Source of the DNA: Saprospiraceae bacterium
GTDB taxonomy: Bacteria > Bacteroidota > Bacteroidia > Chitinophagales > Saprospiraceae
NCBI GenBank assembly: GCA_021298335.1
Contig: JAJTEZ010000033.1
Span: forward strand, 1-39,436
Direction: 5' to 3'
Length of the DNA stretch: 39,436 bases
Within the stretch, counting starts at the first letter, position 1. The number at the start of each line of letters is the position of its first letter. Both the position numbers and the translations under genes were made by a program. The notes under the pieces were generated by a model. That model ran no database searches and was not told where the DNA came from. It worked only from the letters and a program-made list of their open reading frames with translations. Positions 1 to 39,436 of the stretch are shown piece after piece.

Positions 1-20
1 AAAAAGTAAGACCTATTGTT

Positions 21-866
21 ATGGCCACAATGAAAAAGCCGACATATTTTTACGCAACCATGTCGACGTCAATTGTGCTGGTCTTTGTTTCGTTATTTTT
101 ATTGCTTTTTTTTCACTCGTCGCACATCACGAACATTGTCAGGGAGAATTTATTTCTGATAGTGGAACTTGAAGAGCAGCTTCCCTCTGCACAAGTCGAT
201 TTAATCCAAAAGAATATTGCATCCATAGATGGTGTAAAACCTGGTTCTGTCAAATTTGTTTCCAGAGATGAAGCCCTAAAAAGCATGGCTGGGGAGTTGA
301 ATCTGACCCAGTTGGAGGGGGATAATCCTTTTCGGGACCTGATCGTTTTTCATGTGTTGAGTGGTGCATACTCCGATACACGTTTGAAGGAGTTTAAGCG
401 AAATATTGAGCTGGAAAAAGGAGTCACAGGGGTCTATTTTGAAAATGATAATGTAACGGCTGTAAAAGAAAATCTCGATACTGCTGCGATGGCTATTCTG
501 ATTCTGGCTATTTGTTTTGTCATTCTTGCGGTAGCAATCATATTTAATACGATCAAGCTTACTTTATATAGCGATCAGAAGATGATTCAAACAATGCAAA
601 TGGTTGGAGCAGACCAGTCGTTCATCAAACGTCCTTATTTGAGGGCTGCATTCAAAATGTCTGTTCAGGCTTCACTGGCAGTACTTGTTTTTGTTTTATT
701 GCTCTGCTTGACACTGTTACAGAGCGGAAGTATATTTGGTGAGATTATCCAATGGACATGGGTTGGGTTTACAATTCTGATCAGTTCGGGAATTTCATTT
801 TTGATTCAGTTTTCAGCCACTTATCGCATCATCCATTCATATCTGAAATTGCAAAATCAACTTTGA
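21..866 (+). CDS. ftsX: Cell division protein FtsX
   Basis: FtsX is the membrane subunit of the FtsE–FtsX complex, which activates peptidoglycan hydrolases at the division septum. The 281-residue protein has the family layout: one N-terminal membrane segment (about residues 15–33), an extracytoplasmic domain (about 40–150), and three further membrane segments (about 156–178, 213–233 and 245–266). The cytoplasmic loop motif MQMVGADQSFIKRPYL (about 192–207) matches the family's MxLVGAxxxFIRRPF pattern. The ATG at 21 was chosen because the protein then begins at the expected distance from the first membrane segment. The 20 bases before it contain no in-frame stop, so a start outside the window cannot be excluded. 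It is followed by DUF3098 and uppP, a gene order common in Bacteroidota. Confidence 0.93.
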   Translation: MATMKKPTYFYATMSTSIVLVFVSLFLLLFFHSSHITNIVRENLFLIVELEEQLPSAQVDLIQKNIASIDGVKPGSVKFVSRDEALKSMAGELNLTQLEGDNPFRDLIVFHVLSGAYSDTRLKEFKRNIELEKGVTGVYFENDNVTAVKENLDTAAMAILILAICFVILAVAIIFNTIKLTLYSDQKMIQTMQMVGADQSFIKRPYLRAAFKMSVQASLAVLVFVLLLCLTLLQSGSIFGEIIQWTWVGFTILISSGISFLIQFSATYRIIHSYLKLQNQL

Positions 867-929
867 TTGTGCAAAGGTATGCATTAGAAAATAACATAAT
901 AGAGCAATAACTGAATCAAAGACAAATTG

Positions 930-937
930 TATATTTG
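930..937 (+). promoter_or_regulatory. Candidate -7 box for the DUF3098–uppP–truB run
   Basis: TATATTTG matches the Bacteroidota sigma-A -7 consensus TAnnTTTG and lies 17 bases before the ATG at 955. No good TTTG -33 box is visible at the usual spacing. Confidence 0.4.
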
Positions 938-954
938 TGTGTTAATCAAAAAAT

Positions 955-1251
955 ATGGCCAAGGAAAAAGTTTATACCCGGAAAACAGAATCTCTTTCAT
1001 CAACAGGTAGTGCACTGGATGACAACGGTAGTGAATTGTTATTTGGGAAGAAAAACTACACGTTTATCCTGATTGGTGTGGGTTTGATTTTTCTTGGTTT
1101 CGTGCTGATGTCAGGTGGTCACATGTCTTCACCAGATGTATGGGATGAGTCATTGATCTATAGCCCACGTCGGATTACCCTTGCCCCGATGTGCATACTT
1201 GCAGGATTGATAGTGAGTGTTTATGCTATCTTTATAAGGGAAAAAGCATAA
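955..1251 (+). CDS. DUF3098 family membrane protein
   Basis: This is a 98-residue protein with a polar N-terminal tail and two membrane segments (about residues 36–54 and 73–92). The loop between them carries the pattern SPDVWDESLIYSPRRITLAP, typical of the Bacteroidota family DUF3098. Its function is unknown. It sits between ftsX and uppP, 5 bases before uppP, as in many Bacteroidota genomes, which suggests a link to envelope assembly. The family assignment is fairly sure; any role is inference from neighbours. Confidence 0.85.
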   Translation: MAKEKVYTRKTESLSSTGSALDDNGSELLFGKKNYTFILIGVGLIFLGFVLMSGGHMSSPDVWDESLIYSPRRITLAPMCILAGLIVSVYAIFIREKA

Positions 1252-1256
1252 TTTGC

Positions 1257-2057
1257 ATGAACCTGGAAGTGTTACAGGCCATCGTTTTGGGTCTGATTCA
1301 AGGATTGACAGAGTTTCTGCCGGTTAGTTCCAGTGGACACTTGGAAATAGCAAAGTTTATTTTAGGTAATGAGGCTGTACCGCACGAGAGTCTTCTTATG
1401 ACGGTTGTTCTGCATTTTGGTACTGCCTTGGCGACACTCTATGTGTTTCGAAAAGATGTAGTGCAGATTCTTACAGGATTTTTCTGGGGTCCTTCCAATC
1501 CTCATAGGACATTTGGTTGGCAAATCATATTATCTATGTTGCCTGCTGCTTTTGTTGGTTTGTTTTTTGAAGACGAGATCGATCAGATGTTTTCTCAGAA
1601 TATTCTGTTTGTATGTTCGATGTTAATGCTGACGGGTGTTTTATTGTTTATAGCAGAAAAAGCTTCTTATACAGGAAAAGGGATCACCTTTTCTTCTGCT
1701 CTTTGGGTGGGAATAGCACAAGCAATTGCCATCACCCCGGGTATCAGTCGCTCAGGTGCGACAATTTCTGCGTCAGTGCTTTTAGGAATCGACCGAGCAA
1801 GTGCCGCCAGATTTTCATTTCTCATGGTGGTGCCTTTAATTTTTGGTAAAATGACCAAAGATCTGATGGACGGTTCCTTTCAGCTGCAATCTACAGCAAT
1901 GATGCCACTCCTCACTGGATTCATTGTATCGTTTTTTGTAGGAATATTTGCCTGTAAATGGATGATTGCCTTGGTCCAAAAAAGTAAGCTCCATTATTTT
2001 TCATTGTACTGCCTCGTGGCTGGGTTTGTGGGTATTTTATATGCTGTGGGAAAATAA
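1257..2057 (+). CDS. uppP: Undecaprenyl-diphosphate phosphatase UppP (BacA)
   Basis: UppP dephosphorylates undecaprenyl diphosphate to recycle the lipid carrier of peptidoglycan precursors. The product is 266 residues, the normal size. Both signature regions are present: the E-rich motif with LPVSSSGH (residues 21–28, after Glu19) and PGISRSGAT (161–169, with Arg165). Several membrane segments are predicted throughout. An open frame extends upstream to 1191, inside DUF3098. The ATG at 1257 is preferred because it gives the family's usual N-terminus (MNLEVLQAI) and clears the preceding stop at 1251. The last 17 bases overlap the probable start of truB, suggesting translational coupling. Confidence 0.96.
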   Translation: MNLEVLQAIVLGLIQGLTEFLPVSSSGHLEIAKFILGNEAVPHESLLMTVVLHFGTALATLYVFRKDVVQILTGFFWGPSNPHRTFGWQIILSMLPAAFVGLFFEDEIDQMFSQNILFVCSMLMLTGVLLFIAEKASYTGKGITFSSALWVGIAQAIAITPGISRSGATISASVLLGIDRASAARFSFLMVVPLIFGKMTKDLMDGSFQLQSTAMMPLLTGFIVSFFVGIFACKWMIALVQKSKLHYFSLYCLVAGFVGILYAVGK

Positions 2058-2704
2058 ACATATCGTCACAAAAACTTCCTTGGATCAGCCCGTCGATTTC
2101 CTAAATGGTGCTATCTTGCTGATTGACAAACCATTGGGATGGACATCTTTTGATGTTGTCAACAAATTGCGGTTTACCCTTAGGCACAAGCTGGGGGTAA
2201 AAAAAATAAAAGTAGGTCATGCCGTATACGGGCAAGATGAAACTGGGTGCAACCACTCCGACGTATGATGCTGAGGCCGAGGAAGATGCAGTCTTTCCTA
2301 CAGACCATATCAGCCAAGCGATGATTCAAGAGGCATCCCAACTGTTTACCGGAGAAATTCTGCAGACTCCGCCTGTGTATTCTGCGGTCAAAGTAGATGG
2401 AACAGCGGCTTACACTTTGGCCCGAAAAGGGAAAGATGTAGTCCTGCAGCCACGTCGAATTCAAATTTATGAGTTTCACACAATTTTTGACAGCTTTGAA
2501 GAAGTGCTTTTCTCTGTGCGATGCAGTAAGGGAACATATATTCGTTCCTTGGCGCATGATTTTGGTGCGCAACTTGGCAGTGGAGCTTATTTGCGGTCTC
2601 TAAGGCGCGAGGCTATTGGGGAATGGAGAGTTTCTGATGCACTTAGTGTTGAAGAAGCACACCATTGGATCAATGATATGGGAAAAGCATTGGAAACGAC
2701 TTGA
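2041..2704 (+). pseudogene. truB: tRNA pseudouridine-55 synthase TruB, internally deleted and frame-shifted
   Basis: TruB makes pseudouridine-55 in the T-loop of tRNAs. The N-terminal part, read from the ATG at 2041, contains the family motif LLIDKPLGWTSFDVVNKLR and ends at VGHA (2212–2223). The C-terminal part, in another frame from TAT at 2225, begins YTGKMKLGATTPTYDAEAEE and runs through RSLAHDFG to the stop at 2704. In known TruB proteins these two blocks are separated by about 31–34 residues that include the catalytic aspartate loop (GxLDPLATG). That segment is absent here and the frame changes at the joint, so the gene should yield no active enzyme. A perfect 10-bp palindrome, CCGTATACGG (2222–2231), spans the joint. 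Either the gene is truly lost or the assembly has dropped about 95–100 bases. It overlaps uppP by 17 bases. Confidence 0.88.
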
Positions 2705-2774
2705 TTTTCGTCACGTTTATATGGATATAAATAATATATATCATTGGATTGACATCCACGTATGGATTTTTTTT

Positions 2775-2782
2775 TAATTTTG
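2775..2782 (+). promoter_or_regulatory. Candidate -7 box for folD
   Basis: TAATTTTG fits TAnnTTTG and ends 16 bases before the folD ATG. A TTG at 2749–2751 could act as a -33 element, although the 23-base spacing is slightly long. Confidence 0.35.
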
Positions 2783-2798
2783 GGTAAAATCCCCGCAG

Positions 2799-3674
2799 AT
2801 GAAGATGATTGACGGTAGGGCAGTCGCAGAGGAGTTGAAAAATGTACTGAAGCAGCAAGTACAAGAGTATGAAAAAAATTCCGGAAGAGTTCCCCATTTA
2901 GCAGCGATATTAGTTGGAAACCATCCGGCGAGCCAGGCATATGTTGGCAATAAGGTGCGCGCCTGCGAGCAAGTAGGGTTTCGATCAACCCTGATTCGCC
3001 TGCCGGAAACTGTTTCAGAAGAAGAATTGCTCCTCGAAATCGAAAAGTTGAATGCAGACCCTGAAGTAGATGGTTTTATCGTGCAATTGCCATTGCCCGC
3101 ACATATCAGTGAGGTTAATGTGACCTTGCAGATTGATTACCGAAAGGATGTGGATGGCTTTCATCCGGTTAATTTTGGGCGAATGGCTCAGGGACTTCCC
3201 TGCTTTCTTCCAGCAACGCCTTATGGAATTACAATGTTGCTTGACAGATACCATATCAGCACAGGAGGAAAACATGTGGTCGTCCTGGGGAGAAGCAATA
3301 TCGTCGGAACTCCGATCAGCCTTTTATTGTCTCGAAAGGGTATGGATGCAACGGTCACTTTGACACACAGCAGGACAAAAAATCTGGATGAATACCTATC
3401 AAAAGCAGACATACTCATTGTGGCTATTGGAATACCGAATTTTGTAAATGAACGTATGGTGAAAGAAGGAGCCGTTGTGATTGATGTAGGCATCAATCGA
3501 GTGCCTGATCCGAAGGATGATCAGAAATCAATCCTGGTGGGTGATGTGGATTATCATGAGGTAAAGGATAAATGCAGTTATATTACACCTGTCCCTGGAG
3601 GAGTAGGCCCCATGACAGTAATGGGTCTGCTAATGAACACATTCAAAGCTGCCACAAGGCAGATATACCCTTGA
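2799..3674 (+). CDS. folD: Bifunctional methylenetetrahydrofolate dehydrogenase/cyclohydrolase FolD
   Basis: FolD interconverts 5,10-methylene-, 5,10-methenyl- and 10-formyl-tetrahydrofolate in one-carbon metabolism, using NADP. The 291-residue product has normal length. The catalytic YxxxK (Tyr48, Lys52 in AYVGNK), the substrate motif VQLPLP (about 95–100), KDVDGFHP (116–123), the nucleotide-binding VVLGRSNIVGTP and the C-terminal PVPGGVGPMT are all present. The ATG at 2799 has a second in-frame ATG two codons later; either gives a valid N-terminus. prmA follows after 11 bases on the same strand, so the two may be cotranscribed. Confidence 0.97.
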   Translation: MKMIDGRAVAEELKNVLKQQVQEYEKNSGRVPHLAAILVGNHPASQAYVGNKVRACEQVGFRSTLIRLPETVSEEELLLEIEKLNADPEVDGFIVQLPLPAHISEVNVTLQIDYRKDVDGFHPVNFGRMAQGLPCFLPATPYGITMLLDRYHISTGGKHVVVLGRSNIVGTPISLLLSRKGMDATVTLTHSRTKNLDEYLSKADILIVAIGIPNFVNERMVKEGAVVIDVGINRVPDPKDDQKSILVGDVDYHEVKDKCSYITPVPGGVGPMTVMGLLMNTFKAATRQIYP

Positions 3675-3685
3675 GAATCTAAACA

Positions 3686-4504
3686 ATGGAGAAATATTTT
3701 TCACTTACAGTGAAAGGATCAGAAGAAAGGATTATCGGCATTCTTTCGCAGTTTCCGTTTGAGTCGTTTGAAGAAAAAGATGACGAAATCCTCGCTTATA
3801 TTTCAGAGTCAGAAATGACTGATTTCCTGAAAAAAGATGTGGAGGCCACACTTCTTGAATTTTCTTTGCAGTTTTCCTGGGACTCAATCGAACCTCAAAA
3901 CTGGAACCAACTTTGGGAATCCTCATTTCACCCAGTCAATGTCGAAGGGTTTTGTCAGGTCAGAGCTTTATTCCATCCCCCCGATTCATCAGTAAAATTC
4001 GACATCATTGTGCAACCAAAGATGGCATTTGGTACCGGACACCATGCCACAACACATATGATGCTACAATGGATGTCTACCTGCGAATTGAATGACCTTG
4101 AGGTATTTGATTTTGGCTGTGGTACCGGTATTCTGGCGGTTTTGGCTGGTGCAATGGGGGCTCAAAAAGTTGACGCAGTCGATATTGAGAGAGAAAGTTA
4201 TCTCAACACGATCGAAAATGCTGAGGTAAATCAGATTTCTTGTATCCATGCCTGGTGTGGCGAAATTGACGACGTCCCTTTCCAGCCTTATCATATAGTG
4301 CTTGCAAATATCAACCGAAACGTGTTGTTGAAACATGCATCTGAAATTCGGAATCGTATGCTTCCCGGAGGAATACTCATCTGGTCTGGTGTCTTGGAAG
4401 ATGATGCGCCACAAGTTGCAGCAGCGTTCGCCTCTCAAGGATTTGTCCAAGAGGGAATATTGCTGCGAAATGGCTGGGCAGCAGTAAAAATGAAACTTCA
4501 ATAA
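3686..4504 (+). CDS. prmA: Ribosomal protein L11 methyltransferase PrmA
   Basis: PrmA trimethylates ribosomal protein L11 using S-adenosylmethionine. The 272-residue product has the N-terminal substrate-recognition domain (about 1–60), then MAFGTGHHATT (about 113–123), the SAM-binding FGCGTGILAV (143–152), and LANINRNVLL (206–215), the family's NxNxN-like motif IV. It lies 11 bases after folD and is the last gene of the + strand run, converging on the lipoprotein gene at 4683. All key motifs are intact. Confidence 0.95.
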   Translation: MEKYFSLTVKGSEERIIGILSQFPFESFEEKDDEILAYISESEMTDFLKKDVEATLLEFSLQFSWDSIEPQNWNQLWESSFHPVNVEGFCQVRALFHPPDSSVKFDIIVQPKMAFGTGHHATTHMMLQWMSTCELNDLEVFDFGCGTGILAVLAGAMGAQKVDAVDIERESYLNTIENAEVNQISCIHAWCGEIDDVPFQPYHIVLANINRNVLLKHASEIRNRMLPGGILIWSGVLEDDAPQVAAAFASQGFVQEGILLRNGWAAVKMKLQ

Positions 4505-4512
4505 AAAAGGCA

Positions 4513-4539
4513 GGGGATACACCCATTGATGTATACCCC
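4513..4539. terminator. Hairpin between convergent prmA and lipoprotein genes
   Basis: GGGGATACA pairs with TGTATACCCC around an 8-base loop, with one bulged base. On the - strand the stem is followed after four bases by a run of six T (complement of 4503–4509), so it could terminate the protease–lipoprotein transcript. On the + strand no T-run follows. Confidence 0.45.
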
Positions 4540-4682
4540 TAACCGATAAATAAAGAATCCAGTAAAAATTTTAATGCATACAGATGCTTCGCAGGTAAGA
4601 TTACTCTAATCGAGTCATTTTTTACTTCTGTTTGCCAAAATATGCCGGATTATCTGCCAACAATCAGAAATTATCTGCTCGC

Positions 4683-5174
4683 CTAATCCCGGATGATCAA
4701 AATCCCGTTTGAAGATCCGGGAATCATCTTGTCTGGCAATACCAGTTCGTCATTAAACCAAACCTGAGCATTGGAATATACCAATCCATCTTGGTTTCTC
4801 AAAGGTTTACATTTGATGATGTCACTGTTTTGGTCATTCCACTGAATTTTTGTTTCGGTGATGACATCACTAGAAATATCATTGGGAAATAGCCTCGCAA
4901 TAAAATTCCCGGTACTTTCGTAGAAGCAAATCTGCTTCGGACAATCCAGTGACGCATTGAAAGCTTCCACCCAGCCTGCTGACGTCTTGTAAAGAACTTT
5001 GACATTCTCTGTGTTTAACGTGCCGTTTGTTTTCGGATTCAACAGATCTGCTCCTTGCGTATTGCGTATCTGTATATCTAAGTGGTTGTTCACAGGAATT
5101 TCAACTTGATCATTTTTACTACATGAGGCAATAAAAAGAATTAAGCAAATTGCTAAAGTTTTCATATTGTTCAT
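4683..5174 (-). CDS. Exported lipoprotein of unknown function, downstream of C10 protease
   Basis: The 163-residue product has a short hydrophobic signal and a lipobox ending in Cys18 (FIASC), so it should be lipid-anchored. The mature part contains the segment GADLLNPKTNGT (about 40–51), of a type I associate with Bacteroidota extracellular hypothetical proteins. I do not recognise a named family. Translation may begin at the second Met (residue 4). It starts 17 bases after the stop of the C10 protease gene, so the two are almost certainly cotranscribed. In Bacteroides fragilis, C10 proteases are encoded beside exported inhibitors; this protein could play such a part, but that is inference from position only. 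Confidence 0.75.
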   Translation of the reverse strand: MNNMKTLAICLILFIASCSKNDQVEIPVNNHLDIQIRNTQGADLLNPKTNGTLNTENVKVLYKTSAGWVEAFNASLDCPKQICFYESTGNFIARLFPNDISSDVITETKIQWNDQNSDIIKCKPLRNQDGLVYSNAQVWFNDELVLPDKMIPGSSNGILIIRD

Positions 5175-5191
5175 ATTTAATAAGTAATAAA

Positions 5192-6556
5192 TTAAGGAAT
5201 AATATTATATGTTAAATTTTGATTGTAAGGAAAGCCTGTGCCCGGTCCGGTCCACGTCTGATAATGAAACCACCCGTTATAATAGCCATCCCAACCCCAG
5301 TTCATATGAAGTTTTATGTCGTTGACACATTTGTTCCGGTTGATTTGATATCCATCACAAACCCAGGCATGGCATTTATCAAATGTAGTGAAAAAGCCAA
5401 AGACCTTGGATACATTCTGGCAACCATCCAACACCAGAGGATGCTCCTGATCTATATTTTGTAAAATCGTCACATAATCAGCCGGTTGGTACGTTTTTCT
5501 TTCTGCATTCCCAAATGCAAACGTGTTTTTAAATGATCGTGGAATGCTGCTCCCGGTGGCGCCTGAACCACTGCAGCCATAATTCATAGATACACTATTG
5601 CCAGCATCCCTCATCATTCGTTGTACCTCCCGATTCCCCTGATGATCCGGCATGCTGTAATAATAGTACAGAAACTGATTCGGATGTTCCCAGTATCTCA
5701 ACACCTGCGAGATCGCAGTGGCTACGCACCCCGTGTATGCCCGTGTGTTTGAATAGCAGGCATTACAGCCTAAAAGAGGGCAGTTTTCATTGTAGGTGCA
5801 GGCTTGTCCCCAGGTTGTTGTTAAAAGGGGCCCTTTGGTGGTTGTCGAAAATGGTCCGCACGGATCGTCAATTTCTGATGTACCAGTTCCGCTGCTATTA
5901 CCATCTCCGTTCTGCTGACACCAGATGTCTGGTTCTCCACACCCCAGTGTGGTGTTTGTCAGGCATTCCGGATAATTCGGACATTCTGGACAACAGTTGT
6001 TATTGAAAAGCATAGGCTCCAGTCCCGTTTCCTCCATTGCCAGTGCCCACGGTGTGGCACTTATGGGGCCATTTCCATTTTGGTTCTGTCCAATTGAACT
6101 GATAAACTGTGAAGTAGTCTCCATCCAGTCCACAAGACCAGAAGGAACAGCTACCTTTTCGTACTTACCTCGTTCGACATAAGCACACAAAGCTGTGTAC
6201 CTGGCATCTGCTGACAGCACGGAAAATCCGTCATCCGCATAATTGACAATATACATGACGTTCATTCCGGTGGCATCCGCAATAGGATAAGTCGTTTCTA
6301 CGGCTCTTTCCGGCGTTGAAATGTCAGGTCTGAAAAATTTACCCTGCTGATCGATTCTGCGGGCAACAGAAACGGCAGTTTTTTCGTCAATCTGAAAAAC
6401 CAGCCTGTCTTTCACATCCTGAGAATTCTGCGTCCTGTTTTGCAGCGTATCTTTTCCAGTGGAGAATTCGGTTTCCTGATCCGAACATGAAACAAATAAC
6501 ATCATCCCAAGGCTTATACACACTGGAATGACAAAAGAAAAATGTTTGGTTTTCAT
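5192..6556 (-). CDS. C10 family (streptopain-like) cysteine peptidase lipoprotein
   Basis: Secreted cysteine endopeptidase of the SpeB/interpain family. The 454-residue precursor has a lipoprotein-type signal ending at Cys24 (LFVSC). A propeptide region follows (about 50–170), with the Spi-like features AVSVARRI and GFSVLSADAR. A Cys-rich, Gly/Asn/Ser-rich linker occupies about 185–235. In the catalytic domain, GCVATAISQVLRYW carries the nucleophile Cys277 and CHAWVCDGY carries His396; HMNWGWDG (417–424) is the conserved Trp/Gly motif near the C-terminus. The many cysteines in the linker and catalytic domain suggest disulfides. It is followed at 17 bases by a lipoprotein gene and preceded by a possible small membrane peptide. 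Family and catalytic pair are certain; the substrate is unknown. Confidence 0.93.
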   Translation of the reverse strand: MKTKHFSFVIPVCISLGMMLFVSCSDQETEFSTGKDTLQNRTQNSQDVKDRLVFQIDEKTAVSVARRIDQQGKFFRPDISTPERAVETTYPIADATGMNVMYIVNYADDGFSVLSADARYTALCAYVERGKYEKVAVPSGLVDWMETTSQFISSIGQNQNGNGPISATPWALAMEETGLEPMLFNNNCCPECPNYPECLTNTTLGCGEPDIWCQQNGDGNSSGTGTSEIDDPCGPFSTTTKGPLLTTTWGQACTYNENCPLLGCNACYSNTRAYTGCVATAISQVLRYWEHPNQFLYYYYSMPDHQGNREVQRMMRDAGNSVSMNYGCSGSGATGSSIPRSFKNTFAFGNAERKTYQPADYVTILQNIDQEHPLVLDGCQNVSKVFGFFTTFDKCHAWVCDGYQINRNKCVNDIKLHMNWGWDGYYNGWFHYQTWTGPGTGFPYNQNLTYNIIP

Positions 6557-6600
6557 ACAATGTAGTTTAGAAAAGTGAAGTAATTAAATAGTCATTGTCT

Positions 6601-6759
6601 TTAAAAAGACTCGTTAGATTCAGAGTGGTACATGTCATCAACCTGGCCATCTTTGAATGAATGCCACCACTCCCTCGTCCCAATTCCTATACCCAATAGG
6701 ATTATTGTGAAAGGACTCAGCACAAAAAAAATAAGAGAAAAGAAAAATGTTGTTTTCAT
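6601..6759 (-). CDS. Possible small membrane peptide upstream of the C10 protease
   Basis: A 52-codon frame begins MKTTFFFSLIFFVLSP with one strongly hydrophobic stretch (about residues 4–24) and a short acidic tail. It lies 44 bases upstream of the protease start on the same strand. An in-frame ATG at 6792 would add 11 residues. I recognise no family, and no promoter box is visible. It may be a real small protein or a chance frame; the hydrophobic N-terminus and operon-like position are the only support. Confidence 0.3.
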   Translation of the reverse strand: MKTTFFFSLIFFVLSPFTIILLGIGIGTREWWHSFKDGQVDDMYHSESNESF

Positions 6760-6815
6760 AGTCGCTACGCGTTGCTTATAAATAATGAGCAAATCAAGCG
6801 AATTTAAATTTTATG

Positions 6816-6859
6816 AATTCTGAAAAATCAGAATTTGGACGATGCGAGTCAGAATTTGG
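6816..6859. repeat. Inverted repeat plus direct repeat between genes
   Basis: AATTCTGA (6816–6823) and TCAGAATT (6828–6835) form a perfect 8-bp stem with an AAAA loop. The 11-mer TCAGAATTTGG then occurs twice, at 6828–6838 and 6849–6859. The block lies just downstream of the TPR gene stop, so it may be a transcription terminator for that gene; the direct repeat is unexplained. Confidence 0.4.
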
Positions 6860-6875
6860 GTCTCCCCTCAGGATT

Positions 6876-7487
6876 TTATCTCATTTTTGGCCTTCGGCGC
6901 TTTCCTCCTGGCATCATCATCTGCCCGGTCTTCATTCCCATACTTTGAGCGACCTTCATCTGCCCTCTGTTTTGGATAGCAGTTTCAAATTGCTTGAATT
7001 GCTCTTTCAATTGAGGTTCGGTAATTTTTAGGCCTTTCGCCTGGTAAAAATAGTTTTTGGCTCCTGTCCAGTTGTTTTTTTGCGCCTGAATACCTGCCAT
7101 CTGTAGATAAACCATGCCTTTTTCGTTGTCACTTGGAAGATTTAAACTCAGCGCCTGATTGAAATATCCTTCAGCTTTTACATTATCTTTTTGTTGAGCA
7201 GCAATAGAGCCCTTTAGAATAAAATAAAAAGCCCTATTTGTGACATATAACAATCTCGGAAAGAATGTAAGTTCAAGTCGTTCTTCCGCACCTTGGAAAT
7301 CCATCTTCTGAAATAGGTCAGATGCCGACTGGACGGTTCCGAGCAACAGATAACTCAGTAAAAACAGTAAACCCACAAGAAAGAAAATCCAACCATAGCC
7401 AAAACCATAAGCATAGGTAAATGCTGCTCCACCCAGAAAACCTACAGCGATTGCCGCAAACTTTATATATACGTGTACTGTGAACAT
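6876..7487 (-). CDS. Membrane-anchored TPR-like protein
   Basis: The 203-residue product starts with two membrane segments (about residues 8–28 and 30–50). A helical domain follows with tetratricopeptide-like spacing, for example KAEGYFNQALSLNL and GAKNYFYQAKGLKI (about residues 103–150). The tail is rich in Met, Gly and basic residues and ends in KRRRPKMR. TPR domains mediate protein–protein contacts; the partner is unknown. It is transcribed alone from the -7 box at 7529–7522. The TPR-like call rests on helix periodicity and A/G/Y/F positions, not on a recognised named family. Confidence 0.7.
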   Translation of the reverse strand: MFTVHVYIKFAAIAVGFLGGAAFTYAYGFGYGWIFFLVGLLFLLSYLLLGTVQSASDLFQKMDFQGAEERLELTFFPRLLYVTNRAFYFILKGSIAAQQKDNVKAEGYFNQALSLNLPSDNEKGMVYLQMAGIQAQKNNWTGAKNYFYQAKGLKITEPQLKEQFKQFETAIQNRGQMKVAQSMGMKTGQMMMPGGKRRRPKMR

Positions 7488-7521
7488 ATGTCTTAATTAC
7501 GGGTTTACCTTAAATCAGGCA

Positions 7522-7529
7522 CAAAAATA
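7522..7529 (-). promoter_or_regulatory. Candidate -7 box for the TPR protein gene
   Basis: Read on the - strand this is TATTTTTG, matching TAnnTTTG, 34 bases upstream of the start at 7487. Confidence 0.3.
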
Positions 7530-7602
7530 CATTGTTTTTTTGATTCCTCTGGCTTCAGCGGTCAAATGGCTGCTCATATATTTTCGAAAAGAATATTTTT
7601 CA

Positions 7603-7998
7603 ATGCAAATTAAATTATCTTCACTTGGCGACCTAATGTTTGCCGGATCCAATGAAAGAGGGCAGCAGATCTCATTTTCCGGAAACAAAGAGGCCGTCAG
7701 TCCAATGGAATCGGTGTTAATGGCTGCATCAGCCTGCAGCGCTATTGACGTTGAAATCCTGCTGCAAAAAATGCGGCAGCCCTACACTCGCATCGAAGTG
7801 GAAACAGAAGGTGTACGGGCCGATACCATTCCTGCGGTGTTTCAGACTATCCATTTGCATTATAAAATTTATGGCGATGTAAAGCCTGAAAAGGCAGAAA
7901 AAGCTGTTGCGATGTCGCTTGAAAAATATTGCTCTGTCTCTCTCATGTTGTCAGCAAGTGTCCAAATTTCACATAGTGTAGAAGTGGTCAGAGAGTGA
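7603..7998 (+). CDS. OsmC family protein
   Basis: OsmC/Ohr proteins are small thiol-dependent peroxidases that detoxify organic hydroperoxides, or related proteins of unknown role. From the ATG at 7603 the product is 131 residues. The two conserved cysteines are present: one in AACSAIDVEIL (about Cys45) and one in EKYCSVSLML (about Cys108), in the family's KYC context. The open frame runs upstream to 7480, but that extension overlaps the divergent TPR gene and does not resemble the family, so 7603 is preferred. Peroxidase activity is inferred from family. Confidence 0.88.
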   Translation: MQIKLSSLGDLMFAGSNERGQQISFSGNKEAVSPMESVLMAASACSAIDVEILLQKMRQPYTRIEVETEGVRADTIPAVFQTIHLHYKIYGDVKPEKAEKAVAMSLEKYCSVSLMLSASVQISHSVEVVRE

Positions 7999-8033
7999 AC
8001 TACTGATTTATCCTGCATAGAGCCAATACCATT

Positions 8034-9269
8034 CTACTTGTTCAGTTCATAATATATTCTGCGGCGGTCATTAGATTCCTTCTTCCTGATGATCAATTTT
8101 TTGCGGTGGGAATATTCGTACAACCGGTTGATTTCAGAAATGAATTGGTTCCGCTTAAATTTCAGTGTGTCTGCATTTTCAATATTCTGGATTCCAAGAA
8201 ATTGATCAAGTTCAGACATGGTAAGGATTGATTTTTCCAAAGTAAGCAGTTGAGCGATCAGCTTTGTGTACTCACTTTCTGTTTTCTTCCTCTTTGGTTT
8301 TAATTTCCTCCCGAACAGGACGAATCCGAAGATACCCATCGTGAGAGGCAGAATCAACATCAGTTTATCATACAAACTAGCTGTAAGCGGCGCAGATGCG
8401 ACTGAATAATACTTTGAAACGTATTGTTTTATGTCAAATTCACCTTTCAGAATCATTTCACGATCAAATACCTTTAAACTATCTCCGAAAACATGAAAAA
8501 AAAGAGGAAATGATGATGCATCATTCGATGAAATTAAACTTCCGAATTCGCTTTGATAAGGCGTTTCAGTTTTTTTATCATACATCAAAAGTGGGTTGTT
8601 ATTAGGGTAGTAGACAAATTGTTCAAATTCAATTTCGCGGTTATTGGATTTTTTTGCGAAGATTCCATGGTCATATTTCGGTTGGAACAGACTGATTTGA
8701 TTGTTTTTGATGTCAATATCATAGCTGTTACTGCCCAATAATCGAAGGCCCTCATTCGTGATATGCGCAAGACTGTGGCGCAGATTTTGAGTACATGAAA
8801 TTAGTTCCCATTGATGCTTTTCCATACAAAAATGCATCAACCGGCCATGGTCAATCCAGTAGCCATATCCTCCAAACGAATAAATCTCATTTTGAAATGT
8901 GAAGTTTTTTGAATAAAAGTTGTGTCCGAAATATGGGTGCTTGTACAAATATTTCCATTCGTTTCCATCCCAGCAGAATACATCCATCAATCCTCTTGCT
9001 ACACCCAGGAATTGTTGGTCCACTTCAAGAACATCCAGTCGTCCTATTTTTTGTTGCCCGTCCTTAATTTGTTGTTCCAGTCGAATGCCTGACTGTAGCA
9101 TTTTTGAAATTGTCGCCTCCTGGATTTGCAGATTTTTCTGAGTATAATACACCTGGATCTGGCATGTTCCCATTTCTCCGAGCAAACCTATCAGGATACA
9201 CAGACCAGTCGATTTCAACTGGCAAATAGTTTTAATCAACCTGTCAAACATAGTTTTAGGATTGTTCAT
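8034..9269 (-). CDS. Membrane protein with kelch-like ectodomain and C-terminal winged-helix-like domain
   Basis: The 411-residue product has a hydrophobic N-terminal signal or anchor (about residues 22–36). An extracytoplasmic region (about 40–300) has short beta-rich, aromatic repeats resembling a kelch or WD-type propeller, for example NEIYSFGGYGYWIDHGRL and HQWELISC. One membrane segment (about 302–320) is followed by a basic stop-transfer KLKPKRKKT and a cytoplasmic domain (about 335–411). That domain begins with a helical segment containing LTMSELDQFLGI, continues KFKRNQFISEINRLYE, and ends with a basic beta-wing, IIRKKESNDRRRIYYEL. This resembles a winged-helix DNA-binding domain. The layout suggests a sensor that links an outside signal to DNA or protein binding inside. 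It lies 39 bases downstream of the CorC-like gene. Function is inference; topology is well supported. Confidence 0.7.
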   Translation of the reverse strand: MNNPKTMFDRLIKTICQLKSTGLCILIGLLGEMGTCQIQVYYTQKNLQIQEATISKMLQSGIRLEQQIKDGQQKIGRLDVLEVDQQFLGVARGLMDVFCWDGNEWKYLYKHPYFGHNFYSKNFTFQNEIYSFGGYGYWIDHGRLMHFCMEKHQWELISCTQNLRHSLAHITNEGLRLLGSNSYDIDIKNNQISLFQPKYDHGIFAKKSNNREIEFEQFVYYPNNNPLLMYDKKTETPYQSEFGSLISSNDASSFPLFFHVFGDSLKVFDREMILKGEFDIKQYVSKYYSVASAPLTASLYDKLMLILPLTMGIFGFVLFGRKLKPKRKKTESEYTKLIAQLLTLEKSILTMSELDQFLGIQNIENADTLKFKRNQFISEINRLYEYSHRKKLIIRKKESNDRRRIYYELNK

Positions 9270-9308
9270 AGGATGGAAAAGTGCAATTTTTTTTTGTGTA
9301 CATCTGAT

Positions 9309-10607
9309 TTAAGCTCCTCCGGACACATCTCTTAATTGTACAATGCTCACCATGTTTTTGACCCGCTTTAATATGGTTACCTCATACTCATCGAGGATCA
9401 TTTTTTCATTGGCGGCCGGGATTCTCCCAAACCGGTGTAGGATGACTCCTGCCAGAGTGGCGGCATCGTTGACCGATTCCAGTGCGTAGGGCAGATAAGC
9501 ATTGATATCATTCAGGGCCGCCGTTGCCATCACTTTGAATGTCTTGTCGTCGATTTGCTCTACGACGGGCGTTTCATTGTCGTATTCATCCTGAATTTCT
9601 CCCACCAGCTCTTCCAGAATGTCCTCCAGTGTGACCAGCCCTTCAGTTCCGCCAAATTCATTGACGATAATGGCCATTTGTGAGTGTGTACGCTGAAAAT
9701 CTTTTAATAAATGGGCAATTTTTCTGTTTTCAGTCGTAATCTGCACCGGACGGATTAATTCTTTGATGACAAGTGGAGTCTTATCCTTCAGTTTCAATAA
9801 AATATCCTTGGTATTCAGGATTCCGACAATATTATCAATGCTGTTTTCATAACATGGAATTCTGGAATACCCTTCGTCCAGCAATTTAACCAACGCCTCT
9901 TCATCTCCCGTTTCAGTATTAAAGACAACCATCTGGTTGCGTGGCACCATGATTTGTCGTGTAGTTCTATCTGAAAATTCAAAGGCATTTTTGATAATTT
10001 CATAGTCTGAATTGACAATCGCCCCGGTTTCACTGCTTTGCTGGACCAGGTATTTGAGCTCATCCGAACTATGTACTTCAGTACCATGTACCGGTTGGAT
10101 TCCCATGGTTTTTAGTATAATATTTGCAAGACCATTCAGTAAACGGATGAATGGCCTGAATACAATATAAAACGCATTGAGAGGGTAGGCGATCCACAGA
10201 GTCGTGTTTTCAGGCCTTTGGATTGCCAGTGACTTCGGAGCAAGTTCGCCAAATACAATATGCAAGATTGTGATGACTACGAAGGCAATTGGTAATGCGA
10301 TCTGATGCGCTACTTCGGGTGTAATCTGTATTTGAAACAGATGGAATATTTCCAGAATAATTTTTGAGACAACAGGTTCTCCTACCCAGCCAAGCCCCAG
10401 ACTCGCAAGTGTAATTCCCAGCTGAGTTGCTGCAAGATACCCATCAAGATGTTCAATGATATGCGCTGAAAGCTTGGCAGTTTTTAATCCTGCCTGCGCC
10501 TTGAGTTCGATTTGCGAGGCCCTCACCTTGACTATGGCAAACTCGGCTGCAACGAAAAAGCCATTTAATAACACCAACGTGAGTGTAATAAGAATATCGA
10601 TTACCAT
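9309..10607 (-). CDS. CNNM/CBS/CorC_HlyC domain membrane protein (hemolysin family)
   Basis: The 432-residue protein has the standard order. First comes a CNNM transmembrane domain (about 1–190) with the small-residue motif VLLNGFFVAAEFAIV near the N-terminus and FGELAPKSLAI in the third segment. Next is a tandem CBS pair (about 205–330) with RQIMVPRNQM and FGGTEGLVTLEDILEEL, then a C-terminal CorC_HlyC domain (about 345–425). Such proteins are linked to Mg2+/Co2+ transport or efflux; the name hemolysin is historical. Length and motifs are intact. It is divergent from the gene at 10780, and two possible -7 boxes lie upstream. Metal specificity cannot be read from the sequence. Confidence 0.92.
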   Translation of the reverse strand: MVIDILITLTLVLLNGFFVAAEFAIVKVRASQIELKAQAGLKTAKLSAHIIEHLDGYLAATQLGITLASLGLGWVGEPVVSKIILEIFHLFQIQITPEVAHQIALPIAFVVITILHIVFGELAPKSLAIQRPENTTLWIAYPLNAFYIVFRPFIRLLNGLANIILKTMGIQPVHGTEVHSSDELKYLVQQSSETGAIVNSDYEIIKNAFEFSDRTTRQIMVPRNQMVVFNTETGDEEALVKLLDEGYSRIPCYENSIDNIVGILNTKDILLKLKDKTPLVIKELIRPVQITTENRKIAHLLKDFQRTHSQMAIIVNEFGGTEGLVTLEDILEELVGEIQDEYDNETPVVEQIDDKTFKVMATAALNDINAYLPYALESVNDAATLAGVILHRFGRIPAANEKMILDEYEVTILKRVKNMVSIVQLRDVSGGA

Positions 10608-10630
10608 GTAGATTTAAAATAATCCAACTG

Positions 10631-10648
10631 CAAAAGTACACAAATTTA
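10631..10648 (-). promoter_or_regulatory. Two candidate -7 boxes for the CorC-like gene
   Basis: On the - strand TACTTTTG (10638–10631) and TAAATTTG (10648–10641) both fit TAnnTTTG, 10 bases apart, upstream of the start at 10607. No clear -33 element is seen. Confidence 0.35.
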
Positions 10649-10701
10649 TGACTCATGAATCTGCTTCTTGGGAAAGTGGGGGATTTGTTATCATAATTCA
10701 C

Positions 10702-10730
10702 TTGTTATTGAAGATGTTTTTATAAGTTTG
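10702..10730 (+). promoter_or_regulatory. Candidate promoter for the membrane protein–THEP1 pair
   Basis: A TTG (10702–10704) lies 18 bases before TAAGTTTG (10723–10730), close to the Bacteroidota -33/-7 arrangement. The start codon at 10780 is about 50 bases downstream. Confidence 0.45.
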
Positions 10731-10779
10731 TCCAGTTACATGTTATTTTTCATTTTTCAAGGATAGTTATACAGAAAAC

Positions 10780-11769
10780 ATGGAAGTATCTCAGTCGAAT
10801 TTACGCGCCTTGATTCTTGTCTGGGCCTTCGCAGAATCCGGTATCGGAGGAATACTGCATGCACTTAAACTGCCGCTGACAGGACTGCTTGTGGGAGGGA
10901 TAGCTATCGTTTGTATTGCACTCACTGCTTACTGGTCCGGAGACCGGAGAAACTCGGTGCTTGAAGCACTTCTGACCGTTATCCTTGTCAAGCTTGCGGT
11001 GAGCCCACACTCGCCCTGGCAGGCATACATCGCAGTTTTTTTTCAGGGATACCTAGGATATCTTTTATTTAGGGGAAGGAAACAATTTGCATTCAGATCT
11101 TTGATTTTTGCTATCCTATGTATGGCTGAATCAGCACTGCAAAAGTTGCTGATGACCTGGCTGATTTATGGTACGGATTTTTTACAAGCCCTGGATCAGG
11201 CTGCTTTTTCAGTCATCAAGTCATTTGGCTGGGCGGTGTCCGGTTCCGTTGTCATCTGGGCCTTTGGCCTTTACTTTTTGACGTACCTGCTGGCCGGTGC
11301 AATACTTGGAAAATGGATCCCTTCAGTGCCTCTGCAGGTGGAGGCATTTCATCAAATCCTTCCTCCAATGACTGTGGTGAATGACAACCCATCAGTAAAA
11401 TTGAGAAATCGCCATAAACCTGTCATCCTGGGCTTTCTGCTATTTGCTTGTCTTTTGGTTTTGTTAAAACTGCTTGCTCCACAGCTGCCTGCGACGGATT
11501 TGATATTCATTTTCTGCCGTTCGGTAGCAATCAGCATGCTTCTCATCTTTTTGGCAGGTCCTTTTATCATGTTTTTAATAAGAAAATGGGCAGGACACCG
11601 CAAGGAATCATCCGCATTTTTTACAGACACCATCGAAATGATACCGGTATTTACTTCCAGTGTATCTAAAGCTTTTCAATGGGTATACGCACAGGGAAAA
11701 GGTTTTGGGCAATGGAAAACATATATTCTTGCATTGCTTGTGGTAAGCCTGCGTTTACAAAAGAAATAA
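10780..11769 (+). CDS. Polytopic integral membrane protein of unknown function
   Basis: The 329-residue product is strongly hydrophobic, with roughly seven to eight membrane segments (for example about residues 8–24, 30–52, 60–76, 82–96, 106–122, 147–172, 212–232 and 244–266). The loop following the first segments includes VSPHSPWQAYIAVFFQGYLG. I do not recognise a named family. The THEP1-type NTPase gene begins 6 bases after its stop, so the two are almost certainly cotranslated. The pairing of a small NTPase with a polytopic membrane protein suggests a transporter-like or nucleotide-gated membrane function, but this is inference. The last 60 residues are more polar and may be cytoplasmic. 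Confidence 0.75.
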   Translation: MEVSQSNLRALILVWAFAESGIGGILHALKLPLTGLLVGGIAIVCIALTAYWSGDRRNSVLEALLTVILVKLAVSPHSPWQAYIAVFFQGYLGYLLFRGRKQFAFRSLIFAILCMAESALQKLLMTWLIYGTDFLQALDQAAFSVIKSFGWAVSGSVVIWAFGLYFLTYLLAGAILGKWIPSVPLQVEAFHQILPPMTVVNDNPSVKLRNRHKPVILGFLLFACLLVLLKLLAPQLPATDLIFIFCRSVAISMLLIFLAGPFIMFLIRKWAGHRKESSAFFTDTIEMIPVFTSSVSKAFQWVYAQGKGFGQWKTYILALLVVSLRLQKK

Positions 11770-11775
11770 TCCTCC

Positions 11776-12264
11776 TTGGCAAAGTTTACACTTTTTACCG
11801 GGCCGGTACGTTCCGGCAAATCCACGGCACTCCTGCGATGGATTGAGAATGGTAGTGATTGTAAAGGTTTTATCTGTCCCGACGTAGACGGGAAGCGAAT
11901 GTTATATTCCATAACAGACCAGATTACAAATCCCTTTGAAGTCGATGCCGGTGGTCCTGAAAAAATAATACAAATCGGGCGTTTTTCGTTTCTGCAATCC
12001 ACTTTTACTCTCGCCCGAAAAATTCTGCAGGAGGGATGTGTACTGCAGGCTGGCACATTTATCATAGATGAAGTGGGATGGATGGAGTTAAAGGGAGAAG
12101 GCTTCGAACCTGAGTTGAGTAAGTTTATAGATGCCGTTCGGCACCACAGTCAAAACCTCAATGTTTTCATGGTCGTTCGGGAAAGCTTGATAGACGAAGT
12201 CATTGGGCATTACCATCTTTCTGAGGTAGACGTGATAGATGTTCGCACGACCTCACTCCCTTAG
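11776..12264 (+). CDS. THEP1-type nucleoside-triphosphatase (NTPase_1 family)
   Basis: This is a P-loop NTPase of 162 residues that probably starts at the TTG at 11776, giving MAKFTLFTGPVRSGKST. Walker A is GPVRSGKST (9–17) and Walker B is FIIDEVGWMEL (about 93–103), with the family's downstream Glu. THEP1 proteins hydrolyse nucleoside triphosphates slowly with broad specificity; their cellular role is unclear. The length is slightly short but fits the family. No upstream ATG is possible without invading the preceding gene, which ends 6 bases before. The tight coupling to a polytopic membrane protein is the best clue to its role. Confidence 0.82.
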   Translation: MAKFTLFTGPVRSGKSTALLRWIENGSDCKGFICPDVDGKRMLYSITDQITNPFEVDAGGPEKIIQIGRFSFLQSTFTLARKILQEGCVLQAGTFIIDEVGWMELKGEGFEPELSKFIDAVRHHSQNLNVFMVVRESLIDEVIGHYHLSEVDVIDVRTTSLP

Positions 12265-12281
12265 GAAAGGAGAGTTCATTC

Positions 12282-12299
12282 GTATTTTTCTGAAAATAC
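12282..12299 (+). terminator. Possible terminator hairpin after the NTPase gene
   Basis: GTATTTT and AAAATAC form a 7-bp perfect stem with a 4-base TCTG loop, 17 bases after the stop at 12264. The stem is AT-rich and no T-run follows directly, so this is only a candidate. Confidence 0.3.
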
Positions 12300-12405
12300 C
12301 TGATACGTTTTGATTTTTCAGTCTGCAAGACTTGTTTGTTTCAGGCGGATTGTCTACATTACAGAACAATTTGGAGTTTTCCTATTTATAGATGCAATTG
12401 TTTTG

Positions 12406-13521
12406 TTGAAACTGAACAACATATATGTCGCCGCGACCAGTCAGCACGTGGGTAAAACCACCACGACGCTTGGATTGGTGTCAGCCTGTATGAAGCTGGG
12501 ACTGAAAACCGGATACTGCAAACCTGTCGGGCAGAAAATACTTGACCTCAATCACCTCAAAGTAGATAAAGATACGGTCCTCTTTTCGGACCTCATCAAC
12601 TTCAAAATCGTTCCGGAGAGACATAGTCCAGTCATACTGGGCCATGGGGCGGTTCAGGAGTATCTGGATCATCCGGAAAAACAGGATTTATTCAAAAAAA
12701 TTATTAAAGCAGAAAAATATCTGTCACAAGAAAACAATGTGGTCATTTATGAAGGGACCGGACATCCTGGTGTAGGTAGTGTGGTGGGGGTGTCAAATGC
12801 AAGAGTGGCGAAACTTCTCAATGCAGGAGTCATCATGGTTGTCGAAGGCGGAATTGGAAGCACAATCGACATGCTCAGTATGACAACTTCTTTATTTCGA
12901 GAGCAAAATGTGCCAATACTTGGCGTAATTTTAAACAAAGTAACACCGGAAAAGATGGATAAGGTGCTACATTATACCGGCCGTTGGCTGCAGAAAAACA
13001 ATTTCCCCCTGCTTGGTATGATTCCTTATGAAAAAACACTCGCCTATCCTCTCATCCGGATGGTCGCCGAAGCCGTAAAGGGGGTAATCACCTATAACGC
13101 TGACTTTGCAGACAATAAAGTGGAGAGTATCATTGCCGGTTCATTGATTGATGTCAACGAACTGAAATCTTCCCAGGATTTGTTACTCGTTGTGTCTACT
13201 CGCTCTATCAATGAAGCCATTCGGAAGATAGAATTTATGGCTCAAAATCATGGGATTAGCCATTGTCCACTTTCTGGTATCGTTGCCAATGGAGATGGTC
13301 AAATGGACGCGCATACTCTTAAATATATTGAGAAAAACAACCTCCCTCTGATCCGTACAGAAATTGACACATACGGCTCAGTGCTCCGCATCAGTAAAAT
13401 CGAAGTCAAAATCAATAAAAATACTCCATGGAAAGTAAGGATGGCTATAGATCTGTTTGACAGCCATATAGATATGGAACAGATTTTGCAATCTTGCAGG
13501 ATTCCCGGAAGTCATTCATAG
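12406..13521 (+). CDS. BioD-like P-loop / DRTGG domain protein (Pta N-terminal-like)
   Basis: The product resembles the regulatory N-terminal half of phosphotransacetylase. It has a dethiobiotin-synthetase-like P-loop domain with ATSQHVGKTTTTLG and KPVGQK, then VIYEGTGHPGVGS. A DRTGG-type domain follows (about residues 205–320 from the chosen start; DLLLVVSTRSINEA, GIVANGD). The PTA_PTB catalytic domain of full-length Pta is absent, and no pta gene follows. No ATG sits near the conserved start; the frame reaches an ATG at 12310, but that extension is unlike the family. A TTG at 12406 (or 12403) gives a plausible N-terminus. A possible terminator separates it from the NTPase gene. Its role is unknown; regulation through nucleotide or CoA-metabolite binding is a guess. 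Confidence 0.8.
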   Translation: MKLNNIYVAATSQHVGKTTTTLGLVSACMKLGLKTGYCKPVGQKILDLNHLKVDKDTVLFSDLINFKIVPERHSPVILGHGAVQEYLDHPEKQDLFKKIIKAEKYLSQENNVVIYEGTGHPGVGSVVGVSNARVAKLLNAGVIMVVEGGIGSTIDMLSMTTSLFREQNVPILGVILNKVTPEKMDKVLHYTGRWLQKNNFPLLGMIPYEKTLAYPLIRMVAEAVKGVITYNADFADNKVESIIAGSLIDVNELKSSQDLLLVVSTRSINEAIRKIEFMAQNHGISHCPLSGIVANGDGQMDAHTLKYIEKNNLPLIRTEIDTYGSVLRISKIEVKINKNTPWKVRMAIDLFDSHIDMEQILQSCRIPGSHS

Positions 13522-13582
13522 TCATTGAAGTTTTACATAGTATTTAAGAATATATGTATATTTAACACAAAAAAAGTAAGTT

Positions 13583-14875
13583 ATGAAGAACACCGCTCAT
13601 GTTTTACAGCAAACAATCTGTCTGATTCTGGGAGGAGGAGCGGGGACGAGACTATATCCTCTGACCAAGGACCGCTCAAAACCGGCTGTACCTATCGGAG
13701 GTAAGTACCGCCTTATTGATATTCCCATTTCCAATTGCCTGAACTCAGGTCTGTACAGAATCTTCGTTTTGACCCAATATAATTCAGCTTCCTTAAACAA
13801 GCATATTAAAAATTCTTTTCACTTTGATCATTTTTCAAATGGTTTTGTAGATATTCTGGCCGCAGAACAAACCAGTGGTAATATGGACTGGTTTCAGGGC
13901 ACTGCAGATGCCGTAAGGCAGTCTGTGAGAAATTTTGCTTACCATGATTTTGACTACATCCTGATCCTTTCGGGCGACCAGCTTTACCAGATGGATATCG
14001 AAGAGGTACTCAATAATCATGTCGAGTTGGGTGCTGATGTCACAATTGCTACCATTCCTGTCAATGCTCAGGATGCTACTTCGTTTGGAATCATGAAAGT
14101 TGGTGCTGAAAACAAAATTGTTAGTTTTATTGAAAAACCAGCGAGTCATGTTCTCCAGGACTGGACTTCTGAAGTGGGTGAGGAAATGGAGGCACAGGGT
14201 AGAAATTATCTTGCTTCCATGGGCATTTATGTGTTTAGCAGGCCCGCTCTTCGGGTATTGCTCAATGAGAACCCTAAAGCTGTAGATTTTGGAAAAGAAT
14301 TGATTCCGGACTCAATACACCGGGGAATGAATGTGATCAGTTATGCTTATAATGGCTACTGGACGGATATTGGAGATATCAAATCGTTTTTCGAGGCGAA
14401 TATCGCATTGACCAAGGATATTCCGGAATTTAATATGTTTGATAATGATAACAGGATTTACACCCGTCCGCGCCTGCTACCTCCAGCAAAATTTTCAGGG
14501 GTATCATTCACTCGGACCATCGTGGCTGAAGGGTCGATCATTCAAGCGAAAATGATTGAAAATTCAATTCTTGGTGTCAGGTCGCGCATTGATTATGGCA
14601 CGATCATCAAAAACTCGTATATCATGGGCAATGATTATTTCGAGTCATTGGAGGATATTTCAATACCCGGAAGGATACCTATGGGAATCGGCAAGGATTG
14701 CTATATTGAAAACGCAATCATTGACAAGCACGTCCGGATTGGCGACAATGTCATCATCCGTGGTAATGACCAGCTGGTAGACCAGGAACATGAACAATAT
14801 GTGATCAAAAAGGGTATCGTGGTCATCCACAAAAATGCTGAAATTCCAGCAGGAAGCATCATTGGATTTAAATAA
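13583..14875 (+). CDS. glgC: Glucose-1-phosphate adenylyltransferase GlgC
   Basis: GlgC makes ADP-glucose from glucose-1-phosphate and ATP for glycogen synthesis. The 430-residue product has the nucleotidyltransferase signature GGGAGTRLYPLTKDRSKPAV (17–36) and the substrate motif GTADAVRQ. It also has ILSGDQLYQMD around the metal-binding Asp, SFIEKP, YWTDIGDIKSFFEAN, and a C-terminal left-handed beta-helix of hexapeptide repeats (about 310–430). Length and motifs are intact. It appears to stand alone, preceded by an AT-rich leader with TATATTTA (one mismatch from the -7 box) at about 13557–13564. It converges on the outer-membrane protein gene. Confidence 0.96.
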   Translation: MKNTAHVLQQTICLILGGGAGTRLYPLTKDRSKPAVPIGGKYRLIDIPISNCLNSGLYRIFVLTQYNSASLNKHIKNSFHFDHFSNGFVDILAAEQTSGNMDWFQGTADAVRQSVRNFAYHDFDYILILSGDQLYQMDIEEVLNNHVELGADVTIATIPVNAQDATSFGIMKVGAENKIVSFIEKPASHVLQDWTSEVGEEMEAQGRNYLASMGIYVFSRPALRVLLNENPKAVDFGKELIPDSIHRGMNVISYAYNGYWTDIGDIKSFFEANIALTKDIPEFNMFDNDNRIYTRPRLLPPAKFSGVSFTRTIVAEGSIIQAKMIENSILGVRSRIDYGTIIKNSYIMGNDYFESLEDISIPGRIPMGIGKDCYIENAIIDKHVRIGDNVIIRGNDQLVDQEHEQYVIKKGIVVIHKNAEIPAGSIIGFK

Positions 14876-14887
14876 AATGATGTATTC

Positions 14888-14905
14888 CCTTCACGTTACT
14901 GAAGG
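14888..14905 (+). terminator. Possible glgC terminator hairpin
   Basis: CCTTCA pairs with TGAAGG around the loop CGTTAC, 12 bases after the glgC stop. No T-run follows. Confidence 0.3.
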
Positions 14906-14952
14906 CGACTGCATTCTGGGGATTCTAATCAGCCTCCCTATCCTGCGTTACG

Positions 14953-14966
14953 TCTTCATATGAAGA
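14953..14966. repeat. 14-bp perfect palindrome abutting the outer-membrane gene stop
   Basis: TCTTCATATGAAGA is a perfect palindrome that touches the stop codon (14967–14969) of the - strand outer-membrane protein gene. It may contribute to termination between two convergent genes or bind a dimeric protein. Confidence 0.4.
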
Positions 14967-17578
14967 TTATCGCTGAATAAACATATGCATCATAGGAGGC
15001 GCCTGATTTTGAGGTGCACCTAATGCATTGATGTTGTACGTGGCATTCAACATAAAATATCTGCCGATTGTATTCGAAATGGACTCAGAAATATACGTTT
15101 CTGATGCAGTTCTGGAGATGCCCTGGTTTTGATTCAGAATGTCAAATACGCGAAGTTTTAGCGTGAGTTTATTCTGCATAAATCCCTTGGACAGGGACGC
15201 CTGCCACAATTTAATGGTTGTTGCCGCATCAAAAGACCCCTGGTCATAGAGGAAATACTCCATCCTGGAATCAAGGGTCCAGCCCTTACCTGCAAACCAT
15301 GCGAAATAAGCCTCATAGGTCTGGTTCAGAAACTGGGTATTCAGTGTTTCATTTTCCAGGTACAGGTTTTGGTTCACATTCCATCTTCCTGTAACAGACA
15401 GGTCTACTACACTTTTCGATTTGTTTTCAAGCGTAAGGCTGTAGCCATTGCTCCACCTGTCTATTCTATTGGCAAGTCCATTGATGAAACTAATGCCCTG
15501 CGTAAGTGAAGAGTTTAGCCCCAGGCGTACTTTTGCTCGTAACGGCTGGATTGGACTGCTGTAGTTGATGTTTCCTGCCAACGTTCTCTCAAACTCGGTG
15601 TTAAGAGGCTTTTGAGTACGTAAAAACAGTACGGGATCTACAATACTGGCATTTGTGATACGGTTTTTTGTATATCCCAACCGAACATTGGCAAACAGAC
15701 TTCTAAAATTGAACTGATCGAAAAAGTTATAGGAAATCCTCATGTTATGTCTGTATTCAGGTACCAGGTCAGGATTTCCCTGATAGACATTCAACGGATC
15801 ACTGTTGTCGAGTACAGGCTGGAGTTGTTCAAGTGAAGGTTCCCGCACTGAGGTAGAATAGTTCATCCTAATACGCAGATTTTCAAGGTCCAGGGATGCT
15901 TTCGGGAGAAAATAGTTGAACGTACGATTCACATCCTCTCCAATGCTTGGCTTTCCTTCCAGGTTGGAATTTTGAAAATCAGTCCCAAGAGATGCGCTTA
16001 CTGCTTCATTGATAAACCTGAAATTCAGCCCCGCTGTATTATACACGAACCTGTTGTCAAACGTTCTGCTTAATTCTTCATTCAATACTCCCGGCAAAAT
16101 AAGATTATCCGGATTCAGATCGAGAAAATCTTTAATCAGGTCGGTTTTATTATTCCTCCTGCCTCCATTCAGTATCAGGAAAAAACGGTCAGATTTAAGC
16201 GGCTCTGTGTAGGATGCATTAAAATTATAATTTCCGTTATCTGAATATTGATTCTGGTCCTGAAACACAGACACATTCGGATTTAGTACCAAATCACGGC
16301 CATAAACCTCACTTAAGATTCTGTAAATATTATCAGTATTGCTTCCGCCGGCAGAAGCTTCTGAAGAGATGGTGCGGCCTCTTTTGGCCAGTTTTCTGCG
16401 TAAGTTGATAGAAAATGAGTAGTTATTACCGGTTGTAGTATTGTTTTTTTGCTGATCATTCAGGTTTAACAAGATTCTCTGTAAGCTGAGAGTAGTATCT
16501 GTCTGGCTGGATGTATTTTGATTTTCACGAAGACTTAAAGATCCTCTGAAAGTCAGTTCTGTCAGCGAGTCAAACCGCAAATCGAGCACAGTATTGATAT
16601 TGTGGTTGATACCATCTGACAAGGAATTGTAAAATTTATCTGAAAGAAGTGCTCCGCCGGGAAGGAATGAGTTCACAAGTGTTGTCTGCCTGAGATCTGT
16701 TTCGCTTTGCGACAAGTAATAGCTGACATTCATTTTATTTTTTGTGTCCCAGTCGCGATTGAAATTGATCCCAGTGGTGATACTGTTTGTAAGTCCGGAA
16801 TTATTCGGACCAAACGATATCGGTGCGCCACTGCTCATTCCCATGTTGCGCATACCTCCGCCGCCCGTCATCGAAGCAAAATCATTGACATTGATGCCTG
16901 CATTATTCAGGTTGTTCAGACTTCCAATGGCTGAAAGCTGTGAGTTTTTATTAAAACGATTGATGAGCGCTTTCCCTTCATACCTCTGATCAGTGCCGTA
17001 GCCACCCATGATATTTCCAAAAACTCCTTTTCGCTTGTCTTCCCGAAGTTCAAGGTTAATGGTTTTTTCCTCCTGACCATCATCAATACCAGTGAATTCA
17101 GCGGTTTTAGATTTTTTATCAAATATTTGCACTTTTTTTACAGCATTTGCCGGAAGGTTTCTTGTAGCCATTTTTGGGTCTCTACCAAAAAACTCTTTAC
17201 CATCTACAGTGACTGCCTTCACATCTTCTCCCTGTACTTTGATGGATCCATCTGCATCTACCTCCACGCCAGGTAGTTTTTTTAATAATTCCTCTCCGCC
17301 AAAAGCTCGAGACTTCTTTGCAGAGTACCATAGCCGATATAGGTAATTTGTAGTGTATATTTTCCTGCTTTGATGCCTGAAAGTAAAAAACTTCCATCAG
17401 TCTCAGTCACTCCAAAAGATACCATGACTGAATCTGCTGGTGTAAGCAACACGGCAACAGCCCCAATCAGGTTGTTTTTTTCATTATCTTTCACGACACC
17501 CTTTACGCTGAGATTTTGCGAATTTGCCACACTTGACAGGCCTGCAAGAAATGTGCAAAAAATGATTAGACGCTTCAT
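14967..17578 (-). pseudogene. TonB-like outer-membrane beta-barrel protein, internally deleted and frame-shifted
   Basis: The N-terminal part (start ATG at 17578) has a signal peptide (about 1–20, ending near SVANSQ) and a CarboxypepD_reg-like domain (VKGVVKDNEKNNLIGA, TDGSFLLSGIKAGKYTLQI). It stops at 17282. The rest, in another frame, begins EELLKKLPGVEVDADGSI (about 17297–17244). It continues through a plug-like region (VTVDGKEFFGRDPKMA) and a long beta-barrel of roughly 650 residues, ending at 14967. In intact homologues about 45–50 residues link the regulatory-like domain to the EELLKKLPG segment, including a VVV…KxDTIEYNA-like stretch. That linker is missing and the frame changes near 17290–17305. 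The upstream GLPGLI gene is the typical partner of this family. Either a real null allele or an assembly deletion. Confidence 0.85.
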
Positions 17579-17592
17579 TCTGTTTTTTTTGT

Positions 17593-18318
17593 TCAATTTC
17601 TGATGATTCTTACTTCATTACCTCTCCCTCCCCACATTTCTCGCTGCTCCTTCATTTTCTGTTCTCTCAATGTATCAAATTCCTTCCGTGTAAGTTGCTC
17701 GCCTTTTTCCGGTTTTTTGATCTCAGGACTCAAAGTCTGGATTTCCGTAGCTATAATGTGCAACTGGGCACTCTGCAATTCCAAAATGATTCCCGGCAGA
17801 TAGCCATACTTATCAGGCCCCCACTTCAATGGAATCTGAGGTGTGAAAAAAGCTACCAGATTTTGCGTCGAATCTTTGAAGGTTGCCTTCATGCAGGTAT
17901 ACCCCAGAATAGATTTTTGTTCCCCTGCGCTGATCTTCCACTTTGTGACCTGAATAGTATCCTCAATCAAAAAGTCTTTGCCAAAGAATGAGGTTTGCTC
18001 CAGCACCATGCCCGATGACTGCTCTTTATAGATAATTTTATTGGCCACCTCTCTCATCCTCCGGAACATTCGAGGACTATTGTCATTGGGATTGACCTCT
18101 TCTTTATGGTCAGGATCTTTGTCATAAAGTGACTGGTCTTTGTTGAATTGTAATCTCATGAAAATTTCCTGCGACTTTGGCATATCGGATGGCATATTTT
18201 CAAATTCAATATACCTTGTTTGTTTGAATTTAATGGTGCCCTGAGATACGGGTTGTGCTTGAAATTCCTTCATGATGCACAAAGTCAGCAGAAAAGTAAC
18301 GAAATAGGGTAGGTGCAT
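17593..18318 (-). CDS. GLPGLI family exported protein
   Basis: The product of about 241 residues has a signal peptide (MHLPYFVTFLLTLC… cleaved near FQAQ) and the family's internal motif, here in the variant form YGYLPGIILEL (about 170–180 from the start). GLPGLI proteins are Bacteroidota-specific, probably periplasmic or surface proteins of unknown function, often encoded beside outer-membrane beta-barrel proteins, as here. A further ATG at 18327 would add three residues. The tail includes a basic, Gln/Glu-rich helix and ends RGNEVRIIRN. The outer-membrane gene starts 14 bases beyond its stop. Confidence 0.85.
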   Translation of the reverse strand: MHLPYFVTFLLTLCIMKEFQAQPVSQGTIKFKQTRYIEFENMPSDMPKSQEIFMRLQFNKDQSLYDKDPDHKEEVNPNDNSPRMFRRMREVANKIIYKEQSSGMVLEQTSFFGKDFLIEDTIQVTKWKISAGEQKSILGYTCMKATFKDSTQNLVAFFTPQIPLKWGPDKYGYLPGIILELQSAQLHIIATEIQTLSPEIKKPEKGEQLTRKEFDTLREQKMKEQREMWGGRGNEVRIIRN

Positions 18319-18495
18319 GGTAGACATTATAGTAAATAAAATGCTAAGTTAGAGTCCTCAGGCGGTCATTGTCAGCAATCTCTCGGCTTTAAGGAATTAT
18401 TAACGAATGTAACTCCCTCAACAGACCAGAAAATAAGGGAAAAGTTTAATCTGGTTCTTGAATCATTCACAATTCACTCATTTTCCTGAAAGATG

Positions 18496-18503
18496 TATCT
18501 TTG
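18496..18503 (+). promoter_or_regulatory. Candidate -7 box for the sixA-like gene
   Basis: TATCTTTG fits TAnnTTTG and lies 30 bases before the ATG at 18534. It supports that start over the frame's first codon at 18501, which would overlap the box. Confidence 0.4.
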
Positions 18504-18533
18504 CTAAATCGAAAAAAGAAAAGATCAATTACA

Positions 18534-19031
18534 ATGATGTCCAGGCAAATTATTTTTGGTCGCCATGCAAAATCCTCATGGGCAGATCCTGGTCAGCCAG
18601 ATTTTGACAGACCATTAAACGAGAGAGGAAAGAAAGATTCACCGCTGATGGCACAGCGATTGTCGAATGCAGGAGTCACACCACAGGCGATTTTGGCAAG
18701 TGCAGCAGTTCGTGCAAGGCAGACAGCACATGCCTTTGCTCAACAATTCAAGATCGAAGAGCAGTTGTTCCCCTCGCTTTATCATGCTGCTCCAGATGCC
18801 TATCTTGACGTGCTTCGTTCACTTTCGCCGGATGTACAAGTGGTTGCAGTGTTTGGCCACAATCCGGGAATGTCTTACATAGGGGAACTTATTCCACCTG
18901 GGAATATTCATCATGTTCCCACCTGCGGACTCATGCTTGCAGAAGGAAGTTGGGACGACTGGTCCGAACTTGATTGGTCAATGTTAAAGTTGAAGGCATT
19001 CTTGACTCCAAAAGATCATGGGAATGAATAA
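18534..19031 (+). CDS. SixA-like histidine phosphatase
   Basis: Histidine phosphatase superfamily member of about 165 residues. The catalytic RH motif is in IIFGRHAKSSWADPG (His11), the second Arg is in RPLNERGKKD, ASAAVRARQTA provides the third phosphate contact, and VFGHNPGMS the second catalytic His. SixA removes phosphate from histidine in phosphotransfer proteins such as ArcB or PTS components; the substrate here is unknown. ATG codons at 18534 and 18537 are both possible. The DUF4296 lipoprotein gene overlaps its 3' end, and a two-component pair follows, an attractive but unproven context for a phosphohistidine phosphatase. Confidence 0.9.
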   Translation: MMSRQIIFGRHAKSSWADPGQPDFDRPLNERGKKDSPLMAQRLSNAGVTPQAILASAAVRARQTAHAFAQQFKIEEQLFPSLYHAAPDAYLDVLRSLSPDVQVVAVFGHNPGMSYIGELIPPGNIHHVPTCGLMLAEGSWDDWSELDWSMLKLKAFLTPKDHGNE

Positions 19032-19383
19032 ACTATTTCCATTTCTCTGCATAGGTTTGTTCATGGCATGTAGCAGTGAAAAACCTCCTCTGAAACTTCG
19101 CCTCACCCACGATCAGATCGTTCACGCCATTGTCGATATGTATTCGATGAATGCTGCACTGAATCTGAATGACATTGTGTATCGCGATTCGATATCCAAT
19201 GAATATTATTCTCAGTTTGAAAAAATCAATGGTGTACCATCAGAGGTAATACGCAGTGATCTCGAATTGCTGCTTCAATACCCGGATACGCTTGTAAAAT
19301 TAGAAAACCGGGCATTGGACACTTTGCGGGTGTTGCTGGAAAAAAGTCATTCGACTACTCCTTTGGTGATTGGAAAGAATTAA
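19024..19383 (+). CDS. DUF4296 domain lipoprotein
   Basis: The product of about 119 residues has a lipoprotein signal ending at Cys16 (LFMAC) and a helical DUF4296-type domain: DQIVHAIVDMYSMNAALNL, YRDSISNEYYSQFEKINGV, and a tail of LEN..LDTLRVLL. The family is widespread in Bacteroidota and of unknown function. The ATG at 19024 is preferred; another at 19018 adds two residues. Both overlap the end of the sixA-like gene (stop 19031), so translation is probably coupled. Confidence 0.85.
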   Translation: MNKLFPFLCIGLFMACSSEKPPLKLRLTHDQIVHAIVDMYSMNAALNLNDIVYRDSISNEYYSQFEKINGVPSEVIRSDLELLLQYPDTLVKLENRALDTLRVLLEKSHSTTPLVIGKN

Positions 19384-19427
19384 CATTAATATAATATGTG
19401 TTACGGGCCTTCATCTTCACAATCTTT

Positions 19428-19435
19428 TAGCTTTG
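19428..19435 (+). promoter_or_regulatory. Candidate -7 box for the two-component operon
   Basis: TAGCTTTG fits TAnnTTTG and lies 24 bases before the response regulator ATG. Confidence 0.4.
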
Positions 19436-19459
19436 CGCAACAAATAAAAGTTCCCTGAA

Positions 19460-20143
19460 ATGGCTGAAATTCGAATCCTTGTGGTAGATGACGAGGAGGA
19501 TATCCTCGAAATTCTCAGGTATAATCTGGAAAAAGAGGGTTTCATAGTCCAGACTGCAGCGGATGGTCCGTCAGCGTTGCGGATTGCTGAGCAATTTTTG
19601 CCACAGCTTATCATTCTCGATATCATGATGCCGGGCATGGATGGCATTGAAGTTTGCGAAAAATTACGTGCAAAACCTCAGTTTACAAATACTCTCATTG
19701 CGTTTTTGACCGCCCGAAGTGAAGCATTTACCCAGATTTCCGCTTTGGATACAGGGGGCGACGACTTCATCAACAAGCCCATTAAACCGAATGTACTCAA
19801 GTCCAGAATCAACGCTCTTTTACGCAGATTACCTGCCGGTGATGGAGATGTTTCGAAATCATCCATCCAATATGGTGATTTGTGGATAGATCACGAGCAG
19901 TTTCGGGTTACTGTAGGAGGAGGGGATGCCAATCTTGCAAAGAAAGAGTTTGAATTGCTCACATTACTCGCTTCCAAGCCGGGTAAGGTCTTTAAACGAC
20001 AGGAAATTCTTGCCAAAGTATGGGGAAATGATGTCATTGTCGGTGACAGAACCATCGATGTACACATTCGAAAGCTCAGAGAAAAAATTGGTGAAAAATA
20101 TATCCAGACCATGAAAGGTGTGGGTTACAAATTTGACTTTTAA
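19460..20143 (+). CDS. OmpR/PhoB-family response regulator
   Basis: The 227-residue transcription factor has an N-terminal receiver domain: acidic pocket VVDDEED (8–14), phosphoacceptor Asp54 in LIILDIMMPGMDG, and the conserved Lys in FINKPIKP. The C-terminal OmpR-type winged-helix domain (about 130–227) includes LLASKPGKVFKRQEIL, VGDRTIDVHIRKLREKIG and the terminal TMKGVGYKFDF. It is the partner of the histidine kinase that starts 2 bases after its stop. The pair resembles PhoB/PhoR, but without a pst operon or other target nearby the signal is unknown. Confidence 0.94.
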   Translation: MAEIRILVVDDEEDILEILRYNLEKEGFIVQTAADGPSALRIAEQFLPQLIILDIMMPGMDGIEVCEKLRAKPQFTNTLIAFLTARSEAFTQISALDTGGDDFINKPIKPNVLKSRINALLRRLPAGDGDVSKSSIQYGDLWIDHEQFRVTVGGGDANLAKKEFELLTLLASKPGKVFKRQEILAKVWGNDVIVGDRTIDVHIRKLREKIGEKYIQTMKGVGYKFDF

Positions 20144-20145
20144 CC

Positions 20146-21180
20146 TTGTTGCGAAATATTACGATACGGCAGCTCACCGCAGTCATTACATTTTTGTTGA
20201 CAGCGTTTAGCCTGGTCTATACCTGGCTGATGACAACATTTTTTAAATCTGCCATTTTGTTTCTTCTTTTTCCTTTGTTGTTTTATTTTAATTACCTGAT
20301 AATCAAATACTTACTTGAAAAATATGTATTTCGAAAAATCAAAGTAATTTACAAATTGATTTATGATAGTAAAAAAGAAAAGGGGCCTCAAGATTTAAAG
20401 TATGACGGACTGGATGAAGTCAATAGCAGGGTAGTGGAATGGGCCGAAAATACACGCAAAGAAATTGCTACGTTAAAGTCTCTTGAAGAATACAGGAAAA
20501 ACTATGTTGGAAATATCTCTCACGAACTCAAGACTCCGATTTTTTCAATTCAGGCATACCTTCATACCTTGCTGGAAGGAGGCTTGTATGATGATAAGAT
20601 CAATAAAGACTACCTTCAGCGCGCTGTCGATAATACTGAGAGATTGCAAAATATCGTAGAAGATCTGGATATTATCACCCGCCTGGAGTCAGGTAATGCT
20701 GAACTGGAGATGAAAAAGTTTGATATCCGCGAATTGGTATCTGAAATCCTTGAGGATCTGGCACCCATGGCAAAGAAAAGGGAAATTACCCTGCACTTTA
20801 AGGAAGGAGCTGCTCCCTCTTTTATGGTGTATGCCGACAGAGAGTCTATCCGACAGGTCCTAAACAACCTGCTCGTTAACTCCATCAAATATGGCAGAGA
20901 TGGAGGCACCACTAAAGTATCCTTTTACGATATGGACCATCTGGTGCTGACAGAGGTTTCTGATAATGGACTTGGCATTGATGAGCGACATTTGCGCCAC
21001 GTTTTCGACAGGTTTTACCGAGTTGATTCCAGCCGAAGCCGAAAACAAGGAGGGTCTGGCCTTGGGCTTGCCATCGTAAAGCACATCATTGAGGCCCATG
21101 ACCAGACGATCAACGTGCGCTCAACACCTGAGATAGGCTCGACATTCGGATTTACGCTGTCAAAGGCTTCAAGGCAGTAA
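20146..21180 (+). CDS. Sensor histidine kinase (PhoR-like)
   Basis: The 344-residue product has two N-terminal membrane segments (about residues 9–30 and 33–55) with almost no periplasmic loop. A short linker is followed by the dimerisation domain with His126 in NISHELKTPIFSIQAYL, and the ATPase domain: N box NNLLVNSIKYG, G1 DNGLGID, F box FDRFYR and G2 GGSGLGLAIVKHI. Translation probably starts at TTG 20146 or 20149, directly after the regulator's stop, as no ATG is near. The lack of a sizeable sensor domain suggests it senses membrane or partner-protein state. Confidence 0.93.
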   Translation: MLRNITIRQLTAVITFLLTAFSLVYTWLMTTFFKSAILFLLFPLLFYFNYLIIKYLLEKYVFRKIKVIYKLIYDSKKEKGPQDLKYDGLDEVNSRVVEWAENTRKEIATLKSLEEYRKNYVGNISHELKTPIFSIQAYLHTLLEGGLYDDKINKDYLQRAVDNTERLQNIVEDLDIITRLESGNAELEMKKFDIRELVSEILEDLAPMAKKREITLHFKEGAAPSFMVYADRESIRQVLNNLLVNSIKYGRDGGTTKVSFYDMDHLVLTEVSDNGLGIDERHLRHVFDRFYRVDSSRSRKQGGSGLGLAIVKHIIEAHDQTINVRSTPEIGSTFGFTLSKASRQ

Positions 21181-21181
21181 A

Positions 21182-22450
21182 TTACTCTTTACGCAGCCCT
21201 TCAAACAACCAGTTGGCCAGCGCCTGTCTGTTGGTATTGATCAGCAGTCTTTTCTGATCAGATGCATTCTTAATATTGGCGAGCTCAACAAACAACATGG
21301 TGGGAAGCACATTTCGTACCATATAGATACCTCTGTCTTCAACATAGCCCTTATACCCCCTGTCTTTCTGGTGTTTGTCATATTTGGATGCAAAGACGTC
21401 CTGCACATTTTCAGCAAGCTTTTTCCCTTTTTTATCTTCTTTATTGTAGTAGAAAAATACATCCTGGCGTGTATTTTTATTTCGTGAGTCAACATGAATT
21501 TCGATAGCTTTCTGATTCTTGATTCCCTGTTTACGGTATTTGTGATACAATCTGTTGACTGCAGAGGCTCTGTCGCTCAGTCTTTTTTTCTGACTGACTG
21601 GAATTGAATGTTTTCCATTGAGCAACTCATCATTATCGCAGGCCAGATACAGTTCGTCCCGAATACCATCATTGGCATCCTGCACTACGACATGCACAGT
21701 GGCGCCGTGCTGCATCAGATTCCGCGCCAGGCGTAAGGCTACGTCGTAAGCATACTCATCTTCACAGAGCATTTCCTGACATTCCGAACACACAGCACCC
21801 GGATCTGGCCCGCCGTGCCCACTAATGATGTAATAGACATTCCCTGACAAACTCATATCCTCCACGTGGACTAAGTCATACCCTTCACCCATGAGAGGTA
21901 CATTGATTTCCTTAATACCTTTTCGTTTTAATTCTGTAGGTGTCACTCCCGGAGATGGCCCCCCCTTCGTAGAAGTTTTGTCTGTCTCTCTGGTTTCCTC
22001 TTCATCCTGGCGAAGTCCCGTTTGTTCACTATTGCCTTCCTGGGAATCATCGCATTCAAATTCCGTCATGGGCACCCAAATTCGTTTACTTTCCTTAAAA
22101 TGCTTGTCTCTGATGCCGGCCTTTAATAACTCTGTGTTGAGTTTTTCAATTTTTTTTGCTTTTTCCAGATCGTCCATGCCCATTGACGAACGGATGCTCT
22201 TCCCATTATACTGAATAATCAAAATGGGTAATTTGTACACCTTGCCCGCCATAATCAGCTCTTTATTTTCAAGTTTATTGATCTGGCAAAAACTTTGAAT
22301 ATTGCAGGTATGAGGTGTCAGCAGATACCTTTTTAATAATTTTTCAATGTTGTCGCCCTTTTTGACCTTTGCTACGGCGTGCTGATCAACAGCCATTACC
22401 TGGTTTAAGCCCCAAAAAACTGAAAAACAAATGAAAAGAACCCTTGTCAT
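21182..22450 (-). CDS. LysM and amidase_3 domain N-acetylmuramoyl-L-alanine amidase
   Basis: The exported product, about 422 residues, has a signal peptide (MTRVLFICFSVFWGLNQVMA). A LysM-like peptidoglycan-binding region follows (VKKGDNIEKLLKRYLL … AGKVYKLPI, about 28–75). A polar Glu/Thr-rich linker leads to an amidase_3 domain (about 200–422). Zinc ligands are seen in ISGHGGPDPG, the Glu of CEDEYAYDV and the His of IEIHVDSR, with the catalytic Glu in MLFVELANIK. Such enzymes cleave the amide bond between muramic acid and the stem peptide. The ATG at 22450 is preferred over a TTG two codons upstream because of the signal peptide and -7 box placement. It converges with the kinase gene, only 1 base separating the stops. 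Confidence 0.9.
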   Translation of the reverse strand: MTRVLFICFSVFWGLNQVMAVDQHAVAKVKKGDNIEKLLKRYLLTPHTCNIQSFCQINKLENKELIMAGKVYKLPILIIQYNGKSIRSSMGMDDLEKAKKIEKLNTELLKAGIRDKHFKESKRIWVPMTEFECDDSQEGNSEQTGLRQDEEETRETDKTSTKGGPSPGVTPTELKRKGIKEINVPLMGEGYDLVHVEDMSLSGNVYYIISGHGGPDPGAVCSECQEMLCEDEYAYDVALRLARNLMQHGATVHVVVQDANDGIRDELYLACDNDELLNGKHSIPVSQKKRLSDRASAVNRLYHKYRKQGIKNQKAIEIHVDSRNKNTRQDVFFYYNKEDKKGKKLAENVQDVFASKYDKHQKDRGYKGYVEDRGIYMVRNVLPTMLFVELANIKNASDQKRLLINTNRQALANWLFEGLRKE

Positions 22451-22470
22451 AAGCAAAGTGATTTAAAATG

Positions 22471-22502
22471 CAAAATTACATATTAAATTATATTTTAATA
22501 TG
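22471..22502 (-). promoter_or_regulatory. Amidase -7 box with adjacent 9-bp inverted repeat
   Basis: On the - strand TAATTTTG (22478–22471) fits TAnnTTTG, 20 bases upstream of the amidase ATG. Directly upstream of it CATATTAAA (22479–22487) and TTTAATATG (22494–22502) form a perfect 9-bp inverted repeat with a 6-base spacer. The repeat fills the -10 to -35 region and could be an operator. Confidence 0.4.
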
Positions 22503-22519
22503 AAAAAACTAATTTTCTT

Positions 22520-22642
22520 TTAAGCACAAACGACAATTGCCTTTCTTTTAGTGTAAATCTCAGTCCCATAGCCTTTTGAAGGGAATTTTATCTCCACTCT
22601 GGTAATCCCATTATTCCGCAATTCTACTGTTGAGCTTTGCAT
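22520..22642 (-). CDS. Possible 40-residue peptide after sbcC
   Basis: A 40-codon frame (MQSSTVELRNNGITRVEIKF… ending AIVVCA) starts 12 bases after the sbcC stop and is in the same frame as sbcC. It has balanced amino-acid use but no recognised family. An open stretch of this length could arise by chance. It fills most of the otherwise empty 200-base gap between sbcC and the amidase gene. Confidence 0.15.
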   Translation of the reverse strand: MQSSTVELRNNGITRVEIKFPSKGYGTEIYTKRKAIVVCA

Positions 22643-22654
22643 GCCCGTTGGTCT

Positions 22655-25600
22655 TTATTCAATCACGAGATGTGAGTAGCCATGTGAATTCTTTTGTACT
22701 TTGATTTGTGTGCTCATGCGCTCCTTCAAGCTCTCTACGTGTGAGATGATGCCGATAGTTCGGTTGGTTTCAGATTGAAGTTTTTCTAAAGAGGCTATGG
22801 CAACATCGAGGGTTTCATTATCCAGCGTTCCAAAACCTTCATCAATAAACAGGCTGTCCAGTCGAACATTGTGGGACGCCATGTCCGACAAGCTAAGTGC
22901 AAGTGCGAGGCTCACTAAAAATGTTTCCCCACCCGATAAAGTCTTGACACTTCGCTTAATGCCCCCTTGATACAGGTCAGAAATTCTCATGTCCAGTTCG
23001 ATATCGGTAGGCACCAGTGTGTACCGGTCTGTCAACTTTGCCAGACGCTTGTTGGCCAGGGAAATCAATTGCTGAAGGCTGAGGTTTTGGGCAAATTTCG
23101 AAAATTTATTTCCTTCTGCGTCACCGAGCAATCTATCCAGATGAATCAGGGCATTTGCTCGTTTGATTCTTTCATTCAGAACTGCCTTTTTGGACTGAAA
23201 AATTAACTGCTGCTTCTGATTGTCTTCCAGTTTGCTTTTACCTGCCACAAGTTGCTGCGCAAGTTCGCGGAGTTGTTGCTGCAATTGATCAGACAATTTT
23301 TGCCATTCCTCAGGTGCTGTATCGTTTTGCAGCAGCATGTTTTGTATTTCTTCCAGTTGTTTTTGATGAGTGCTTTTTCTGGTCAGGGCCTCTGTTTTCT
23401 TTTGAAGCAATGTTTCCAGATTTTCTTTATATGATAAGTATTCACCGGACTCCATCATGTGAGCTGCTGCTTCCTCCGGTGTATGATAGCCTAATGCTTG
23501 CAGCTGCGTCATGAGTTGCTTCTGCGATGTGAGCCAAAGTTGCTTGGCATTGTTCCGCTGAAGCTGTTTTTGCTCCAGTTCGATTTCTGCTGTGTGCACT
23601 TCTACTTTGGCCGTTTGGATGATTTTCTGGATGCTACCGGCGAAACTCACAACGTCGGAGGTCTGGCAAAGGTCTTTTCTTGCTTTTCCAATTTCGATGT
23701 ATTGTTCGCGCAGCTTTGTGACTTCCTTTTCCAATTCCAAAAACTGTGAGAAAAGTGAGTTCAAAGTTCTTTGGTGCACTTCAGATTGCAGAAGCGCTAA
23801 TTCTTCATTTGCTTCAGTCCACTTTTGGTCTGCTTCTTCGCTACCTACTATTTGCGGCCAATCCCTGGAAAATGCCTCGATTTGGCTTTGAATTTCACTG
23901 GTTCTTACCAAATGGGTTTTGAGCACTGCCTGCCTGGTGGCTATTTCTTTTTCAAGATACTGTTGCGACTTTTCTGTTTCTGACAGTAGCTTCTCCAATT
24001 GGTCGTGGCGTAGCGAGAGTTTGCCGTATTCACTTTGGAATGCGTGATCTTCAAATGGGTGATGTGTGGCACCGCATAGGGGACATGGATTTCCCTCACT
24101 CAACAACTCTCTGTATGAATCGAGGTCTTTGGCGTGAAACAATTTTTCTTTTTGTGTTTTGGTTTCCACATATTCTATTCGTACTTTTTGTGCCTCGCTG
24201 ACCACTTTTTGCTGTTGCTCTTCAAGAGTTGACGCTTGCTTCTGTAACAGTTCAACTTCTTCCTCTAACTTTTCAAGACTTTTCATCCACTCATCTCTTT
24301 GTCGGCAAGCTTCCCGTTCCCTCGCAAGCGATGGAAGTTTTTCCTGATAAATTCCGATTCGACTGGCTATTTCTTTGTCGCTTAGCTCTGTATATTGCTC
24401 CTGAAGTATCATCACAAGCAGCATGTCCTTCACTTTTGCGTGGGCATCTTCCAGCGATGGGAGGTTTTGAAGCGAGCGCATTTCAGGTTCCGATTGAGCC
24501 GAAAGGAAAGCATTGATTCGTTCCCTCGCTTCGGTTCCTTTGGATTTTACCTGTTCGAGTTGATTGTCTACTGCACGGACTTTCTCCACAAACTCCGACA
24601 ATAGATCTGTGAAATTTTGTAGCGTACTTTTTGATCCGGTAAGCATTTCAACCTGCTCGAGTGCAGATCCAAGTTTTTCTTCTGCGAGACTTTTTTTCTG
24701 AAGTGTGCGATCGATTTCAGTTTCCAGGACATGACATTGCTTACCCGCATTTTCCCATAGTGCAAATGTCCCATGAAGCGGCTGAAGTTGTTCATGCTGC
24801 TGTAATTTTACTACAACATGCTCCAGATCACGAAGGTTTTGTTCCAATATTTGCAATTCTGAACTGTCTTTTTCCAGGGCAGCTTTGATTCCAAGATATT
24901 GCTTGTGTCGTTCTATGTTTTGGAGCACACCATCCGCTTCAGCACTAAGCCTGGAAAGTTGGTCTTCGAGTTCGGAAGTCTGGCTCTGAAAAAAAGCCAC
25001 CTCCTCTTCCGTCAGGCGCGGCATGAGATCCAGCTCCTTCTGCAGGAGCTCATGTTCCTTCTCTTCCGACCTCGCCTTTTGGTAAATGACTTTTCCCAAC
25101 CGTCTGTAAATTGAAGTGCCGGTGATGTTTTCCAGAAGTCTGGCGCGTTCTTTTTCATCGGATCTGAGCAATTTCGCAAACTGGCCCTGGGAAAGAAGTA
25201 TGGAACGGATAAACTGTTCGTATGTGAGATGGAGAATTTCTTCATTTTTTGTGGGCACCTGAGATTTTTTCAGATCGAAAAATTCTTTTTCAGGCAATGT
25301 TGCCAGGGTCATCTCATAATCTCGCAGAGTTCCGTTTTTTGTTTTAGAAATCGTCCATGTCGACCTGTATCTTTTTCCGTCGGCTTCATAGTCAATTTCT
25401 GCATAGGAGTGATCTGTATGATGGGTCATCACGGAGCCTGCCCGTTCAATTTCATTTTTTGTGACCGTCTCTTTCCCTGTTTCTGTAAATCTTGGGATTT
25501 TATTGAACAAAGAAAGAGTGATTACATCAAGTAAGGTAGATTTTCCCGAACCAGTGGGTCCTGTAATGGCAAATAATCCCGCTTCTGACAGAGGTGGCTG

Positions 25601-25669
25601 GTCAAAGTGAATGATGTGCTCACCTTTCAGGGAGTGGATATTTTTACAACGCAGGCAAAGGATTTTCAT
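22655..25669 (-). CDS. sbcC: Exonuclease subunit SbcC
   Basis: SbcC is the Rad50-like ATPase of the SbcCD nuclease, which processes hairpins and protein-blocked DNA ends. The 1004-residue product has Walker A GPTGSGKSTLLD (about 37–48) and two long coiled-coil arms. These meet at a zinc hook CPLCGATHHPF near residue 530. The C-terminal ATPase half carries the signature TLSGGETFLVSLALALS and Walker B LFIDEGFGTLD. Length and motifs are normal. It is the last gene of the pdeM–sbcD–sbcC run, starting 10 bases after the sbcD stop. Its role in cleaving hairpins is of interest given the palindrome-associated deletions elsewhere in the window. Confidence 0.96.
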   Translation of the reverse strand: MKILCLRCKNIHSLKGEHIIHFDQPPLSEAGLFAITGPTGSGKSTLLDVITLSLFNKIPRFTETGKETVTKNEIERAGSVMTHHTDHSYAEIDYEADGKRYRSTWTISKTKNGTLRDYEMTLATLPEKEFFDLKKSQVPTKNEEILHLTYEQFIRSILLSQGQFAKLLRSDEKERARLLENITGTSIYRRLGKVIYQKARSEEKEHELLQKELDLMPRLTEEEVAFFQSQTSELEDQLSRLSAEADGVLQNIERHKQYLGIKAALEKDSSELQILEQNLRDLEHVVVKLQQHEQLQPLHGTFALWENAGKQCHVLETEIDRTLQKKSLAEEKLGSALEQVEMLTGSKSTLQNFTDLLSEFVEKVRAVDNQLEQVKSKGTEARERINAFLSAQSEPEMRSLQNLPSLEDAHAKVKDMLLVMILQEQYTELSDKEIASRIGIYQEKLPSLAREREACRQRDEWMKSLEKLEEEVELLQKQASTLEEQQQKVVSEAQKVRIEYVETKTQKEKLFHAKDLDSYRELLSEGNPCPLCGATHHPFEDHAFQSEYGKLSLRHDQLEKLLSETEKSQQYLEKEIATRQAVLKTHLVRTSEIQSQIEAFSRDWPQIVGSEEADQKWTEANEELALLQSEVHQRTLNSLFSQFLELEKEVTKLREQYIEIGKARKDLCQTSDVVSFAGSIQKIIQTAKVEVHTAEIELEQKQLQRNNAKQLWLTSQKQLMTQLQALGYHTPEEAAAHMMESGEYLSYKENLETLLQKKTEALTRKSTHQKQLEEIQNMLLQNDTAPEEWQKLSDQLQQQLRELAQQLVAGKSKLEDNQKQQLIFQSKKAVLNERIKRANALIHLDRLLGDAEGNKFSKFAQNLSLQQLISLANKRLAKLTDRYTLVPTDIELDMRISDLYQGGIKRSVKTLSGGETFLVSLALALSLSDMASHNVRLDSLFIDEGFGTLDNETLDVAIASLEKLQSETNRTIGIISHVESLKERMSTQIKVQKNSHGYSHLVIE

Positions 25670-25679
25670 CGGTAGTTTG

Positions 25680-26753
25680 TCAAGATTTTATTGTCCATTG
25701 AACTGTTGGTTTTCCAATGATTGGTTTATACTTGATTTTGACACATTCATTTTTTTGATTGGCCATGTCGTCCATTTCTGCAATGACCTGAGCATCAAAT
25801 TTCTTTTCTGTTACATGTACTTCAGCGAATGCCTGTAACGGCGCATCATTTGCAAAAGTAGAAATTTGGTTTCTGATTTCTGCCAGTCTTCCTTGCCATC
25901 GAAGAAGTTTTCTAAAGCAGGGCACCGGAACACTTTGCACTTGAAGAGCTTTTCCTTCGTGGCATTCTATGACCAGAATTTGTTTTTCAAAGCCTACCTC
26001 TGAGAAATCCAGATAATAGGGTGAGCCACTATAACGCATGGCATCATTTTTACCAATTCGTTGCGGTTTATGGATATGTCCAAGTGCAAAATACCCGATT
26101 TCGCCCGGAAAATGGGAACCATCGACACCCTGAAGTGTGCCTACGTGGATTTCCCGTTCGCTGTCAGAAGTCAGTGCTCCTTGTACAAACAGGTGGCCCA
26201 TAGCAATCACAGGGATCTCATTTCCATATTCTTCCTGAGCCTTTCTGAGTGCAGCACTATAATGGTTGCGAATGGCGGCTGCATAATTCAGCCATTTATC
26301 CTGTTGGTTGTCAGCACTTTCAGCCGTACGAAGGTCCTTGTCCCTCAGGTATGGGATGGCAAGTGCAATACATCCCGGCTTACCATTCTTTCTGCACAGT
26401 GGAATCACAACATTCTTTACGTCTTCTGGCATCCCCGCTACAACGTGTATCTGCATTGGCTTTAACAGGCTTTGCGTGGTTTGGAGCAGCGATACAGAGT
26501 CATGATTTCCACCGGTGATGACCACTTGTATACCTGTCCTGGAAACATTGTGCAAGAACTGATAGTACAGCGATAAATCCTTGTGAGCAGGATTTGCCAG
26601 GTCAAAAATATCACCTGAAACAAGCAGGGCATCTATCTCTTCCCGGGTGATGAATTCGTTGAGCCACTCCAGAAAAAGTTCTGCCTCACCGTTCAGTTCC
26701 TGTTTGTGCAACACTTTGCCGATGTGCCAGTCTGCAGTATGGATAATTTTCAT
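25680..26753 (-). CDS. sbcD: Exonuclease subunit SbcD
   Basis: SbcD is the Mre11-like metallophosphoesterase partner of SbcC. The calcineurin-like motifs are all present: HTADWHIGK (5–13), LLVSGDIFD, ITGGNHDS, AMGHLF and ALGHIHKPQ. The 357-residue length is about 40–50 residues below the roughly 400 usual for the family: the protein ends soon after VKIKYKPIIG, without the C-terminal segment (of the type LxPxEVFxxx) that normally contacts SbcC. The nuclease core is complete. A short alternative frame ends at a TGA overlapping the sbcC ATG, which would be the commoner operon arrangement, so a C-terminal lesion is possible but unproven. Confidence 0.92.
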   Translation of the reverse strand: MKIIHTADWHIGKVLHKQELNGEAELFLEWLNEFITREEIDALLVSGDIFDLANPAHKDLSLYYQFLHNVSRTGIQVVITGGNHDSVSLLQTTQSLLKPMQIHVVAGMPEDVKNVVIPLCRKNGKPGCIALAIPYLRDKDLRTAESADNQQDKWLNYAAAIRNHYSAALRKAQEEYGNEIPVIAMGHLFVQGALTSDSEREIHVGTLQGVDGSHFPGEIGYFALGHIHKPQRIGKNDAMRYSGSPYYLDFSEVGFEKQILVIECHEGKALQVQSVPVPCFRKLLRWQGRLAEIRNQISTFANDAPLQAFAEVHVTEKKFDAQVIAEMDDMANQKNECVKIKYKPIIGKPTVQWTIKS

Positions 26754-26762
26754 AAATCTGGA

Positions 26763-27398
26763 TTAAACCTGGATGATTTCTTGTCCGGCGATAGCAAAGA
26801 TACTCGTATTTTCGGTTTTTTCGACCAGCGACTTTCCTGTAAAATACCCAAAGGCGGGCAGAATAAATTGCGTCTTCTTTCTGAAAAAACAGGGTAGGGT
26901 GAGCGATTGTCGGCCCTTTCCTTTGATTTTTACAGCAGGGTGTACATGACCGCAGACGTTGATGTGTTCACCTTCTGTGACATCAGTGGGCTGGTGCGTA
27001 AATTGGCAACCCTCCAGAAACAGCTCTGATAATACCTCAATGTCCAGCTGTCTGTAGAATGTTTTGTCCAGAATGTCATGATTTCCCTCGATCAGGATGA
27101 TTTTACAGGCAGAGTTTTCTTCTCTGAACCTCTGCATTTCTTCAAAGGAGCGATTGATGGAACTATGAAATAAATCACCCAAAATCAATAAAACTTCGGG
27201 TTGGAATTGCTGCATCAGATTTCTGGCGTTCTGTAAGGTTTTGTGTGCTGCTGCAGCAGGAACTGCGATGCCATTTTTGCGAAAATGCTCCACCTTTCCC
27301 AGATGCAAGTCTGAAATCAGCATCGTTCCGGAATGTTCAAGCCAGACAGCTTTTTCGGGAAGTAGGCTCCAATGTTGTCCGGCTATCTTGATCTTCAA
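26763..27398 (-). CDS. pdeM: PdeM-type metallophosphoesterase (ligase-associated DNA repair endonuclease)
   Basis: Calcineurin-like phosphoesterase of about 211 residues. The N-terminal LLPEKAVW is typical of PdeM, followed by the metal motifs MLISDLHLGKVEHFRKNG, LLILGDLFHSS, LIEGNHD and the C-terminal VCGHVHP. PdeM proteins are predicted DNA-repair nucleases, usually near a ligase and a Lhr helicase; here the gene instead heads an operon with sbcD and sbcC, 9 bases upstream of sbcD. The frame opens at a TTG at 27416, but that codon overlaps a good -7 box, so a TTG at 27398 (MKIKIAGQHW) is preferred. Family call is firm; start is not. Confidence 0.85.
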   Translation of the reverse strand: MKIKIAGQHWSLLPEKAVWLEHSGTMLISDLHLGKVEHFRKNGIAVPAAAAHKTLQNARNLMQQFQPEVLLILGDLFHSSINRSFEEMQRFREENSACKIILIEGNHDILDKTFYRQLDIEVLSELFLEGCQFTHQPTDVTEGEHINVCGHVHPAVKIKGKGRQSLTLPCFFRKKTQFILPAFGYFTGKSLVEKTENTSIFAIAGQEIIQV

Positions 27399-27413
27399 AT
27401 GAAACAGTTTTTG

Positions 27414-27421
27414 CAAATGTA
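27414..27421 (-). promoter_or_regulatory. Candidate -7 box for pdeM–sbcD–sbcC
   Basis: On the - strand TACATTTG is an exact TAnnTTTG match in the short divergent gap with the CYTH gene. It would place the transcript start near 27407. Confidence 0.35.
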
Positions 27422-27459
27422 GGAAGATTCAGTACATTCGCACAAGAAACAGAATCTAT

Positions 27460-27942
27460 ATGTCTCTTGAAATTGAGAGAAAATTCCTGGTTGATGATGG
27501 TCGTTGTCTAGAGTTGAAAACATCTGAACAAGAGATTTCTCAAGGCTACCTGTGCACCGATCCTGAACGGACAGTTCGTGTACGGATCAAAGGGCAGCAT
27601 GGGTATTTGACTGTGAAAGGTATCAGCAAGGATAATGGATTGAGCAGGGAGGAAGTTGAACTGGAAATTCCTCTGCTTCAAGCCGGGGAATTATTGCGTC
27701 TTTGCCTGCCAGGCACCATCCAAAAAACCAGATATTGCATACCATACGGCAGTTTTATCATTGAAGTGGATCGATTTCATGGCGAAAACGCTGGGTTGAT
27801 TCTGGCAGAAGTGGAATTGCCATCAGCAGACACCATTTTTTTAGCCCCTTCCTGGCTTGGGGCGGAAGTGACCGGGGATGTACGATATTACAATGCATAC
27901 TTAAGCCAGCATCCATACCGGTCCTGGGGAATGAATCCTTAA
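27460..27942 (+). CDS. CYTH domain protein (triphosphatase/adenylate-cyclase-type fold)
   Basis: The 160-residue product has the CYTH tunnel-fold signature: N-terminal EIERKFLVDD (ExExK, residues 4–8), RTVRVRIKGQHGYLTVKG, the charged pair REEVELEIP, IQKTRYCIP, IIEVDRFHG and LILAEVELPS. Bacterial proteins of this short type are often inorganic triphosphatases; adenylate cyclase activity is known in a few class IV enzymes. The start at 27460 gives the exact family N-terminus. Its stop abuts the recX stop on the other strand with no intervening base. Confidence 0.92.
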   Translation: MSLEIERKFLVDDGRCLELKTSEQEISQGYLCTDPERTVRVRIKGQHGYLTVKGISKDNGLSREEVELEIPLLQAGELLRLCLPGTIQKTRYCIPYGSFIIEVDRFHGENAGLILAEVELPSADTIFLAPSWLGAEVTGDVRYYNAYLSQHPYRSWGMNP

Positions 27943-28378
27943 TTAGTCCTCCTCCATTTGTGTAAGCTTCTTCCAGGCCAGTTCAATGATATCCCACTCA
28001 TACCCTTTGGAGTGGGCGTTTGATAGAATATGCTGATGTTCCCTTGAGTTTTAACTCCTGTTGTATGCGAATGCGCCCCCACTGCTTCATTCGAAATTTA
28101 CCACGTGCGTAGCTACAGGCAAACCGTTCTTCGTCAAGAAAATTCTCGGTAATCAAATCAGCGATGATATCTTCCAGAACATCGCCATAGATTCCGTGTT
28201 GCAAAAGCTTGTTTCTCACTTCCTGGTGTGATCTTTCCTGGTAAGCACAAAATTTCCGAATCAAAAGCCTGGCTTCCTGAACGGACCAGTATTTTTTTGA
28301 TTTTTCTGGAACGAAATCATCGTACATGGACTGTGATTGTAAGGTAACTGGTATATCCCGTTTCTTAGAGTAATCCAA
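27943..28378 (-). pseudogene. recX: Regulatory protein RecX, internally deleted and frame-shifted
   Basis: RecX modulates RecA filaments. The N-terminal part (ATG 28378, or a Met at 28327) covers the first helical repeats: SVQEARLLIRKFCAYQERS, EVRNKLLQHGI, LITENFLDEERFACSYARG and GRIRIQQELKLKGTSAYSIKR. After SIKR the frame soon meets a stop at 27998. In another frame, from about 28011, the sequence reads SKGYEWDIIELAWKKLTQM and ends EED-stop at 27943, a typical RecX C-terminus. About 35–40 residues that normally lie between are missing. The joint (28009–28017) falls in the 3' arm of a hairpin CCCACTC (27993–27999) / GAGTGGG (28010–28016). It overlaps the HAD gene start by 14 bases as the last gene of the trhO–pbp1A–HAD–recX run. 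Confidence 0.82.
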
Positions 28379-29003
28379 GGTGGTCTTTGATTATTGAAGG
28401 CAAATCATCGCTGGGGTCATGCAGGTAAGTTTGCCAGCCTGCCCTTGCAGCACCTTCTGTATTGGGTGCAAGGTCATCGATGAAAAGCGTTTTTGATGGT
28501 TCCAGACCCGCAATTTTGGCAACATTCTGATAGGTGGATGTATCAGGTTTTCGCATTCCGATCAAGTGCGAGTAAAACGTTTGAGTAAAAAACTGCGAAT
28601 CAAACTCATCAATTTGATGGTTGATCTTCAGATCTTGATAGACCCATTCCAAATGGAGAGCATTTGTGTTGCTGAGCAGATACACCTGATATTTTTCCCG
28701 CAGTGACCGAAGCAGTTCAAAATTGCTTCTGTTCCAGCCAATTAGCATGGCATTCCAGGCGTCAATCAGCAATCGTGGGTCAGGTATATCACCAGCAGAC
28801 ATGTGCTGTAATGCCCAAAGGAATGATTCTGTGCCAATTCTTCCTGTTTCGTAATCTTTTAATAACTGGAGCGCTGGCTGCGGAAGGTGCTGGAAATCGA
28901 ATGTAACATCTAAAAGTTCGCGTAGTCGCTGAGTCGTCAGCCTGTAATCAATCTGAAGCAGCACGCCGCCAAAATCAAAGACAATATTTTTAATGTCTGG
29001 CAT
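28365..29003 (-). CDS. HAD family hydrolase
   Basis: Haloacid dehalogenase-like phosphatase of 212 residues. Motif I is IVFDFGGVLLQID (Asp10 nucleophile region), motif II is YLLSNTNALH, motif III has the Lys in GMRKPDTSTYQ, and motif IV is TLFIDDLAPNTEGA. The helical cap lies between motifs I and II (about 20–95). The FGGVLL/SNTN pattern resembles the HAD-IA phosphatases of the YihX/acid sugar phosphatase type. The substrate is not predictable. It is encoded 25 bases after pbp1A and overlaps recX, in one - strand run. Confidence 0.9.
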   Translation of the reverse strand: MPDIKNIVFDFGGVLLQIDYRLTTQRLRELLDVTFDFQHLPQPALQLLKDYETGRIGTESFLWALQHMSAGDIPDPRLLIDAWNAMLIGWNRSNFELLRSLREKYQVYLLSNTNALHLEWVYQDLKINHQIDEFDSQFFTQTFYSHLIGMRKPDTSTYQNVAKIAGLEPSKTLFIDDLAPNTEGAARAGWQTYLHDPSDDLPSIIKDHLGLL

Positions 29004-29023
29004 AGAGAGTTTACATATTCAGT

Positions 29024-29037
29024 GAATTCTAGAATTC
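29024..29037. repeat. 14-bp perfect palindrome containing the pbp1A stop codon
   Basis: GAATTCTAGAATTC is a perfect palindrome, with the pbp1A stop TAG (29031–29029 on the - strand) at its centre. It may be coincidental, as GAATTC encodes the last two residues (Glu-Phe), or mark a protein-binding or RNA-processing site between pbp1A and the HAD gene. Confidence 0.4.
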
Positions 29038-31590
29038 CTCATCAAAATCCTGTCTGCTTTGTTTATCTTTGGAAACAGGAAGTGTGCTGGATCTGGATTG
29101 GGAATTTCGAAAAGCCTCACAATTGATAAAATCTGCGTATCCTGCTGGCGGCAGCGGGAATCTGGCGTCTGTTTGAAAGCCTGAGCTTGTATCCTTTTCA
29201 AGTTTTTGATAGAATATTTCTGCAATGGGCCTGGCCATCGAAGCTCCTTGGCCGTAGTCCAGGCTTCTGAAACGAATCCACTTGTCATCTCCGCCCGCCC
29301 AGGTGCCTGTCACCAGCTCCGGACTGACCGACATAAACCAACCATCCGCAAAGTCATTGGTTGTGCCTGTTTTGCCGCCAATGGTGCTTTTCAGTTTACT
29401 GGAGAAACTTCCCGAAACATTGCGCCTGAGCATTTCAACCATGACAGCATTGTAAAGAGGGTTGATGGCGGCCTTTCTCGAAGGTACTGCCCTATAAATG
29501 ACTTTGCCGTTCTTATCCTGAATTTCTGAAACAAATACAGGCTGAACGTAAGTGCCGTTATTGCCGAAAGCACCATAGGCACCAGTCATTTCCAGCAACG
29601 TTAAGTCGACAGCTCCCAGACAAATAGAAGGAACTTCCGGCACAGCAGGCTGTCCGTTGGGTAACGAAAGATCTCGGTCGATGCCAACATTGTGCAACAG
29701 GTCTCTCACCGGTTTGACGCTGCCTATTTCTTTCAATAATTTGACAGTGATACTATTGACAGAATACAGCAAGGCCCGGAACAGATTGTATTTTTCACCG
29801 CTGAAAGATTCGGTGGCATTTCCGGGTGCCCATTCCTCCAGCAAGTCAAACCCCGTTTCTCCGGGATTGATTGTGTACTGGACATCGTCAAATTCCTGAC
29901 ACGGAGAAATCCCTGCAACCGACATTGCCTGCACGTATACAAAAGGTTTGATGGTTGAACCTACAGATCTGCGCATTGTGACATGGTCATATTTAAAATA
30001 GGGGTGGTTGATACCTCCTACCCAGGCCTTGACAAAACCTGTTGAGGGCTGCAATGCCAGGAAACCAGCCTGCAGGTGCTGTCTGTGATACCTCACGGAA
30101 TCCATCGGAGACATTGTGATGATGGTATCCTTGTTGCTTTGAATATTGTAAATTTTCATTGGAATCGGAGTAGAAAACTCCTTTTTGAATGCTTCCTCCA
30201 TCTTTGCATACTGCAATCGAAGGTGATTCCATCGGTCTGACCCAAGTAGAGAGGTGTATTCGTCAGTATATCTTGTCTGAATTTTTTTTTGTGTACCTGC
30301 AGTTGCCAGCGATATCTTACCATCTGCAACAGCAGCCAATACTTCGATCACCTGATCTGAGAGTGGGATTGCTCCTATTTCATCCCGGATGTCTGACTCT
30401 GTTTCCGAAAGGTATCTGTTCCGAAGACTCAAGTATCTGTCTGAACTTTTAACCTGACTACTCAGCATGTCTGCACGTATCGTTTTCTGTGAATCATCTG
30501 CGTCGTATGTCCAGGGGTCCATGTTTTTCCATACCTGCCAGTAACGTTTTTGGTTCTTATTCATATGCGCGGCGACCGATTCTTCAGCGTATTGCTGGTA
30601 TGTCAGATCGATGGTTGTAAAAATGCGCAATCCGTCAGTGTATACATTATAAGTAGTGCCATCCTCTTTTTTCATACTTTCCTGGTCAAACAATTGCCTG
30701 AGCCATTTTGTAAGTTCAGCGCGGAAGTAAGGGGCCGGTCCCTGACTCTGGGTTTTGCGGGAAAATCGGGACATGTCGATATCCCTGGCCATCAGTACTT
30801 CTGCAGTATCTTCTTCCAACAGGTTTTCACCTTCCATCAACGAGAGCACTACATTTCTGCGGTATTTTGCTTTTTCCGGAAACCGCATAGGATTATATAA
30901 ACTTGGATTTTTCAACATGCCGATGAGCAATGCAATTTCTTCCGGCGCCAGATTTTTCTGACTTTTTCCAAAATAAATTTGCGCTGCAGCTTCGATACCA
31001 TGAGCGCCGTTGATAAACTCAAATTTATTGAGATACATGGTGAGAATTTCCTCTTTTGTATACCTCCTTTCGAGTTTTACGGCAACGACCCACTCCTTGA
31101 CTTTTGTTCGGAATAAGGCCCAAAATCGGGCCAGTGCACCCATTTCGGACATATCGGGTCTCTGAAAAAGCAGTTTTGCAAGTTGTTGAGAGATAGTGCT
31201 GCCTCCGCCAGAATTTTCCTGACGCAGGAGAAGAGTCTTGAAGCCCACCCGAAACAATGCCTGAAAGTCAATACCCGAATGGTTGTAAAACCTGTCGTCT
31301 TCTGTTGCAATCAGGGCATCTCTGACGAGGGGTGATAGTTCATTGTAGTCGATGGCAACCCTGTCTTCGATATAATACCTTCCATAAGCTTTGCCGTGAG
31401 CATCATAGATGACAGAAGCCAGATCGTACTTTGGATTCTCCAACTCTTCGAATGTGGGCACATCGGCAGTAAAAGCCAGTACCAGAATAAATGACAGGAA
31501 CAAAAATGCGCCAAATGCTCCCCATCTGATGAAACGAATCCACTGGAGCTGCCTGGGAGTCAATTCTGCCTGGGGTGGTTTTGTTTCCAT
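29029..31590 (-). CDS. Bifunctional penicillin-binding protein 1A (GT51 and transpeptidase)
   Basis: Class A PBP that polymerises and crosslinks peptidoglycan. The 853-residue protein has one N-terminal membrane segment (about 26–46). The GT51 glycosyltransferase domain follows (about 65–245), with catalytic Glu in ATEDDRFYNHSGID and GGGSTISQQLAKLL. The transpeptidase domain has the active Ser of STIK at about 545, the SVN triad in LLYSVNSIT, and KTGTTND near 739. The GT/TP linker region contains an insert of about 100 residues after VYTDGLRIFTTID. All catalytic motifs are intact. It starts 17 bases after the trhO stop. Confidence 0.95.
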   Translation of the reverse strand: METKPPQAELTPRQLQWIRFIRWGAFGAFLFLSFILVLAFTADVPTFEELENPKYDLASVIYDAHGKAYGRYYIEDRVAIDYNELSPLVRDALIATEDDRFYNHSGIDFQALFRVGFKTLLLRQENSGGGSTISQQLAKLLFQRPDMSEMGALARFWALFRTKVKEWVVAVKLERRYTKEEILTMYLNKFEFINGAHGIEAAAQIYFGKSQKNLAPEEIALLIGMLKNPSLYNPMRFPEKAKYRRNVVLSLMEGENLLEEDTAEVLMARDIDMSRFSRKTQSQGPAPYFRAELTKWLRQLFDQESMKKEDGTTYNVYTDGLRIFTTIDLTYQQYAEESVAAHMNKNQKRYWQVWKNMDPWTYDADDSQKTIRADMLSSQVKSSDRYLSLRNRYLSETESDIRDEIGAIPLSDQVIEVLAAVADGKISLATAGTQKKIQTRYTDEYTSLLGSDRWNHLRLQYAKMEEAFKKEFSTPIPMKIYNIQSNKDTIITMSPMDSVRYHRQHLQAGFLALQPSTGFVKAWVGGINHPYFKYDHVTMRRSVGSTIKPFVYVQAMSVAGISPCQEFDDVQYTINPGETGFDLLEEWAPGNATESFSGEKYNLFRALLYSVNSITVKLLKEIGSVKPVRDLLHNVGIDRDLSLPNGQPAVPEVPSICLGAVDLTLLEMTGAYGAFGNNGTYVQPVFVSEIQDKNGKVIYRAVPSRKAAINPLYNAVMVEMLRRNVSGSFSSKLKSTIGGKTGTTNDFADGWFMSVSPELVTGTWAGGDDKWIRFRSLDYGQGASMARPIAEIFYQKLEKDTSSGFQTDARFPLPPAGYADFINCEAFRNSQSRSSTLPVSKDKQSRQDFDEEF

Positions 31591-31606
31591 AGCGGTGATA
31601 CAATAA

Positions 31607-32647
31607 TTAGTTCAGCGAATGATTTCTGTGATGCGCCTTATACCTGCCTTTGCCAACTTTTGTGCCGTTAAACACCTTCGTCTTTCGCAAGGCGATTTTT
31701 GTTTCTTCCGGCAGTGCATTAAAATCCATACAATTTTCAGAGCAACATGCCTGGTATTTCAAAGTACATTCTGCGCATTGGATAAACAGAAGATGGCATG
31801 CGTCATTCGCACAGTTTGCATGTGTATCGCAGGGTTTGCCACACTGGTGGCATTGGGCGATGATGTCATTTGAAATCTTTTCTCCCAGTCGTTCGTCGAA
31901 AACAAAATTTTTCCCTACAAATTTATTTTCGATACCCAATTCCTTGGCACGTCGGGCATATTCAATGATGCCACCTTCTACCTGGTATACGTTTTTAAAG
32001 CCTTTGTGTTTATAATATGCGCTGGCTTTTTCGCATCGGATGCCACCTGTACAGTACATGATCAGCGGTACGTCTTTTTTGCCTTCCAGCAGCTTTTCTA
32101 CGTACGGAAGCGCTTCCCTGAATGTGGTCACGTCCGGGAGCAGCGCATTTTTGAAATGGCCTACTTCACTTTCGTAGTGGTTGCGCATGTCCACGATAAT
32201 GGTGTCTGGCTGATCTGCCAGTCGGTTGAAGTCTTCTGCTTTCAGGTGAACGCCTTTATCTGTTACGTCAAATGTCTTGTCATCCAGTCCGTCGGCGACA
32301 ATTTTCTCCCTGACTTTTATAATGAGTTTGATGAATGATTTTCCGTCATCTTCTATGGCGTAATTGAGCCGGATGTCCTGAAGAAAAGTGATGGTCTCCA
32401 TGGCTGATCTGAAGTCTTCCAGCAGGTGCGAAGGGACCGATACCTGGCCGTTGACTCCCTCATATGAAACATAGATTCTACCCAATACTCCAACCTCTGA
32501 CAAAAGAGTGTAGAAGTGGTCTCTGAATAGAAACGGATTCCCCAGATGGTAATACTGGTAAAATGAGAGGGTAGTGCGTGGAGTGCTGTCCTGCAGCAAC
32601 TGCTGCTTCAGCACATGTCTGTTGACTTTATTGTGCAATGCTTTCAT
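31607..32647 (-). CDS. trhO: tRNA uridine(34) hydroxylase TrhO (rhodanese domain)
   Basis: TrhO hydroxylates uridine-34 of tRNAs using oxygen, the first step towards 5-methoxy- or carboxymethoxyuridine. The 346-residue product has an N-terminal domain with GRIYVSYEGVNGQVS (56–70) and a central rhodanese domain (about 145–240). The active Cys199 is in MYCTGGIRCEKAS. A C-terminal cysteine-rich zinc-like region follows (CHQCGKPCD … CAECTLKYQACCSENC, about 270–310). Length is normal. It heads a - strand run with pbp1A, a HAD gene and recX, with a -7 box at 32708–32701. Confidence 0.93.
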   Translation of the reverse strand: MKALHNKVNRHVLKQQLLQDSTPRTTLSFYQYYHLGNPFLFRDHFYTLLSEVGVLGRIYVSYEGVNGQVSVPSHLLEDFRSAMETITFLQDIRLNYAIEDDGKSFIKLIIKVREKIVADGLDDKTFDVTDKGVHLKAEDFNRLADQPDTIIVDMRNHYESEVGHFKNALLPDVTTFREALPYVEKLLEGKKDVPLIMYCTGGIRCEKASAYYKHKGFKNVYQVEGGIIEYARRAKELGIENKFVGKNFVFDERLGEKISNDIIAQCHQCGKPCDTHANCANDACHLLFIQCAECTLKYQACCSENCMDFNALPEETKIALRKTKVFNGTKVGKGRYKAHHRNHSLN

Positions 32648-32700
32648 GGTAAGAAGTACTCGCTTTTACAGGAAACGGATCCTTACAAATTTCAAAAATG

Positions 32701-32708
32701 CAAAGGTA
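32701..32708 (-). promoter_or_regulatory. Candidate -7 box for the trhO operon
   Basis: On the - strand TACCTTTG fits TAnnTTTG, 54 bases upstream of the trhO ATG. Confidence 0.4.
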
Positions 32709-32774
32709 CTCAATTTTCTGTATTTTCGGAATGACCAAAATCATGATCCATTTCTGGTACTACCAGGAGTTGCC

Positions 32775-33629
32775 CTACACGGGTCTGTATTTTTTTCCTC
32801 CAGCCAGTGAACGAGCGACCAGCTTATCGACAATGGTATCAGGCAACCATTTTGCAAGGAGATTGAACATAATTTTTTTTCTATGTACCAGATAGCGCGT
32901 CTTTGGTTTGGGGTTTTGCAGGATCCGAAAGATCAGGCTGCTGATGACGCTGACATCGTATCCGGATTTTTCCGAGTGTTCAATCATGGTGTCAGCTGCT
33001 GCCAGTATGGGTCCATAAGGTGTATCTGAAAATCGGGAGAGGGCCCCTTTGTTTTTCTGCCAGATAGCGGTTTTGATGGGTCCTGGCTCAATGGCCGTAA
33101 CCCGGATTCCAAATTGTATCAGCTCTCTTCTGTAGACATCTGTCATAGACTCCAGAGCGTGTTTTGAAATACAGTACGCACCGTTGTAGGGTGCATTAAA
33201 CAGCCCGGATACGGAACTGATATTGATGATATACCCCGGCTTAAATGCCTTATCTGCTCCAAGCCAGGGAAGCAGGATGTTTGTTATCCGTCTTACGGAG
33301 AATACATTCACATCCATCTGATCAGCAAATTCTTCATCTGTGAGGTATTGCAGGGGGCCGGGTACAGCGATGCCTGCATTATTGATTAGTGCATAAAGAC
33401 CATATTCATTGAGAAGTGACCGCACGCTGTCGACGCATTCCAGGACTTCTTCCTGATTTCTTACATCCATTTTCAGGATGCGGGCGCTGGATGCATACAA
33501 CGAGTTTAGAGAATCTGCTTCGTCTTGTTTTCTGACAGTACCAATGACAAAAAATCCCTTTTGGGTGAGGGTGTGAAGTGCATCCCGCCCGATGCCGGTA
33601 GATACACCAGTGATGAAAACTATTTGCAT
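32775..33629 (-). CDS. Short-chain dehydrogenase/reductase (SDR)
   Basis: NAD(P)-dependent oxidoreductase of 284 residues from the ATG at 33629. The cofactor motif TGVSTGIG (7–14), NNAG (83–86), the catalytic Ser in INISSVSG (about 138–139) and Tyr152/Lys156 in YCISK are all present, followed by the PG motif in IEPGPIKTA. An upstream ATG at 33704 would add 25 residues of poor similarity and include the -7 box at 33654–33647, so it is rejected. The C-terminal basic tail (KKIMFNLLAKWLPD) is typical of classical SDRs of the retinol-dehydrogenase-like group. Substrate is unknown. Confidence 0.92.
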   Translation of the reverse strand: MQIVFITGVSTGIGRDALHTLTQKGFFVIGTVRKQDEADSLNSLYASSARILKMDVRNQEEVLECVDSVRSLLNEYGLYALINNAGIAVPGPLQYLTDEEFADQMDVNVFSVRRITNILLPWLGADKAFKPGYIINISSVSGLFNAPYNGAYCISKHALESMTDVYRRELIQFGIRVTAIEPGPIKTAIWQKNKGALSRFSDTPYGPILAAADTMIEHSEKSGYDVSVISSLIFRILQNPKPKTRYLVHRKKIMFNLLAKWLPDTIVDKLVARSLAGGKKYRPV

Positions 33630-33646
33630 AGAAAGGTTTATAAAGG

Positions 33647-33654
33647 CAAAAATA
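33647..33654 (-). promoter_or_regulatory. Candidate -7 box for the SDR gene
   Basis: On the - strand TATTTTTG fits TAnnTTTG, 17 bases upstream of the preferred ATG at 33629. Confidence 0.35.
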
Positions 33655-33746
33655 ATGATTTCCGGATAGTTTACAGAAATATGCCTTATATCAAGGGGAA
33701 GCAAAGGGAATGAACTGGATGCATGCTCTTGTGACTAACAAATACA

Positions 33747-33785
33747 ACATTTACATAAATGTTCTCCTGGCTATCCCAGCCAGGA
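33747..33785. repeat. Two adjacent inverted repeats in an AT-rich intergenic island
   Basis: ACATTTA/TAAATGT (33747–33753 and 33756–33762, 2-base loop) is followed after two bases by TCCTGGCT/AGCCAGGA (33765–33772 and 33778–33785, 5-base loop). Both stems are perfect. The 33630–33913 gap holds no gene. From about 33786 to 33913 it is strongly AT-rich and resembles a promoter or transferred DNA leading into the ATPase remnant. Confidence 0.5.
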
Positions 33786-33913
33786 TGAGATATGTATGCC
33801 ATAGTTTAATGCCATTATTAAGCTTAAAAACACTTAATAGTATAAAATAATTATAAATAAGATTAGTATGATAACTTTAAAAATGTATATATGTTATAAA
33901 TAAAGAAAATTAT

Positions 33914-34513
33914 ATGACATTAATCCCTTATTCAGAGGAGCAGATCTTTGAACCCCTTCGGTTTGAAAATCACTGGTGGTCGAATGGACGTGTGGAGGAT
34001 TATTATACATCCATGCAACGAAGATTATATTTTGATTTGTTTTTTCAATTAATCAGCGAGACAGAGATTCGAATTTCAGCGAATCAGCCACTTTAAGATT
34101 TACCTCACAAATCCTTCATTGCGCAGTGCCTTGTTTTCGCCCCTCCAACCGACAGACCCAATGCTTGCAAACATGGTTGAAACTGCTGTTTTTGCACAAT
34201 GGCTGAGTATGGACAGGTCAAGATGTATTATGCCCGATGGCAGAATGGGGAAGTAGATATGGTCAAACTTGATGAGTCCAATATCAATCCTCAATGGGCG
34301 GTGGAGATCAAATGGAGTAACCAATATTATGAAAAACCCGGCGATCTGAAGCCACTATTGTATTTTATGAAAGAAAATCAAATCAAAGAAGCGCTTGTCA
34401 CTACGATCGACAAACATGGGGTCAAAGAAGTTGACGGAGTCTTCCTTCATTTTATACCTGCTGCTCTGTATGCCTATTCCATCGGCAGAAATACTTTGCT
34501 CGAGGTAAGGTAG
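33914..34513 (+). pseudogene. Remnant of a DUF4143-type AAA ATPase
   Basis: Three blocks belong to one family. The first (33914 to about 34070) reads IPYSEEQIFEPLRFENHWW … RRLYFDLFFQLISETEIR, the family N-terminus just before the Walker A region. The second (frame shifted, 34071 to about 34205) reads EFQRISHFKIYLTNPSLRSA … MVETAVFAQWL. The third (34205–34513) reads EYGQVKMYYARWQNGEVDMV and continues to the C-terminus (VEIKWSNQYYEKPGDLKPLL). About 270–300 residues with all ATPase motifs are missing between the first two blocks. The second break is explained by loss of a single base in CTG(G)AG near 34205. The joint at 34067–34074 is the palindrome ATTCGAAT. The remnant follows an AT-rich island, consistent with an acquired, decayed gene. 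Confidence 0.8.
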
Positions 34514-34603
34514 ATATATGAATTTTCGACTTAGTTGCTGTGCTCCGGGTTTATGTCGAATGCCATAAAATGCATAGAAAAGTCCTGCTTGCTTCAAATT
34601 TTA

Positions 34604-34611
34604 TACATTTG
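34604..34611 (+). promoter_or_regulatory. Candidate -7 box for the M24 peptidase gene
   Basis: TACATTTG is an exact TAnnTTTG match, 24 bases before the ATG at 34636. Confidence 0.4.
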
Positions 34612-34635
34612 TAAGATCATCCTAAATAAATTCAA

Positions 34636-35991
34636 ATGCTAATAAAGAGAAAGTTGATTGCGGCAGTTGTTCTGTTTGTTTGCGCGATTACACCATCACA
34701 AAGTCAGTCACCGAATCCATTGCTCCAGATGAGTGAGCGCAGCAGAGCAGCATGGATTGACAGTATGCTGACATTCAGGCTCGACTCACTTCTGCCGGAA
34801 ATGATGAGGAAGGCCGGGATAGATATGTGGATCATGACTTCACGCGAGTATAATGAAGATCCGGTGATGAAGACGATGCTTCCGTCTGAATGGCTTTCTG
34901 CCAGGAGACGTACAATGATGGTGTTTTTTGACCCGGGAGTGGGAAAACCGTTCCAAAAAGTAGCTATTGCAAGATATGATGTCGGCCGGTTGTTGAAAGG
35001 GGAATGGAATATCGATGTGCACCCAAACCAGTGGGAGGCACTTTCTGAACTGGTCCAAAGGTGTAAGCCGGCCAGGATTGGGGTGAATCGTTCTACTCAT
35101 TTTGGACTAGTGGACGGATTGGTGAATACGGAAAAGGAATTGCTGGAAGCGGCACTTCCGGCTGAATACAGGTCAAGGCTTGTCTCAGCGGAAGCACTCG
35201 CCATTTCCTGGCTGGAAACGCGCAGCGCGATGGAACTGGCTATATATCCTGCCATTTGTGCGATCAGCCGTCAAATCATACTCGATTGTTTTGATCCGGG
35301 GTGGATTCGGGCTGGTGAGACTACCACTGACGATATTGTCTGGCGCCTTCGCCAGAGAGTCAAAGATCAGGGTCTTGATACCTGGTTTCACCCTTCTGTG
35401 TCGATCCAGCGGGCAGATAGTGGAAAGTTTGATCATTTGCGCAGTTTTTCAGGACGGCCCAGGGATCAGGTCGTTCAGTACGGAGATTTGCTACATGTTG
35501 ATTTCGGCATAGTATTCAATAGGTTGCATACCGACCAACAGCAGCATTTTTATGTGATGCGGCCGGGAGAAGAACAGGTGCCTTCAGGCTTGCAGCGGGC
35601 TTTTGAAACGGCCAACAACTTGCAGGATATACTCACCAGGCAGTTCAGGAATGGTGTTTCAGGAAATGATATGTTGCTTTCGACGCTTGATGCTGCCCGA
35701 AAGGAAGGGATGGTCGCCTCTGTGTATAGTCACCCTATCGGCTTTCATGGCCATGCTGCCGGTCCAACTATTGGGATGTGGGATCAGCAAAACGGGGTGA
35801 AAGGTGCCGGTGATTATGCTGTTTTTCCGAATACGGCTTATTCCATTGAATTAAATGCTGCCAATGAGATTCCTGAGTGGGGCAAAGTGGTCAGGATTAT
35901 GCTGGAAGAGGATGGGTATTTTGACGGCCGTAAATTTCAGTATTTTGATGGCCGGCAAACTGCCATATACACACTCAGATTAAATGAATAA
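34636..35991 (+). CDS. Exported M24 family metallopeptidase (Xaa-Pro aminopeptidase-like)
   Basis: The 451-residue product has a signal peptide (about 1–23, ending SQSQ), an N-terminal creatinase-like domain (about 40–190) and a C-terminal pita-bread M24 domain (about 200–450). Metal ligands of the family are seen in LLHVDFGIV (Asp), LHTDQQQHF (Asp), SHPIGFHGHAAG (His), SIELNA (Glu) and MLEEDG (Glu). Such enzymes release an N-terminal residue before proline; here export suggests a role in peptide breakdown in the periplasm. It stands alone with its own -7 box and ends 15 bases before the convergent gpsA stop. Confidence 0.9.
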   Translation: MLIKRKLIAAVVLFVCAITPSQSQSPNPLLQMSERSRAAWIDSMLTFRLDSLLPEMMRKAGIDMWIMTSREYNEDPVMKTMLPSEWLSARRRTMMVFFDPGVGKPFQKVAIARYDVGRLLKGEWNIDVHPNQWEALSELVQRCKPARIGVNRSTHFGLVDGLVNTEKELLEAALPAEYRSRLVSAEALAISWLETRSAMELAIYPAICAISRQIILDCFDPGWIRAGETTTDDIVWRLRQRVKDQGLDTWFHPSVSIQRADSGKFDHLRSFSGRPRDQVVQYGDLLHVDFGIVFNRLHTDQQQHFYVMRPGEEQVPSGLQRAFETANNLQDILTRQFRNGVSGNDMLLSTLDAARKEGMVASVYSHPIGFHGHAAGPTIGMWDQQNGVKGAGDYAVFPNTAYSIELNAANEIPEWGKVVRIMLEEDGYFDGRKFQYFDGRQTAIYTLRLNE

Positions 35992-36006
35992 ATAGAGTAC
36001 GAGCTT

Positions 36007-37038
36007 TTACAGGAAATCCACATCGATTGCAAACTGGTCGTTCATGAGCAATTCGATGCCTTTATGCATGTCAAAGCCTTCAAAGATAGATTTGTGCAAT
36101 ACCTGTACGATGGGTAATGTCAGCTTTTCCTGCCGCGAAAGCTGATGAATAATCTGAAGTGTTCGTGTGCCCTCGACAACTTCGGTTGACGTTTCTATGA
36201 TGTGGTCGTAGGTTTCTCCGCTGGCAAGTCGTTTTCCAAAGGTGTAATTCCTGCTGTCTTCACTGGTGCAGGTAGCGATGAGGTCACCAATACCGGCGAC
36301 TCCAAGGTAGGCAGCACCACTGGTACCCATGGCACTTCCAAAGGCAATCATCTCCCTCAGACCTCTTGTCATCAAAAGGGACTGCATATTTTTCCCCATG
36401 CCCATGCCGGCAAGTATACCTGATGCTACAGCAATGATGTTTTTGAAGGAGCCGGCAATTTCCGCAGCTTTCAGGTCGTAAGAACCGAAGGCGAAAAATT
36501 TTTTACTGGCGAGTACTTTTTGGCCGAGCCGGATGACTTCGTCGAATTCAGATGCAATAACAGTGGCTGCCGGCTGTCCAAGCAGGATTTCCCTGGAAAG
36601 GTTAGGACCTGAAAGGCAACCGACCCGTACCACATTGCTCTCTTGTCTGATCACTTCAGTCATCGTACAGATTTGGTGTCGGGAAAATTGGAGTTGCTGC
36701 CAGTCTTCTGCAGAGATCAGGCTGATATCCAGTCCTTTGGTGGCTTGTATAATGATGTGCGAAGGACTTAGGAAGGAAGAAAATTCCCGTATCATTTCCC
36801 TGAAAGAGGAAGAAGGGACCACGGCAAAGAGCAGGCTGCATTCCTGCGTGATTTGTGATATGTCACCAGTCGCCACTACCTGTTCAGGTAAAAAGTAGCC
36901 CATGTGTTCATGATAGGAGTTGATATTGTCTATTGTTGCCTGATTGCGGCTATATAACAGAACGTCTACATTCCGGGAGAGCAGGGTAGCCAGGGTAATA
37001 CCAAAGCTGCCGGATCCTATCACGCCAACAGTTTTCAT
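36007..37038 (-). CDS. gpsA: Glycerol-3-phosphate dehydrogenase [NAD(P)+] GpsA
   Basis: GpsA reduces dihydroxyacetone phosphate to sn-glycerol-3-phosphate for phospholipid synthesis. The 343-residue product has the Rossmann motif VIGSGSFGITLATLL near the N-terminus and LSGPNLSREI. The substrate-binding and catalytic Lys region is AAEIAGSFKNIIAVASGI, followed by GVAGIGDLIATCTS and SRNYTFGKRLASG. Length and motifs are normal. It is 19 bases downstream of yidC on the same strand, so the two membrane-biogenesis genes are probably cotranscribed. Confidence 0.96.
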   Translation of the reverse strand: MKTVGVIGSGSFGITLATLLSRNVDVLLYSRNQATIDNINSYHEHMGYFLPEQVVATGDISQITQECSLLFAVVPSSSFREMIREFSSFLSPSHIIIQATKGLDISLISAEDWQQLQFSRHQICTMTEVIRQESNVVRVGCLSGPNLSREILLGQPAATVIASEFDEVIRLGQKVLASKKFFAFGSYDLKAAEIAGSFKNIIAVASGILAGMGMGKNMQSLLMTRGLREMIAFGSAMGTSGAAYLGVAGIGDLIATCTSEDSRNYTFGKRLASGETYDHIIETSTEVVEGTRTLQIIHQLSRQEKLTLPIVQVLHKSIFEGFDMHKGIELLMNDQFAIDVDFL

Positions 37039-37057
37039 TTTTTGGTACTCATAGATG

Positions 37058-38917
37058 TTATTTCTTCTTTCGTTGCTCCTGCAAGGCTTGTTGCTGTTTC
37101 ATTGCCTCCTCCAGACGGGATGCAAAACCTGATTTTTTCTTTGGTTTGGCTTTTGTTTTTAATAATTCCTCTCGAATTTTTGCCTCATCGAAAATATAAT
37201 TTTTCGTGACGATGGTTTGCAGGATGTTGATCAGGTTGCTGAAAAACATGTAGCAGGTAAGCCCACTTGCATAATTATTGAAAAAGGCAAGGAAGAGGAC
37301 CGGCATAATGTATTGCATGTATTTCATGGCAGGGTTTGCCGAGAAATCCATGTTTTGCATATTATAATAGGAATAAACGATAGTAGATACAGCCCAAAGC
37401 AATGTAAATAAACTGACATGAGCGCCAAAATATGGTATCTCAAACCCCATCATGAAGAGTACATCATACGACGAAAGATCTGTAGCCCAGAGAAATGGTT
37501 CTTGCCTAAAGGTGATGGATGCCGGGAAAAATCGAAACAGTGCATACCAGATAGGCATTTGCAACAGCATAGGCAGGCAGCCTCCCAGTGGATTTACCCC
37601 ATATTCGCGATAAATTTTCATGGTTTCCATTTGTTGCTTCTGCAGGTCATCCTTGTGTTTTTCTTTCAGATGGGCAAGTTCAGGCTTTAGAGCGCCCATC
37701 TTAGCCTGAGAATGCAACATTTTGTACATCAGCGGGTACAACAGCATTTTGATTAGGAAAATCAACAGGATAATGACAATGCCCTTACTGCCAATGTGCT
37801 GGGACAAAAAGTCAAAAAACGGACGGATGACGTAGCGGTTGATTGTTCCGAAGATGCTGGAGCCAAAGGGTATAATTTCTTCGATATGATTATTGAATGC
37901 CGTGAGGCGCGAATATTCATTGGGTCCTGAATATAGTTTCATTTCAAAGTTAGTGCTGCCGGCATTGGGCAGCGGTATCTGAATTTCACTGGTGGCGATT
38001 TTGACGTAGGGGCTAGTTTTGGTGTCTGTCATTTCTGTCTGGGCAACTACTCCTAAAAAGTTGCCCCCCATTGCCATTAGAGATGTGTTGAAAAACTGGT
38101 TGGTATGAGTCACCCACTCTATGGGTTTTCCAGCCAGTTCTTTGGTGTCGTCGGAAACGCAGCTGCAATAGTCCCTGCTTTCATTTTTTTCCTTAAAGTA
38201 AACAGTGGAATAATTTTGCTCAAATTTTTCTCCTTTTTCGTATTTCTGCAAATGGTTTTTCCAGGATAGGGTGAGTGACTTCGTTCCCGGAGTCAGGATG
38301 TTTGACATCCCTTGAGTATTAACGCTATAGCCCAACGTATAGTCATCCGGAGCCAGGGTATACTTTTGTTCAAACCATTGATTCTGGCCTGCATTCACCC
38401 GAAAAATCAGCGAGTTTTCTTCCTTTCTGGCAGTGAAGAATAATTGTTGCGTTTGTACGATGCCGGTGGAAGTGCCCGCTACGGGTAGGCCGTAGGAAAA
38501 CGAATTTTCTGGTGAACTGAGCAGGGTCACAGGTGCCTTTGTTTCATTTCCTGCGCTGTCGGTCAAAGTGTGCACGTGTTTTTTCAGAAACACCTCTTTA
38601 ATCACGCCTCCTTTGCTGGAAAAGGTGATTTTTACCAGTTCATTTTCGAGCACCTGGCTTTCTTCAGTTCCTTTCGACGCAGCGGCAAAGGGGCCGAATT
38701 GCACCAGGGCGGCTGGGCTGATGGTCGAATCAGAAGTGGGTATTTCTGTTGACAGAGTATCGATTGTGCTGTTGGGCGGTACGATTTTATTTATCGCAAG
38801 GGAATCAGCGGGAGGATTGGTGCCTGCTTCTTTGACCTCGGGCGGTGCTGAGGTGATTGTCCAAAGGAGAAAGGTTGTCATGATGAGGATGATGCCAATA
38901 ACCTGGTTGCGTTCCAT
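37058..38917 (-). CDS. yidC: Membrane protein insertase YidC
   Basis: YidC inserts and folds inner-membrane proteins, alone or with SecYEG. From the ATG at 38917 (MERNQVIGIILIMTTFLLW) the product is 619 residues. It has a first membrane segment (about 7–24), a large periplasmic beta-sandwich domain (about 60–350) and the conserved five-helix core (about 365–575), with RYVIRPFFDFLSQHIG, GVNPLGGCLPMLLQMPIWYA and a last segment containing NNYASGLTCYMFFSNLINI. A basic Lys-rich tail (KPKKKSGFA … QEQRKKK) fits ribosome contact. An upstream ATG at 38980 is rejected because it lies beyond the -7 box. Confidence 0.96.
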   Translation of the reverse strand: MERNQVIGIILIMTTFLLWTITSAPPEVKEAGTNPPADSLAINKIVPPNSTIDTLSTEIPTSDSTISPAALVQFGPFAAASKGTEESQVLENELVKITFSSKGGVIKEVFLKKHVHTLTDSAGNETKAPVTLLSSPENSFSYGLPVAGTSTGIVQTQQLFFTARKEENSLIFRVNAGQNQWFEQKYTLAPDDYTLGYSVNTQGMSNILTPGTKSLTLSWKNHLQKYEKGEKFEQNYSTVYFKEKNESRDYCSCVSDDTKELAGKPIEWVTHTNQFFNTSLMAMGGNFLGVVAQTEMTDTKTSPYVKIATSEIQIPLPNAGSTNFEMKLYSGPNEYSRLTAFNNHIEEIIPFGSSIFGTINRYVIRPFFDFLSQHIGSKGIVIILLIFLIKMLLYPLMYKMLHSQAKMGALKPELAHLKEKHKDDLQKQQMETMKIYREYGVNPLGGCLPMLLQMPIWYALFRFFPASITFRQEPFLWATDLSSYDVLFMMGFEIPYFGAHVSLFTLLWAVSTIVYSYYNMQNMDFSANPAMKYMQYIMPVLFLAFFNNYASGLTCYMFFSNLINILQTIVTKNYIFDEAKIREELLKTKAKPKKKSGFASRLEEAMKQQQALQEQRKKK

Positions 38918-38940
38918 AAGATTCTCTGAGATAATTTGCG

Positions 38941-38988
38941 CAAATGTACAACAAGCAGCCGAATTCACGGCAAAAGTCATGTGAATTC
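38941..38988 (-). promoter_or_regulatory. yidC promoter overlapped by an 8-bp inverted repeat
   Basis: On the - strand TACATTTG (38948–38941) is an exact -7 match 23 bases before the yidC ATG, and TTTTG (38975–38971) is a reasonable -33 box at 22-base spacing. GAATTCAC (38961–38968) and GTGAATTC (38981–38988) form a perfect inverted repeat with a 12-base spacer that brackets the -33 box, as an operator would. Confidence 0.45.
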
Positions 38989-39063
38989 AGCATTGTCATT
39001 CATTAAATGGATACAAAACCTACAGAGGGGGGAGGTGCAATAGACATCATGCTGCCGGAATCT

Positions 39064-39115
39064 AAAAAAGCAGTTTTTTTCACCTGATTTTTTTCATACA
39101 CCCGGCAGACGCCGG
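39064..39115 (-). terminator. Two hairpins downstream of the HTH gene
   Basis: On the - strand, GC-rich CCGGC/GCCGG with a 4-base loop (39115–39102) lies 11 bases after the HTH gene stop. It is followed further down by A-run/T-run hairpin with loop CTGC ending in six T (39080–39064). Together they could terminate the HTH transcript before yidC. Confidence 0.4.
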
Positions 39116-39126
39116 ACATGTTAGAA

Positions 39127-39387
39127 TCATGAGTACCCAAGATGCTGGGTTTCGGCGATGATTTTCCTTGCTGCCTTGAAAATGCTGTCATCGTCCAGAT
39201 GCACCACACCTCCATTCGGCCCTGGTTCGATGTAGTAACCTACAATCTGACCTCCTTCGTATTTCTTGGCCCCAAAATAATTCCTGACGGTTTGCTCATC
39301 AATATTCAGGTCTTTTGCAATTTTACTGACACTGCCTGTAGGCAATGCATGCTTTACTTTTCTGAGTTCTTCAAATGTAATATTCAT
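39127..39387 (-). CDS. Small HTH-type DNA-binding protein
   Basis: The 86-residue product begins with a helix-turn-helix (ELRKVKHALPTGSVSKIAKD, then LNIDEQTVRNYFGA, about residues 7–40). A Gly-rich beta segment (EGGQIVGYYIEPGPNGGVV) and a C-terminal helix (SIFKAARKIIAETQ) follow. Small proteins of this type occur across Bacteroidota beside housekeeping genes; their target is unknown. It lies upstream of yidC in the same orientation, separated by possible terminators and by the inverted repeat at the yidC promoter, which is a conceivable target. DNA binding is inferred from the HTH pattern. Confidence 0.75.
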   Translation of the reverse strand: MNITFEELRKVKHALPTGSVSKIAKDLNIDEQTVRNYFGAKKYEGGQIVGYYIEPGPNGGVVHLDDDSIFKAARKIIAETQHLGYS

Positions 39388-39436
39388 GGCAGAGAAGTTT
39401 TGATTTGTAAAAATATGTTAAATAAGTATAAATATA

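Follow-up and report, generated by a model that had tools for sequence, protein, structure and literature searches.

Introduction

The closest described relative of the locus analyzed here is TruB, the tRNA pseudouridine(55) synthase (TIGR00431 / PF01509). According to the consulted part of one study in E. coli (PMC11301382), the loss of truB is tolerated but carries a fitness cost in co-culture, and this defect is rescued by a catalytically inactive TruB, the protein being a tRNA chaperone. A second described case that bears on the locus is that of spurious pseudogenes, as the consulted part of the work of Cooley and Wright (2024, PMC11017572) attributes many putative pseudogenes of bacteria to assembly errors, in which the assembler, the platform and the coverage are implicated.

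We analyzed a stretch of 39,436 nt (contig JAJTEZ010000033.1 of assembly GCA_021298335.1, Saprospiraceae bacterium), referred to as the window. Its truB shares with known TruB both flanking blocks, their order and the 52 conserved positions that could be tested, but as assembled it lacks 31 residues including GTLDPLATG, which we take to be the catalytic aspartate loop of TruB, and the frame changes at this point. The genome as a whole resembles the spurious pseudogenes in its frame-broken but undecayed genes, their excess over relatives and its draft state. The cases given in the consulted part of PMC11017572 are frameshifts and internal stops, whereas four breaks mapped here each miss about 60–160 nt. 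Judged from the comparison of sequences, the broken truB is very probably an error of the draft assembly, behind which stands, again very probably, an ordinary TruB in the organism.

Results and Discussion

The N-terminal block of truB (2041–2223, + strand) was identified by direct reading and by alignment with 27 relatives and comprises 61 residues from the ATG to ...KVGHA. The start codon (2041–2043) overlaps the end of uppP, whose reading frame stops at 2057, and the frame includes KPLGWTSFDVV and continues up to VKKIKVGHA at 2223, followed by a short tail and a stop at 2266–2268. A single G (2224, +) then stands where the relatives have 93 nt or 31 residues, and the C-terminal block (YTGKMKLGATT..., 2225–2704, +) begins in another frame, which reads YTGKMKLGATTPTYDAE onwards from 2225 and ends with a TGA at 2702–2704. 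This second frame matches NCBIfam TIGR00431 over profile positions 66–209 of 210 (126.3 bits, E 1.3e-36), which is below the cut-off of 151.45, and Pfam TruB_N (PF01509) over positions 44–149 of 149 (E 4.8e-29), so that a TruB_N domain is recognized. The N-terminal block alone gave no match in Pfam or NCBIfam but does align with the relatives. The TruB protein of the relative G009, used as query, matches one block in frame +1 and the other in frame +2, leaving 31 of its own residues and 1 nt of the window between them, and this protein as well as that of G003 matches the window up to 2223 in frame +1. The gene is not a single open reading frame, as two frames meet at 2224, and the preliminary description of two conserved truB blocks in different frames agrees with the direct reading, the profiles and the G009 protein.

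In order to size the deficit, the interval between the blocks was scanned at 31 loci of relatives (L003–L031, L033 and L034), of which 27 fitted the search pattern and were measured while L015, L024, L033 and L034 did not fit it. The interval is exactly 31 residues in 27/27 measured relatives, all of which also possess the GTLDPLATG loop that is missing at the joint. As 31 residues (93 nt) of the relatives correspond to 1 nt in the window, the deficit is 93 − 1 = 92 nt. The earlier estimate of 31–34 absent residues including the catalytic loop therefore holds, and the absence of bases at the joint is likewise confirmed, though the 95–100 nt proposed before are slightly too high and 92 nt are obtained by the comparison. 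The conserved flanks (DKPxxWTSFD and CSKGTYIRSLAHDFG) are kept: across the two blocks none of the 52 testable positions that are conserved in at least 90% of the relatives is altered, while the same positions are unchanged in 8 of the 27 relatives and show 1 to 6 changes in the other 19. The remainder of the gene is thus undecayed, as had been noted, and any inactivation must be either very recent or unreal.

The joint lies at the palindrome CCGTATACGG (2222–2231), whose position was described correctly. As a cause of the joint it was rejected, because the window contains 38 ten-base palindromes and about 38.5 (length/1024) are expected by chance, leaving it without signal. A one-base overlap (microhomology) at the joint is possible from the sequence, as the Gly codon after the left flank starts with G and a G precedes the Tyr codon in 7/27 relatives; such an overlap would leave the cause undecided. 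An Rfam scan at gathering threshold and a tRNA scan of the window found nothing.

The genome is a draft of 218 contigs with a completeness of 83.72%. It contains only one TruB_N match, the N-terminal block matches only itself, and scanning for the catalytic motif with up to 2 mismatches allowed gave two matches in the assembled genome, each with 2 mismatches and neither spelling GTLDP. A search for a second truB by profile, N-terminal block and motif pattern therefore found none in the assembled genome; a completeness of only 83.7% leaves room for an unassembled second copy. Searching the contigs with the C-terminal block gave one distant locus (L033), which was of no use. Within the genus a TruB match is present in 9/10 genomes, this one included, and the exception is 65% complete. 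In a survey of 396 genomes of the order (again including this one) TruB is matched in 384, and in 381 of these the match is above the cut-off. Among the good-quality genomes it is 346/349, and the absence of truB would indeed be as unusual as had been suggested. Two genomes of the survey gave odd TruB matches (G086 with 5.1e-34 at two places and G091 with 2.8e-7), perhaps broken or cut copies, and one genome of the same genus carries a second short truB-like frame of 151 aa beside a full truB (G002:C69:4991-5410, L034).

A similar break is found in rpoC, which in this genome matches contig C95 only and there in three pieces (L046:16732-19999, minus strand). At the joint (L046:17605) the sequence ...IVSPSG is followed by one extra base and then by GKI*DITGG, where this genome has an in-frame TAG, some 10 nt beyond the joint, and the relative G005 has a CAG. 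G005 has 35 more residues at this place, giving a deficit of 104 nt together with a frame change, and the identity to G005 is 87% before and 85% after the joint. The 111 residues around the joint find an unbroken full match in 8/9 other genomes of the genus (G001 gives no match) and are split only here, into residues 1–44 and 75–111 in different frames. The missing residues are defined by these relatives and not by the profile, as the TIGR02386 matches of the pieces overlap (2–993 and 910–1071). The two joints in truB and rpoC are alike, each lacking about 100 nt, with a single base left over and clean flanks. A β′ subunit of RNA polymerase cut in such a way is not viable, and the rpoC joint must therefore be technical; the same kind of lesion is thus seen in a gene that is present once and that the cell cannot survive losing. 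The genes dnaE, leuS and gyrA are whole in this genome, while alaS extends beyond the end of its contig. Given how densely the breaks occur, one broken essential gene in so small a set is in keeping with them.

The window itself contains a second frame break in a gene for an outer-membrane protein (14967–17578, − strand), whose frame changes near 17300. Its N-terminal part (17285–17578, −) matches the CarboxypepD_reg family PF13620 over positions 1–69 of 82, and its C-terminal part (EELLKKLPGVEVDADG..., 14967–17297, −) lies in the other frame and matches the β-barrel family PF14905 (OMP_b-brl_3) over positions 1–408 of 408, with a frame switch called at 17303 by the hidden Markov model (HMM) described below. 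Going by the layout that we assume for such proteins, a stretch is presumably missing between the two parts. A probable third break was found by direct reading in recX (27946–28378, −) at about 28008, where one frame ends with ...SAYSIKRPLQRV and a stop and the other resumes with KGYEWDIIELAWKKLTQMEED up to its own stop. RecX_HTH1 and RecX_HTH2 are matched in the first frame and no further RecX domain was found there with Pfam; from the sequence, recX appears to be without most of its third helical domain, with 21 residues resembling the end of recX following in the other frame. At 33914–34513 three short frames give on reading the impression of scattered pieces of one larger protein, and Pfam found nothing in the three pieces.

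We then compared 60 further stretches of this genome with stretches of three relatives of the same genus as controls. A purpose-written frame-switch HMM, with a switch counted when it lay over 15 nt ahead of the upstream stop, gave 55 switches in 716,908 nt here versus 11 in 625,767 nt of the three relatives (ratio 4.4, p 3e-7), counts that take in many ordinary overlapping neighbour genes and miss the rpoC break. The controls contributed 4, 3 and 4 switches in 297,754, 242,617 and 85,396 nt, the smallest of them (G005) having the highest control rate with 4.7 per 100 kb versus 7.7 here, and at the strictest cut 21 switches remain here versus 1 in the controls. Unblinded reading assigned 6/20 switches in one set and about 10/51 in another to mid-gene breaks, versus 1/11 in the controls; this single control case is an SbcC-like gene of G005 (L134 near 2127). 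Recognized genes with mid-gene frame breaks include crtY (L039:10335-11476, PF05834 positions 1–85 and 147–295 in different frames), a β-lactamase-fold protein (L112:608-1721, profile positions 2–109 and 162–313 in different frames), a UvrD-type helicase (L111:1983-4939, two pieces of one family or architecture in different frames) and two TonB receptors (L086:3937-6697 and L102:8357-10335) in which the plug is read in one frame and the barrel in another. Some breaks, among them those in the L111 helicase and at L079:1921, resemble small frameshifts in which no large deletion is apparent.

In a homology test the proteins of the sampled relatives served as queries and loci matched with more than 100 bits were considered. 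Here 3/94 loci lie in more than one frame and lack residues between the parts (truB, rpoC and, at L088:18438, a repeat protein), versus 0/188 in the relatives (0/89, 0/63 and 0/36; p 0.036); truB was the starting point of the search, and its removal leaves 2/93 versus 0/188 (p 0.11). Below 100 bits one more split was found here (L111:5865) and one in G005 (L131:11313), the latter being weak and with 194 nt between its pieces, so that no sequence is missing. The deficits mapped with the proteins of the relatives at four breaks are 92 nt for truB, 104 nt for rpoC, 62 nt for L088 and 161 nt for L111. An excess of lesions over the relatives is thus present, strong by the HMM and modest by homology.

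We take the broken truB as an artefact because a similar break cuts the single-copy rpoC, which is essential to the cell. The assembly would have left out about 92 nt of real sequence at 2224 and fused the flanks with no gap indicated, putting truB out of frame, and a single normal and functional TruB that makes pseudouridine-55 is most likely present in the organism. The break would share its technical cause with that in rpoC, and we infer that contig ends were joined without N across a short stretch of low or no read coverage. Mis-sized scaffold N gaps were considered as the exact mechanism and are unsupported, since reading of the flanks showed no hidden ~100 nt each; the sample of this genome contains three N runs (13, 81 and 38 nt), which may also stem from masking. 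Pointing away from an artefact, the other recognized broken genes seem dispensable, a pattern that real erosion would produce as well, and rpoC is the only essential gene seen broken, with dnaE, leuS and gyrA intact. The modest contrast by homology, the ordinary neighbour genes within the HMM counts and the breaks that resemble small frameshifts weigh in the same direction. Of the earlier wording that the event is 'recent or artefactual', the artefactual part is strengthened by the recurrence of similar breaks, rpoC included, while the recent loss is unsupported. The same holds for the proposed loss of the catalytic core and of pseudouridine-55 synthase, given the similar breaks in the same draft and the one in single-copy rpoC.

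The best surviving alternative, to which we nevertheless give little credence, is a real and very recent 92-nt deletion, by which a member of the order would just have lost its tRNA pseudouridine-55 synthase, leaving truB as a pseudogene with an intact tRNA-binding remnant, with the breaks in rpoC and perhaps elsewhere as separate, unrelated assembly faults. The clean breakpoints speak in its favour, and so does the result that the rest of the assembled genome yielded neither a second truB match nor a complete catalytic motif, as does the unaffected exponential growth of an E. coli truB deletion, a result known to us through a reference in the consulted part of PMC11301382. However, such a deletion would have to coincide with the surplus of breaks of similar appearance that this genome shows, rpoC included, and would have occurred in an order in which nearly all good genomes examined (346/349) have a TruB match, in a truB without any sign of decay. 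Even less probable is a genome-wide erosion, in which a lineage newly dependent on a host or on neighbours would be shedding dispensable genes by short deletions. Most of the recognized broken genes (outer-membrane receptors, crtY, recX and truB) do look dispensable and dnaE, leuS and gyrA are whole, but rpoC is broken likewise, truB shows no positional decay, and the coding fraction by the HMM is no lower than in the relatives (0.88 versus 0.77–0.84, where the sample of G003 holds about 4.8 kb of N). A TruB that is shortened yet functional, such as a 161-residue reading frame from the ATG at 2219 that would help tRNA to fold as a chaperone but catalyze nothing, can practically be dismissed, as this frame has neither the KPLGWTS block nor the catalytic loop and no such form occurs in the 27 measured relatives, even if an ATG is present at the joint and the chaperone role of TruB and the E. 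coli deletion evidence in the consulted part of PMC11301382 would allow for it.

Conclusion

In the sampled quarter of this draft genome, reading gave roughly one frame-breaking joint without N for every few tens of kilobases, and one of these joints lies in rpoC. Claims of pseudogenes or gene loss from this assembly are untrustworthy without reads. A real recent loss of truB would, if true, be mildly interesting. For the biology of the organism the import is small, as truB is most likely intact, and the weight of the finding lies in the caution that it calls for.
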